A program made the translations under genes and the position numbers. 64,000 nt of DNA from Muricea muricata. Its lineage: Eukaryota > Cnidaria > Anthozoa > Malacalcyonacea > Plexauridae. The notes beneath the pieces were generated by a model. It was given only the letters and a program-made list of their open reading frames with translations, made no database searches and was not told the origin of the DNA. The DNA lies in contig OY979718.1 of NCBI GenBank assembly GCA_963855995.1, forward strand, positions 26,278,282-26,342,281. The letters run 5' to 3'. Below are positions 1 through 64,000 of the stretch, piece by piece. Each line of letters opens with the position of its first letter. The first letter of the stretch is position 1.

Positions 1-1075
1 CTACGGCAGGCGCAGTAAATATTTCGAGCACTAAAAAACATCTGAACACGGTGTAAACATGTTTGGCACATAATTCTAAATATAGTTTTCCAGATAATTT
101 CAAATTTCATTTTTATATCGCTTTAACTATCATTGTGCACGCGAAGCTAATGTCTATCATAACTTTAGTTTCTATAAATACATTCACCGTACAATTGTTA
201 ATATTTTCGCTATTATCTAATGGAAATATTTCTTGTTTTCCAAATAGGCAATGAAGAATCAAACTGGAGATCAAACAACAAGTCCAGGTCTACATGCAAG
301 CTTTAGAAATGTAAGTTTACAGCAGAACTATTTGTTGCCAAAAGTAAATGATGATTCTAAGCGATTTAAATCTCACGATTCTCAGGAAAACTTCCCTTCC
401 TTTGAAATGACTGCGGAGGGAGAAGTATGACTAAATTTACGTGCAATTATCAGTCTCTTGAACTCTCTTCCTATCGTTTTTGTCAGCCCGGTTGACATAT
501 TTTGCCAGGAATGTACCGACAATTAATGGTCAACTTTGATTGAAAAAGTATGCTTTAGTTTATAGATTTCTACTTTTCAATAGTCTTTTTGGAAAAAGAG
601 AAATAGCTTAGGTGATAGATGGTATTAAACTGTTTACGTTTTCTGATTACCCAGACACGGAGGTTTTGGCTGAAGATATCGTTCCAGTGTTATAGAGTTC
701 AGAATATGCAAGATGATTATTTATTTGATAATACCAATAGGAAAATACTGGAACGATAACTCCATGTAAAAGCTCCGTGTTCGAGTGAGCAACGACATTA
801 AACAAACGTGAACAGTTTTAATAACATCTTCTCAAGCTATTTTTCTGTATTGAAAAGTATTAGTCGATAAACTAAAACATACTTTTTAATCAAAGTAAAA
901 CATTAAATATCGGCAAATTCCTTAAGGACTCAATCTCTTTTTCTCGGGTGCACGCCCCTCCCCCCCCCCCCCCCCCCCAAGGCAATGTCCTGTTTGGATT
1001 TGGAACCTTTAACTGTAAATGATTGAATCTTAACAAAACGTTTAGACGTATCTTAACGAAAACTACCGTGAAATT
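1..1075. other. Non-coding stretch with poly-C run
   Basis: No convincing gene is seen. A run of C bases lies at about 961-978. A short inverted similarity surrounds 650-790: text resembling 'cacggag' and 'cgttccagt' recurs in reverse orientation, suggesting a small hairpin MITE at roughly 640-790. The only exon-like object is at 248-310 and is listed separately. Confidence 0.4.
248..310 (+). other. Candidate 63-nt internal exon
   Basis: A pyrimidine-rich acceptor (ttttccaaatag) precedes 21 open codons, which end at a good donor (AAAT then gtaagt). Both ends are phase 0. The product would be a hydrophilic 21-residue segment with no recognisable domain. Related acceptor/donor-bounded stretches at 1212-1370 and 3160-3305 end in the same AAAT/gtaagtt context but are not open in the same frame. 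This may be an exon of an unseen gene to the left or a chance pairing of splice sites. Confidence 0.2.
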
Positions 1076-2100
1076 TTGCCTCACTGCATCACACTTTCAA
1101 ACTATTTTAAATACAGAAAAACGTTTCCTTTTTTATATGAATTTTACAATAAATCAGTTTATAAATCATTCCTAATGATTATCCAATTATTTTGTTCTTT
1201 GATTTCAAAAGGTGATGATGTGAGACGAAACGCAAGAAAAGACCAGAATGAACGATCCTGGATGACAATGACCCACAAATGAGAATAAATGGTGCACAAT
1301 AGAGTAACAAATCCACAAAAATGAGAAAGCACGCCAGACGTTACTGAAACGACAGTGGGATTATGCAAATGTAAGTTAGTAAAAAACAAGATACATGTCA
1401 TTTAGAAATCAACGAGGATTTAGGTAAATTGTTTTGTTTCTCCTCGAACAAATTTATTGTTTCTCGTTTTGAACAAAAAAAGCAACAAACTGAGCAAAAA
1501 AATAAGGTTGAACTTACACTAAAAATCAATAATTTTCAAGGATAAAAATCACATTAAATATTTTTTGAAATAAGACTGTGAAAGTCTTGCAAACAATTCC
1601 TTACCACCAGCAAATTTACACAATGCATGTCACTTGGATTGAATATTTCACAAAATTAGTTTCAAGTATATAATAATGCTACGCCGCAGTTACATTCCAA
1701 AAATTGGTCAAGTTGACTATGCTATTAACATAATTTCCACAACGATGAAATAAAATTTAATATTTTATTCTAATTCCCAGGGGAATATACTATTTCTCTG
1801 TTGGTTTGTTAATTTGATTCATATACATTCATTAGAACCAGTGAGATTTGCATTTTAATAAATCCCCATGGGAATACAGCTTGTTCTGTTTTCACGGAGA
1901 CTTCACTTTACAATGAGAATGCTCCTTGATTATAAATATGATAAATGTCTGCTGCTTTCGGTTTTGTATTGGTAAGCAGGAACAATGGAACAATTAAGCC
2001 ATTGTTTGCGTGCACTAAAGCCAACTACGGAAGGGGTTTGAGAGCAGCTGGAGATGCAGCGTTAAATGATATGAGAATTGCGGTAAATTGTACTATATGT
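1076..2100. repeat. Diverged segmental duplication, copy 1
   Basis: This stretch and 2975-4140 are two diverged copies of one roughly 1-kb sequence. Shared landmarks in the same order are 'cagaatgaacgatcctgga' (about 1249 and 3195), 'gtaagttagta' (about 1371 and 3306), 'ccatgggaatacagctt' (about 1866 and 3889) and 'ggtaagcaggaacaatgga' (about 1970 and 4012). The offset of about 1.9 kb includes the 818-bp element at 2112-2929, inserted just after copy 1. Each copy holds a small ORF ending in a similar peptide (QNERSW...THK) with a stop at the matching place, but no domain is recognised. Confidence 0.65.
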
Positions 2101-2111
2101 TAGGGGAATGT

Positions 2112-2929
2112 ACAGCCTCGTCCCCGACGCATTGATGTTCTATAGCGGATACACATACGAGGGAGATAATGACAAAATTGTCGGGGAAGCGCCTGGTAGA
2201 AACCGTATTCAAGATGGCAGATTTGCAAATATGCTAATATCAACCTTTACGAAGATATCAACTCAGTGCTTGTCATGGTGATCACTGGCTTAGAAAGGCC
2301 AGTACTCCAGACCTTTGGACATGAAAAAAGGATGTTCTTAACGATAGTTGTGTAGAAAAAATGACGTTTTTCGAGCACAATGACATCGCCGCATTGACCC
2401 TTCGATCCTCATCCTCAGAGCTGTCACTAAAGTCAATCAAATACCGCCAAAAATTACACCCCTTCCCCAATATTTTCAACATTTTTACGAGTAAACAAAA
2501 AAATATATAAAACAATGTCCCAATTATGTACAATGATCGAGGAAAATAAGGACAATAATTAGAAATATTTATTTAATTTGCCATGCAATCAATCTGGACC
2601 GGCAACACGCAAAGATAATGTTTATAAATCTATTTAAATATTTATAAGAAGAAATTTACATTAATTTTCCTTCTGTAGTTAAATTTTTCAAAGAACCCTC
2701 GCTATTTTCCAGTTCTAACAAAAATTAGATCGTTTCCAGGCCAGCAATTTGAAAATAATACGTCCGCTCCACTTTTGACGCTGCGCTCCAGTTTTTGATA
2801 CGGTTTCTGCCAGCTGCTTCCCAACGCACATATGCATATCAAATGTCGCGCGCGCATGACTCGCGCACGCACCACGCACTGCCCCAGAATTAACATCACA
2901 AGAACATCAAAGCTCCGGGGACGAGGCTA
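2112..2929. mobile_element. Non-autonomous DNA transposon with 8-bp TSD
   Basis: The element is bounded by short inverted termini (left CAGCCTCGTCCCCG, right CGGGGACGAGGCTA) and flanked by perfect 8-bp direct repeats GGGAATGT at 2104-2111 and 2930-2937. An 8-bp target duplication fits the hAT superfamily, among others. No transposase reading frame is seen, so it would need help in trans. A matching terminal sequence (gcagcctcgtccccaggcgc) occurs alone near 63290, suggesting a family. Confidence 0.75.
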
Positions 2930-2974
2930 GGGAATGTGCTAGATATAGGGAATTGCTTGTTGTCCACATAGTTT

Positions 2975-4140
2975 CGAAATGGAACTAAGTTATCGCCAAA
3001 TTTTGCCTGGTATTAACATCATCAAAATTAGTCAAATGTTGAAACTATACTTTACATACTTCAAAACGTTTCTTTTTTGTATATTTTTCACAATAAAATC
3101 GTTTATAAATTCTTCTAATCGTTATCTAATTATACAACGTCCCTCTTTCATTTCAAAAGGTAATGAAATGCAAAGAAACGCGAGAACAAAAGTCCAGAAT
3201 GAACGATCCTGGACGCCATGGACCCACAAATAAGAATAACAATTCACAAGAATAAAGCAAGCTAGACATTCCTAATGAAATGGCAGTATTGGAAATTATA
3301 GAAATGTAAGTTAGTAGAAAACAAGATACTTACTTTTTTACATCAAAGAGGATTTAAGCAAATTTTATTCATTTAAGTAAAACATTGTTTCTCGTTGTGA
3401 AAAGAGAAAAGGCGACAAATTGTGTCAAAAAATCACGATTAAATCAATACTTTTCAAAAAATAAAACCACATGGAATATAAGGGTTTGGCGGTCTTTCAA
3501 AAAATGGCGCAGTGTTTCGATTATTGGGTTGAAAATATGATTAATGTTATGTTAACAACATTTTTGAAAGAAACAATACCTTAACGCGTGGAAATTTTGC
3601 CCATACCATGGATATATTCTAAAAACAAAACAAAACAAAATAATGCATATATATACATATGTTAGATTGAAAATTTCACTAAATCAGTTAAAAAACAACA
3701 CTAAGTTGTAGCAACATTTTAAACATTGGTTAAGTCGAAGTTTATATAACTATATTTCTATTAAAATAACGATGAAATAAGTCTTAAAATATTCCTAGGG
3801 AACATAGTATTTCTTTGTTAATTAGATTCATACAAGCATAAAAATCAGCAGGATTTGAATCGTTAATTTTTATCCTATTTCAAATTCCCATGGGAATACA
3901 GCTTACTTTATTTTCATGGCAATATGTCAATTCATGTGGTGACTTGACTTATAATGAAAATCCTCTTTGATATGAATATGTTAAGTATCTTGGTGCTTTC
4001 GGGTTAGTTTTGGTAAGCAGGAACAATGGAACAATTAGGTCATTGTTTGTGTGCACTAAAGCCAATTACGGAAGTGGTTTGAGAGCAGCTGCAAGGTACC
4101 ATGCAAATGAAGGCGCTTCAGTTAAATAAATAAGAGAATT
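2975..4140. repeat. Diverged segmental duplication, copy 2
   Basis: Second copy of the sequence described at 1076-2100, in the same orientation, with numerous substitutions and small indels. The short ORF at about 2979-3233 ends in QNERSWTPWTHK, matching QNERSWMTMTHK in copy 1. This could be a repeated terminal exon or simply part of an unidentified repeat. Confidence 0.65.
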
Positions 4141-5464
4141 GCGGTAAAGTTCTAAAACATTTCGACCCATTTCAACTTTATATAAAGTAACTCCTGTTCT
4201 AGCTACAGCATAGTCAATCCAGACATGATCTGGAAACCCGGCGAACTTCAAAGCGTTTATAATGAGCTATCATTTTATGTTGAGCTGGCTTCACCGTGCA
4301 CAAATCTTTTGAAATTTTGCTTATTAATATTTCAATAGTACGGTTGAATGCTGCGGCGAGGCAACGCTATTGGACGATTGCTTCATTATACCAAAAATTC
4401 ATTGTCTTCACCGTGCACAAGTCTGCATAAACACGAACAAAAAGATAAAACAAAGACGCTGGCCGAGTTTCCAGACCATATCTAGATTGACTTTGGCTAC
4501 AGAGATCTTAAATTGCTAGATGAATCTCAAATGAAAAAAATTAAGTTGCGTTTATGCATTCTCATGTTTATTTGACCCATCCATAGACTTTGGTAAGTAT
4601 TAGGTTTATATTTACTTCGGAGCAGTTAACACAACGAAAAGCCCATGCCCTTTCAGTTAAGGTTTTACGTTTGAATACTCAATCAAATACTCAGTCTAAG
4701 TGGGTTTAAGTAGCTAGAGATAACGTAATTTATTTTTTTATTTTCTTTTTTGTTTATAACGTAATTTGTTAGCTAAATGTATGGAATGCGAGGGTGTGCG
4801 CCGCGTGTAAGTTGCATGGGGTTAGGCTTATTAAAGGAATTAAAATTTTTAAATGTACTTTTATGCCAAAAACAACACAGCTAATTTTTGAGCAATTATT
4901 ATTATTCCAACTAAAATTATTACTATTAGAAGATGTCGTGATAGGAATTTTTAAACAAAATTGTCGGTTAAGTTTTATATATTTTGGAATTTGTAAATTT
5001 CAAGTATGAAGACGAATAGGAAGCTTACCTGTTTGTATATAGCACCTTCGATCATTTCATTTTACGCTTGGCCTAAAATGTTCGAACAGAGAACACTTAC
5101 AAAGATAATTATCGAAATTTTAATTCTTCTAATTTTTAAATTTGGGTGGCAGTTGGGGGTGGTGGTGGTGCATGCGGGTTTATCAGCTGTGAGTGACTGT
5201 GCGATGGTGAGGAAAGTGAAGGTAACGAATGGAATGCAGGAGCTTAGGACCGAGGAAGACAGCTTAGAACTGAGGCAGGTAGGCAGTCGGTAGGATTAGC
5301 GGGGGGCACTCGTCATTTTGGCTTTGGGAATCAAATTTGCATGCTAAGTACTTAGGTCACTAATATTTGTATTTTAATTTGCTAGGTATGCGCAGCTGCT
5401 CTCTGGAGAAGATCAATCAGGCAACTTGCGCATCAGCATTTGCACGATTGGTCTTCTTTGCCCC
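4141..5464. other. Non-coding stretch
   Basis: Only short low-complexity ORFs are present. 'cttcaccgtgcacaa' recurs at about 4288 and 4409. A purine-rich GT segment at 5140-5300 gives an ORF without family resemblance. No gene is supported. Confidence 0.4.
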
Positions 5465-5590
5465 GCTACCCCGGCCAGCTCTCCGAGTGCTACTTCCACT
5501 GTAATTAAGTAAAAGTACTTATACTATATATGTATAAGTACTTCTACCTAAGTGGAAGTAGCACTTGGGGAGTTGGTCGGGGTAGGGGGA
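5465..5590. repeat. Hairpin MITE (palindrome)
   Basis: The left arm (ccccgctaccccggccagct, then gtgctacttccact and aagtacttatac) is followed, after a tatatat centre, by its near-exact reverse complement ending in ggtcggggtaggggg. The whole stretch would fold into one long stem. There is no coding content. It is best read as a foldback MITE. Confidence 0.7.
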
Positions 5591-7399
5591 TTTTTTTTAT
5601 TCAATTTCTCAATTCCCATGGGAATTGGATTTTTAATTAAATGGGGGCACATATAAATTTTGTAAACAATTTATTGAAAAGAATTTGTAAAGATTACAAT
5701 TTGAATAACAATAAAAAAGATCATCACACCACATTTTATGCATATTTAAATACAATAAAAGATAACAGAACATGACAGAAAGAGAACAATTGTCATTGCG
5801 ATTAATACAAGTGAATAGACACAAGTTAAAACGCAATGTTACAAAAACTTGGTCTTTTGAAGATAAATGTTTATACTTCAAGAAATAATTATGAAACAAC
5901 GGGGAAATTGACAGAGAATCTTACAACATAAAACACCAATAGTTGTTTCACAATTACAAAGAAAATATATGGCTCATCATGCAAGCAATTTATTTTGTTG
6001 AACTGACGTTTTTAACAGAAGTTTTTTAAATTTCCTCTGGCAAGTGCACGGTAGCATCATACAAGTCCAAATAGAAAAAATTTCAGAGTTACTTGAGCAA
6101 TGCAAGTGTCAGAGTTAAAGGGCGCATGACTAATAAAAAATACTCGCATTTTTGCGATTACATTTTTACGACGAAATTGAAAAAAGGGTAGAAATTTCGA
6201 TTTTTGAAGCCATATATTTTCTAATTGTATTTTTAACCTGACAATGTTGAATTAAAATTGGTTTCAATGGTGTGTTAAACTAACAGTGATATTGTGTAGA
6301 GCACAACTTTCTTTCAAAAACAAGACTCTTTTGGAATCCCCATTGGATAAAAATTTACCTTGACTTTGTTACAAGTTCAAAAATGTAGACCAGTTTTAAT
6401 GTATTAAAAATGTGTTTAAAATCATTATGACCTTTAATGAAAACACTTTGTTTCAGTTTATCAAATTGGAGTTTTAGTGTTGAACGAAACATAGGCAAAA
6501 CAACAAAGCATATAAGATTGTTCTTTCGTGTTAATGTTTGCCAAAGCATCATTGTCAGGTTAAAAACAAATCTCTTTTACGCTAGCATAAACTAATCTTC
6601 TCTTGAAAGACCATGTTCAATAGCCATGTAAACCTGTTTTCTTATATCATTATTACTATGCTAGTGTTACAAAGTGGAACTATTTAAAGTGTACACTTGA
6701 ACAGAAGCAAAGAGAATGCAGGAGATAAAACAACAACTTCTTTCAATTACAAAAAAACCCAATAAATTCACCACAACCAGACAATATGAAATGTTCAAGA
6801 AAGATCTTTTGAAGATTGAATTTTAAAATTCTTGTAAACAAAAATGCTATGAAGTCAAGTCTGGAAATAATTTAATTATTTTATTCCATCTACTGCCAGT
6901 TGACGTGTGTATCATATAAACACTTACTGCATCTTGAGTATCAATGCAAAACGTTTAAAATATAAAAGTACTTTCTCATGGTTGGGCTTCTGTGCCGACT
7001 GCTCATCAGTGTACATGTGACGTCACTGTTAGTTTGTTATTTGCTCACATGTTGTGATAAAGAGGGCTTAAAAATTTTTGAAATGTGGTTGGCCGAGCTT
7101 GGGGCAGGCAGCTGAGTGACTGACAATTAGGTCTCTTTAGGCCATTCCTCACTTGCCCACATTTCACTGCACAAATTTTCTTAAATTAGGTTATCAAAAC
7201 AAAAAAATGTAGTCACCCCAAAGGACATTAGTGTAAGCTAAAGAATCTCGTCGTCTAGTTGTGGTTTTCTTCCTTATGTGCAGTAAATAGTTTTTCACTG
7301 TTACAATTTCACACTTCCTACTAAATCACCTACGTTCTACTGCTTCAGTTCATCTCAATTTCAAACAAGTTCCACTTTGCAATGTAAGTCTATCAGTCC
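5591..7399. other. Non-coding stretch
   Basis: AT-rich sequence with short ORFs in both directions, none with domain-like features. No repeats were recognised by eye. It may be intergenic or intronic. Confidence 0.4.
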
Positions 7400-9115
7400 A
7401 TCTTAAATTGCATATGTCATAATCACCATTTTTTTTCAAAAATTCACCGTGACGAGACGATTCGAATGAAATATACCATTCTTCGAACAGATAAATACTT
7501 CCAGAGATATTTGGGTTCAAAGTTGAGTTTTTGAAATCATGGCCGGGAGAAAAGAGGCTGGGTCGAATTAGCTCTGTGACGTCATACCGGGAACACGTCT
7601 CAATACCACATATAAAAACAATACAAAAATATAGTCATGTTCGAGGCGAAAAATAGCCAAAAATAATTACTTTTGGGGGATATTTGTTTGTATATGAACT
7701 TGTACATTCAAGGCGACTGAAAACCCATCATTGTACCTTGGAAACTGAAGAAAATAGCTCAAATTGAGAGATTTGAGTCAAATGCAACGTTAGCATTAAG
7801 TCAGGCGTCATGTGTCGGATAACGCGTCTGTTTACAAAGGAAATTCTTCGCTTTGAAGCTGTAAAAGCACATTGGACAAGGTGATATACAGGCATGAATA
7901 CACAGAACACAAGGATATTAAATCGCTAGCTGAGTAGGCGCATGAAAAAGTTAAATGGCGCAAGTATCATAACAATGTTGACTGTGCTTATGTTAATGAC
8001 CACCAATATTTGGGATATATACTTCTGCTAATCGTGTAAACGTTGTCTGGTTAAAATATTCATTTCTCACAAGCTTTTGACTGGCATGCAGTCTGCAGTC
8101 TTCGATGGGTAAATTAAATTCGAATGCTTGCAACAATGAATCTTTATGTGTTTTATACATTGGATATATTATTTATCACTGTATCTCTCTCTACATATAG
8201 CAAATTTCGAGAGTAGAGTAAATGTCAGCATTTGGATGAGCTTTTTATTTTCCTGTATCACATGCATCATTGTGCAGCTGCTTAATCTAACTGTAGTGTT
8301 TCTCAATATTTTTTACGTTTAGATTTAGGTTTATCACTATATTCGTAAATAAGGTGGTTGTAGAAGCCTAATATGGCCCTACAGTATACTTTTCAATCTC
8401 TCTCTATACCTCACTATTCAGCATCCAATGTGGCAATTTGATAAAGCTTTGCGTCTAGATTTATATGGGCAAGATGATGTGTGTACAAATACTGCAAACA
8501 ACATAAGTATGGTCTTTACAGTAACTACACCAACGAAGAAAACACGAGTGCCTGCGACTTTTTCACCCGTTTACTCAGCTAGAGATTCAATATCCTTGTG
8601 TTCTGTGTATTCATGCCTGTATATCACCTTGTCCGGTGCTTTTACAGCTTCAAGGCGAAGAATTCCTTTGTAAACAGACGCATTATGTGACACACGACGC
8701 CTGACTCAATGTCAGCGTTGCATTTGATTCAATTCTCTAAATTTCAGCTGTTTCCTTCAGTTTCCAAGATACAATGATGAGTTTTCAGTCGCCTTGAATG
8801 TACAAGTTCATATACAAACAAATATCCCCCAAAAGTAATTATTTTTGGCTATTTTTTGCTTTGCATATGACAATATTTTTGTATTGTTTTTATATGCAGT
8901 ATTGAGACGTGTTCCCGGTATGACGTCACAGAGCTAATTCGACCCAGCCTCTTTTCTCCCGGCCATTAATTTCAAAAACCCAATTTTTGGCGTGTTTGAA
9001 GCCGAATATCTCTGGAAGTATTTATCCGTTCGAAGAATGGTATACAGCATTCGAATCGTGTTGTTATGGCGGGTTTTTGGAAAAAGAATAGCGATTATGT
9101 CATATGCACTTTAAA
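7400..9115. mobile_element. Long-TIR foldback element
   Basis: The left arm (about 7400-7938) and right arm (about 8573-9115) are reverse complements over about 540 bp with modest divergence. Landmarks include 'gagctaattcgacccagcct' at the right matching its complement at the left, and 'gaatacacagaacacaagga' at the left matching its complement at the right. The 630-bp centre has no transposase-like ORF. Arms much longer than typical TIRs suggest a foldback-type or deleted DNA transposon. Exact ends and any target duplication were not resolved. Confidence 0.75.
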
Positions 9116-10372
9116 TTTAAAAAGTTTGTTAAAAAAACACAATGTTCTTTTCAAGATAAAGTGCTACAAACAACTTTTTTCAGTATCAAAGACTGAATAA
9201 AACAGAATTCACATTTAAAATATGTTTTTTTAACCATGCAAATACAATTTTGTGGAACACACCTCATCACTACTTGGCTTTTTCGAAGATCAAAATGCTT
9301 CAAACACATAAGACTTTTCCTGATAAATGGTTGCACGAAATAATAATCAAATTGGGTGGGTACGAGACAGTAAATTTTCCAAAGTTATACTGTTGCAATT
9401 GTTGTAGAATGATGTTGCACTAACATTCAACATTGTCTCTTTTGTAACAATAACTATATTTTGTGACAAATAGCAAAAACACAGCCACTTATTATGGAAA
9501 ATCATACAGAGTATTAAAAGCATTTCAATTTAAAATAAAATATCAAAATATTGAAACCTTCTGTGCACTTTTCATCAAGAGCAATCACTTTTCATGATCA
9601 ATCAGCATTCACTCATTTGAATTGGTTATTTAAGTACTCTTGGAACTTTCAACACATGTCTAAAAAGGATTTAAAATATAAAACAAGTAAGCAACTTAAA
9701 AGTTGATTGGACATGTTTTGATTTCATCTCATACGAGGGATATTGGAATAAGAAGACCCCCAGAAGGGTTGTATGACATGCCATCCAACCAACTCTTTGA
9801 CAACAACACACAATAATGATTACTAGCAATGTGGTAACAATGACAAAATGTGCTTATTACAGAATTATACATATTATTATTTTCAGTTCATTCACAATCA
9901 TTTTAACTTCAGTTTTATCCAGTTTCTTATTAAATGTAATAATTTCTTTACTAATTATTTAGCATGAAAAGTAGGTGCGAAAAAGTCAAGCTATTGTTGG
10001 GTGCTAAAAACATATTGATTCTCTAGAACTTAGTCCAGGTTTGCATTATCTAAGAACAGTTTACACTGGCCATTTAACCTCTTGGAAACCGGTAAACTTT
10101 AAAAATTAGTTTTATCCATTTTTACCCACTTTAACTCAGCGACTTGGTCCTGTACAGACTCAACTGATATGGGTTGACTACATACTGTATGTAGTTGCCA
10201 CTAAATGTTTAGAAACATCTTGGAAGTTAGAATTCCAACTACAGCCAAAGACACACAAGTTGAAACAAGTCTGCTTCCATCTGGAAAAAAGTTGTGACAA
10301 CAACATCAGGAACTTGCAACAGCTCGTTGACAACAAGACTGCTGCAAGTTGTATTAACAAGTTGTTGTAACC
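9116..10372. other. Non-coding stretch
   Basis: No gene or clear repeat is seen. A CAAC/GTTG-rich segment near 10180-10370 yields overlapping minus-strand ORFs with low-complexity composition. Confidence 0.4.
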
Positions 10373-10636
10373 ATTGACATATATACAACTGGACTGCCAG
10401 CTCGGCCTCGAAAAATGTTTTCAAAGATGGCGGAAATATAAGAGTGTTTGCTCATGAAGTTGACTGCTGACGAGTATCTTTGTATCATTTAAGAGCCAGC
10501 AATTTTCATACAATCACTCTCATATTCGTCAGGGATTCATCAGTATCCATCATCAGCCTTTATGATTCAATTAATAATGCAAAATTCAAACGAAAATATT
10601 CCGGGCAGGCAGTCCGGATGTATTTATGTCAATTGA
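10373..10636. mobile_element. MITE, copy 1 (TIR ATTGACATATATAC)
   Basis: The ends are inverted (left ATTGACATATATACAACTGG, right CCGGATGTATTTATGTCAAT). The interior, including 'gagtgtttgctcatgaagtt', 'atttaagagccagcaa' and 'cactctcatattcgtcag', is shared with a copy at 40213-40474, which fixes the element limits independently. About 264 bp and non-coding. Confidence 0.75.
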
Positions 10637-11224
10637 TGTACCAAGTCAAATTAATTGATGCACCATTCGTACGAATTTCTTATAGTCTTGAACCATCGAC
10701 TCACTAAATATTTTTTACCGTTGGCCTGGAGAACTTTGTCATTCGTCGCTTAGTAACAGCACTTTAAATTTTCCCGCGTTTATTAAAAAGCTCAAATACA
10801 ACTACAACTGACATCCTGTATTTTGCAATCCTACTGTTAAACACTCTCCTTTGCACTATCCGCGAACTACGTCAACCACAAAACATCGTCGTAAGGAAAC
10901 TTTTTAAATTTATTGTTTGGCACCCTTGCTATTTTGAATATAACGCAACTTGACCCTTCCTTGACCTTTGTCTGGCGTGTAGTTTATAATGATCATCACC
11001 TCGCGCAACTTATTGGTTATATTAAATATATACCTCTACCTGTCTAGCTTAAGCAGAGATGCATCCCATGCCACACCACAATCTATAGACTATAGAACTT
11101 TGTATGCATCCCAATTAATGTCAAATCCTAGAAAGAGTACTCTCATCTCCATAATCCTCGTCGCCCTACAGGACATAAGCCGCCGTCATCAAATTTGAAA
11201 CTAATCCGTGGACTTCACATCGCA
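10637..11224 (+). other. Possible 5' region of the LINE
   Basis: No ORF of interest. The sequence leads directly into the first recognisable LINE reading frame at 11225 and may include the element's 5' UTR. The 5' end of the element was not located. Confidence 0.3.
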
Positions 11225-13918
11225 ATGAATTTCTCTATTTCTTTGACACTTATATCTCTATCAAATGACGCCTCCACTAACCCTGGTCCCGTCAGCAACT
11301 TCTCAATACCAAAACTTAACGTACGTGAATTAAAGATCTCTCACCTATAAACACAAGAAGCATACTGCCAAAAATAGACTATCTCCGATTACTAGTGAAA
11401 GATAATCCATTTGATGTCTTTTCAATCTCTGAAACATGGCTTAAACCAAGTATCTCAGACTCCGAAGTAGCTATACCTGGGTATTCAATTGTCAGAATGG
11501 ACCACCATGGAAAAATCGGAGGTGGCACTGTTATGTACATTCGTGATGGTTTACCTTTTAAAACCCAATAGGACCTAATTAGTAATATCTTGGAAAACTG
11601 TATGGTTGAAATTTTACGACCTAAGCCTAAAAAACTGTTTATATGTTGCGCTTACAGAGCCCCAAACAACCCTGTTGAAAACTACATCACCGAATTGGAA
11701 AACGTCATCCACAAACTTCCAAGCAACAGCGAGTTTATCTTGCTCGGTGACTTTAACATTGACCTTAGCAAGAACAATCGATCTCCTTTCAAATGATTAC
11801 TGAATAATCTCTCCTGCCAGCTCCAGCTAGACCAACTAATCACAGAACCCACAAGAATCACAACAACATCACAAACCACGATTGACTTGATTTTCGTTAG
11901 TGACCACTCTCTCTTGTTATGCGTCTTTAAAGCTGGTGTTACTAAAGCCCCGCCGCGTATAATTGAATATCGCTCTTACAAACGCTACAATAAAGAATCT
12001 TTATTGCAAGATCTTAGAAAAAACAATTGGTCTACTGCGGTAGATGATAATATTAATGCTACCGTTGACAACTGGTGCAAACGTTTTACTGACATAGCTG
12101 ATCTGCACGCGCCGATCAAGAGAATGAATGTCAAGGGAGTGAACATCCCGTGAATGACAGCAGAGCTAAGTCAGGCAATGCAACAACGAGACCATCATCT
12201 AAAGAAGGCACAAAAAACCCAGTCAAAAACACACTGGTCTGCATACCGCAAACACCGCTGCTTCGTAAACAAAAAGTGCGTGAATGTAAGTCCCAATACT
12301 ACGAAAACCTGATAAAAGAGAATAAAAACAATCCTTCTGGTCTATGGAAAACTTTGAATGAGTTGACATCCCGCAATATAAAGTCCTCAGCTCTTAGTTC
12401 AATTATAACGGACGGTGTATAGAATACAAGAACACAAAATCCATGTCATCTCTATTCAATAAATTTTTTACCAGTATTGGAATAACTTTGGCAAATGCGA
12501 TCAAACAAAAATGTAGGCAATTCCAGTCTCCCGGAAATCAACCACCAGGAGTCAATTCAACCTTCAAATTCCAAGAGATTCAAATTACGTCTGTTCTCAA
12601 GAATTTATCAAAACTAAAAACAAACAAATCCACTGGTCTTGATCGTATCACCGCTCGACTATTAAAAGATGCTGCCGTAGTCTTCGCCCTATCGCTAACC
12701 CAAATATTTAACCTATCGCTAAGCTCCTCCTCTTTCCCCCAAATCTGGAAAAACGGTAGAGTCACACCTATTTTCAAATCTGGAGAGCGCTCGAACATGT
12801 CAAATTACAGACCTATTACAGTATTACCAACCCTAAGCAAGATTTTGAAACGTTTTGTTAACACACAAATCTACAACTACCTAACCGAAAACAAAATCCT
12901 AACTTCTAATCAATTTGGTTTTAGACCTAAACTATCAACCAGCACTGCTTTGGCTTTCTTTACCGACAACATTCTTGAAAACGCTGATAATGGTCTGATT
13001 ACTGCCTCTGTTTTCTTGGACTTTAGTAAAGCATTTGACACCGTTGACTATTCTGTTGTGTAAATTAAAATCCGTTGGCTTGGATGACAATTCTCTAAAT
13101 TGGTTCGAGTCCTACCTTTCCTCCCGTCAACAAGTAACATCCATCGACAATACGCTGTCCAGCTCTCTACCCGTGTCAGTTGGCGTTCCACAAGGAAGCA
13201 TTTTAGGGCGACTTCTCATCATTATTTATATCAACGATATGCCCAACATTGTTAAACACTGCAAGATATTTCTCTACGCTGACGACACTCTGCTATTCTA
13301 CTCATCCAAGTCAGCTTGTGACATTGAGAAAAACGTAAACGGGGACCTTAGCTTGATCTCTCAGAGGCTTGATCACAACTTACTTACATTGAACTGCAAA
13401 AAATCTAAGTTCGTCCTGTTTGGTAGAAACAGCCGTCTGAAGTCGTTCACTAATATGTCCATAAATGTCAACGAACATCAACTTGCCCGTGAACGTACCT
13501 TTAAATATCTAGGTATAACTTTCACAGAAAATCTCACTTGGTCTGACCATTTAAATAATATTTCAACAAAAATTAACCAACGCATAGGACTGCTAAGAAG
13601 AATTAAAACCTTCATTCCACTCAAAACTAGACTTATCATCTACAACGCACTTATTTTTGCACTACTTGACTACGGAGTATTATATGGGGTGACAAGAATA
13701 ACTCCTCCTTAATGAATCAACTACAAATTCTCCAGAATAAGGCTGCAAAGACCATTCTTGACGCTCCCTACCTATCGTCATCAACTAAAGCCCTCAACAA
13801 ATTACACTGGCATCCACTTGCCCACCGACGCAAACTACACCAAATACAAACCATATATAAATTAAAAAATAATTCAACAGAGTCTAATCTCGGACTGCCT
13901 AAAACTAACCTGACATAA
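11225..13918 (+). pseudogene. Decayed APE-type non-LTR retrotransposon (LINE)
   Basis: The element encodes an exonuclease-endonuclease-phosphatase (APE-like) endonuclease followed by a reverse transcriptase, the layout of CR1/L2/Jockey-group LINEs. The endonuclease region (about 11350-11920) shows SETWLKP, GGGTVMYIRDG, CCAYRAPNNP, LLGDFNIDL and an SDH motif. The RT region (about 12560-13550) shows NYRPITVLP, NQFGFRP, VFLDFSKAFDTVD, VPQGSILG, the catalytic YADD and then FKYLGI. A terminal segment at about 13712-13918 resembles the post-RT tail. Decay is clear: in-frame stops near 11570, 11794 and 12151, and frame changes near 11346, 12430, 13040 and 13710. The Pro expected after QGSILG is Arg. 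It is not autonomous. The exact clade needs a phylogeny. Confidence 0.9.
11267..11290 (+). other. 2A-like motif at LINE N-terminus
   Basis: Codons 15-22 of the frame opening at 11225 read DASTNPGP, matching the ribosome-skipping 2A consensus D(V/I)ExNPGP except at the V/I and E positions. 2A-like motifs near the N-terminus of APE-type LINE proteins are established in several invertebrates. Here the missing Glu makes activity doubtful, and the downstream frame is broken. Confidence 0.5.
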
Positions 13919-15908
13919 TATATTTACTCATTTTTCAAATAAGGTCCTTCTTAGTTACCAAAATCGGAAAAAAGTTTTGAGTTTGGAAAGAAACTTGACA
14001 TACAGTGAGTTTTTGGATAAATCAAGGGATGTCTTTGGTCACAGCCTGTGTTCTTGCAACGATTTGATTAGGTGTGGGGTGAGCGCGTAGACGTTGATGA
14101 TATGATTTTGAACAAAGACAAATTATTTCTCCTTGATGTTTGTGCACCTCCTGTAACTGTAGCTGTGACTGTGAGTACTGAATATTGTATGACAGTGTAT
14201 GTTTCAATTTCATGCATTGTATTATTATTTAATTTTTGTATTTGAATATTTCATGCACTGTTTTATTAAAACTTTTGATATTTAAGAGTGTATAAAATAT
14301 GTTTTTGCGCAAAAGAGTGCTCAATGAATGTACTACCACCTGAAGATTCTTCTTGGATGAAACAGACTGTTGAAAATGAGTCCTGAAAGTGAGTCTTTAG
14401 TCCTGAACATTGGAAGGATAGTGAGAATTGCAACGTTACTGTTAACCATGTGTCGTGATCGAAAAGAATGTACACAATTGGTGTATACTGTCTACGCACA
14501 CCAAAAAGTTTGAGATCTTAATGCACCTCTAACCTTTTAGACTAAATTTTGCAAAAATTTGGAAAATCTTTCACTAGAGCTTGAAAGCGCATCATGAAAG
14601 TTGCAAAGTTTAGTTAAGGAATGGTGAAAAATGTAGAAAATACGACCTTCCAAAGTTGGCAAATTTTGTATACATTTGTTATACGCGTGAGAAGAAATAC
14701 CCCGTTGATACTTAGAGATATCTTTTTTCACGCGAAAACAATTGTATAAAATATTTGCTAACTTTGAAAGGTCATATCTTTTACATTTTCCAACATTTTC
14801 CAACCAAACTTTGTACTTAAACTGAATTTATATTGATGCTCTTTCAAGCTTCGTTAAAGATTTCCTAGTTCAGAGTTTTTCAAAATTAGAGTTAGAAAGT
14901 TAATTTGGTACACTTGATAAAGTATTGTTTACCGGCTATTTTTATGTTATTGCCTTCAAATATGAAAACATTTCCTATTGGTGAACAATTGTGTGAACGT
15001 TTAATACAGTAGATGTTCATTCAATGCAGAGATTTCTTGGGAAAAATGCAGAGTTCAGTCTTAAAAATCAGGAATGTTTTCTTGACATATTGCTGCAGAA
15101 AATATGTTACACTTCAACCATTTTCAACATGCAGTAATAGAAAATTGAAAATACTAGGGTCAAAGAGGCGGGAGCTTTAACAGTACTATATTCCCCAGGT
15201 AACGGGGGCCCTTTCCCAGAGGTCGGGGGGGGGGGGGGGCAGGGGTTTCAATTGACTAGTGCATAACAGACTTTGAAATTGACAACTTTGTTAATTGGAA
15301 CTAGTTGACAACAGGTCTGCATATTCTTGACTTGGAACCAATCTCTTGGGACTCACGAGACAATGTTTCTCGCCCACGTTGGCTGGTGCCTACAATAGAG
15401 CTGATAAAATATTCTTTTGTACTTCACCACCAACATGGCCGACGTGCAAGTCAAGAATATACAGCCTTTGACCTCATCGCAATCATTACAGGAAATTTTA
15501 TGCTTTATTTATTCCCTCACTTCCCACAAACACAAAAATCAAGGGTAGATTCCATCTAAACTGTGGCGAAGATTCGCCCATCGCGAAGATATATGCCAAT
15601 ATGGTATGGTTTTCACATGTGCAAAATACGAACTGTGTACGTCGAAATATTTCGCTAAATTCAGCCTGACCACCTTCAAAATTCCCCTATATCGTAGATC
15701 TAGATATTCTTCTACAACTACTGATAGAAAATAAAGCATATTACCTTGAAATTAAGGCAGGATTGCCTCAATATCTTGAACGTTTTCGGCAGGCCATTCT
15801 TGAAGATTTTAAACTTCGTGTTTTTTGATTGCCCACGGGCAAATACGACGAGAAAACACGCAGCAAGTCGATAAATGCCGATTAATTCCCGAGCGACTGG
15901 AAAGGGAT
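13919..15908. other. Non-coding stretch
   Basis: Short unremarkable ORFs. The stretch at 14520-14660 and that at 14680-14830 are partly reverse-complementary ('gaccttccaaagttgg' against 'ctttgaaaggtcatat'), consistent with a decayed hairpin element at about 14530-14830. A G run occurs at about 15226-15240. No gene is supported. Confidence 0.4.
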
Positions 15909-16269
15909 CAGGGTTTCCACTTTGACGGATTTTTTCCTTTTTGAGGAAATTTTTGCAATTGGAAGGAAAAAAAAAGGAAATGCAAAATAAAAGGAAATAT
16001 GAAGGAAATTTCAAAAAAATGGAAGAAAATAGAAAAAACTTTAATATTAGCTAATGTAGCACTGTGTAACTATTTGTGTAACCATGAATAAAGTGTGTAA
16101 CCTGATACTGTAACCCAATGGTGAGACCCAGATACATCTGAAGCTAGAATTTAAAAGTTGAAGTTCTAAAAAACTATATATAAAATACTTTGTATTATGT
16201 TAATATTGCTAATATCAGAGTACAAACTAAAAAGAGAGAAATGTTCAGTCAAAAAAGCGTAAGCTGGAA

Positions 16270-16561
16270 TAGACAAATTTGGCTAACTTTTGTTTATACC
16301 CAATTCACACTTTAATATCACTCACATGCCTAGTTACTATTATATTAGCTTGCGGCAGCGTAACGGAGAACAAAAGTAACTACGCATTTAGAAGTATGGA
16401 TTCATATCCATAACTCGTATTCATCACTCGTATGCCTGGTTACGTTTGTCCTAAGGTACTCTTCCGCAAACGAGAACAATGGTATCCAACCATGTGAATA
16501 ATCCAAAGTTGGGAATTGGGTGGCAACAGAAAAAACATTGTTAGCCAAATTTGTCTATTTT
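16270..16561. mobile_element. Nested TIR MITE inside the hAT-like element
   Basis: Left end aatagacaaatttggctaac matches the reverse complement of the right end gttagccaaatttgtctatt. The span is about 290 bp and non-coding. A short direct repeat (gtcagtatgtcttgggtgtc twice) lies immediately to the right at about 16570-16611. Target duplication was not resolved. Confidence 0.6.
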
Positions 16562-16689
16562 GATGATTCGTCAGTATGTCTTGGGTGTCGTCAGTATGTC
16601 TTGGGTGTCGTATTCCTAGTCAGTGCCCTAAACAGAAGCATTTCCCCCTAATCTGCTAATCTCTTTTAATCTTTTATCTGGATTAAATA

Positions 16690-17074
16690 CAGGGTGAGTA
16701 AAAAAAAACTGATGCCCTTTCAAATTCAAATTAGCTGCAAATTCATTACGGTGTATTCCCATGGGTATGTAGAGAACAGATCGTGATTTAGTTCACAGTA
16801 CCTAAACCAATTCTGACAATTCTTGCACGGCTAAAATTATGCATTTTAACTTCCACTGGGAATTAGATTTTGTTTTATACCAACGTCTGTCAAATTACAA
16901 GAATGAAATGCTGCTAGTTTGAATTTCAATAGCATCAGTTTTTACACTCATCCTGCACTGTGTACTTAGTCACGATCTGTTCTCTGTATACCTATGGGAA
17001 TACTTAAAGTTCCGTAATGAAATTCGCGGCTAATTTGAATTTGAAAGGGCATCAGTTTTTTTTTACTCACTCTG
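16690..17074. mobile_element. Mariner-type MITE, copy 1 (CAGGGTGAGT)
   Basis: The left terminus CAGGGTGAGTAAAAAA mirrors the right terminus, which ends TTTTTACTCACTCTG. The inverted arms continue through 'ctgatgccctttcaaatt' and its complement. TA dinucleotides flank both ends (16688-16689 and 17075-17076), the Tc1/mariner target preference. It is 385 bp with no transposase. A second full copy lies at 19526-19897. Confidence 0.85.
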
Positions 17075-17599
17075 TAGTTTAGTGATTTTAAACCACATGT
17101 TTGACCAAGTCGAGTGTTGATAGTTGTCTTGGAATCCGAATGGCCACGAGTGTCTGCCTGTTTACATGCCAGTTTGCCGCACTAGCATGGCATACCACGA
17201 AACTTAACTCCGTTTAGCCCTTCATAAATGACTTTATTACAAGAAGGAAATTTTAAGGAAATTTTCAAAACTGATGAAGGAAATTTCGTTTAAAATGAGG
17301 AAAAATTATGAGCAAAACAGGAAATTTTGTGCTGTAAAAGTGGAAACCCTGAAAGGGATACCCAGGGCAGTTTAAGGAAGGAAAAGGCTCTGGCACCAGC
17401 TGGCTTTTAAAACAAAATGCAAAATATTTTTCTAAAATGGCCAACACATACATTGAAGTGTTCAGAAAAATTTGCGTTATGCAGCGCCTAAGTAAGACGT
17501 CAAATGTTGGAAACTTGTTTACTAGTATTTTTTCTATGCTATATACGGTTTGGAAGAAAATGTGGGAGGTAATAGACCAAAATAAACCAATGAAATCAC

Positions 17600-17787
17600 C
17601 CGATCCGAACGTTGTATCCCAATAAAATTATTGTTTCCAATAAATTATTGGGATTGTTAGGGTTAGGATCAGGGTTGGGGTTTGGGTCAGGGTTCATTTA
17701 ATATGCATGAAGTGACAATTCCAGTAACTACTGAAATTATCAAACGTTGTAACCAGCAATTTTGTTGGAATACAACGTTCGGATCGG
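17600..17787. mobile_element. Small TIR MITE with TTAGGG-like core
   Basis: Inverted termini CCGATCCGAACGTTGTATCC and its complement (acaacgttcggatcgg) enclose about 150 bp. The core contains a degenerate string of gttagg/gggtt units at about 17655-17695 that resembles telomere repeat units but is too short and irregular to call telomeric. Non-coding. Confidence 0.65.
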
Positions 17788-18566
17788 TTGATGAAATGCA
17801 GAGGATGCTAGCCGGTGCTAGGGTCTTTTCCATGGCCTTTTCCCTTCCTCCATTTTAGAAAAGACCCTGGGAACGAGGTTGGGAAAAAAGCCAAATGGGA
17901 GTGTGTGGGGAGAGATCTGGGTATGGTGATGAAGCACCGTAGTAAACTGTCCGAAGGGTTAAAAATAATTAACTAATCCTACCAGTGTTGGCAGTGCGAC
18001 AAAGGCACACAAAAACATAAAATCATTTCACCATGACTATTGTCTTAAATGAGAATTGAACAGACAAATGTTTAAACAACGACGAGAACAATATTTTTTG
18101 GGATGACTTCGTTTAAATCGTTTTTAAACAAGCTCTCCACAGATCTTGCAAAGATTATTTAGAACTTTTACAACGAATGATGATAAAGTGCTAAAGATAA
18201 TGTTTAGTGTATTTTCTGAACATTTAGTTTGAAATTTAGGTATATCATTCTTATATATAGATTTTTTACACGTTCTGTTCTATTCTTTTATTTTATCTAG
18301 CCTGCTGGACATGCTAATTAATCCAACAGTTAACACACATACTGGCACACACATACATGTGCACGTCAAAAGTTGATGTGTTAAGATATTTCACTAGAAT
18401 ATGAGTTGTGTGTTAAATGAACGACGTTAAAAATTTAGCTGGAATACATTACTATATTAGTGACAAACTTATGAAATCAGTAATTTTATATTAGTACAGC
18501 TGGAAAGAGCATCCTTAATTTGGAAAAACTGTGAAGTTTGGTTAGAAAATATAGCCCCATGAGGTA
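17788..18566. other. Non-coding stretch 3' of the PAN/fibrinogen-like gene
   Basis: No gene or clear repeat is seen. It lies downstream of the stop codon of the minus-strand gene ending at 18841. Confidence 0.4.
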
Positions 18567-18645
18567 CAGGGTGAGTAAAAAAATTTTCATGTTCAAACTA
18601 GTCGCAAATTTCTTTACGGTTTATTCCCATGGGGAAAAAGTAGTG
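18567..18645. mobile_element. Partial mariner-type MITE (CAGGGTGAGT)
   Basis: It begins CAGGGTGAGTAAAAAA after a TA dinucleotide and continues with a diverged version of the left arm seen at 16690 and 19526 ('gcaaatttctttacggttta', 'ttcccatgggg'). No matching right end was found, so it is truncated or decayed. Confidence 0.6.
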
Positions 18646-18840
18646 TTGGGGCAAAAACTATCCTATGCCTTGGAGCATATAAATCAAAACTATATGTTGT
18701 TAACGTAATTATATGTATATATATCGACTCTACATTCCGTTATGTGCAATGTTTAACAATAAACGATAGAGTTATCATGACTGAGTACGTATTTATCGCT
18801 CTCTACAAAGTGATGTGAAATAGTCAAATTCCAATGTCAA

Positions 18841-19278
18841 TCATCCCCAGCAACGAAGCGCCCCTAGAGTGTGGTAACCCATTTCATCTAGACCATAATG
18901 ATAAAAACCAGTGTCTCCAAATCTCAGTTCCGTAACAGGCAGTGTGTCTTTATCTGTAAGGTAGCCACTGTCTTCAGTCCAAATATTATCATCCGAGTCG
19001 CAGTTACATCGTCTGCTACTAACTCGACAACTGTTGGTTATTCCACATTTACAATTCGAGCTACCGGGTGGAGCTCCTCCCCAATACGCCATCTTCGCGC
19101 CATCTCGGGACACCCACCACGAGAAAGGTTCATGAAACCATAACCCAGCCATATTACATTCATATCGTATAAATTGTTCACATTTCTGAGAACGCTCTAT
19201 TATTGTAACTACCTGCTCAATGCTAATGTTATACTTAACCTTCCGGCTGTAGGAGCCAGGATCTTCAAAGCCATTCAC
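18841..19278 (-). CDS. CNTNAP-type fibrinogen-like module, last coding exon
   Basis: This is the 3' coding exon of a minus-strand gene. It opens after a good acceptor (cttattcaactgtag) with VNGFEDPGSYSRKV. It contains the diagnostic run WWVSRDGAKMAYWGGAPPGS, then CKCGITNSC and CNCDSDDNIWTEDSGYLTD, LPVTELRFGDTG and a final GALRCWG before TGA. This cysteine, tryptophan and glycine pattern is that of the fibrinogen-like segment of contactin-associated proteins, known also from many cnidarian secreted proteins. The upstream exon at 20251-20432 joins in phase 0 (SRTQ then VNGF). The protein probably acts outside the cell in adhesion or recognition. No membrane segment follows, so this isoform ends at the module. 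Confidence 0.85.
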   Translation of the reverse strand: MNGFEDPGSYSRKVKYNISIEQVVTIIERSQKCEQFIRYECNMAGLWFHEPFSWWVSRDGAKMAYWGGAPPGSSNCKCGITNSCRVSSRRCNCDSDDNIWTEDSGYLTDKDTLPVTELRFGDTGFYHYGLDEMGYHTLGALRCWG

Positions 19279-19525
19279 CTACAGTTGAATAAGATTTAAA
19301 GTTTATTAAAAAATATTTGTCGAGACAGTGGACGTTAATAGTGCAAATTGTAACTGGATGAAAAGCGATGCTAACTCCAAAGAGAAGATCTTATTTCTGT
19401 TTTCATTTTGAGATGAATCACTATCCCCAACCAATCAAATATTGTGGAAAAAGTACTATCCACCCCCAATGGACAAAGCCTATGTCTACTGCTTTGCAAA
19501 AGTTGCAACAGCGGATAAAGCTATA

Positions 19526-19897
19526 CAGGGTGAGTAAAAAAAACTGATGCCCTTTCAAATTAAAATTAGCCGCGAATTTCATTACGGTTTCCTTCCATGG
19601 ATCTAGAGAGAACAGATCGTGACTTAGTACACAGTACAGGGTGAGTAAAAAAAATACGACACTATTGAAATTCAAACTAATATCATTGCATTCTTGCAAT
19701 TTGACAAACGTTGATGTAAAACAAAATCTAATTCCCTGCATGTGGAAGTTAAAATGCATAATTCTACTCGTGCAAGATTTGTCAGAAACAAGACCAAGTC
19801 AGAAACTAGACAACAATAACCCATGGGAATAATCCGTAATGAAATTCGCAGCTAATTTGAATTTGAAAGGGCATCAGTTTTCTTTTGTCCCACTCTG
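19526..19897. mobile_element. Mariner-type MITE, copy 2, in an intron
   Basis: Left CAGGGTGAGTAAAAAAAACT and right end CCCACTCTG are flanked by TA on each side. The inverted arms match copy 1 at 16690-17074. An internal second start 'tacagggtgagtaaaaaaaa' at about 19636 suggests a nested or internally duplicated copy. The element sits in the intron between the two fibrinogen-like exons. Confidence 0.85.
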
Positions 19898-19978
19898 TAG
19901 AAGTGATTGTGAATGTGTGGTATTTGTTATAATCCAGTATGCTCTCCCTCACTTTGCCTTGGGTGACGCAGACAAACA

Positions 19979-20148
19979 GAGGCGTAGCTAGAGCGTTAAT
20001 GGGGAAGGGGGGGGGGGTGTATATTCATATATTCATGCCCTGTCCGACGAGTTTCTTTTCAATTTGATTTGAAAACGGATAGTCGTCGTCCAGAGCATGA
20101 ATATATGAATAAACACCCCCGCCCTATTACGGTTCTAGGTACGGCCGT
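19979..20148. mobile_element. Hairpin MITE in the same intron
   Basis: The left arm (cgtagctagagcgttaatgg, G run, then gtatattcatatattcatgc) is mirrored by the right arm (gcatgaatatatgaataaac, C run, then a diverged tail to about 20148). Non-coding. The G/C runs form part of the stem. Confidence 0.65.
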
Positions 20149-20250
20149 GTGGATGAGTTCGGATGTCAAATGTTTACACTACAGGGTATATACCCTCAAA
20201 TTAGGGTAACAAGCTCAACCCACTGCTTAGCTGGCCGCCTGATCCCATAC

Positions 20251-20432
20251 CTGAGTCCTTGATTCACTGTCATGTCCAATCACTGTCACACCAGTGCCAT
20301 TCTTTGAGGTCATATCACAATAGACGACAACAGTATTAGACGTGCTGTCGTTAGGGGTGATGACGTAGTTTCCACTAGTTACACTGGTGTCTTGTTCTCG
20401 TATTTTTGTACACGTACTCGGTGGTGAAGGTC
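20251..20432 (-). CDS. CNTNAP-type fibrinogen-like module, first exon
   Basis: A 182-nt exon with acceptor atttaacttaaag and donor CAG/gtatgg. In frame it reads from GPSPPSTC through SGNYVITPNDS and VVVYCDMTSKNGTGVTVIGH to DSESRTQ. This is the N-terminal half of the fibrinogen-like module: the 'G-Y-x-I-x-P' and 'YCDM' signatures precede the WWVSR half in the next exon. The start phase (2 nt) accepts one G from the 13-nt microexon, making GGA (Gly). The end phase is 0, matching the exon at 18841-19278. It does not appear as a long ORF because it is bounded by introns. Confidence 0.85.
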
Positions 20433-20666
20433 CTTTAAGTTAAATAAACACTGTTTTACTTTATAGTGTTGGTATAAATATAATTGTAATTAATGATGTG
20501 TGCGATGAATTCAGTATCTTTTATTGACAAATTCTGTACGCAATTGTATAAGTAAGAACGCTGTTCTTGCCATGAAAAATATTTCGCAGTCATTTCGTAT
20601 AACATTAGTTAATGATAATGCATTATCGAGTATGGTATAAATGACGGAGGTCAGAACTTTTCTTAC

Positions 20667-20679
20667 CTTCATTCATTGC
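20667..20679 (-). CDS. Predicted 13-nt microexon
   Basis: On the minus strand a strong acceptor tract (tttctttgttattttttag) is followed by GCAATGAATGAAG and then the donor gtaagaa. Read in phase 0 it adds A-M-N-E plus the first base of a Gly codon, completed by the GA that opens the exon at 20251-20432. Phases fit on both sides if the PAN exon ends in phase 0. The inference rests on splice consensus and phase only. Confidence 0.5.
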
Positions 20680-21366
20680 CTAAAAAATAACAAAGAAATT
20701 TCAACACGTAGAACAACATCTGCTCTATCGTGGCAATTAATAACTATACAGGAGGGGGGCATTGGATGCGCGTTTTACGAACTAGGCAACAACAAGCATG
20801 TATAAATTTTTTCAAATATTAATTTTCTTTTGAACCGATGAGTAAACTCGTGAAAGCAGTAGGTTTACATGGAAATACATACTCAAATTTAAGTCAATAT
20901 AGGTAGGTGATGACAAAGGTTCAAATATATAGCATAGCTCTAGGCCACTGAAAAAAATGCTACACTTTTTGTTAATTAAACTTTGACTAAACAATCCATA
21001 ATACCTTCTATCACTACAAATTAAGGAGGAAAGTCCATGCACCTGCTTAATAACTTTTGTCTGAAAAACTAAACGTATATACTGTTGTTCACCTCCTGCA
21101 TGGCACTTAATTTAGTCTTGTTGTTTTTTTAATTTTAAATTAATACCGTTAGAAACAGCAATCAAAAATTTGCCTCGGCACATTTCATACTTATCACAGC
21201 CCATTTTTTTTCATCACTGCACAAATAGGTTATCACTGCCACTAGAATTGGGTATGCAGTCTATATTCGTATATATCATGTTAAGTTTTACCCATTGTAC
21301 ATGTAGGCCTAGATACATTATTTTCATTAGAAACTGACTGATTACGAACATCTTTAATATCCGTAC

Positions 21367-21593
21367 AGCTTCAACATCTTGAAATAGTGTCCAGTCCCCC
21401 GGCGTTTTATTAGTTTTCATGCTAGTGGTGTTAGTAAGTTGACAGTTTACCGGCTGCTTCTCATCGGTTTTCGTTCTGAAGTTAAACGCAACACATCTGG
21501 GTTCTTTGTAGCAAAGATAATTACAGTTTACTTGGGTGCTTGGTTCCACAGTGTGATTAGAAATAATCTCCTTCAGGGGCAAAGGTGGACCAT
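21367..21593 (-). CDS. PAN/apple-like domain exon
   Basis: On the minus strand, after acceptor cgtttttacag, the frame reads GPPLPLKEIISNHTVE, then CNYLCYKEPRCVAFNF, VNCQLTNTT and GDWTLFQD. The spacing C-x3-C-x5-C, the 'C-x-x-FN' core, the later C-x-L and the terminal W fit the PAN_1/apple fold common in cnidarian extracellular proteins. The 5' boundary needs one base from an upstream exon that I did not find, so the signal peptide and start are missing. The 3' boundary is uncertain: GCT/gtacgg at 21366 and TTC/gtaatc at 21345 both give phase 0. It lies about 0.7 kb upstream of the microexon. Confidence 0.7.
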
Positions 21594-22624
21594 CTGTAAA
21601 AACGGAGTTAAAGATGTTGCAAATATGTATGAAATACATAACACGGTCACGAAAGATTGACAGTGTGTGTGTGTGTGTGGGGGGGGGGCTCACATCTTTT
21701 TTAGTTGAAGCTATTCACACAGTCAAAATAACCTGAAATAACCGAAGCACACGTAAACGGAAGTATTCCCCGAAAAGTTCACTTGCTTTAGCAGGACTAA
21801 TAGAACACTGACTTTGTCTGATTGGCTTATGTGTTTTTCGGTTAATTGCGGCAATCGCAATTTGGTGACAAAAGCGCCAATAGTGTTTTTACGCTGGTAA
21901 ACTATAGGTACAATTATATATACATAGTACACATACGCACGCTTACACACGAAACACACACAGACAAGTTACACACAAATGCTTAAAGATGGTCTACTAA
22001 AACACAAATTTATCGGTGCTATTCTTTGTGACAAGGACAGTCACGCACCAACAGCAGGATAGTTCAACATCATATGCTGAATGAAGAAGTTCTAAGACTA
22101 AGTATCTGCGTTTTAGAAAGTTTTTGAAAGAGATGGGGCTAGAAAATGTATCTGGATTGACATCTTGACATGCAGTGAATGCGGTTGAAATAGGGGGATT
22201 GAAACGTAGCAGTTCTGCACAAGGAAGTTTAGGAGTGCCGACGGCCACTATGTTATCAGTTCCACAATACTGTCACGGGAAATAAATCTAATATGCACAA
22301 GGTAACGCAGTAATTTATCATTTGATAGTTTTGACATGTACAATGTGAATTTTATTCAATTTAATTCATTTCAGTTAAATTTCTTACATCGTTTGCCAAA
22401 AGTTTCTTGAAAGTGCATGCTTTTTGGTTTCTCTAAATTTAGTGTTTTCTCGGCGTTTTGTTACGTCTTCTTCCAACGGTTTTAATTCCAAAATATATTT
22501 CACTAAAAACCGAAATTTTCAGTTTCAAAAAAGAAATGGGCTTTCCATCTTGCAATTGAGCGTTTCAGTATACGTACGTAGTTTTCAGTATCTTACATAT
22601 ATTTCTATATAAGATTATCATATC
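21594..22624 (-). other. Intron or 5' region of the PAN gene; GT repeat
   Basis: A (GT)n plus G run lies at about 21663-21689. No signal-peptide exon for the PAN gene was found here, though it would be expected somewhere upstream on the minus strand. The longer minus-strand ORF at 21997-22248 has no domain signature. Confidence 0.35.
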
Positions 22625-23720
22625 AATTTATATGCTACACTAACCTTGACTCACGATCCGAAAGTCCCGCACGCGACATTGTTCTGCTTTAAATCTTGCT
22701 ATGTTGAGAATTAACAAGGATAAGGTTAATATTCTAAGGAGTAATCGAGGGTATACTGCATAAGGCACCCATCATGTTTCGTAGTCATCCGCCGTCTAGC
22801 CGTCTGAGTTAAACTGAAATAACATTTAAGAAAATTTGGATAATTAAGCATCGCATACATTTATATCCGCGGCACCTATTATATGTATTATTGATATCTG
22901 TAATTTGTACTACCCAAAAAGACTTTAGAGACAACTCATATATAATTAAAATTTAAAAAACAATTGTTATTTCAGTATACTTCTCACACGCTGCGCAGTC
23001 CCGCACCCGACTTTCGTCAGTGTTAAATCTTGCTATGTTGAGAATCAGCAAGAGAATAAGATTTAACATTTTAAGGGACAATCGAGGTCATAAAGCCCAG
23101 ATCATGTTTCGTGCACATCTGTCGCTTAAATTGGCCTAAAGTAACATTTAAGAAGATTTGAATATGCGTCACATACTGTATATTTATACATTACCTGTGG
23201 CACCTATAATATGTTAGAGTTAAATACCGAGAAGGAGGGATGTATGTCATATACAGCCCTCGGACGCTGCGCGTCCTCGGGGGTTGTACATGACATACAT
23301 CCCTCCTTCTCGGTATTTAACTCTAACTTACATGCTTGTGTTTTACTACGACAACAAAAAGCTTTTAGAGACAACTGCATAACAATTAAAATAAACAATT
23401 AATATTTTAGTACGTCCCACAGCGGCACAAATGCAGTCCCACACGCGAAATTGTCCAGCGTTAAATCTTGCTATGTTAGGAATGAGCAAGGATAAGGGTA
23501 ACATTTTAAGGAGCAATCGAGGAGATAAAACCCCATTCATGTTTCGTTGTCATCTGCCGCCTACATTGGGCTGAACTAACATTTGACTGAGAAAACTTGA
23601 ATATGCGTCATACATAGTTTTAATTGCGGCGCCTAATATCTACTACCATACATACCTGCATATTGTTATAAAAACAAAAAGCTTTTAAAAGTAACTTTTA
23701 AGAGGAATGTGCGTCACATA
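22625..23720. repeat. Tandem array of ~0.4-kb units (three copies)
   Basis: Three diverged copies share an ordered set of landmarks: 'gcacgcgacattgttc'-like text, 'ttaaatcttgctatgtt', 'caatcgagg', 'catgtttcg', 'aacattta', and 'aaaaagcttttagagacaac'. Copies start near 22650, 22995 and 23440. The second carries a 115-bp palindrome insertion at 23213-23327. A further copy lies at about 25220-25568. No coding frame is conserved across copies. Confidence 0.7.
23213..23327. mobile_element. Near-perfect 115-bp palindrome
   Basis: The left arm (gttagagttaaataccgaga, then aggagggatgtatgtcat) is mirrored to the base at the right end (tctcggtatttaactctaac) with a GC-rich centre (cggacgctgcgcgtcctcgg). 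It interrupts one unit of the surrounding array and is absent from the others. It looks like a young hairpin MITE. Confidence 0.8.
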
Positions 23721-25219
23721 ACTACTTTCAGGATAGTGGAAATTTTGCACACTAAAAGATATACAATGACGTTGATTGAATTAAGCAGCGAAATTTTAAA
23801 TGAACAGGTCTAACTAAAAGTCTAACTATGAGTCTAACTTACTAATGAGTAAATGAGTCTAACTAAAAGTTAATGGCCAACGTCAAAATTTTTTACATGC
23901 ACAGTTTGACATTATTTTAGAAATAGTCTGCTAAAAGCCCGTCAATCTTGATGTATCATTGTTGCCCAAAAAGATCAATGCGTGCAGTTGGGGGGGGGGG
24001 GGGTTAATATTCATTTATCAGTGTTTTTCTTTTGGGGGGGTCGATTTCACGGTCAGTGAACACAAAGAAGCACAATTTACGTAAGAAGTATATACATGCA
24101 AATCCAGTTAGATTTTATTTGCTAATAGCTTCTGGAAGAAGAAAATTTTCTGCAAATGGATTTTTTAAAAATCTAATGTTTTTGTATTTCAATTTTTTGA
24201 AAACCTTTAAGGAACCAGACAATTTTTTAGTTAACATGGAGGAAAATGCCCAAAGTGGTTAATATAGAATATATTGGTACATTGATTTTTACTATGCACA
24301 TTGGCACAAGATGTCCTTAATACTTGTTTTCATGGAAAATGTTTACGTCTTCACAATCAACGCATTATTAGAGAGCTTTGGATCTGACCACGGCTACGAC
24401 TACGAGGTTTGATGGCGTGCGCAGAAGTCGTAGTCGCTCTCGTTTCTGCTTGAATTTTTCTTTAGCATTGTAAAACACACTGACGAGACGTGAAGTTTCT
24501 ACAGATTAAATTTTATTTAGTCCATAACCCTATACAAATTCAGCTCCGTTGGCGAAGAACAGTGCACGAACTAAGGGCAAATAAGTGGTGAATAAAAAAA
24601 ACCCCAGCTAATGCTTATAACTTGTTTGCAACTACAATTGTATTTCAAATTTTTAGGATTCAGGTTTACAATTGGTAGAAGGCTGATTGCAAAACTTAGT
24701 CAAACTTTTAAACTTGCACGTATATATTGTTCAGAACATACTTAATCGCAAAGCTATATATCACACACAAGTATACAAAAAATGTCGCTGAAATTTCGTG
24801 GTGTAGTTTGCTCATGTTTGCTGACATATCATGTATTCTGGATAGCTAATTTAACAACACTGTGCAGCTCAAAATATCCCGTTATAATTTACGGTATCGC
24901 TTGAAAAAAGACTCCGGATAAATGCTAAGGATATGGTAAACATTACTACAAATAGGTTTTTAGGAAAAGGGAACATAAAATAATTTTCAATAGCATTTAA
25001 AAAGTCGTATATATACTGAGGACTACGACATTGTTTAAGGAGTATAAGATGCCTCACTCGGAAATTTCTGGTTATTTTGTGTCCCCCACTTTTCGAAGTG
25101 CTACGTCTCCATGCGCCACGCGAATTGCTCTGTTGAGTGTCTATTGCCAAATTGTCTGATAAACATATAGGGAAAACGCGTTCGAAGGATGAAAGCTCGA
25201 TTTTTTAAAAAGATTTTAA
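23721..25219. other. Non-coding stretch
   Basis: A G run lies at about 23991-24003. The stretch 23690-23806 (containing 'gaggaatgtgcgtcacataa' and 'ttttgcacactaaaagatat') recurs at 25449-25568. No gene is supported. Confidence 0.4.
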
Positions 25220-25568
25220 TTGCGGTGCCTAGTAATATCTACTACAATACACCTGCATCTTGCTATGACAGCAAAAAGCTTTTAATGACTAATTATAACA
25301 AAAATTTGAAAGAACCATTAATATTTTAGTACGTCCCACAGCGAAACAAATGCAGTCCAACACGCGAAATTGTTCAGCATTAAATCTTGCTATGTTGAGA
25401 ATCAAGATAAAGCACCCGTCATGTTTCGCGTAGTCATCTGTCCTCAAATTAAGAAACTTTTAAGAGGAATGTGCGTCACATAACTACTTTCAGGATAGTG
25501 GAAATTTTGCACACTAAAAGATATACAATTACGTTGATTAATTAAGTACGGAAATTTTAAATGAACAG
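25220..25568. repeat. Distant copy of the 22.6-23.7 kb unit
   Basis: It holds 'tgcggtgcctagtaatatct', 'aaaaagcttttaatgact', 'agtacgtcccacagcg', 'ttaaatcttgctatgttgag' and 'gaggaatgtgcgtcacataa', in the order seen at 23620-23806 and 23400-23540. About 1.5 kb of other sequence separates it from the main array. Confidence 0.65.
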
Positions 25569-26449
25569 CTAGGAGGGTCTTGATAGCAAGACACGATCGT
25601 GTCGCTTTTTTATGGCACGGCCTAGGTAAATTTTCAAATGTAAATAGCTCGGGTCTGGTAGTTTTAGGCACCTGGACCTTTTTTTTCTACCCGTCTCGGC
25701 ACGGGTAAAAAAAACCAGTGCAAAAATTCCTTCGCTACGCGCATGCTTACTTTCTTTTTCAAAGCGGCGGAAAAAATTACAAAAAATAATGTCAGCGCAA
25801 AAATAACGAGAAAAAACACAGAGGCATTGTCTGGCCAGATTGTGCCACGTTTGCCTTGTTGAATATTTGGGAAGGAGAAAAAATTCGTCTACAGCCCTTG
25901 AAAATTCCAAATCTCCCAGAAAAGGGCCGTTTATGCCGGCGAAATAACAGTAATTAAGCAATTTTTTTGTAAATATTCATTTTTAAAAAAAACTTTCGCA
26001 ACGGTAATAGTGGTTTGATATTTCTTAGTTTCACGTTCTGCAGTAATAACATGCACTGTTTTCCCTTTATTTAAATACTCGATCTTTTGTTTTCAGAAAG
26101 ACGCAGTACACCAAAAAGGTTTTGCGAGTTTTTGCGAGAATGGTAATATTGTAACTCGCAAAACCTTTTTGGTGCATATTTACCAACATCATAAACAAAG
26201 TAAAGAAACTAAAACAAAGATTCAAGCAAGAAGCCAAAAAAAAACAGAGAAGTGGTAATAGCAGATGAAAGGAGGGGAAATTTTTCACAAACCTCAACGA
26301 AACTGTAGCAATTGTTCAGCCCAAATTTTGGATAGATGCATTGGCTATACTTGAGAGAAGAAAAGCAGAAAAATTCCTTGTATATAGTGGGGCAAATAAC
26401 TCACGCATATTTGACATTATTTCAATTAAAAATATATCTCACACTGAAA
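25569..26449. other. Non-coding stretch with minus-strand ORF
   Basis: The 130-aa minus-strand ORF at 25569-25961 is rich in Arg, Phe and Lys and shows no fold I recognise. I suspect repeat-derived sequence. A hairpin within the stretch (26109-26174) is listed separately. Confidence 0.3.
26109..26174. repeat. 66-bp hairpin
   Basis: Left arm caccaaaaaggttttgcgag is an exact reverse complement of ctcgcaaaacctttttggtg. A loop of about 26 bp separates the arms. It may be a short MITE or a palindromic relic. Confidence 0.7.
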
Positions 26450-29400
26450 AAATATCCCGCCGGTATTTAGAATTTGGTCTCGCTTCATTAAAACACATCA
26501 CTCACAGCTGTTGCTGTCGAACTGTAGAAAACACAACATATTAAACGTTCTTATTTCATTCATTTCGTTCCTCTTTGAGTATGAATAAGTGCATTCATTA
26601 TTGTAGTCAAGCACAGCCAGTTTGGTGATCTCTACAGTTCACTATATTAGGGCATAATGTTGTTGGTTTTTTGTCGCTGTGTGTGCACGTTAATGCAATT
26701 GACACAAGTTTACATTGCTCTACTAATTTTGAGTCTCGGCAAATAAACGAATATCGTAAACGAATAATAAACATATAAAAACTTGGGATTCTGAAATTGT
26801 TACAAAACCGGACAAGATACCAGTATATCTGACGGGGTTGTAGTTGTGTACTCTCATTTTCTTTCTATGCTAGCTACTTTGGACTAAGATATGATAAAGG
26901 CCAATTTAACTGAATTTGACAAAGAACAGGAATTTGTTTTGTTTTTGTTGCTTATCGCGTAATCGCGATGATTAACTAGGGTGCATATCAGCAGCTAGCG
27001 TAAAGACAATCCTTTCAAATTCGTTATAAGAAGTTAACGTAATATAGGCTAGAACTGTGTGAGCGTTATAATGTGTTTCATTCTTGTTCATCGTTTATGG
27101 TATGATACAGATTTTTAGGATCAGCGTTGGTGACAAACGGCAACTCTATTTCCCTGTAGCCAAAATTTATTTTATGATCTCCTATCCTCATTCCCGAAAA
27201 ATACATGCATTAATTGCTTAAAAAGTACTAACGCCAGCCAAAATTCTACACCTTTCTGTGAAGATCAATAAAAACCAAAGCGGAAAAATCCCACAAAGTA
27301 AAAAGCGGAACAAATTTGGAAAGGAATAGCACTTATGCGGGTTTTCCCTAAAGCTATTGTCCTCACCACCAAGTCTCACTTTCATGTAAAGACTAAAGAG
27401 AACGTATGCGTCAATACGAGGCTTGGTGGTGAGGACAATAACCTCAAGGAAAACCCGCCTAAGTGCTATTGAAGTGCAAATTACTAAATTAAATCATGCA
27501 TATCCAACTGAGTTTTAGAAATTGACTTCGTCTCAAAACATAAATTGCTTCTTGTTAAACCTCGATTTCTATAAAGACTGGCAGATTTTGTTTACCCATG
27601 CAATGTTTAGCTATGTTTCAGTAGGGTTTGCTGCAGTCAATATGTTTGATTGCTTATAGTGCTCTCATTACACTTCATCACGGAAGGGTGTATTGCTTCC
27701 GTTGTTTTTCTGATCTCATTTTCAATGACATAATCGCGCTGAATTTTAGAAAATGGGTCTCGCGCTTTGTTAATTAAAACATATTGCTGACGAAGCTTAA
27801 GACTGGCTGTACACTGTCCTTATTTTACTCATTTCGTTCAGAATTATTCTATCAATTTCGTATAAAATGCATCCATTGCTGTAGTCAGGCTACAGCCAGT
27901 TTGTTGAATGGTGATTTATACAGTTCATCACAAGGAGACGTAAAGTTGTTGGTTTTTGTTGCTCTGTGTCATTGAAGTTCTATTGATCTATCTGGTAAGT
28001 GCTTATTGGTTGATATATGCAGCAAGTCTAGTACCATACATCCGACAGTTAATGCAATTGACACAAGTTTACATTGCTCTACTAATTTTGAGTCTCAGCA
28101 AATAAGCGAATATACCAGTACATTGTTTATCGCCAGAAATGTAAAAACTTGGGATTCTACATATAGAAATTTATGTGTCGTAATGCTGAAATTGTTATAA
28201 AATATTGTTTCCAATACCATATATATCTGTCGGAGTTGCAGTTGTGTATTCTCAATTTTCTTCTATGCTAGCTGCTTTGGATTGCAATATGATACAGGCT
28301 AATTCAACTGAAGTTGAGAGAGAACAGAAATTTGGTTGCTTTTGTTGCTTGTATCGCGATAGATAATTAACAAGGGTGCATATCACAAGCAGCTAAGATT
28401 TTTTCAAATTGGTTATAAGAAGTTAACATAATATATAGGCTAGAATTGTGTGAATGTTATAATGTGTTTCATTCTTCTTCATTGTTTAGTTATGATACAG
28501 GTTTTTATAGTTAATTTGATCAGCGTTGGTGACAAACGGCAACTCTATTTCCCTATTGCTTAATTTATCTTATGATCTACTTTTCTCATTCCTGAAAAAT
28601 ACATGTATTAATTGCTTAAAAAAATACTAATGCCAGCCAAAGTTCTGCACCTTTCTGCGAAGATCGATTAAAACCAAAGCAGAAAATTCCACAAAGTAAA
28701 AAGCGGAACGAGTTTGAAAAGGAAGTGAAGAGTCACTAAATTAAATCATATCCAACTGAGTTTTAGAAATTGACTTCGCCTCAAAAATTGCTTCTTGCAA
28801 TTGCTAAATCTCGATTTCTATAAAAACTGGCAGATTTTGTTTGCCCAATGTTCATGTTTCAGTAAGGTTTGCTGCAGTCAATATGTACGTATGACTGCTT
28901 ATAGTGCTCTTACACTTCATCATGGAAGTGTGCATGCATGTATTGCTTCCGTTGGTTTTTTGATCTCGAACCAGATAAATACTTTTCTGTATAATATCAA
29001 CCGTTTGTATTCGTTTTACAGTCAACTCTCGCCTAGCTGACATCATTATTGGGGAACGTTTGTAAATCATCGTCCGAAACTATTATACATCACCACTGGA
29101 TACATCAAGATTATAAAGACTGCATGATTAATGAAAGTATAAATAGAAGCGACTTCGTGTTTCAGTCAGCATCACGCTGAGTTTTAGAAATTCGCTCTCG
29201 CGCTTCTCTAAAACACATCGCTGCCGAAGTTTGGAAGACACTGGCTATACACCGTCTTTATTTTACTCATTTGGTTCAGTTCTTTTTTGTACTTCGTACA
29301 AATATTAATTGTATACCTACTGCAGTGTTGCTGCATTAAAATTGTGACCAGTTTGGCGATCTCTGGAGTTCATCAAATAAGGAGACGTGAAGTCGTTTGT

Positions 29401-29480
29401 TTTTGTCGCTGTGTGCCATTGATTTTCTATTGATCGATCTGGTAAGTGCTTATTCGGTCGTATATGTAGCAAATCTCGTA
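26450..29480. repeat. Large tandem duplication, unit ~1.3-1.4 kb
   Basis: Two full units and a partial third run in direct orientation. Landmarks recur in order: 'acaagtttacattgctctac' (about 26706 and 28065), 'gatcagcgttggtgacaaac' (about 27119 and 28519), 'ctgcagtcaatatgt' (about 27631 and 28873), 'tgagttttagaaatt' (about 27507, 28760 and 29180) and 'cattgatttctattgatc'-like text (about 27970 and 29412). Divergence is moderate, with many small indels. No conserved reading frame was seen across units, so this looks like repeated non-coding DNA. Confidence 0.7.
27325..27470. mobile_element. Hairpin MITE inserted in one tandem unit
   Basis: The left arm (aatagcacttatgcgggttt, then gtcctcaccaccaagtctc) and right arm (gaggcttggtggtgaggaca, ending aagtgctatt) are inverted repeats around a 40-bp loop. 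The equivalent place in the next unit (about 28715) lacks it, which marks it as an insertion after the duplication. Confidence 0.75.
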
Positions 29481-29749
29481 CTATAAATGCGAAAGTCTAT
29501 AGAATTGAATCAGCTGATATTCCCCTCAGTTCCGTAGCATCCATGAATAACTTAGTTTTTTTGCTTAATTTGAAAGACATAATATAAACGCTCCAAAGAC
29601 TCCCAAGAAAAAAAACTTACAAACATTAACAAAGCAGATGATTTGGATCATCTTCTATTAATTAATAAGATGTGTTAGCCCAAAAAATGTGAAATTTGCA
29701 TTTAATACAAACAGTTGCCATCGTCAGAGAGAGCACAAAAAAGTGCATA

Positions 29750-30396
29750 TACAACCATTTGCAAGCTACCGTTCACCGCGCATTCAAAACAACGTTTTAA
29801 AAAGTTATGAATAGTATGTTAGTCAGTTGAAACTTATCAGTTTCAGCTGTCAAACTTGTAAGTTTTGAACGCGTAACTTGTAGTTTTGTGCGCGTAACTT
29901 GAAGTTTTGGTGCCGTAACTTGTAGTTTTGATGCCATAACTTGTAGTTTTGATGCCATAACTTGTAGTTTTGATGCCGTAACTTGTAGTTTTGATGCCGT
30001 AACTTTTCGCTTTGTGATTCCAAAATGATGAATATTGCAACACATATACAGTAGCGGAAATTCAGTTGAAACCTCTTCAACTGAATTTCCGCTACTGTAT
30101 ATGTGTTGCAATATTGATCATTTTGGAATCACAAAGCGAAAAGTTACGGCATTAAAACTACAAGTTACGGCATCAAAACTACAAGTTATAGCATCAAAAC
30201 TACAAGTTATGGCATCAAAACTACAAGTTACGGCACCAAAACTTCAAGTTACGCGCACAAAACTACAAGTTACGCGTTCAAAACTTACAAGTTTGACAGC
30301 TGAAACTAATAAGTTTCGACTGACTAACATGCTCTTCATAACTTTTTAAAACGTTGTTTTGAATGCACGGTGAACGGTAGCTTGCAAATGGTTGTA
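29750..30396. mobile_element. Foldback element with internal 18-bp tandem repeats
   Basis: Two arms of about 320 bp are reverse complements around a 5-bp centre (acctc at 30071-30075). Outer ends are caaccatttgcaagctaccg and its complement. Each arm carries about eight tandem copies of an 18-bp unit (gtaacttgtagttttgat and variants). Both arms give a mirror-image 104-codon open frame, a consequence of an 18-bp period being a multiple of three. Terminal inverted repeats made of short tandem units are typical of Foldback (FB) elements. It lies about 750 bp upstream of the TPR gene's ATG. Confidence 0.8.
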
Positions 30397-31146
30397 ATAC
30401 ACCTGAACAGCTTTTAATTCCTGGAAAAGTTTTCGAGTTATTTGTTTGACTTTTTATCGGAGAATTGAACCAAAGTTGCACATATAAAACTGGGTATAAT
30501 AGCTTTAAAATTGGTGTTTCACAACGCATAACACAAAAACTATTTGAACAATGAAAAAACTGCTTGGGAGTTACAAATGCAGTTTTTTCTCTTTCTGATA
30601 ATGCAGTCGCTTTTGCCATCATTGAATAGCACATTTCACGTTTTTATTGTAATACAATTTAATAGATAATAATCACAAATCATCCATTTTCTCGGTATCT
30701 CGAAAGTTTTTCGCTTGCAACGTTTTTGGCTGTAATGTATCTATATGTCTTTCAAGTAAATCACAAAGCAAGTGCTTCCCAGATTGGTACGACGAAAATA
30801 TATTTGTAGCCACCTTTTTACCTGGTGGGCCACAGTCTAAGCGGAAAAAAATATTTAATACCAGAAAATCTTTCAGCGGGGGATACGAACATGAAAAACG
30901 GGCACGGAGCACTTAACTTTTAAAAAGGTCACTTTTCTTTGGCCGACGAGCTGCCTGGCCACACTCATATCATGGATCTCGTGTTTAAGAATAGGTAGAT
31001 CATAATCGGCAAACTATGTAAAACGTGTAAAGAAAAATCAGATTCACTATTTTCAATAAAATACGACCAAGTTTTCTCAAAAATAACATGTTTCTCCTTT
31101 CATCTGCAAGGACAAAAACCATGCAATTTAAATAAAAGAGTTAATC
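30397..31146. promoter_or_regulatory. 5' flank of the TPR gene; possible 5' UTR acceptor
   Basis: A strong acceptor (tttctcctttcatctgcaag, exon from 31111) lies 36 bp before the ATG at 31147, so the 5' UTR is probably interrupted by an intron and the promoter may be further upstream. An in-frame TAA lies between that acceptor and the ATG. A minus-strand ORF at 30673-30912 (79 aa, containing LDCGPPGKKVATNIFSSY) has protein-like composition but no family I recognise. Confidence 0.4.
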
Positions 31147-34100
31147 ATGGGAAATCAGCTTCAAAAGAAAAGACAGCTTCTAGCAAAGCTTAGTTTGGGC
31201 CACTCGTATATGAGAAAAGAAAATTTTCCAGCAGCAATTGAAAATTTTCAAAAAGCTCTAAAACTGGCTGACGAAGCAGGAGACGGAATAAGATTAAACG
31301 AATCAAATCTTCAGTTAGGACATGCTTACAGACTGAGCAATCAGATTCAAACGGCAATTGAATATTACGAAAAAGCCTTGGAATTTGCAAGAGAACGAGA
31401 AGATAAGGCAAACGAAACAGACGCTTGCCTAGGGCTAGGACATTCATATATTCAGGTAAATCAGACTCAAACGGCAATTGAATATTACGAAAAAGCCTTG
31501 GAAATTGCAAGAGAACGAGAAGATAAGGCAAACGAAACAGACGCATGCCTAGGGCTAGGACATTCATATATTCAGATAAATCAGACTCAAACGGCAATTG
31601 AATATTACGAAAAAGCCTTGGAAATTGCAAGAGAACGAGAAGATAAGGCAAACGAAACAGACGCATGCCTAGGGCTAGGACATTCATATATTCAGATAAA
31701 TCAGACTCAAACGGCAATTGAATATTACGAAAAAGCCTTGGAAATTGCAAGAGAACGAGAAGATAAGGCAAACGAAACAGACGCATGCCTAGGGCTGGGA
31801 CATTCATATAGAATGAAAAATAAGATTCAAACGGCAATTTTTTATTACGAAAAAGCTTTGGAAATTGCAAGAGAACGAGAACATAAGGCAAAAGAAGCAG
31901 ACGCATGCCTAGGGCTTGGACATTCATATATTCACATAAATAAGATTCATAAGGCAATAGAATATTACAAAAAAACTTTCAAAATTGCAAGAGAACGAGA
32001 GGATAAAGCAAACAAAACAGACGCATACCTGGGGCTAGGACATTCATATAGAAAGATAAATGAGACTCAAATGGCAATTGAATATTATGAAAAAGCCTTG
32101 GAAATTGCAAGAGAACGAAAAGATAAAGCAAACGAAACAGACGCATGCCTAGGGCTAGGACATTCATATAACAAGATAAATGAGACTAAAATGGCAATTA
32201 AATATTACATAAAAGCCTTGAAAATTGCAAGAGAGAAAGAAGATAAAACAATCGAAACTGACGCATGCCTAGGGCTTGGGCATTCGTACATACAGAAAAA
32301 TAAGATTCAAACGGCGATTGTATATTACGAAAAAGCCTTGGAAATCGCAAGAGAACAAGAAGATAATGCAAACGAAACAGACGCATGCCTAGGGCTAGGA
32401 CATTCATGTATTCAGATAAATCAGACTCGAACGGCAATTGAATATTACGAAAAAGCCTTGGAAATTGCAAGAGAACGAGAAGATAAGGCAAACGAAACAA
32501 ACGCATGCCTAGGGCTGGGACATTCATATAGAATGAAAAATAAGATTCAAATGGCAATTTTTTATTACGAAAAAGCTTTGGAAATTGCAAGAGAACGAGA
32601 ACATAAGGCAAACGAAACAGACGCATGCCTAGGACTAGGACATTTATATATTCACATAAATCAGACTCAAAAGGCAATTGAATATTACAAAAAAGCCTTG
32701 GAAATTGCAAGAGAACGAGAAGAAGAGGCAAACAAAACAGACGCATACCTGGGGCTAGGACATTCATATAGAAAGATAAATGAGACTAAAATGGCAATTG
32801 AATATTACGAAAAAGCCTTGGAAACTGCAAGAGAACGAGAAGATAAGGCAAACGAGACAGACGCATGCCTAGGGCTAGGACATTCATATATTCAGATAAA
32901 TCAGACTCAAACGGCAATTGAATATTACGAAAAATCCTTAAAAATTGCAGGAGAACAAGAATATAAGGCGAGCGAAACAGACGCATGCCTTGGGCTTGGA
33001 CATTCATATAGAAAGAAAAATGAGATTCAAACGGCAATTGAATATTACGAAAAAGCTCTGGAAATAGCAAGAGAACGAAAAGATAAGGCAAGCAAAAGCG
33101 ACGCATGCCTAGGACTAGGACATTCATATAGAAAGAAAAATCAAATTCAAACAGCAATTGAATATTACGAAAAAGCCTTGGATATTGCAAGTGGACGAGA
33201 AGATAAGGAAAAAGAAGCAAACTCATACAAACGGTTAGGCAATTTATATGTTCAGATAAAAAAAACTCAAACGGCAATTGAATATTACGAAGAAGTTTTG
33301 GAAACTGCAAGAGAACGAGAAGGCAAAGTTTTTAAAAAACTCGCATGCATACAGTTAAGCTATTTATATAGAAAGAAAAATCAGACTCAAAAAGAAATTG
33401 AATACTATGAAGAAGCCTTAGAAATTGCAAGAGAACGAGAAGATAAAGCAAACAAAACAGATGCATACCTGGGGCTAGGACATTCATATAGAAAGATAAA
33501 TGAGACTCAAAGGGCAATTGAATATTACGAAAAAGCCTTGGAAATTGCAAGAGAACGAAAAGATAAAGCAAACGAAACAGACGCATGCCTAGGGCTAGGA
33601 CATTCATATATTCACATAAATCAGACTCAAAAGGCAATTGAATATTACAAAAAAGCCTTGGAAATTGCAAGAGAACGAGAAGATAAGGCAAACGAAACAG
33701 ACGCATGCCTAGGGCTAGGACGTTCATATAGAAATATAAATCAAATTCAAACGACAATTGAATACTATGAAAAAGCTTTGGAAATTGCAAGAGAACGAGG
33801 AGATAATGCAAATGAAACAGACGCATGCCTACGGCTAGGATATTCATATATTCAGACAAATCAGACTCAAATGGCAATAGAATATTACGAAAAAGCCTTG
33901 GAACTTGCGAGAGAACGAGAAGATAAAGCAAACGAAACAGACGCATGCCTAGGTTTAGGATATTCATATAGAAATATAAATCAGATTCAAACGGCGATTG
34001 AATATTACGAAAAAGCCTTGGAAATCACAAGAGAACGAGAAGATAATGCAAACGAAACAGACGCATGCCTAGGTTTAGGATATTCATATAGAAATATAAA

Positions 34101-36055
34101 TCAGATTCAAACGGCGATTGAATATTACGAAAAAGCCTTGGAAATCGCAAGAGAACGAGAAGATAAGGCAAACGAAACAGACGCTTGCCTAGGGCTAGGA
34201 CATTCATATATTCAGGTAAATCAGACTCAAACGGCAATTGAATATTACGAAAAAGCCTTGGAAATTGCAACAGAACGAGAATATAAGGCGAGCGAAACAG
34301 ACGCATGCCTAGGGCTAGGACATTCATATAGAAAGATAAATGAGACTCAAATGGCAATTGAATATTACGAAAAAGCTTTGGAAATAGCAAGAGAATGTGA
34401 GAATAAGGCAAACGAAACAGACGCATGCCTAGGGCTAGGACATTCATATATTCACATAAATCAGACTCAAACAGCAATTGAATATTACGACAAAGCCTTG
34501 GAAATTGCAAGGGAAGGAGAAGACAAGGCAAACGAAACAGACGCATGCCAAGGGCTAGGACAATCATATATTCAGATAAATCAGACTCAAAAGGCAATTG
34601 AATATTACGACAAAGCCTTGGAAATTGCAAGAGAACGAGAAGATAAGGCAAACGAAACAGACGCATGCCTAGGGCTAGGACGTTCATATAGAAATATAAA
34701 TCAAATTCAAACGACAATTGAATACTATGAAAAAGCTTTGGAAATTGCAAGAGAACGAGGAGATAATGCAAATGAAACAGACGCATGCCTACGGCTAGGA
34801 TATTCATATATTCAGACAAATCAGACTCAAATGGCAATAGAATATTACGAAAAAGCCTTGGAACTTGCGAGAGAACGAGAAGATATAGATAAAGCAAACG
34901 AAACAGACGCGTGCCTAGGTTTAGGATATTCATATAGAAATATAAATCAGATTCAAACGGCGATTGAATATCACGAAAAAGCCTTGGAAATCGCAAGAGA
35001 ACGAGAAGATAATGCAAACGAAACAGACGCATGCCTAGGTTTAGGATATTCATATAGAAATATAAATCAGATTCAAACGGCGATTGAATATTACGAAAAA
35101 GCCTTGGAAATCGCAAGAGAACGAGAAGATAATGCAAACGAAACAGACGCATGCCTAGGGCTGGGACATTCATATATTCAGATAAATCAGACTCAAACGG
35201 CAATTGAATATTACGAAAAAGCCTTGGAAATTGCAAGAGAACGAGAAGATAAGGCAAACGAGACAGACGCATGCCTAGGGCTAGGACATTCATATATTCA
35301 GATAAATCAGACTCAAACGGCAATTGAATATTACGAAAAATCCTTAAAAATTGCAGGAGGACAAGAAGATAAGGCAAACGAAACAGACGCATGCCTAGGG
35401 CTAGGACATTCATATAGAAAGAAAAATCAGATTCAAACGGCAATTGAGTATTACGAAAAAGCCTTAAAAATTGCAAGAGAACGAGATGATAGAGAAAAAG
35501 ATGCAAAGGCATATGTAGAGTTAGGTGATTTATATATTGAGATAAATCAGAAACAAACGGCAATTAAATATTACGAAAAAGCCTTGGAAATTGCAAAAGA
35601 GCGAGAAGATAAGGCAAACGAGACAGAGGGATGTCTAGGGCTAGGACAGTCATATAGAAAGAAAGAGGAAAAAGAAGAAGCAGAAGTCTATCTTAAGCTC
35701 GGCGATATATTTTATGAATTGACGCAATACGAGAAAGCCATCGAATCTTATCAACACACTTTATCTCTTGGACGAAAATTGGAGGATGAAGAAATGAAAT
35801 GGGTTGTAATTCAGAAGTCAGGAAAATTGTGCTTGACTTTGGCATCAAGTTATTCTAAAGATTGTGATTATGACAAGGCGATAGAATGGTACAAGAAGGC
35901 GTTGGAGATTACGGAAACAGGATCCAGTCATCATGTTTTGTACGTAAAAGCCCTTACTGGTTTAGGTGTTGCCATGTTTTATATTGGACATACTGAATCT
36001 GCAATCGAATCAATACGAAAAGCCCAATCATTTTCTGATAAAGAAGTTGAAACAG
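31147..36055 (+). CDS. Giant TPR-repeat protein, first coding exon
   Basis: The frame encodes about 1636 residues before a donor (AACAG/gtaaat at 36055). After a short N-terminus there are about 36 consecutive 40-residue tetratricopeptide repeats of the type CLGLGHSYIQINQTQTAIEY followed by YEKALEIAREREDKANETDA. They keep the TPR positions Leu7, Gly8, Tyr11, Ala20, Tyr24 and Ala27. Three or four more diverged repeats follow. Forty-residue helical repeats of this sort, as in LGN/GPSM2-like proteins, build protein-binding superhelices, so a scaffold or adaptor role inside the cell is likely. Start choice: ATG 31147 is the first ATG after an in-frame TAA. Units are near-identical in DNA, with an 8-unit block duplicated (33721 and 34681) and a 6-bp insertion near 34886. 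Past 36055 the frame runs through a SINE and is intron. Confidence 0.85.
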
Positions 36056-36121
36056 GTAAATATGTTCGACCCACATACATTTTGTTTCTTTATAATTACG
36101 TAAATTTACACATTTTATTTT

Positions 36122-36366
36122 ATTTCATTAATTTCGCCACAAGGGCAGGGTCACCACAACAGCGTGGGCTAATTACTGTGGGCCCGTGTTACCTATCCCA
36201 CCCTCTCAACATTCCGTGTGGGAGGAACCGGAGAAAACCCACGACTTTAGGCAGAGCGTTGACTATACTCTTTTCATATGAGGACTGGGTTCGTGTTTAC
36301 CTTACTGGGGATCGAACTCGGAACCTTAGAGGTGAAAGGCAGTGGTCTGACCACTACACCCCCAAA
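36122..36366 (-). mobile_element. tRNA-derived SINE in intron
   Basis: Read on the minus strand, the 5' end carries an A-box-like tgtagtggtcagacc and, about 35 bp on, a B-box gagttcgatcc, as in tRNA genes and their SINE descendants. The body holds 'gtgggttttctccggttcct', a conserved block that recurs in several invertebrate SINE families. The open frame of the TPR exon runs across it only by chance; it lies after the donor at 36056. Confidence 0.75.
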
Positions 36367-36553
36367 GCCACAGGAAAATTGTTGGGTTAACTGAGTTAAC
36401 ATATTAAATACTTACACGTTAACGAGATAATATCGCGGGAAATTGGACACTTTGAAACGTATTGCTTTGCTTCTCGAATATGGCTAAGTTCACATAAGAT
36501 TGATTAAAAGACGTGATACCATCCGTTTTACATATTTACCTGTGTCGATGGAG

Positions 36554-36672
36554 GTCTTAATGAGTTTGCAATTGAATTAGAATTAAATGGGAACAAGCTA
36601 GGCAAAATAGTTCACGTTAACGTAACGAACAAAGGGACAAGTCAGACTTTGGAAGTAACTGCCATACATGTT
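36554..36672 (+). CDS. Candidate second exon of the TPR gene
   Basis: An acceptor (gtcgatggag) precedes 119 nt that continue the TPR exon exactly: the leftover G plus GT makes Gly. It then reads LNEFAIELELNGNKLGKIVH followed by VNVTNKGTSQTLEVTAIHV, ending at a consensus donor gtaagt in phase 0. The alternating hydrophobic pattern suggests beta strands, perhaps an immunoglobulin-like or ubiquitin-like fold, but no family is recognised. Confidence 0.55.
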
Positions 36673-36779
36673 GTAAGTGTTTTACTGCATCTGGAGACAC
36701 GAGGCCATCAAGGTTTAACTTTTTTCGTTAGATGTAATTCATCTAAAATGCACGCTCTAATTACTTTAAAAGTATTAAG

Positions 36780-36929
36780 GAGTGCTATTTGACTGCACCA
36801 TGTACATTAAAACTCAAAATTCATTGTTTGAAAATACGTCTTTAGATTTGGAAAATGTCGTCCATCAATCTACGCACGAGCATAAGAACTCCACAGATCA
36901 AACACCACCGCCCATCAATGCACCACCAG
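36780..36929 (+). CDS. Candidate third exon (Thr/Pro-rich tail)
   Basis: An open stretch ends in STDQTPPPINAPP at a good donor (CACCAG/gtaaaa) in phase 1. The acceptor (attaag or aggag) leads into this frame only from a phase-1 exon, whereas the preceding candidate exon ends in phase 0. Either one boundary is misplaced or this exon belongs to another splice form. Confidence 0.35.
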
Positions 36930-37356
36930 GTAAAATCAATTATTATTTCATTCATTTTATCATAACTTGATAGTGCCTGTTCGTCGGTTTTATACCAACA
37001 ATGGGGAACAGTATCCGCTTGCTGTTTTTCGAAGGTCTTCGTCACAGTGACATGATTTTAGTCACTACATGATATAAAACTTTGTGAGATCATGAATAAT
37101 TAATGAGTCCATCTAGCAATTACATTGTAGTATTTCAGTCACATCTATATGCACTTGTAAACCCAAGAAAGTAATGTGACGCAAGACGATCTGTATCAAA
37201 GTTAATGCATAGTTGATGTCATTGATTATTCTGTTTAATCATGCATTTCACAAGTACGTTATAATGCTAGCGACAGATATGTGGGGGGGGGGGGGGGTTA
37301 AAAATTGTAAATACCCATACAGATCCGTCGCTCGTAATATAACTATTATTTATTAG

Positions 37357-37433
37357 ATTCTCTCGTTCGAACCGAAACACAGACATTGGAATTTGAAGAA
37401 GCCGAGGAATGGACTGCTAGAATTTACAATTAA
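37357..37433 (+). CDS. Candidate terminal exon of the TPR gene
   Basis: Acceptor aactattatttattag is followed by AT, which with the leftover G of the previous candidate exon makes Asp. It then reads SLVRTETQTLEFEEAEEWTA and RIYN before TAA. Phase fits, but the exon is short and acidic with no domain, and no AATAAA was seen close behind. Support comes from splice consensus and phase. Confidence 0.3.
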
Positions 37434-38452
37434 TCATGCAATTGTGTATTTTTATTATATATGACTATAGACATTTATACGTGCAGTAGTCGGGCGAAAC
37501 AAAACTCGTATCTCACCGCATACTATATGTTTTCATGTGTTTGGAGCATGGGATGTATCAAAAAATTTGAAATGCTGTTCTAGGACACTTTTTGTATGAT
37601 CCCACAAACTTTATATTGCCCAATGCCTCAATCGCTCAACGTTTGTTGACTGAGTGGTGTCGTTTGACGTTTGCAATGAACTGATACCAGCATGTTTAGC
37701 GGTAAAATTGTTAACCGCGAACGTTAAATCTCATGCACAAGTCAAACATGAATCCACGTGAGAAGTAAAATTACTGACCATCGACCACCAGCATCTATGC
37801 TGCACCAAGACAAAGTCACACTATAGGGAATGGATAGTAGGGCCACCCAGCCGTGCAACACGGCGCCCTATCATTATGCAGTTTACTGGATGCCACCAGC
37901 CAGTTCAGCGTTCTTATTGGCCAGAAAATGCAATTGACTGGCTGGCATAATGGTAATGAGATGCATAATGCGATATGCGTGGACACACAAACTTCAACTG
38001 AGTGGCTCTATTGTCTATTCCATATACTGTGTCAAAAACAGTATGTGTACAGCCTATATACAGCATTGATATAGTGATGTCTTTTGCAGTAAAGATCAAT
38101 GGCTTTATTGCTTCTTCAACAGACACAGCTGATTCGGTAAAGGTTGTCCGTGCGCTCACGCAGGGCGTAGGAAGCAACGTGAAGTTGGACGGGCACCACA
38201 TTATAAGGGCACCTTTTTCATTAAAACATTAAAGATTACCCCCTTGTTTTATCTTGAAAAAGGGCACTTTGGGATCTGATTTTAACTGTATAGCAATATG
38301 CGAAAAGCTCGCGATAATTTATTAATTGATATATATGTATAGGGATTTTAAACACAGAAATTCGAGACTAAGAGTTACGTAATTCTCATCCAAATCCATC
38401 ATGCTTTTCACGCTTAAAGGTGGGAAAATAAGTCTCATTTTAATCTTTTCAG
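37434..38452 (+). other. Region between TPR and protease genes
   Basis: No clear gene boundary is visible. An alternative exon starts at about 38091 after acceptor gatgtcttttgcag, reading VKINGFIASSTDTADS and onward to a stop at 38232. It could receive the leftover G at 36929. An ATG at 38401 is in frame with the protease, but a strong acceptor at 38452 suggests translation enters from an upstream exon. Confidence 0.35.
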
Positions 38453-39633
38453 TGGAATGGTTAAACGAAGTTGTTGTAGAAGGATGTGACGTGAGCAAAG
38501 CAAAAAGTTTGGCAGACGAAGACTTGGTTCAGCTGGAAAATAGTATCAAAACATTTTCTGCCAAATATGTGTATACTCATCCAACATCAAGCAAAGATCT
38601 GTTAACCGAGAAAATTCGGCAAACCATGACAACAAATGTTAAATCCTCAGCTTACAAAAACCTGCTCGGACGAAATCAAGGAAAATTGCGTACGAACAAC
38701 GGAACTACTGTAGATGACGATGAACAGATTGTCACCTTCGCAAGAAACGACATTTCAAAGAATGTCTCCACCAAAGTACCTGCTCTATTGCTTCAGCATA
38801 TTTATTTATGCCTGAAGTCGATTGGACAAATTTCATGTGGACGACAGTTTGGAACATGTTGGCTTGTGAAAGATACGTTGGTCATAACCAACCATCATGT
38901 TTATATGATGTTTAACACAGAACGAAACAACCATCCAGGTGTGAGCCTGCCCATAACTGTTTCATTCGATTTTTTCGACCTTGAAAACCGCGAAAACGTT
39001 CAAACGGTGGAAGTGGATGAGCAGAAGGATCCTCAGATTGAAGGTCCTCACCTAGATTATAAATTTTTACGTTTGAAAGAATGCGAAGCTTTAACGAATC
39101 GTGCTCGTCTGGGTACAATTGTCAGAAGTCGTCGATTACAAGATGGTCGGGTTATCATCGTTGGTCATCCAGCAGAAAAACAAATGTTTCAGGAAACCTG
39201 CGTTGTTGTCATGACTCATTCTTGGCGGCAGATATTTGAAGGAAGGCGAGCGAGATTTCAGCAATTGGGTGAGGAGCATAGACGACGAATTGGAGGCCAA
39301 AGAAGGCACGAAGATGATACAGATTTGCAGCAGTCTGCTGGCCTGCACATGGCGAATGAAGACTTTTTGCAGTCGAGAGAAAGAGACGAATCATTTCTCC
39401 CATACGACACAAGTCTTTTTTCTGGCACTAGCGGTTCGCCTGTGTTTGATCTGAATGGAAAGATAGTCGCAATGCACACACAGAGATATACATTAGGTGT
39501 TGATGGGGGAAAACAATATTCATTGATGGACTTTGGTGTCCAGTTTAGTGCAATTTGTGAAGATTTGAAAAGACGGAATCTTCTAGAAGAATTATTTCCA
39601 AACTGTGATTTAGAAAGAATGGAAACAATTTAG
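38453..39633 (+). CDS. FAM111-like trypsin-fold serine protease
   Basis: The catalytic exon of a chymotrypsin-fold protease resembling the FAM111 family of nuclear proteases, named by motif style and not by search. Numbered from the in-frame ATG at 38401, the triad is His166 (VITNHHV), Asp219 (HLDYKFLRL) and Ser344 (FSGTSGSPVF). The loop just before the Ser motif is long and charged (residues about 275-335). After it comes GKIVAMHTQ and DFGVQFSAICEDLKRRN, like the substrate-binding C-terminal strands and helix. A strong acceptor (cattttaatcttttcag) at 38452 starts the exon with TG, needing one base from upstream, so the 5' part is missing or 38401 is an alternative start. No signal peptide is evident in the exon. 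It ends at TAG 39633 with AATAAA at 39733. It is on the same strand as the TPR gene, 1-2 kb downstream. Confidence 0.75.
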
Positions 39634-39840
39634 TTGAAGAAAACCGCTAACACTAGTGGGAAACAACAAAGTTAGTATGACTATCACTGAAGATTCATGA
39701 CTGTAAAGCCATCATGAGACTTCATCTCACTCAATAAACTACATAGAATGTCAAACCACACACAACTTTTATCCACACACCCCATATGATGACAGAGAAT
39801 CGTTGGAACTTCTGAAGTTTGTGTTATTTGAAGTCTGGCC

Positions 39841-40050
39841 AATCAATTGCCTTCTCTCACCAATGGAAATGCAATCTCGTACCCAGAGCAATGGCTATCC
39901 GCGGGTTCAGATTGGCATTGGCTTTGGCGAAATAGAAAACCGGAAGCCCTAAATTTTGGGGTTCCGGTTGTTGTGCGCATGCTCCAAAGCCCGATCGCTT
40001 GAAGATGGAAGTGCATACTGCCAATTTGGTAAACAAGCATAGCACTATAG
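39841..40050. repeat. Dispersed repeat, copy 1
   Basis: It shares 'caatctcgtacccaga', 'ggcattggct'-like text, 'gcatgctccaaagcc' and spacing with 45195-45400; a shorter relative ('aatctcaacctgcg... tctgggtacaagattg', inverted) lies at about 40595-40655. Non-coding. The repeat type is not identified. Confidence 0.55.
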
Positions 40051-40212
40051 ACCAGGCTTGCCGTTTAAGTTTAAATGTATTTATCTTGAATAGACAAACT
40101 ATTTTGGAAAAGGTATGGTTAAATTAAGCCTACTGGAATTTGTTATATTTCGTCACATATAAGGATTTGTTTATATATAGTAAGGCATGCAAGAGTCGCA
40201 AGCCGTCGTAGC

Positions 40213-40474
40213 CATTGACATATATACATCTGGACTGCCAGCTCGACTTTGAAAAGCGTTATCAAAGATGGCCGAAACATGAGAGTGTTTGCTCATGAAG
40301 TTGACTGCTGACCACTATTTTTTGTATTATTTAAGAGCCAGCAATGTTCAATCACTCTCATATTCGTCAGTTTTCGTCATTATTCGTCAGCCTTCGCGAT
40401 TTTCAATTGATAACGCAAAATTCAAGCGAAAATATTGCGAGCAGGCAGTCCAGATGTATTTATGTCAATGGTCG
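40213..40474. mobile_element. MITE, copy 2 (TIR ATTGACATATATAC)
   Basis: Inverted termini ATTGACATATATACATCTGG and CCAGATGTATTTATGTCAAT bound the element, whose interior is homologous to 10373-10636. Flanking text gives a possible short duplication (tcgta on both sides of an extended CCATTGAC terminus) but this is not conclusive. Confidence 0.8.
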
Positions 40475-40922
40475 TAACTCGAATGATTTTCAGCGACATT
40501 TAGGTCTAGATGCCAAACTGGATCACCCATTTTGCATTAAAACTGATCCTTAATGTTTGACCATTCACAGCACACGAGGATTCTAATTCTCCAAAGTAAA
40601 TGCCAATCTCAACCTGCGAACAGGCATTGCTCTGGGTACAAGATTGATTGAAACGCTGAACTGTGCTTTCTGCCATTAGTCGGGCCAATCATACTCACGG
40701 TCAGATCAGCTTGACACTCTGTATAATACGTCCATCACTTAATGATCGTGTCGTGTCTTAAAAGTTAACTAATTCCTTTTCTTTGGCATGTGTTTTTCAT
40801 TGAAACTTTCTCGTTCAAGGACGGCTGTCTGCAATATTCAACGTATGACTGTAAGCTTTTCTTATGCAGTCAACATTAATGTGGGATTGTGGTTAGATCG
40901 ATGAATAGATAGGAAGATAGTT

Positions 40923-41451
40923 TAATAAAAGGAAAATGGCAACAAAAATTTTTATGGTTCCATTAGAAAGAGACTCCAAAACAATAGAGAAGTTTATTAC
41001 AGAATTTTTATATCTGCCTTATTTCATGAAATATTTTGATTTGAATTCTTAACTTGTTATCTCGCCATCTTCGATATTTGTGGATATGCATGACACGTCA
41101 CAACTGGGGTCACGCAATATTTTTTTTACGACACAATGATTAATATTCTTCCATAACCGCACGTAAGGTAAGCGTTTCAAATATCAGCAGCGACTGAAAA
41201 GGTTTCAAAGAATATTAAATTGTTGTTAGGTATTTTAAGGCAGCTTCGAATGGCTTATTCCTGTTGTGACGTCACCAAAACATTGTTAATGAGGTTAACA
41301 ATTAATCCAAGATGGCGGACAGTTCGATTATTTAGGTGACAATATCTCCCGAAGTAAAACAGATATAAAAATTTTGTAATAGACTTCTATGTATTATTTT
41401 AGAGTCGCTTTCAAATGAGACAATAAAAATTTTTGTTGCCACTTCCCTTTA
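40923..41451. mobile_element. TIR MITE (~100-bp arms)
   Basis: The left arm (aataaaaggaaaatggcaac, then aaaaatttttatgg) and right arm (aaaaatttttgttgccactt, ending cctttaataaa) are inverted repeats extending about 100 bp inward ('gaagtttattacagaatttt' and its complement). The centre is about 330 bp with no transposase frame. Confidence 0.75.
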
Positions 41452-41527
41452 ATAAAAAAAACATCGCAGCTCGAAAGCTGAATTTTTTTACCTCTAACAA
41501 AATTATTTTAATCACCTATTACAAATT

Positions 41528-41894
41528 CAGGCTTTCCAGGATTAGAACTGGCGTAAACGAATTTGGGTTACCACGGAACCACGTTTTCGGTAACCAGGTT
41601 ACCGCAGATTTTAAAGAGAGAAACGCAAGTAGAAATGACTGTTTACTCACATGGCAGTCAATGTCGCGAGTTTTGTAAACATTTTAAAAATATTAAACTA
41701 AGCCAAAGTATCAAACGAAAAAATGTATTTAATTAGGTATAACGAATCTCAATCTTAATCTCGTACGACGCAAAATTGTCATAACGTTACATGTAACATG
41801 TCAAAGATGGAAAACAGATTAGGTTACCGCAAATCAAGGTTTGCGATAACGCGGTGGTAACCCAGGTTTGGTTACCGCAATTTTGGAAAGCCTG
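41528..41894. mobile_element. TIR MITE (CAGGCTTTCCA termini)
   Basis: Left CAGGCTTTCCA and right TGGAAAGCCTG are exact inverted ends. Inner gttaccgca/tgcggtaac motifs repeat several times in both orientations. Flanking AAATT on both sides may be part of a target duplication. The CAGG-type end hints at hAT, but this is not decisive. Confidence 0.65.
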
Positions 41895-41999
41895 AAATTT
41901 ATTGCATATAAGAAAACAACACATTCTAGAACTTATTAAAGCCTCATATATAAAGGACTGTTTTTATAGCTCATACTTCAAGTGAATTACATACTATCA

Positions 42000-42440
42000 A
42001 ACTGTTTTTAGTGTGTGTTTTAAGTGTACATTAAACTCATACTTGTTCCTTAATAAAATCGCAAAAATTACGAGACGGTAAGATACTAAGTAGTCTATGA
42101 CTATCGTTTGAAACAATTTCATGGAATAATTTATTGGGTCAGACCATCGTGGAATAAAGGACTTGCATACTCCATAACAGGACGGATACACGTAGTGTAA
42201 AATTGGAGTAACTCCTTACTAGCAATGTTTGACCTCTTTAATCAAAGTATAATCTCATCCGGGCTTTCTTAATTGTTTCATCAACATGTTTGTTCCACTT
42301 AAGGTTTTTCGAAACAGTTAGACCAAGGATTTTAGCGTGGTCAACTACATCAATTCGGTTGTTGTTGATTAGGATGTGATTAGGATTGTGTTGGGTTGAA
42401 ACTAAATGTATATCCTTCCAAGCTATCAGCGAGGACTTTT
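42000..42440 (-). pseudogene. LINE reverse transcriptase C-terminal fragment
   Basis: On the minus strand the frame reads NNRIDVVDHAKILGLTVSKN then LKWNKHVDETIKKA, the conserved 'K.LGL....L.W..H' block that follows the RT catalytic domain of LINEs. A diverged 'CIRPVMEYASPLF' block follows in another frame. Stops and a frameshift separate the parts. It is a 5'-truncated, decayed copy from a lineage different from the element at 11.2 kb. Confidence 0.7.
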
Positions 42441-43132
42441 AGACATTGAAGAAAAAACGACAAAAGTTGACGCAACAAATTACATTGACAGTAGTTGTCA
42501 CTTTAGATAAAATCTTTTTAACTTCGGCGATTTTATCCTATATTATTTTAAATCTTGTTTTTATGGCTTTACTCAAAGCAGTATGTTGGGCAATGATCTT
42601 TATTATAGGAATACGTTTTCCGCCTGCACGTCTCTGCCTATACAGTATTGAATGATCGCTATTTTCTGTTTCTTCAAAACAATACATATTCTCAGCTGTT
42701 TAAAACCTCGGTTGATATCTGTTCCTGTTGAGACATCAATATTTATAATTTTTTAAGCAAAATATATGATTTAATTGCTTAAGCTGATGTTGTGAACTTT
42801 TTTAAATCTCATTCAATCATTTGGATTCTTCAGAAGCTCATTTGCTGAATCTAAATTTGAATTATCACATTTAAATAAAGTGAACTCTAAATTCCCCCGC
42901 CTCCAAACCTCAAGGGTCTGTCGTGTACGCTACAGTTGTCATGAATTTTTATCACAGCTCATGCAGCTGGAATTGAGTGGCCTGCTATGCTGTATATAGA
43001 TCTATGGAAGATTCGATTTAAAATTTCAAAGCTATATGGATTCAAAATTAACTCTCCGCCAAATTTAGAAGGAAGGCATTTTAAAGCTGGTTACTTCGAA
43101 ATGAAGTTCTAGTCATTATTAGCCAGTTAAAC
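42441..43132. other. 5' flank of the GPCR gene
   Basis: AT-rich with no coding signal. The 69-aa ORF at 42446-42655 is hydrophobic but has no recognised family. Promoter elements could not be assigned. Confidence 0.35.
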
Positions 43133-44179
43133 ATGTCGACGTGCGGTAACGTACGAAATAATACGACGCAGGTGATTCAAAATTCAGAAAATTCTGTACA
43201 AGTTCCAGATATATTCCTTATCTTGGTAGCCTTAATCGGGATGCTTCTTAATGGAGTTCTGTTGGTTTTCGGCAGAAAGAATGTACCCAAATCTTGTTTG
43301 ATATTCATATGCAACTTGGCCGTAGCAGACTTGGCCACGGCGATAGTCGCCCTATTACTCGGTTTCAAAAAGTTAATCGGGTCCAAAATTTTTCATCGGA
43401 CCTTCGCTATTGCATCTTGGTGTACAGTTTTGGCCTCATTCCTTACACTCCTAGGCATCGCAGTACAGCGATACATATCTGTGGTTTATTCTATGTGGTC
43501 GCACTCGAGAATGAAGAATTTGGAATGGCTCTATAAGTTAATAATAATCGTAATCTGGTTGGTTGCTTTAACTCTAGCGCCATTCTTGCATTATTTTAAG
43601 GTAGTTACTCTACTCATTATGACGACGTTCGAAGAGCTAATGATTATTGTAATAATATTTCTTTACTTGAATATTCACTGGTCCTTTCGCAGCTACAGGT
43701 TAAAAGATAAGGAAGGACTTTTCGCCAAGGACAAAGAACGTTTGAGGCTTAATTTAAAGAAAGAAGCAAAACTTTCGGTTGTTGTATGTTGTGTTACAGC
43801 AATGCTCGTTATCGGAGTCTTGCCGAACGTTATAACTGTACAGGCAATGACAATAATGGCCCTCTCTAGAGATGTGAAAAATTTGCATTGCACGAAAATT
43901 CTGAATGATTTTCACTCGTACTTGGTGCTCATAGAAGTTTTGGGTTTCGGCCTAAATCCCATCATCTATTTCTGGCACAATCGGATTACAAACATGACTA
44001 GTAATGCTAACTGGCTTGAGAGAGTTCGTCGTGCAATTGGCATGACAAAAGCGAAAGGAAGAATCGTTCCAGAAATAACTATTATGCAAAGTAGAACAAC
44101 GGAATTGGCACATTCTGTGTGTTCAGCTGAAAGAGAAACAAACGCAATGAGGAACAATGAGAAAAACGGCTGCAGTTGA
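43133..44179 (+). CDS. Class A (rhodopsin-like) GPCR, single exon
   Basis: A 348-residue intronless receptor. Seven hydrophobic segments are visible. TM1 has Asn40 (the 1.50 position) in LLNGVLL. TM2 reads NLAVADLATA with Asp66 (2.50). TM3 ends VQRYISVV, so the E/DRY motif is QRY (112-114). TM4 carries Trp in IVIWLVALTLAP. TM6 has the conserved Pro in GVLPN without CWxP. TM7 has LNPIIYFW (NPxxY). The N-terminus has NxT/S sites (N9, N10). No Cys is seen in extracellular loop 2, so the usual TM3-EL2 disulfide is probably absent. The C-tail is about 60 residues and Arg/Lys-rich. Such intronless divergent receptors are common in cnidarian lineage-specific expansions; the ligand is unknown. The start is the first Met before TM1. 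Confidence 0.85.
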   Translation: MSTCGNVRNNTTQVIQNSENSVQVPDIFLILVALIGMLLNGVLLVFGRKNVPKSCLIFICNLAVADLATAIVALLLGFKKLIGSKIFHRTFAIASWCTVLASFLTLLGIAVQRYISVVYSMWSHSRMKNLEWLYKLIIIVIWLVALTLAPFLHYFKVVTLLIMTTFEELMIIVIIFLYLNIHWSFRSYRLKDKEGLFAKDKERLRLNLKKEAKLSVVVCCVTAMLVIGVLPNVITVQAMTIMALSRDVKNLHCTKILNDFHSYLVLIEVLGFGLNPIIYFWHNRITNMTSNANWLERVRRAIGMTKAKGRIVPEITIMQSRTTELAHSVCSAERETNAMRNNEKNGCS

Positions 44180-46929
44180 GTAAAGAAGAAGCAAGGGGAA
44201 GCAAATATAAGGCAACGAAAGTAAACACAGACGCATTGACAAAATAAGGTTGCTATTCAGACTTTGCTGTGATTGAAAACACTCCTATATTATTTATGCC
44301 TTGTTTTCATATATCAATTGTAACCTGTTTATTAGACGTGACAGTTGGCGTTCTTTGACTAGATTTAATTGATACAGTTGTCCGGATTGGTTGCTAGTCT
44401 TTTGTTCTGTAAATGTGTCGAGCTAGGGATCTTCGATCCGACACGCATTGAATGGCTGTGCTGTATTGTACTAGTTTATTTTTGAAAGCTAGGTTCCATT
44501 TTCAAACTCTATTAAGAAGGGGGGTGTCTTAATTGGGGTGTGTATACTCATACCTTCGTGTGTTGCTCTGTAACGCTCTAGTCATGGCCCTTTGCGTAGA
44601 CGGTGAATAATCCAAAAATTATGAAACAGTTTTGCTTCAACAAATGCATGTGCAAGTAAATGTATAAAAACTAAATAATTACTCCATAGAAAGTATAGGT
44701 TAGTTTATGTACAAGACGTAAAAATGTTTTTAACTTGATAAATCCATCGCCTTTGGTACATAGTCAGAGTATAAATCGCAACATTTTTACTTTATTAGCA
44801 TCTACCTATTTTCGTTTACTTAATCATTCGGTAATAAGATCGAAAATGATTCAAAGATCGAGGGCACACCAGTTTTATTGTTCAGATAAAATATTTCGCG
44901 ATCGAGAAATAAAAGATACAAAAAATAAACATAGTTTTTATTTCACTACCCTTTTTAATTAAGAGTGATTCAAACGTTTACTTGCATTATTGATTATCAA
45001 TACTTGACGCTTCGCAATTTTTAATTTGGCAGATTGCTTGTTAATAGATTTTGGGACATGACAACCGGAAAATAATGACACACTGTTTTCGGTGCGATAT
45101 TTCAGATTTCATATAAAATCTTACGAAAAGACATTAAATAATATCATTAAACAATTAAATTTGTCAAATGTTAAGAATAAATAACTAGCCAGGCGACATT
45201 GTAGTTGATCCATTCAATCTCGTACCCAGATTGAGATTGGCAGGTTGAGCTTGGCATTCGCTCAGGGGAAGCAGAAAATCGAAACCCCTACATTCTGGGT
45301 TTCCTATTGTTATATAAGCATGCTCCAAAGCCAGTCGTTTAACACGGAAAGACAAAAGTGTAAGCTGCAGTCTCCAACATAGTATTATGCAGTAAACAAT
45401 GCTAGTACATGTTTCTAACAATGAATACCCTAAGTTTAATATATTCTTCTCAAATATATAACTTTTTCGTGGAAAAAAGGTATCCTTTAAAGTTGCTACA
45501 ATTTGTTATTCGCGTAATATTTTGATTAGGCCACGGGAAGAAAAGCCATCGTAACTTGTATGCGTTTAAGCGACATTTAAGGGTAATTCCATGTGATGGC
45601 CGTAACATTTCAAAGGATTCTTTTGAGGCAAATTCTTGTGTATTTCTTCATTTGTGAAGTTTTGATAAAAGTAGACAAGAACAATATTTAACTACCTATT
45701 GAAATGAAACCTAGTGTAGTGGTCAGCGACAATTTTTATAGAAATCGGCGTGTGATGAACGTTGCACAAAATGAACAAAGCTTTTCAGGCAAAACTCCGT
45801 AAATTATTTTGGCTTCATGTTGTAGCATCTCCGAAAAAAAAACTACTTGATCAAATTTTAAATATTGAATTATATTTGTTGTTATTCTCTCATCTAAAGG
45901 GGCTCATGGGCAAAATATGATGTAACGGACGTAACGTGACGGACGTATAATATATCAACCCATGCAATGTATATGATTATAGAGAAAAGCTACAAAGAGA
46001 ATAAAACATGGGTGTGCTGAAATAACATATTCATTTTGAGGGCTCAACATGATATCTCACGAGTGAGCCCAGCGAACATATGAGAAATATCATGCTCAAC
46101 ACGAGAAATACATCTTGTATTTCCAAGCACCCATGTATTTTTCTGTTTATTATATAGACTACATTCTTTTCTGCCAATATAAAATATCCAGAAGCTATGA
46201 TTAACGAGTGCTTGAAAACCGATAATTTTCACATGCGAGATTGTCACACATCTGAGATTGTCAGCTTATCAATGCCCAAAATCCCAATAAAGCACTATTA
46301 TATAAAGCAGTTTACATAGTGAAAAATGACATTTGATGCAAAGCATATAACTTCTGTTGTTAAAAAATTTTTTTAATTACTTTATAAGCAATGTTACCGT
46401 GATTCAATATTTAAAAATGTCATTCTCGGGCTAACGTGGTCACATATTTATGCTACACTTTAATATTATATGCTTTTCCACTAACTTAACCTAATATTCA
46501 ACATTTAAAAAATAATTAAATAAACTTATTAAAGGATTCGCATTAATCTATACTTTCAAGGATTTTGATCGTTATATGTTTTTTAGTTCTATTTTCTACT
46601 ATAATCACTGATTCTTCTTTAAATACTCCAAATTTTGTTATTCTCACTTAATTTGTAACTCGTATTCTACCATGGAATTTGCTAAAAACAAATCAGTAGT
46701 GCTGCACATTTTATTTTTATGACGTGCTGTCATATAACTGATATGAAAACCAGTCATGCCTCCCTCACGAGGTTCCATTCGATCAGTTCAAGTCACAGTT
46801 AAAGATTCTTCATTGTTCGACTACCTTGCAGACACAAACAACTCTTGCGATGGAAGTAAAGAGAGGGCAGTCTTTTTTCGTAGTCAGCTCAACCCTATAT
46901 CAATCAATCAATTGTTATTATAAATAATG
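44180..46929. other. Long non-coding stretch
   Basis: Apart from the dispersed repeat at 45195-45400 no structure is recognised. A few small palindromic words occur ('atatttctcatatgttcg' near 46070-46090 against 'tctcacgagtgagcccagcg'). Short ORFs show no domain. Confidence 0.4.
45195..45400. repeat. Dispersed repeat, copy 2
   Basis: Diverged copy of 39841-40050 in the same orientation ('caatctcgtacccagattga', 'tggcattcgctca', 'gcatgctccaaagcc'). The minus-strand ORFs over both copies share a few words (MHF/ACAQ-like) but look like chance translations. Confidence 0.55.
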
Positions 46930-47712
46930 TAACAACAACAACAATTTATTTACCCTTTACAAAAAAAAAATACAAACATATATAGACAAGTATACATTAC
47001 TTACAGGGATACTGGCCTGCAGAAATAATCATATAAAGATTAAAAGTTATCTACAGGCCAGAATAGACATAATTAAAGTTACAAAATAGATGGACAGACA
47101 GACATGCAATAGAAAAAAGAACACACTAAATTAGATGACACACTAACATTAAACTAAAATGCACAAAATTTAAGAAATCAATAAAAAATCTTAGTTATAT
47201 TCAATAACAATCCAAGATATTCTGTTTCATCTTTTTCTTAAACAAACTCACTAAGGCTTAATATTTTTTTCAAGCGAATTCCAAACCTTTGGGCCCTGAT
47301 ACCTAATACCAAATTTACCAAAATTAGTTCTTACTTTAGGAAAATAATAAGAATGCTTTGCAGCAAATCTTGTATTATAAGTATGTAAATCTCTAACATC
47401 AACAAAAAAATTGTTAAAAACAGATGGGAGGAGGTTTTGGTGAAATTTGTGCATGAAAACCGACACGTGTAATGTAACAAGATCAGGCAACTTCAATATA
47501 ATTAAGCACTTGAATATCGGACTGGAAGGAGCATCAAAGTTTTCAAAAGCTATAATTCGTACAACTTTTTTTTGCAACACAGACAATGGATTAAAGGTTG
47601 TTTGATAAGTATTACCCCAGACAATTATTCCATAAATCAAGAATGGATAGACTAAAGAGTAATGCAAAGTTTTGAGGACGGTGGTAGTGACAAAGTGCCG
47701 CAACTTGGACAA
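46930..47712 (-). pseudogene. 5'-truncated LINE, RT tail and 3' UTR
   Basis: The 153-aa minus-strand frame at 47251-47712 contains LHYSLVYPFLIYGIIVWGNT, then LQKKVVRIIAF, LHTYNTRFAAKHSYYFPKVR and GPKVWNSLE. This is the C-terminal 'thumb/tail' region conserved after the RT of many LINEs. The frame is intact to TAA but lacks everything upstream, as expected of a 5'-truncated insertion. The 3' UTR extends to about 46930 and ends in a CAA/TTG-rich tail. It is unlike the tail of the 11.2-kb element. Confidence 0.8.
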
Positions 47713-48974
47713 TAATGTGACAATTTACCATTGTATAGAAGTGTGCATTCGTAAGAATTTTGTTGCATTGTATTTTCTATAAGTAATTCAATAGAAAACT
47801 GGAACAATGCCAGGCAGTTTATACTTTTTAATGATGTTTAATCTGAGTTGCGCTGTCAAGTTTTTTCTAGTATACTGGCTAATTATGCATTCACCTATAA
47901 TCATGCTTAGTTGTATCAAATGACTTGTCTTTCAGACATTTACTTTTGGTGTTCGACATCGATATCTGTAAGTTTCGATTTCTCCTAATATAACCATGTA
48001 ATATTGCAATCATACAGCATCATATTTTTGTCTGAGTATGTGCTTCAAGTTATATTTATAATTATTCCATTAGGGAATTATTTATGGTGGGGTGTGGCAC
48101 CGAAGAAAAATGCTTTTATTGCTTACCCAACCAATAAGAATAGGACCCACCTTTGACCTCATATTACACAATTGTCACATGCGAAGAAGAAAAAGAACAG
48201 CGCAGTGGAGTTGCAAAAAGAAAAAAATATTGCTGATGAGAGCAGCTGTACATGACAAATCAGAACAATTACAGTGATTCTGGTTAATTCGTTTGTTGTA
48301 TTGACCTTAAGCGCAGCTTTAAATTCGCAACAGGTTTGTATGAAATCATGCTGTTGAAATGACAATAAAATTTTATTTACCAACCCTGGAATTGTTTTCT
48401 TTTATTTACCCAACCTTTTACACAACCAAAGTTTTGTTTACCCTGCAGCCATTTTTTTCCTCTGTGCCACCCTTTTCCATAAATAATGACCGGTCCCTGA
48501 GTGATTGCTGATTAAAGACAAAATATATCAAATTTCAATACTGCTCATCTCACTTTCAATACGTGCAATACTGCACGATAAATAAACTCGCTGAAAAGAA
48601 ATAATATCATAAAAAAACATTGATAATTTGCTATCAAAATTATTCAAACTGCATCGGCAGCGTTCAGCTGATTAAATACTTATAGAATATACTATGTGTT
48701 AGGTTGCGGTGGGACATGGTGACTTGGCAAAGTAATAACATAGTGCCATCTTGTTGCAATATTATCACATTACTTGGAAGAAATAAAGAATGTCATTAAG
48801 CGTTTGGGAATTAAGCCCAAGCACACATAAGTGACTCGTACATGAAGGACACTGAGCGGATTGGCATACAAAGCTTAACCTATAAAAAGGCCCATAGAAA
48901 GGTGTTCAAATGATAAGTGCTCAATTTGTTTGAATACGAAAGGTTTAAGTAGAATAAACGGTAATCGTTGTTTG
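47713..48974. other. Non-coding stretch
   Basis: No gene is supported. Purine-rich text at about 48180-48235 and the complementary pyrimidine-rich text at 48365-48475 do not form a clean repeat. Confidence 0.4.
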
Positions 48975-49840
48975 CGATGGCCACTACGGTGTAGTGGTCA
49001 AGGCAAGGCGTTACCAATCCATGAGACTAAGATCGACAACCACCCGGCCTACTATCCTTTTAAGAATAGGAATTAATTAGAAGAAAATGATTAGCTATGA
49101 TAAAAAGCAATAGCTTTCACCACTTGAGCTTATGTTGTCATTATCTTCACTGGTTCACTTCCTCACTTTTCGTATCCAGAGGTTTCGGGGCAGAATCGGC
49201 CCTACTATTGTTCCTCCTACTCTGACAACACTGTCCTTGAACCCGAGGATTCATTAACGATCAGCCTGCCAGACTTAGCTGAGGTACCACTTGGACATAA
49301 GCTCATGTGGTGAAATCGATTACATTTTCATCATAGCTAATCCTTTCCTTCTAAGTCTGTAATTAATTCCTAGCCTTAACGAAACCCAAAAGGATAGTAG
49401 GGAGAGTGGGGGTCGATCTTAGCACATGGATTGGTAAGACGTTGCCTTGACTACAACACCGTAGTGGCTATCGCAAACAACGTTTGGCGGATATTGTACT
49501 TAAACATTTCTCGTCCAAACATTATTGAACACTTCACACCGCTATTCCTCTTCGTTCAAGCAGACAGACTAGTTGTCTTTGTCGAGGAATACCGACGGGA
49601 AGAGTTCAAGGCATCACTAAACCACTACACTGTAGTGCAGGGCCGAATCGCACCTACTATTCTCTCTCCTATTTTGAGAACACTGTCCTTGAACCCGACG
49701 ATTCGTCACCCTACATCCTCGCCCGACTTAGCAGAGGTACCACCTGGACAGTAACTAGTTCAAGTGGTGAAAGCTAATGCTTTTTTATCATAGCTCATCG
49801 TTTTTTTCTAAGCCTGTAATTAATCTGCCGAGAATTTTCA
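48975..49840. repeat. Inverted pair of SINE-like units
   Basis: The left unit (about 48985-49140) has 'gtagtggtcaaggcaaggcg', 'ccaatccatg' and 'aagatcgacaaccac', like a tRNA A box and a degenerate B box, then 'ttaattagaagaaaatgatt' and 'caatagctttcaccacttga'. An inverted copy runs from about 49490 back to 49290, and parts of the sequence ('ggttcacttcctc... ctgacaacactgtccttgaac') recur at 49540-49760. A 107-codon plus-strand ORF at 49431-49754 is a by-product. The whole may be a tRNA-derived repeat in head-to-head and direct copies. Confidence 0.5.
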
Positions 49841-49849
49841 TACTTCAAC

Positions 49850-52000
49850 GCAGCTTGATAAATTAACTTCTTTAAGTGCGATTTTACCAACTCCTCCTCC
49901 ACTGAGAAGACGGTAGAGCGGTTTTTCTTATGTTTTAATTAAGTGTAATGCATTGCCAAAAAACTCTTTTTGTTCTTTATTAAGTTTCTGTACCATTGAA
50001 CGGTAATCATCATCTGCATTTTATTTAGAACCAAGGGTTCACCACTTGGTTGTCGCGACGGTATACCAAGGTCATGCAAGGTCTGACACATCGTATATTT
50101 CATTAGGATCTAGATGAAAATCTTGATTATCCTCATCTTCATCTTGGAGTTCAACATGTTGCGTTACTGAAGCTATAGATTTCTAATCTGAGTGCAAACG
50201 CTGTTGCATTTCGTTTAGATCGTCTGCACAAATGGCATATTGTTTCATTTGTTTGGAAATTTGATCTGATAAAGCTTCAGAATGGTCTTTATACGAAGAA
50301 TATTTACCTTTTAAATCAGTTTCTCCATTTCTCCAAGGCGTAAAAGGCATAGTAAGATTCCGGTAGTGTTTTTCAGGGTTCGATTCCTTGTTGAACAACG
50401 CAAAGACTTCTTATAAATCTAGCCTTTGATCGTTTTTTTTATTTGCCTTTTGAATTTTCCCTATAATCGCACAGATCGTCAGCACAAGCTTTTTTCAATA
50501 ATTTACTCATTCTTTTTGAGCCTTGGAGATATAGACTATAAATCAAGCAAGGAAGCAAGCATATACATCAAGAATAAATTGGACATTCATATTAGCTCTC
50601 CAAGCACTCAAACACGCTAGATTATAGTTACTTACTCGAAGTTCACTTGGCTTACATTTTTAAAATATCGTTAACGTTGAACAATTCAGGGATGATCTAA
50701 TTGCTAAAAATTATCCTCTTCAGACACTTCAAACGTGATGTCTTCGCCTTTGATGTCTTAGATCATTCAATGTCTTCTTCATATTTCTAAAAGACTTTTT
50801 CAGCATTCGTAAAATCGTTCTAGAAAAACTGTCATCAAGAAGGTATAAAATCTGTGTAGTTCTCATTGGTGGTGGCTGATAATTAAATCTACAAATATTT
50901 TTTGATCACTTTATGCATGTATGAGAATACGAGTGAGTCTGTCGATTAACCAAATCAAAGAGTTTAGTATTGTTACTAGGTGATTCACAAGTTATCAAAT
51001 ATTTGATAAATAAATGATATCACATCTTGATCAACGGCAAATATGGGGACACCTTCCAACCATAACATGATGTGAATATGAGGTGAGCCTCTTTGTTGAT
51101 ATTCAACTCTATAATACCTCTTGTCTTTAATTTTGTGTAAAGGAGCAACGACACTCATCGGAAACTTCTTTAAAAACGTGTTGAATTGATATTCAAAGTG
51201 TCTTGCACATGTTACCGGATCACTTTGAATTAATCTGTACTTTTCTTCTCAATTTAGATTCATAACTACAGTTTTTATCATTAACAAGTTTTCCGAAAAT
51301 CCGAAGCAAATGAATCTATTTTGTTCCTGCAGATGATAAACTACAGAACAATGTTGCTGGTCCAAGTTGCCTTATCACTGCCAACAAATCTTTCTTGCGT
51401 TTTTCAAAGTATGGTGAAGACCCTCTAAGAGCACTTAAGAGCATGTAAGTTGTAACCTCCATCATCATGACGCATCAATCTTTCTAAATTGCCTGGATTC
51501 TTCTTGTCTCCCGAGAATTTTTCTTTGCAGTTTTTTAGCTTTAAATAGATATTTTCAATGCACATCGCTGCTCTGCGATCAGAGCGTCTTAATTCTGACT
51601 TGCAAATATCACTGCAGGAAATACTTGATAATCGTTGTTAGTCATCTGATAGTAATTGTCCCAAAATTCTTCGGACTATTGGTCTCGAAATATACTAAGA
51701 GGTCTGCTACCTTCCCCAGGTGTTATATCCTGAATTTGTTGCATTTAACTATCATCAAAAAATCTGTAGCTGTTAACATTGTATCTGTGATTCCAGCAGA
51801 TATTTCTGCTTCGTCTTCACTAACGTCCTCATCCTTTGAATTGTCAACATTTTGCAGCAAGATCATGAGAATTACAATCACTTGGTATTGGTACTGTATT
51901 CACAATATCATCTTGTTCATTAAAACTTTCACTTCATGTCTGGTTGACAGTGATTACTTCTTGTTGACAAAGAGCATTATTATTTGCTAACCAGGTGGCT
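49850..52000 (-). pseudogene. Decayed Helitron (Rep-helicase) remnant
   Basis: On the minus strand, in order: GNLERLMRHDDGG; LRGSSPYFEKRKKDLLAVIR and QLGPATLFCSLSSAGTK; SDPVTCARHFEYQFNTFLKK; YRVEYQQRGSPHIHIMLWLE, with the HUH (HIH) metal-binding motif of rolling-circle Rep nucleases; LVNRQTHSYSHTC and CRFNYQPPPMR; MPFTPWRNGETDL and QYAICADDLNEMQQ; and last a Walker A relic LLSGGGVGKIAL near 49900. This order, Helitron-like N region, then Rep, then PIF1-type helicase, is diagnostic of Helitrons. Frames shift repeatedly and stops interrupt, and the helicase stops just after Walker A, so it is inactive. Terminal TC/CTRR ends were not identified. Confidence 0.85.
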
Positions 52001-52199
52001 TCTTGGATTACTTTATATGGTCTAAAATTTAGCGAAAAGTAAAGTACTGTACTGTTCAATTGACACACTCGTGGTTATAATTGTTTTGCTGTTTCAGTAG
52101 TAATGTAGTATGTAAATAAATACATAAGCTTGTATCACAAATGTATGTTAAGTCAGACTTGATAGTCCAGTTTACACAGTATTTTTCAGCAGAAATGAG

Positions 52200-52350
52200 T
52201 TGGTTCAGTTATACTTCAGTGACGTTTCAGATAGATTTCAGATAGGCTTCAGATAGATTTCACTTTGAATTACACAATAAGTTTCAAAATAAGTTTCAAA
52301 ATAAGTTTCAAAATAAGTTTCACAACAAGTTTTACAATATGTTTCACTTC
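52200..52350. repeat. Short tandem repeat (TTTCA-rich)
   Basis: 'cagatagatttcagatagg' units followed by about four direct copies of a 13-bp unit 'aagtttcaaaata' (52279-52325). Low-complexity expansion with no coding sense. Confidence 0.7.
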
Positions 52351-52975
52351 AATATATTGTGTGAATCACAATGTGAACTCAAAACAATAAATCTGCATTT
52401 AATAGTTCCTGGTGCTACGCGAAACACAGAAGTGAACTCACGCAACATTTAAACCTGACCGAATGGCTGTGGTCAGTGCAAACAAATATGTTTCAGTTGT
52501 GTACCAACACGGCAAAGTACACTCACGTTGAATAAGCACCTGACTAAAAAAATATGTGATAATATTATACCTCAAATTCAAATTGTCCAATCAAAATACC
52601 GTATTTCTACCACGTGATGAGGTGATTTCTCACTATATCTCACTTTTAAAGTGAGATAGAGTAAATATCTCACGCTGTCATGGCAACGCTTGTACACGCA
52701 AGCACAGATTGGCAAGTTTTCGTAAACAAAAATGGCGGAATGTGCGAAAAGTTTGATGAACTTCACGAAAAATTATAAAGTATTTTGGAAGGTAAGGGCG
52801 TTGAAAACACAACTATTTAAAAAATTAAAACGAATTTTCTGTGCTTCTCGTTATGAAAATAAACAAAGAATTGGCTATTTTGTATTTTAGAGCATCATGT
52901 TCACGAAGGTATGTTCAACTTGAAGTTTATTCTCACGGAAGTTTTTGATTTTCGGTATAATATATCATTTATAGA
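52351..52975. other. Non-coding stretch with small palindrome
   Basis: The region around 52625-52675 is palindromic: 'ctcactatatctcactttta' is mirrored by 'aaagtgagatagagt', with another 'tatctcac' beyond. Otherwise featureless. Confidence 0.5.
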
Positions 52976-53096
52976 CCCTCCGCTCGGGGGATTCGGTGAA
53001 ATATTTCCTTCAGTGATGATATTTCCCTCGGGCTAAAGCCCTCGGGAAATATCATCACTTCAGGAAAGATTTCACTGAATCCCCCTTGCTCCGGGT
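52976..53096. mobile_element. Hairpin MITE (~120 bp)
   Basis: The arms 'cgctcgggggattcggtgaa' through 'gatatttccctcgggct' and 'agccctcgggaaatatcatc' through 'gaatcccccttgctccggg' are inverted with a near-zero loop and a few mismatches. Non-coding. Confidence 0.75.
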
Positions 53097-55044
53097 ATAC
53101 AAATGATAATTAGTGCATGCATCGCAATGTATGGGTTCTTTTACAACCTTGAACGACAAAGTAAAGTTTAACGTTCTCAGCGAACGCCCTTCGTCGGGAC
53201 GTTAGAAGTAAGTTTCGACCGTTTAGCTCAAAATTAAAAAACCTTAAGAGAAAAATCGTAAAAGCCGATAACCCTGATTTATTTCAAACGCCATGAAAAA
53301 ATCTTTCGAGATGTTTTGCAAACAGTTTTGTTGCAACTTTCTACCGTTTCTTTGATTCGAACTGAGCGCTAAAGTTTTCTTGTGAAGTTAATGACAGTTT
53401 TGCGTCACATTTAGCGTTGCTAAAGTTCGCAGTACATATAGGGTTGCCTAAATTCGTTATCTATCTATCTATTCGTGTTAAGATTTGAACTATAAAAGTT
53501 TTTTGACAAGGTATTTTTGGGACAAGCTTCATAATTTTGTATATACTAGTTTACTCTAACTATTTTGCTTAAATATTAGCTTCTAAGATGTTGTTGATTG
53601 AAGATCATGTTTGTTGTCTGTTATGTTTTGTCATGTGTCTTGTCAGTTATCTAAGATGTTGTTGATTAAAAATCATGTTTGTTGGCTGTTATGTTTTGTC
53701 ATGTGTCGTGTCAGTTATTTGTTAGATTTTCGATGTTAATATAAACGTGAATTAGTTGTAATCATCAAGGACTCGCCGTAATTGGGAACACTGTGGCGAG
53801 TATCCTGGCACTTCATTGTTATAGTTAGTAGTTGTCGAACATTATTAAATCATTAAATCAAATTTCAAACATTTTTCTGATTTTCTCCGAGGGGTTTACT
53901 TATTTCTTCTTTTTTTTTTGGGGGGGGGGGGGTCGGGGGTCGGGGCTGTTCATCAAAGAACCGCCCAATCCTACATAGTAGTGATTAGTAATTAGTTCGA
54001 AATATTAATTAGTACATGACTGTATTTAATCAAATTGTCCTGTTCGAATGAATTATAACAATAATGTATTTGTTATTTGTACTCGACATTCAAATCCAAT
54101 ACTTGACCAATACAATCAAGTATTGGATTTGTGGAAAACGATTATACGAATATGTGATCAATTAATTTAGGTAAGCGATATTAAAATTTTAAAACTTATT
54201 AATCATTGATAAATTAGCAGCTCTTTTCAAAAGTGTAAACATTTTCCAAATAGTAAAAAAATATACATTATATACCATTGAGCATGCTACCTTTCAATAA
54301 CAATCTAAAACCCCTAATCGCACTACAAATCCCACATGGATTGTTTGGACAGGCTGTGTGACAGAGAGTACGAGTCATCAGATGTGGAACAAATAGTGCA
54401 ATCACCTCTGAGGCTTTGTTGTCCTCATTTCAGAATTGGGCGGACATGAAGCAAAAACGACCAAAAAAAGATGCCAAGAAAACCACCACAGGACATAGAA
54501 CTTTAACAAGACAAAGAAAATAACCTTCTCTCTTATGGCTGTCATTCCACAGACGTCAATCTGCTTTTGGAAATTAATTCCGACCGCAATGCATCCCGGC
54601 AAAACGCGACATATGTATGGTATCTATTTGTCGGTATATGTACATAACAACAGATGCAAACACGAAATTAGTAGAAATTTCCGCTGACCTAATTTAAAAA
54701 TTTACTCGTTAATCCATCAAAACAACCTAGTGAAAAAAATTTTTAGACCACAGTCACCACATCTTCTTTGCAAAATAATAATCTGAAAAATTCGCATTAA
54801 ATGTGCAAGAAAAACCACGATAAAGCACCGCGACATAACAAAGATCATAATTGAGTCAAAGACATTGCATGTATTATTAGAATATACCAAAAATCAGCTA
54901 GTATACAAAAAATTCTAGAAATAAATACAGTAGACGTATTACGTAATACTAATTTAGTTGTAAATCAGTCTTCTTAAATAATAAGTCATGGAAAATAAAA
55001 TGGTAAGAACAAATCCACCCTACGAGACTTAGGCATAGATCTTG
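53097..55044. other. Non-coding stretch with a duplicated 64-bp unit
   Basis: At about 53585-53715 a unit of some 64 bp ('ctaagatgttgttgatt... tgttatgttttgtcatgtgt...gtcagttat') is present twice in tandem with few differences. A T/G run lies at about 53910-53933. At about 54090-54130 'ccaatacttga' is mirrored by 'tcaagtattgg'. No gene is supported. Confidence 0.5.
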
Positions 55045-56790
55045 AAATAAATAATTTTTTATCATGGTTATATATACCAGATTTCTGTACGATTTGTACT
55101 TCCAAGTACAGTGAGGGTATCAATACGAAACTACACCTGCAGTCCTGCACTACAAGACTAAGTGTACATCTTGAAATTGATCATTTTTTGTTATGGTTAT
55201 TATATATGTATAGGATTTCTGTACCGGTACGTTTAGTATTTCCAAATACAGTCTAGGTATCAATACAAATAAAAAATGATCAATTTTAAGATCTATACTT
55301 GCTCTTATAGTGCAGGTGAAGTTTTGTATTGATACCTTCACTGTACTTGGAAATACAAAACATACAGAAATCCTGTATATATAACCCTGATAAAAAATTA
55401 TCTTTTTCAAGATCAATATATACTTGCTCTTATAGTGCAGGTGTAGTTTTGTATTGATACCTTCACTGTACTTAAAAATAAAAAACATACAGAAATCCTG
55501 CATAAATAACCATGACAAAAATGATCTTTTTCAAGATCTATATATACTTGCTCTTATAGTGCAGTTGTAGTTTCTTATTGATACCTTCACTGTACTTGGA
55601 AATAGAAAACATACAGAAATCCCATATATATAACCATGATAAAAAATTATCTTTTTCAAGATCTATACTCTTATAATGCAGTTTTAGTTTCGTATTGATA
55701 CCTTCACTGTACTTGGAAATAGAAAACATACAGAAATCCCATATATATAACCATGATAAAAAATTATCTTTTTCAAGATCTATACTCTTATAATGCAGTT
55801 TTAGTTTCGTATTGATACCTTCACTGTACTTGGAAATAGAAAACATACAGAAATCCTGTATATATAACCATGATAAAAAATTATCTTTTTCAAGATCAAT
55901 ATATACTTGCTCTTATAGTGCAGGTGTAGTTTTGTATTGATACCTTCACTGTACTTAAAAATAAAAAACATACAGAAATCCTGCATAAATAACCATGACA
56001 AAAATGATGTTTTTCAAGATCTATATATACTTGCTCTTATAGTGCAGTTGTAGTTTCTTATTGATACCTTCACTGTACTTGGAAATAGAAAACATACAGA
56101 AATCCCATATATATAACCATGATAAAAAATTATCTTTTTCAAGATCTATACTCTTATAATGCAGTTTTAGTTTCGTATTGATACCTTCACTGTACTTGGA
56201 AATAGAAAACATACAGAAATCCTGTATATATAACCATGATAAAAAATTATCTTTTTCAAGATCTATACTTGCTCTTATAGTGCAGGTGTAGTTTCATATT
56301 GATACCTTCACTGTACTTGGAAATAGAAAACATACAGAAATCCTGTATATATAACTATGATAAAAAATTATCTTTTTCAAGATCTATTCTTGCTCTTATA
56401 GTGCAGGTGTAGTTTCGTATTGATACCTTCACTGTACTTGGAAATAGAAAACATACAGAAATCCTGTATATATAACTATGATAAAAAATTATCTTTTTCA
56501 AGATCTATACTTGCTCTTATAGTGCAGGTGTAGTTTCATATTGATACCTTCACTGTACTTGGAAATAGAAAACATACAGAAATCCTGTATATATAACTAT
56601 GATAAAAAATTATCTTTTTCAAGATCTATACTTGCTCTTATAGTGCAGGTGTAGTTTCGTATTGATATATACCTTCACTGTACTTGGAAACACACAGAAA
56701 TCCTGTCTATATACCATTAAAAAATGATTTTTTTCAAGATCTATACTTGGTGACAGTGGTTTATAGGAGGAGTAGTTTTGTATTTGATAC
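55045..56790. repeat. ~120-bp satellite with higher-order structure
   Basis: Twelve direct units ('ttgataccttcactgtactt' at about 55329, 55454, 55578, 55695, 55812, 55937, 56061, 56178, 56299, 56420, 56541 and 56662) have spacings of 125, 124, 117, 117, 125, 124, 117, 121, 121, 121 and 121 bp. The 125-124-117-117 series recurs, indicating a higher-order unit of 483 bp. The leftmost two units (about 55045-55262) are in opposite orientation. Long minus-strand ORFs over the array are a by-product of the repeats. Confidence 0.85.
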
Positions 56791-57924
56791 CTACTCTATA
56801 GTGGTAAAAATAAAACAAAATAAAATTGGAATTATCACGACAATATGTTTTTAGTACTGCGCTTTGCATTTAATGCACAATTAATGTATTCTGATGTTAA
56901 ATGTAATGCTTGATTAATCTGAAATGGTCAAGATTTGAAAGCAATATATTATTTCTGTTTTGGTTACCAATTAACTGGGTTTTTTTCATCATGCTAGTTG
57001 TATGCTATAGCATCATCTCATTTCAAAATGCAGTACCCTGGATGATTGTACTGGTAATCCTAAAATTAGTTTTGGCCTGGGTTGGCATGCATAATACTGT
57101 ACAATAACTGGTACAATTTAACACAACTTAGGTCATTGGCTTTCAAGAAGTTGCTGAAACATTTTTACCAGACCATGAACCAGTTTGATTCTAACAAGTT
57201 ACATGGAATAAAGTTAACAGTCAATGCATTAGATACAGGCCCCTTATTCTAATAACTTACAAAAGTTATTATCCTGTATCTTTATTCTCTTGAAACTTTT
57301 TTTCATTACATGTAATGCTCTCTTGAAGAATCACTAGTTTCACTGTTGGATAGTTACTAACTTCTTGTAAATATGCCAAGATTACATGCCAAATAGGAAA
57401 ATGAAAGCTGCATACAACCTGTCCCTGCACAAACAAATACGTACAGTGCTTAATAATTGGCAGGCACTTTAGCAATTATAAAGCTGGGGTTACGTGTTAT
57501 ATCTTAATTGTAGCTAGAGCTTGGAGCCTTTTTATACGCCTGGGAAATTTTGCATTGAACATTTTAGTATATTCTACTATTTGGCTGGTTTTATTGGTAC
57601 ATATAAGGTACATGAATTTGACTACGTTATTTTATTTTGAGTTTTTCACCCTGGCAGGTACGTCTATCTCAATAGTTGCAAAGAAATATACTCTACGTTG
57701 TTATGATTGATAGAAATACTTACTGACAAACATGACCATTGACCAGTGGCAGCTAGGGTTACGACTAGGTCCCAAACGACAATATTACATGGACACAAGG
57801 TCTATTTTTATGATTAAACCAATATTTTCCATTAGTTATTGAAATATAGTGATTTCAAAACAAGCTTTTGCGCTTTACTAGTTAGATAGTTGCATCCGTG
57901 TTATATTTAAGAAACATAAAACAA
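56791..57924. other. Non-coding stretch
   Basis: Short hydrophobic ORFs only; no repeats recognised. Confidence 0.4.
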
Positions 57925-60900
57925 AATTCCGTGTTGATATTCGATTGTACCAACACGAGTGGAAATTGGAAAAACGAGAAATTTTGTGGAAACACGACAC
58001 CCGAAGCAAGATTAAGGAGATGCTCCTTTATCACTCTCCTCCGCAGAGCCTTTTTATTATAGGCCGTTCGCCGTGACCCGATATCGTTCACTTTCATTAA
58101 GCATGTCGTGGAACTGAGGAAACTTTACAGAACATAACTTTTTCAAACACGGGGAGTTCGAATCTGAAAAGTTGCCGCTCCTCCGACCCGCAGTTTTTTC
58201 ACAAAATCCATTTTAATTCCACTCTTTCGACACGCTTCAAATAATCTCCCGCCATTTTGAATTCTTTAATATTCCGTTTGCAATCGCTCAGAATGGTGAT
58301 TATTCCGTCCCAGATCCCTCAACTCGCGGTAAATTGTCATTCTAACCGATGGAATTGCTAAAATCATTAATTTTGTAAACACATGGCTCCCTACAAAGGT
58401 GCTAGTCATGTTTGTGTGTGTGAAGTCCATTTCCACGGCAAAAATGGAGAAATTAGAAGAGATATCCGCAAAAATTTTTGAGACATAATAAAGCAGTGCT
58501 TAGATACGTCTTTATCATAAACAGAACTCGCAAAAGTCTACTATTCAGACAAGTTTACTATTATTACAAGTAAACTTTAAAGAGAGAGCTAAAGCCATCC
58601 TTGCCAGTGCTGGACGAAAACGTTTGTAATAGGAAAGAAACGGACAAATTCATTCTATTTCCAGTTCTGAAAAAGGTAATAGATTAATTGTCCTTATCCA
58701 TCTTCAAATGTTTTTCCCTAAATTTGCTCTATCTGTAAACAGCCTGGGGCTTTAGACATCACAGATATGACATTTCCATCTGGCTTTTTTCAATCTGGGT
58801 TACCTTGAATGGAAGTTGTCACAATGCAACATAGTATCTCAGACTCTAACTATTAAAAGCGATTTCGGAGATAATGTAATGATAAAAGTATAACAATAGC
58901 ATGCTTGTCATAGCCAGCATAGAACTGTAGAGCTGCTACTGGTTTTTTCTGATGCAAAAAAAAACTCGATTATTTTGATAAACAGGAACAAGACGCCTGC
59001 TAGAGCTTTCACCTTGCCTGCCAAGAGTAGAAGAAAATGTGCACAAGGGACACCAACAATTCCCTTTTAAAATCAGTTGTTATTAGGGTCAATTGTATAT
59101 GTGATTCTAATGTAACACATAGGTTGGAAACATGTTGGAAACACCTCTCACTTCTAGATACCTTCCGGGAAAATTTAATTAGGCATTGGCTTGAGAGATA
59201 CCCCTCTTGCAACTTGTAACTGGGGGGTATTACCCCACCAGTGATATCGCAACTGCTGCAGTAACACTCCATTGTAAAAACGATATTCGGTGCACTATTT
59301 TGTCACCTTGTTTACATACATTGAACAGGGATTGTTTATATACATTGAGCAGCCTCTTAGTGAAATTAATGGTCACTTAGTGAGCTATAAATTGTGTCTC
59401 TTTTATGGGAGGTTTGGATGAAAACCCCCTTTATTGAAGATTGTTCTGTCGGTTTATTTTCAACTTAGGTTGATAAGTGTTTTAGTGTATGTTACTGTTA
59501 GTGTTTCAGACCTCATGTTTCTTGTGCACTGAAGTAACTGGACACATTGAAGACAATATATATTTTATTTGTAGTTCTAATAATATTATTGGAAAGTGAG
59601 GAACAAAACATTTAAAACAGAAGTTTCAAGCGTTAACGCTTAATGAATACATGAAAACAATTGTTGCAAAACTCTCTGATATTTAAAAATTGTCAACTAA
59701 TTATTTATCCTGGGAGGTTATGTACAGTTAATGAATGCATGATGAAGGTGGACTATTATTGATTTTACCTATTTTTGGTCAAAGCCAAAGGCAACATTTT
59801 TGCTGCAGTTATACTTGGCTCTTAAGCCCAACATTGCTGATAACTTATTATTAGTTATACTTTCCTGGTTGTCCGATGCTTTCCTCTGACAAACGTTTTC
59901 GACCAGCATTGGCAAGGGTGGTTTTAGGTCTCTCAAGCTTACTTATATTACCTGAATCGTCGACTTCTGTGAGTTTTTTATATGATAAAAATAGGTTTAA
60001 GCACTGTTTTCTTATGTCTCAATAATTTTTGCTAATATATCCCTTTTGGTAGCTCTTTTATTTCTACATTTGCCGTGGAAATGGACTTCACAACACAAAC
60101 ATGACTAGCAGCTTTGTAAGAAGCCATGTGTTTACAAAGTGAATGATTTTAGCAATTCCATCGGTTAGAATGACAATTTACCGCGAGTTGAGGGATCTGG
60201 GACAGAATAATCACCATTCTGAGCGACTGCAAACGGAATATTGAGGAATTCAAAATGGCGGGAGATTATTTGAAGCGTGTTGAAAGAGTGAGAATTAAAA
60301 TGGATTTTATGAAAAAACTGCGGGTCAGAGGAGCGGCAACTTTTCAGATTCGAACTCCCCGTGTTTGAAAAAGTTATGTTCTGCAAACTTACCTCAGTTC
60401 CACGACATGCTTAATGAAATTTGTTTTCTAGCCACATTTTCGAACTACGGCGAACGGCCTATTATGGAAGTTAATGAGATATTTTCAAAATATTTCACAA
60501 ATTATTATAAAATTACGATATTTTCAAAATATTTCGCAAATTATTATAAAATTACGCGCTTACTAATTTACTTCAAAACTTCATGTAAGTTCAATATATT
60601 ACCTAATATTGCGTAATTTTTGTAATAATTTGCGAAATAGGGCTCTGCGGAGGAGAGTGCTCCTCTATAATCATTGCCCCAAGGGCGGAGTGTTTCCACA
60701 CAATGTCGAGTTTTCTCATAGGTGGCCCAGAAATGGGTGGTTTTTAACCTTGAATAGATCAATCTTGTACAAAATGTTCCATTTACAGCTGTCAGAAACT
60801 CGCGGAATTGTTTTTTTCTCGTGCGATAGTCGGTCGGTCTCGCGCGGCGTTTGTTTAGTATTATTGGTTTAATATATTCCCAAGGTTGGCAACTAAATGT

Positions 60901-61590
60901 AAATAAATTGTCTGTCGTTAATGCAAACACTTTAAAAACATACAAATATCGTGGAAACTAAGAGCAATAACAAAACAAAAACTACAGAATGTTGAACACG
61001 GGTAATTTCACTACATTCTTACCAATTTTCCAGTTTCAAATCCTTTTCAAAGTACGAGAAAAAAGCGAGAGTTTTGAAGGTTTTTTCGGCGGCAAAAATA
61101 TTTTTTGCAAAACCTATGCTCGGGTCACCCAATCGGCCAATTCGTCATATTTTTTAATTTTCCTGCATGCCTTCGCTGATTGGCTCAGATATTTTTGCTG
61201 CAATTTCAACCAATAAGTGAAGGCAGGAAAATTAAAAAATAATTGGCAAGAATGTAGTAAAATTACCCGTGTTCAACATGCTGTAGTTTTTGTTTTGTTA
61301 TTGCTCTTAGTTTCCACGATATTTGTATGTTTTTAAAGTGTTTGCATTAACGACAGACAATTTATTTACATTTAGTTGCCAACCTTGGGAATATACTAAA
61401 CCAATAATACTAAACAAACGTCGCGCGAGACCGACCGACTGTCGCACGAGAAAAAAAGGCAATTTTTTGACAGCTGTAAAAGGAACATTTTGTACAACAG
61501 TACAAGATTGATCTATTTGAGGTTGAAAACCACCAATTTATGGGCCACGTATGGTTTTTCCAGTTTCCACTCGTGTTGATATAATTTTTT
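57925..61590. mobile_element. Large long-TIR DNA element with nested insertion
   Basis: The left arm (about 57925-58625) and the right arm (about 59885-60718 plus 61552-61590) are reverse complements over about 700 bp. Matching landmarks include 'ctctcctccgcagagcc', 'aagttgccgctcctccgacc' and 'catttccacggca' on the left and their complements on the right. The outermost left text 'caacacgagtggaaa' reappears inverted at about 61575, beyond the nested palindrome, so that insertion splits the right arm. The centre (58626-59884) has no recognisable transposase; the 87-aa minus ORF at 59009-59272 is Cys-containing but unplaced. Confidence 0.7.
60719..61551. mobile_element. Foldback element nested in the right TIR
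   Basis: Arms of about 320 bp: 'gtggcccagaaatgggtggt' through 'cgggtaatttcactacattc' on the left and their complements, with minor changes, at 61235-61551. The loop (about 61040-61230) contains its own inverted words ('cctgcatgccttcgctgatt' against 'aataagtgaaggcagg'). Sequence homologous to the host arm resumes immediately on both sides, which gives the insertion point. Confidence 0.75.
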
Positions 61591-62390
61591 TAATATAGCA
61601 ATGTCAAAAGCCCGAAGGATACGAAAAATTTCCGTGTCTACAAGTGGCGGGAAATTTCCTGTGTTTACATTGAGTTATGTAAACACGGCTCTTAACCAAT
61701 CAGCGTTCAGGAATCACAAATGCTATATCATGAATATATATCATTTTCCTGTAGTAAAACCATAGGGTAAAACCTATGGGTAAAACATACCCATGGAACA
61801 TACCTCGTGTTCAGCCATATTAGTGACATTTCATATAATCTTAAATGAAGTAATAACTTTTGATGTCCAACATGTTTATTCATTCATTCCTTTGTCCAGA
61901 TTGGCACGCCATAGTATCGTAGCGAAACGTTGCGTTTCCTTTTGTGTCCAGTGAGTGTCCACAAAACAATGAAATACGCTACGTTTCGCTACGATATAAT
62001 TGAAATGACAGTCTTAGGACAAAGATATGAGCCATTCCGAAGAAAAAACAGCCTAAAAGTAAGAATGAATTAAGCTTGCTACAATGATTATGTTAGAGTT
62101 CCTCAACTCTTAATAATCCCATTTTGAAAACATACAATTATACTACAGCGGTTCCAAACATATTACTCAAAGGGCTGGTATTAATCATAATGCTGATCGC
62201 AAATCGCAATTACTGTTAGTATTGCTATTAAATGTTATTGTTTAAGATATTACTTATAAGTAATTTAGTAAAATATTGCTTGTCCAATTCTGTTCGCTTA
62301 CAGAAGTAATTATACTTATCTTACCTTAAAACTTTTAGAATATACCTTTGACTAACTTTCACACAAAATAAATCCAACCAAATTATTTGA
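61591..62390. other. Non-coding stretch with small hairpin
   Basis: A hairpin lies at 61915-61996: tatcgtagcgaaacgt and acgtttcgctacgata are exact complements around a 50-bp loop, possibly a small MITE. Nothing else is recognised. Confidence 0.55.
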
Positions 62391-62530
62391 CTTGAACCAA
62401 GTCTGTCCATCTAAAGTCCGAAGGAAACCGAAGAAATTAGGAATCCGCGAAGCGGCGCGCGAGGTGCATTCCCTCAGTTCCCAATTTCCTCGGTTCCCTT
62501 CGGACTTTAGAGAGACAGACTTTATCCAAG
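62391..62530. mobile_element. Hairpin MITE (140 bp)
   Basis: The left arm (cttgaaccaagtctgtc, ctaaagtccgaaggaaaccg) and right arm (cggttcccttcggactttag, gacagactttatccaag) are inverted with a GC-rich centre (cgcgaagcggcgcgcg). It lies about 340 bp downstream of the last visible PTP exon on the minus-strand gene, probably in an intron. Confidence 0.75.
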
Positions 62531-62871
62531 TCTAACAAATTATTTGAATTATCTCACTGAAGTTACTACCATATATGTAACAATGCATGTAAAATTTTTT
62601 TATGTTTCTCATATCATTCGAAGTTTGCGTAGTCACTAAAGTCATCCAGATACGCCATTATGGCGGAATAACAGAAATGGTATTGCTCCTAAAAAGGAAA
62701 TATTTTAGAATTCAACGTAAATCATTCACTCAAGACCATTTCGATTACCATTTAAATTACGTACAACATATTTGTGGTGTTACTTGAGTTTTTATATCAG
62801 CACCCGTGTGGACGAAAACTCAGAGTAAACACAGTGAGTACCACCATACATACAAAATCATGATTACTTAC

Positions 62872-63007
62872 AGCATTCTCCACAAATTGTGGTCGTGATC
62901 CTCTGATCATTTTTATTGCCTGAAAGACATCCACTGCCTGTTCAGTTTTCATTTGTTCGAGAAGATTTGAAATGGCGATGTAGGTTCCCGTGCGTCCTGC
63001 TCCGTCA
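62872..63007 (-). CDS. Receptor-type PTP domain, exon after the catalytic loop
   Basis: A 136-nt minus-strand exon with acceptor ttgtttattctag and donor GCT/gtaagta. Joined to the exon at 63798-63952 it supplies the rest of the signature loop: SDGAGRTGTYIAISNLLEQM, then KTEQAVDVFQAIKMIRGSRP and QFVENA. This is the helix after the P-loop of protein tyrosine phosphatases, with the Arg of the CX5R motif present. The form 'SDGAGRTG' and 'RPQFVE' point to a receptor-type PTP, probably its second (D2-like) domain. The gene continues to lower coordinates, beyond the donor. Confidence 0.85.
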
Positions 63008-63797
63008 CTAGAATAAACAAGAGTATAAGGTTCCTTGATTTACTCCAAACATTTGTAGGAAACATTGACCTTACATTATTTATTTACGATCACGGAAAAT
63101 ATGGCGGCCTGTACATTTTCCTAGAATGCTTTGTCCACGTCAAATGCGTGGAAACTACGGAATAAAGACAAAAAACAAGATGAACTTATAATCCGAATTT
63201 TTGCATATTAAACAAATTGACCCCCTGCACTCTTTTATCATTGAGAAGACGCCCAAGAAGATTTTCGAATGCATTACTGGAAAAAGGCAGCCTCGTCCCC
63301 AGGCGCTCTGATTGCTTTTTCTTGCGCCGAATACTGTTGCGTGTAGGACGTGGGATGTCGCGCGAGGCCGGACGACGAACGGGAAGAGAAAAAGGTACAC
63401 CCGACATGTACCCTGTTAACCGAGGGCCAGTTCCTGAAAGGTGGATAGCGTTACAGTTGCAGTATATGTCCCAACAAAATCTAAAATATATGCGGATAGT
63501 GGTTCTCTCAAAAAAAAACTGAACATGTTCAGTAACTGGTAAAACCCATATTAAAGTTCAGCACTTTCAAGTTAAAGTCACTTTTTATCTCTTGCGGGTC
63601 CAATAGCTCTAATATGATGTTTCTTGTAGGACAGTTGAAAAAATCTCTATTCGCACGTGGATAGCGCTAATACCGCCGTTCGTACATTAGTACATAGTAC
63701 CAATAACCTATAGTTATATCAACCAGAATTTGTTTCAATTCATCGCTATGCTTAACATCTTAATTATGCAATATTATTATTATGTGAAATCATCTAC
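63008..63797 (-). other. Intron of the PTP gene with MITE end
   Basis: The intron holds a GC-richer patch (63285-63400) beginning with gcagcctcgtccccaggcgc, which matches the terminus of the 818-bp element at 2112. The opposite end of such a copy was not found, so it may be truncated. ORFs here (up to 101 codons) are not genes. Confidence 0.5.
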
Positions 63798-63952
63798 CTG
63801 CAAGCCACAATGATTGGTCCCTCCCCATGATTTTTTCTTGAATTATCAGCCAACGAAGTCATTTTGATGATCGCATCTGCATTGGGTGGCGCATGGTGGT
63901 CAGGCCATTTTGTGTATTGGAAAAGATTAACGACTTGACCATCAGACAAATC
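63798..63952 (-). CDS. Receptor-type PTP domain, WPD-loop exon
   Basis: A 155-nt exon with acceptor ttaattcaaatttag and donor TGCAG/gtagat. It reads DLSDGQVVNLFQYTKWPDHH then APPNADAIIKMTSLADNSRK and ends GPIIVAC plus two bases that complete Ser in the next exon. WPD is the mobile general-acid loop of PTPs and its Asp is present. The signature reads VAC-SDGAGRTG instead of the usual VHCSxGxGRTG: the nucleophilic Cys is kept but the preceding His is Ala. Further 5' exons lie beyond the right edge. Confidence 0.85.
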
Positions 63953-64000
63953 CTAAATTTGAATTAAGTAATGTTTGCTGTTGGGCGCGGCAGGGAACGC

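Follow-up and report, generated by a model that had tools for sequence, protein, structure and literature searches.

The locus studied here raises the question of whether a long TPR array and a FAM111-like serine protease, which follow one another on the same strand, belong to one gene or to two, and what a protein combining them might do. Both lie in the window, by which we mean the whole stretch of 64,000 nucleotides of Muricea muricata DNA that was analysed (contig OY979718.1, positions 26,278,282 to 26,342,281 of the forward strand); plain positions below refer to it, and a slash within a motif marks a splice point. An earlier note on this DNA had offered a fusion and a two-part system as readings, and had likened the arrangement to innate-immune effector proteins. 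Its observations were borne out in part: the TPR frame, the donors at 36055 and 36929, the acceptor at 38453 and the likeness to FAM111 all stand, and the exon placed at 36554 does not.

Structure of the gene

That the TPR array and the FAM111-like protease form one fused gene is well supported by comparison of the sequences. When 31147-36055, 36846-36929 and 38453-39633 are joined, the frame is unbroken over 2,057 residues and closes at the protease stop codon (39631-39633). The features are as follows.

31111 to 31146, plus strand: probable 5' untranslated end of exon 1, opening at an acceptor TCTCCTTTCATCTGCAAG/G (98.3rd percentile)
31147 to 36055, plus strand: coding exon 1, with the ATG (MGNQLQKK) and the TPR array (Pfam TPR models; 36 units)
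35641 to 36055, plus strand: 'TPRend', the family-specific last TPR repeats adjoining the effector (genome search, E below 1e-25)
36056 to 38452, plus strand: intronic stretch apart from the mini-exon, containing the candidate exons 36554, 37357 and 38091 (alignment with six paralogs)
36846 to 36929, plus strand: mini-exon of 84 nt, phase 1-1, encoding a linker of 28 residues, DLENVVHQSTHEHKNSTDQTPPPINAPP (paralog alignment)
38453 to 39633, plus strand: last exon, with a lead of about 130 residues followed by the FAM111-like trypsin-fold protease (Trypsin_2 and FAM111A matches)
39733 to 39738, plus strand: AATAAA, 100 bases past the stop codon, a weak feature that is not conserved among paralogs

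The TPR frame runs uninterrupted from the ATG at 31147 (Pfam TPR_1, E 3e-244) and, as the earlier note had it, leaves a single base at a strong phase-1 donor, exon 1 comprising 1,636 complete codons and one base. Compared with every GT in the window, this donor at 36055 (CAG/GTAAAT) ranks at the 99.5th percentile, such percentiles being ranks against window sites under a consensus matrix drawn from general knowledge. The protease exon does open, as had been claimed, at a good acceptor that needs one base (38453, 97.8th percentile). The MGN start is common to three of the four other copies in which the array occupies a single exon, c9740 having a different start, and a pyrimidine-rich stretch ending AAG/GACAA also lies 5' of the ATG in c9897, c9844 and c9554.

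Small exons joining the two parts had been proposed at 36554, 37357 and about 38091, together with a phase-1 donor at 36929. The donor was upheld (98.4th percentile, with CAG/GTAAA kept in ten of ten loci) and the three named exons were not; the conserved exon is 36846-36929. The acceptor in front of this mini-exon scores under 3 on the consensus matrix, and the frame also stays open if the mini-exon is skipped and 36055 is joined straight to 38453. The 36554 exon was rejected: its frame is broken by gaps, or its start is missing, in all six alignable paralogs (gaps of 5 bases in two copies, of 1, 5 and 4 bases in two and of 17 bases in one, with the start missing in c9740). Its acceptor is absent from those scoring 3 or more, and splicing it as 36554-36929 yields 25 stops, although the acceptor reads CAG in four of the six alignable paralogs versus GAG in the window. 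Nor was the 38091 candidate supported: it is open in one paralog, c9740 (88% identical over 43 residues), but in c9897 and c9844 a 4-base difference breaks it, and c9673 lacks it.

The paralog cluster

Nine other full-length copies of the protease exon, 53-88% identical to that of the window, are present in the same 453 Mb assembly, and all nine lie on the minus strand in one cluster at C12:9.51-9.90 Mb. The cluster also holds three protease fragments, some with stops; a diverged protease relative and further partial matches are found on C11, and the window copy is the only one found on C3. For the nine copies and the C11 relative, the 20 kb ending about 500 bases beyond the protease was compared. 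In all nine full paralogs the specific TPR end precedes the protease by 1.2-2.6 kb and shares its strand. With the window included, ten of ten copies have a TPR exon ending ACA G/GTAA (phase 1) and a protease exon opening in phase 1 after TTTTCAG, and at all ten loci the mini-exon is open, with AG in front and CAG/GTAAA behind. Its length is a multiple of three throughout (84 nt in seven loci, 99 in two and 102 in one), the longer forms belonging to the three most diverged copies, which have the same splice-site pattern. In the alignment of the window with six paralogs, 36846-36929 is free of indels whereas its flanks have them. Substitutions in the mini-exon are mostly nonsynonymous, so that it is the frame, the splice sites and the length that speak for it, as would be expected of a loose linker. 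The presence of phase-1 donor, mini-exon and acceptor at all ten loci, with protease dS reaching about 1.6, argues for the fusion over the two-part reading that the earlier note had left beside it; since the paralogs share ancestry, ten out of ten does not amount to ten independent observations.

In each of the five copies with a single-exon array, joining the three exons gives an uninterrupted frame, of 2,057 residues in the window and 2,215, 1,535, 1,276 and 1,059 in the other four, with 12-40 repeat units across the five. At c9673, c9513, c9703, c9803 and c9576 the last TPR exon (an open frame of 375-404 amino acids) stands apart from any long array.

The protease is under purifying selection, as judged from dN/dS values of 0.20-0.42 between the window and the nine paralogs and 0.16-0.56 in six pairs among the paralogs; TPR-end values of 0.29-0.81 indicate weak constraint. 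In the three most diverged copies, protease dS is about 1.4-1.7 and TPR-end dS only 0.28, and c9513 and c9554, which pair in the protease tree (support 83/69), sit in separate TPR-end groups. From this mismatch in dS and the disagreement between the trees, we suggest that the protease and TPR halves may have been exchanged or homogenised separately.

Protease domain

A Pfam search of the protease ORF returned Trypsin_2 (E 1.1e-12), a weak Peptidase_S7 match and nothing else. Against solved structures, phmmer found two FAM111A entries (8s9l at E 2.7e-12, the other at 3.7e-12) ahead of a next match at E 0.02, which confirms the resemblance to FAM111 that had been noticed from the letters. Homology to the FAM111A protease domain spans about 260 residues; the catalytic His, Asp and Ser align with those of FAM111A and are kept in all ten TPR-linked copies and in the C11 relative. 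The latter is itself FAM111-like (C11:12808723); neither its long N-terminal part nor the roughly 17.9 kb upstream of its frame gave a TPR match. Single-sequence structure prediction of the protease gave a mean pLDDT of 34.6.

The general Pfam models matched no ubiquitin-like domain in the protease ORF of the window, and NCBIfam gave no match of any kind for the protease or for the C11 relative. CHAT (PF12770) was not among the families listed for six window ORFs, and the Pfam families listed for window ORFs included neither a STAND ATPase nor a death-like domain (for the TPR frame, 25 of 34 families in both cases). No relative was found in prokaryote genome contigs or viral contigs, and the best that a phage collection gave was E 0.7, for two records from a single phage.

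TPR array

The window array consists of 36 units of about 40 residues, followed by degenerate end repeats. Its top structure match overall is an engineered TPR (E 5e-59) and the nearest natural solved TPR structures are those of LGN/Pins (E 1e-37). Over 218 repeats from nine arrays, entropy is highest at TPR positions 9, 14, 12, 13 and 2; four of the nine arrays are long frames upstream of loci with a separate last TPR exon, and their membership of the same gene is only presumed. The ligand-facing set 2, 5, 9, 12 and 13 has a variability across the nine arrays that is reached by 0.05% of random position sets, by 0.42% for the window array alone and by about 1% within the first helix, percentages which are descriptive because the repeat units are not independent. 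Position 14 ranks second in variation though it is outside this set, and position 5, inside it, is conserved. From the high repeat-to-repeat variation at ligand-facing positions, we infer that the array serves as a recognition scaffold. In TPRs generally, variability is greatest at positions 2, 5, 9, 12, 13, 33 and 34, which lie on the concave face (PMC1261162), so the variation marks the array as of the binding type and as nothing special in that respect.

Sibling loci with a kinase and a KEN RNase domain

Among the best 150 of 981 candidates scored, a genome search with the TPR end found at least 122 places at E 0.001 or better. Fourteen of those 150 lie below 1e-25, namely the one in the window and 13 on C12, of which 12 fall at 9.51-9.90 Mb. 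A full protease stands behind ten of the 14. At three TPR-KEN loci a TPR end instead leads to a protein kinase and a KEN RNase domain, two of the loci being outside the cluster (C1:40.74 and C12:7.14 Mb) and one inside (C12:9.87 Mb). The TPR end at C12:7138874 is followed by the kinase 1.8 kb on and by KEN about 3.2 kb on; that at C12:9872686 by kinase and KEN about 9 and 11 kb on, the frames in between looking like a mobile element. C1:40741158 has a more distant array (42%), then Pkinase (E 2e-23) and PF06479 (E 5e-13). The TPR ends at C12:9773824 and 9759351 gave no protease or kinase-KEN match in the stretches searched, and a mini-exon match is present at the second of these. Each of the three TPR-KEN loci has a phase-1 donor, and the acceptors of the four kinase exons examined are likewise in phase 1. 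PF06479 matches 59 places genome-wide, all over the cut-off, and in at least nine of them a TPR place lies no more than 12 kb upstream on the same strand (from the best 38 of the 122 TPR places); one of these nine has a protease in between. In the window itself there is no match to the sibling kinase or KEN exons at E 1e-5. The analogy of sensor and effector that the earlier note had drawn gains from these loci, in which TPR ends of the same family run into a kinase-KEN RNase.

Two further cluster sites, C12:9636998 and 9618948, have a KEN exon and, some 45-48 bases beyond it, a broken protease tail; the two tails start at the same residue. We read these sites as probable relics of effector exchange. 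The TPR-KEN loci suggest that the scaffold serves to bring molecules together and that the effector slot behind it is exchangeable. When 15 TPR ends were placed in a tree, the ten linked to a protease grouped together (support 86/89, in 84% of bootstrap trees), with three KEN-linked and two effector-less ends outside the group. If the root is set on the C1 side, as midpoint rooting does, the protease kind would have arisen a single time, out of the KEN kind; this reading is tentative in view of the rooting, the length of the C1 branch and support that is only moderate.

Discussion

We propose that the window locus is one gene, encoding a TPR recognition scaffold, a linker and a C-terminal proximity-activated FAM111-like protease that most likely serves in intracellular defence, and we regard this as probable. 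Binding of a ligand by the TPR scaffold would gather two or more molecules, and the proximity of their protease domains would then switch the protease on. RNase L and IRE1 are activated by dimerisation. The protease domain of FAM111A cuts substrates only as a dimer, formed through an N-terminal helix (PMC10920703), and by analogy the activation proposed here may likewise be driven by dimerisation; against this mechanism, autocleavage of human FAM111A is independent of dimerisation (PMC10920703). Defence appears the likeliest setting, both from the turnover in the cluster and because FAM111A and RNase L are known to act against viruses.

A broader proposal, which we make tentatively and with belief and doubt close to balance, is that the gene belongs to a family of modular animal receptors that share a TPR recognition scaffold, joined through phase-1 introns to exchangeable proximity-activated effectors. 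The effector would be either a serine protease of the FAM111 type or a kinase-KEN ribonuclease of the RNase L type, with both kinds interleaved in one cluster. The protease kind would have come from the RNase kind once, and later recombination would have set KEN exons before protease remnants. If the job of the scaffold is to bring molecules together, either effector would suit it, which could explain their exchange.

Another possibility is that the gene is fused as described and has no role in defence, the TPR array acting as a scaffold for structure or trafficking in the manner of LGN/GPSM2 or TTC28, while the protease has a housekeeping task such as clearing protein obstacles to replication. 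LGN/Pins are indeed the closest solved natural TPRs, FAM111A works at replication forks (PMC10920703, PMC9798293) and the expanded TTC28-like family of corals is possibly connected with the cell cycle (PMC9145168). However, the clustering, the variable repeat number (12-40 units), the relics and the signs of effector exchange look driven by conflict, and we consider a housekeeping role unlikely, though plausible enough to be kept in mind.

It is improbable that the array and the protease belong to two adjoining genes that always travel as a pair and work as a two-part system, the TPR gene perhaps ending at the 37357 exon. Such a reading would fit the acceptor-like AG/ATT that several copies retain at 37357, as well as a comparable peptide ending at the TPR-KEN locus at C12:7.14 Mb (L034), but the frame of this proposed terminal exon stops at differing places among the paralogs; because of the ending at the sibling locus, 37357 is retained as a possible alternative ending without the protease. 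Every aligned copy also has a Met some 56 codons into the protease exon, ahead of the catalytic domain, which could serve a separate protease. The earlier note had seen no clear start for the protease; an in-frame ATG does exist 5' of the acceptor (38401), yet only four of ten protease exons have one. An intronic AATAAA in eight of nine paralogs would also suit two genes. The one at 39733..39738 is the sole AATAAA on the plus strand within 35900-40500, and an argument for one gene from poly(A) signals was dropped on account of those intronic copies; seven of the nine paralogs lack AATAAA in the 400 bases past the last matched codon. Set against two genes is the phase-1 donor, mini-exon and acceptor pattern kept at every locus. 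Least probable of all is that the window locus is a decaying, perhaps unexpressed duplicate: it is the sole C3 copy found, isolated from a cluster that holds stop-bearing protease fragments and TPR ends without a recognised effector, but its 2,057 codons are open, its triad is intact and its protease dN/dS is 0.37-0.42 against its four nearest relatives.

Returning to the fused gene as a probable defence protein, its parts can be compared with several known systems. LGN/GPSM2 and Pins, to which its array is nearest among natural solved structures, are short scaffolds without a protease. RNase L and IRE1 resemble the sibling loci, in which Pkinase and PF06479 stand behind the TPR end, but the window itself gave no match to their kinase or KEN exons; RNase L has ankyrin repeats and IRE1 a lumenal domain. 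Tabulated partners of KEN are ankyrin, CCCH, UBI and BRCT, with TPR not among them in the table consulted (PMC3710099). FAM111A and FAM111B of animals share the homologous protease domain and the same triad, whereas TPRs are not mentioned for them in the relevant parts of PMC10920703 and PMC9798293. Vertebrate FAM111 proteins have two ubiquitin-like domains, and those of mammals also a PIP box; the N-terminal ubiquitin-like domains are absent in two marine invertebrates, within a study that gathered 866 FAM111-like sequences (PMC9798293). TTC28 and the coral TTC28-like proteins (TPR and CHAT), a family expanded in Montipora (PMC9145168), are likewise built of a long TPR array with a peptidase-type domain at the C-terminus, which in the window gene is a trypsin-fold serine protease and not CHAT. 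Bacterial conflict systems with TPR/STAND sensors have sensor repeats and swappable effectors, trypsin-like ones included (PMC8195603), but unlike them these are spliced animal genes, with no STAND ATPase or death-like domain among the families listed for the window ORFs.

Among the matches listed from the open-licence literature (titles and the starts of abstracts), no description of a TPR and FAM111 gene was found, and the nearest published coral pattern was TPR and CHAT (PMC9145168); the same literature, at the level of titles and abstract starts, gave no description of a TPR, kinase and KEN gene. The coupling of sensor repeats to a proximity-activated effector is a known principle, to which the TPR-FAM111 pairing appears, on this literature, to be new. 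The FAM111 literature, as represented by PMC10920703 and PMC9798293, deals mainly with vertebrate replication and antiviral factors that have ubiquitin-like domains. If the proposals made here are true, the gene family would offer a direct way to ask what the original role of FAM111 proteases was, and sensor and weapon would be recombinable in animal genomes, as they are in bacterial defence systems.

Possible exchange of effector domains

TPR arrays of the same family as that of the window's TPR gene were found at three loci in the assembly, in each case followed by a protein kinase and KEN (PF06479, the RNase L/IRE1-type RNase domain), with phase-1 splice sites.

C1:40740500-40745108 (stretch L031:1-4609), plus strand: TPR array, then kinase and KEN
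C12:7134900-7139200 (stretch L034), minus strand: TPR array, then kinase and KEN
C12:9860929-9873081, minus strand: TPR array, then kinase and KEN

Contig C12 also carries two KEN exons that are each followed, after a gap of about 45-48 bases, by a broken FAM111-like protease tail that sets in at the same protease residue in the two places; these are probably relics of effector exchange.

C12:9636500-9640500 (L033), minus strand: KEN exon, broken protease tail
C12:9618600-9620200 (L035), minus strand: KEN exon, broken protease tail

A short peptide ending at window 37357-37433, proposed in the earlier note as a terminal exon and preceded by an acceptor-like AG (DSLVRTETQTLEFEEAEE..), resembles one in L034 (DSHVGTETLECEEVEQ.., minus strand, ORF 607-858). 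One lies in a protease gene and the other in a KEN gene, and the two may represent an old alternative last exon.

Many of the 59 KEN matches lie in long open frames (~970-2,480 aa), in a cluster at C9:4.3-5.15 Mb and also at C7:11.70-11.72 Mb, which suggests an expansion of KEN proteins with a different architecture.

Other features of the window

The second of two oppositely oriented repeat arrays stops about 850 bases upstream of the TPR gene's ATG, and a receptor frame lies downstream of the protease.

29853-30005: 21-base repeat, about 7 copies
30141-30293: 21-base repeat, about 7 copies, opposite orientation
43085-44179: open frame in one exon for a rhodopsin-type receptor (7tm_1 match, E 2.5e-15)
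55269-56749: tandem array, 121-base unit, about 12 copies

A FAM111-like relative

A further FAM111-like frame has a long, non-TPR N-terminus.

C11:12808723-12809667 (stretch L027:459-2081), minus strand: FAM111-like open frame, 542 residues

Two stretches of this N-terminus, judged by eye, resemble ubiquitin-like sequence. If they are truly ubiquitin-like, the ubiquitin-like part of FAM111 would predate the origin proposed in PMC9798293.
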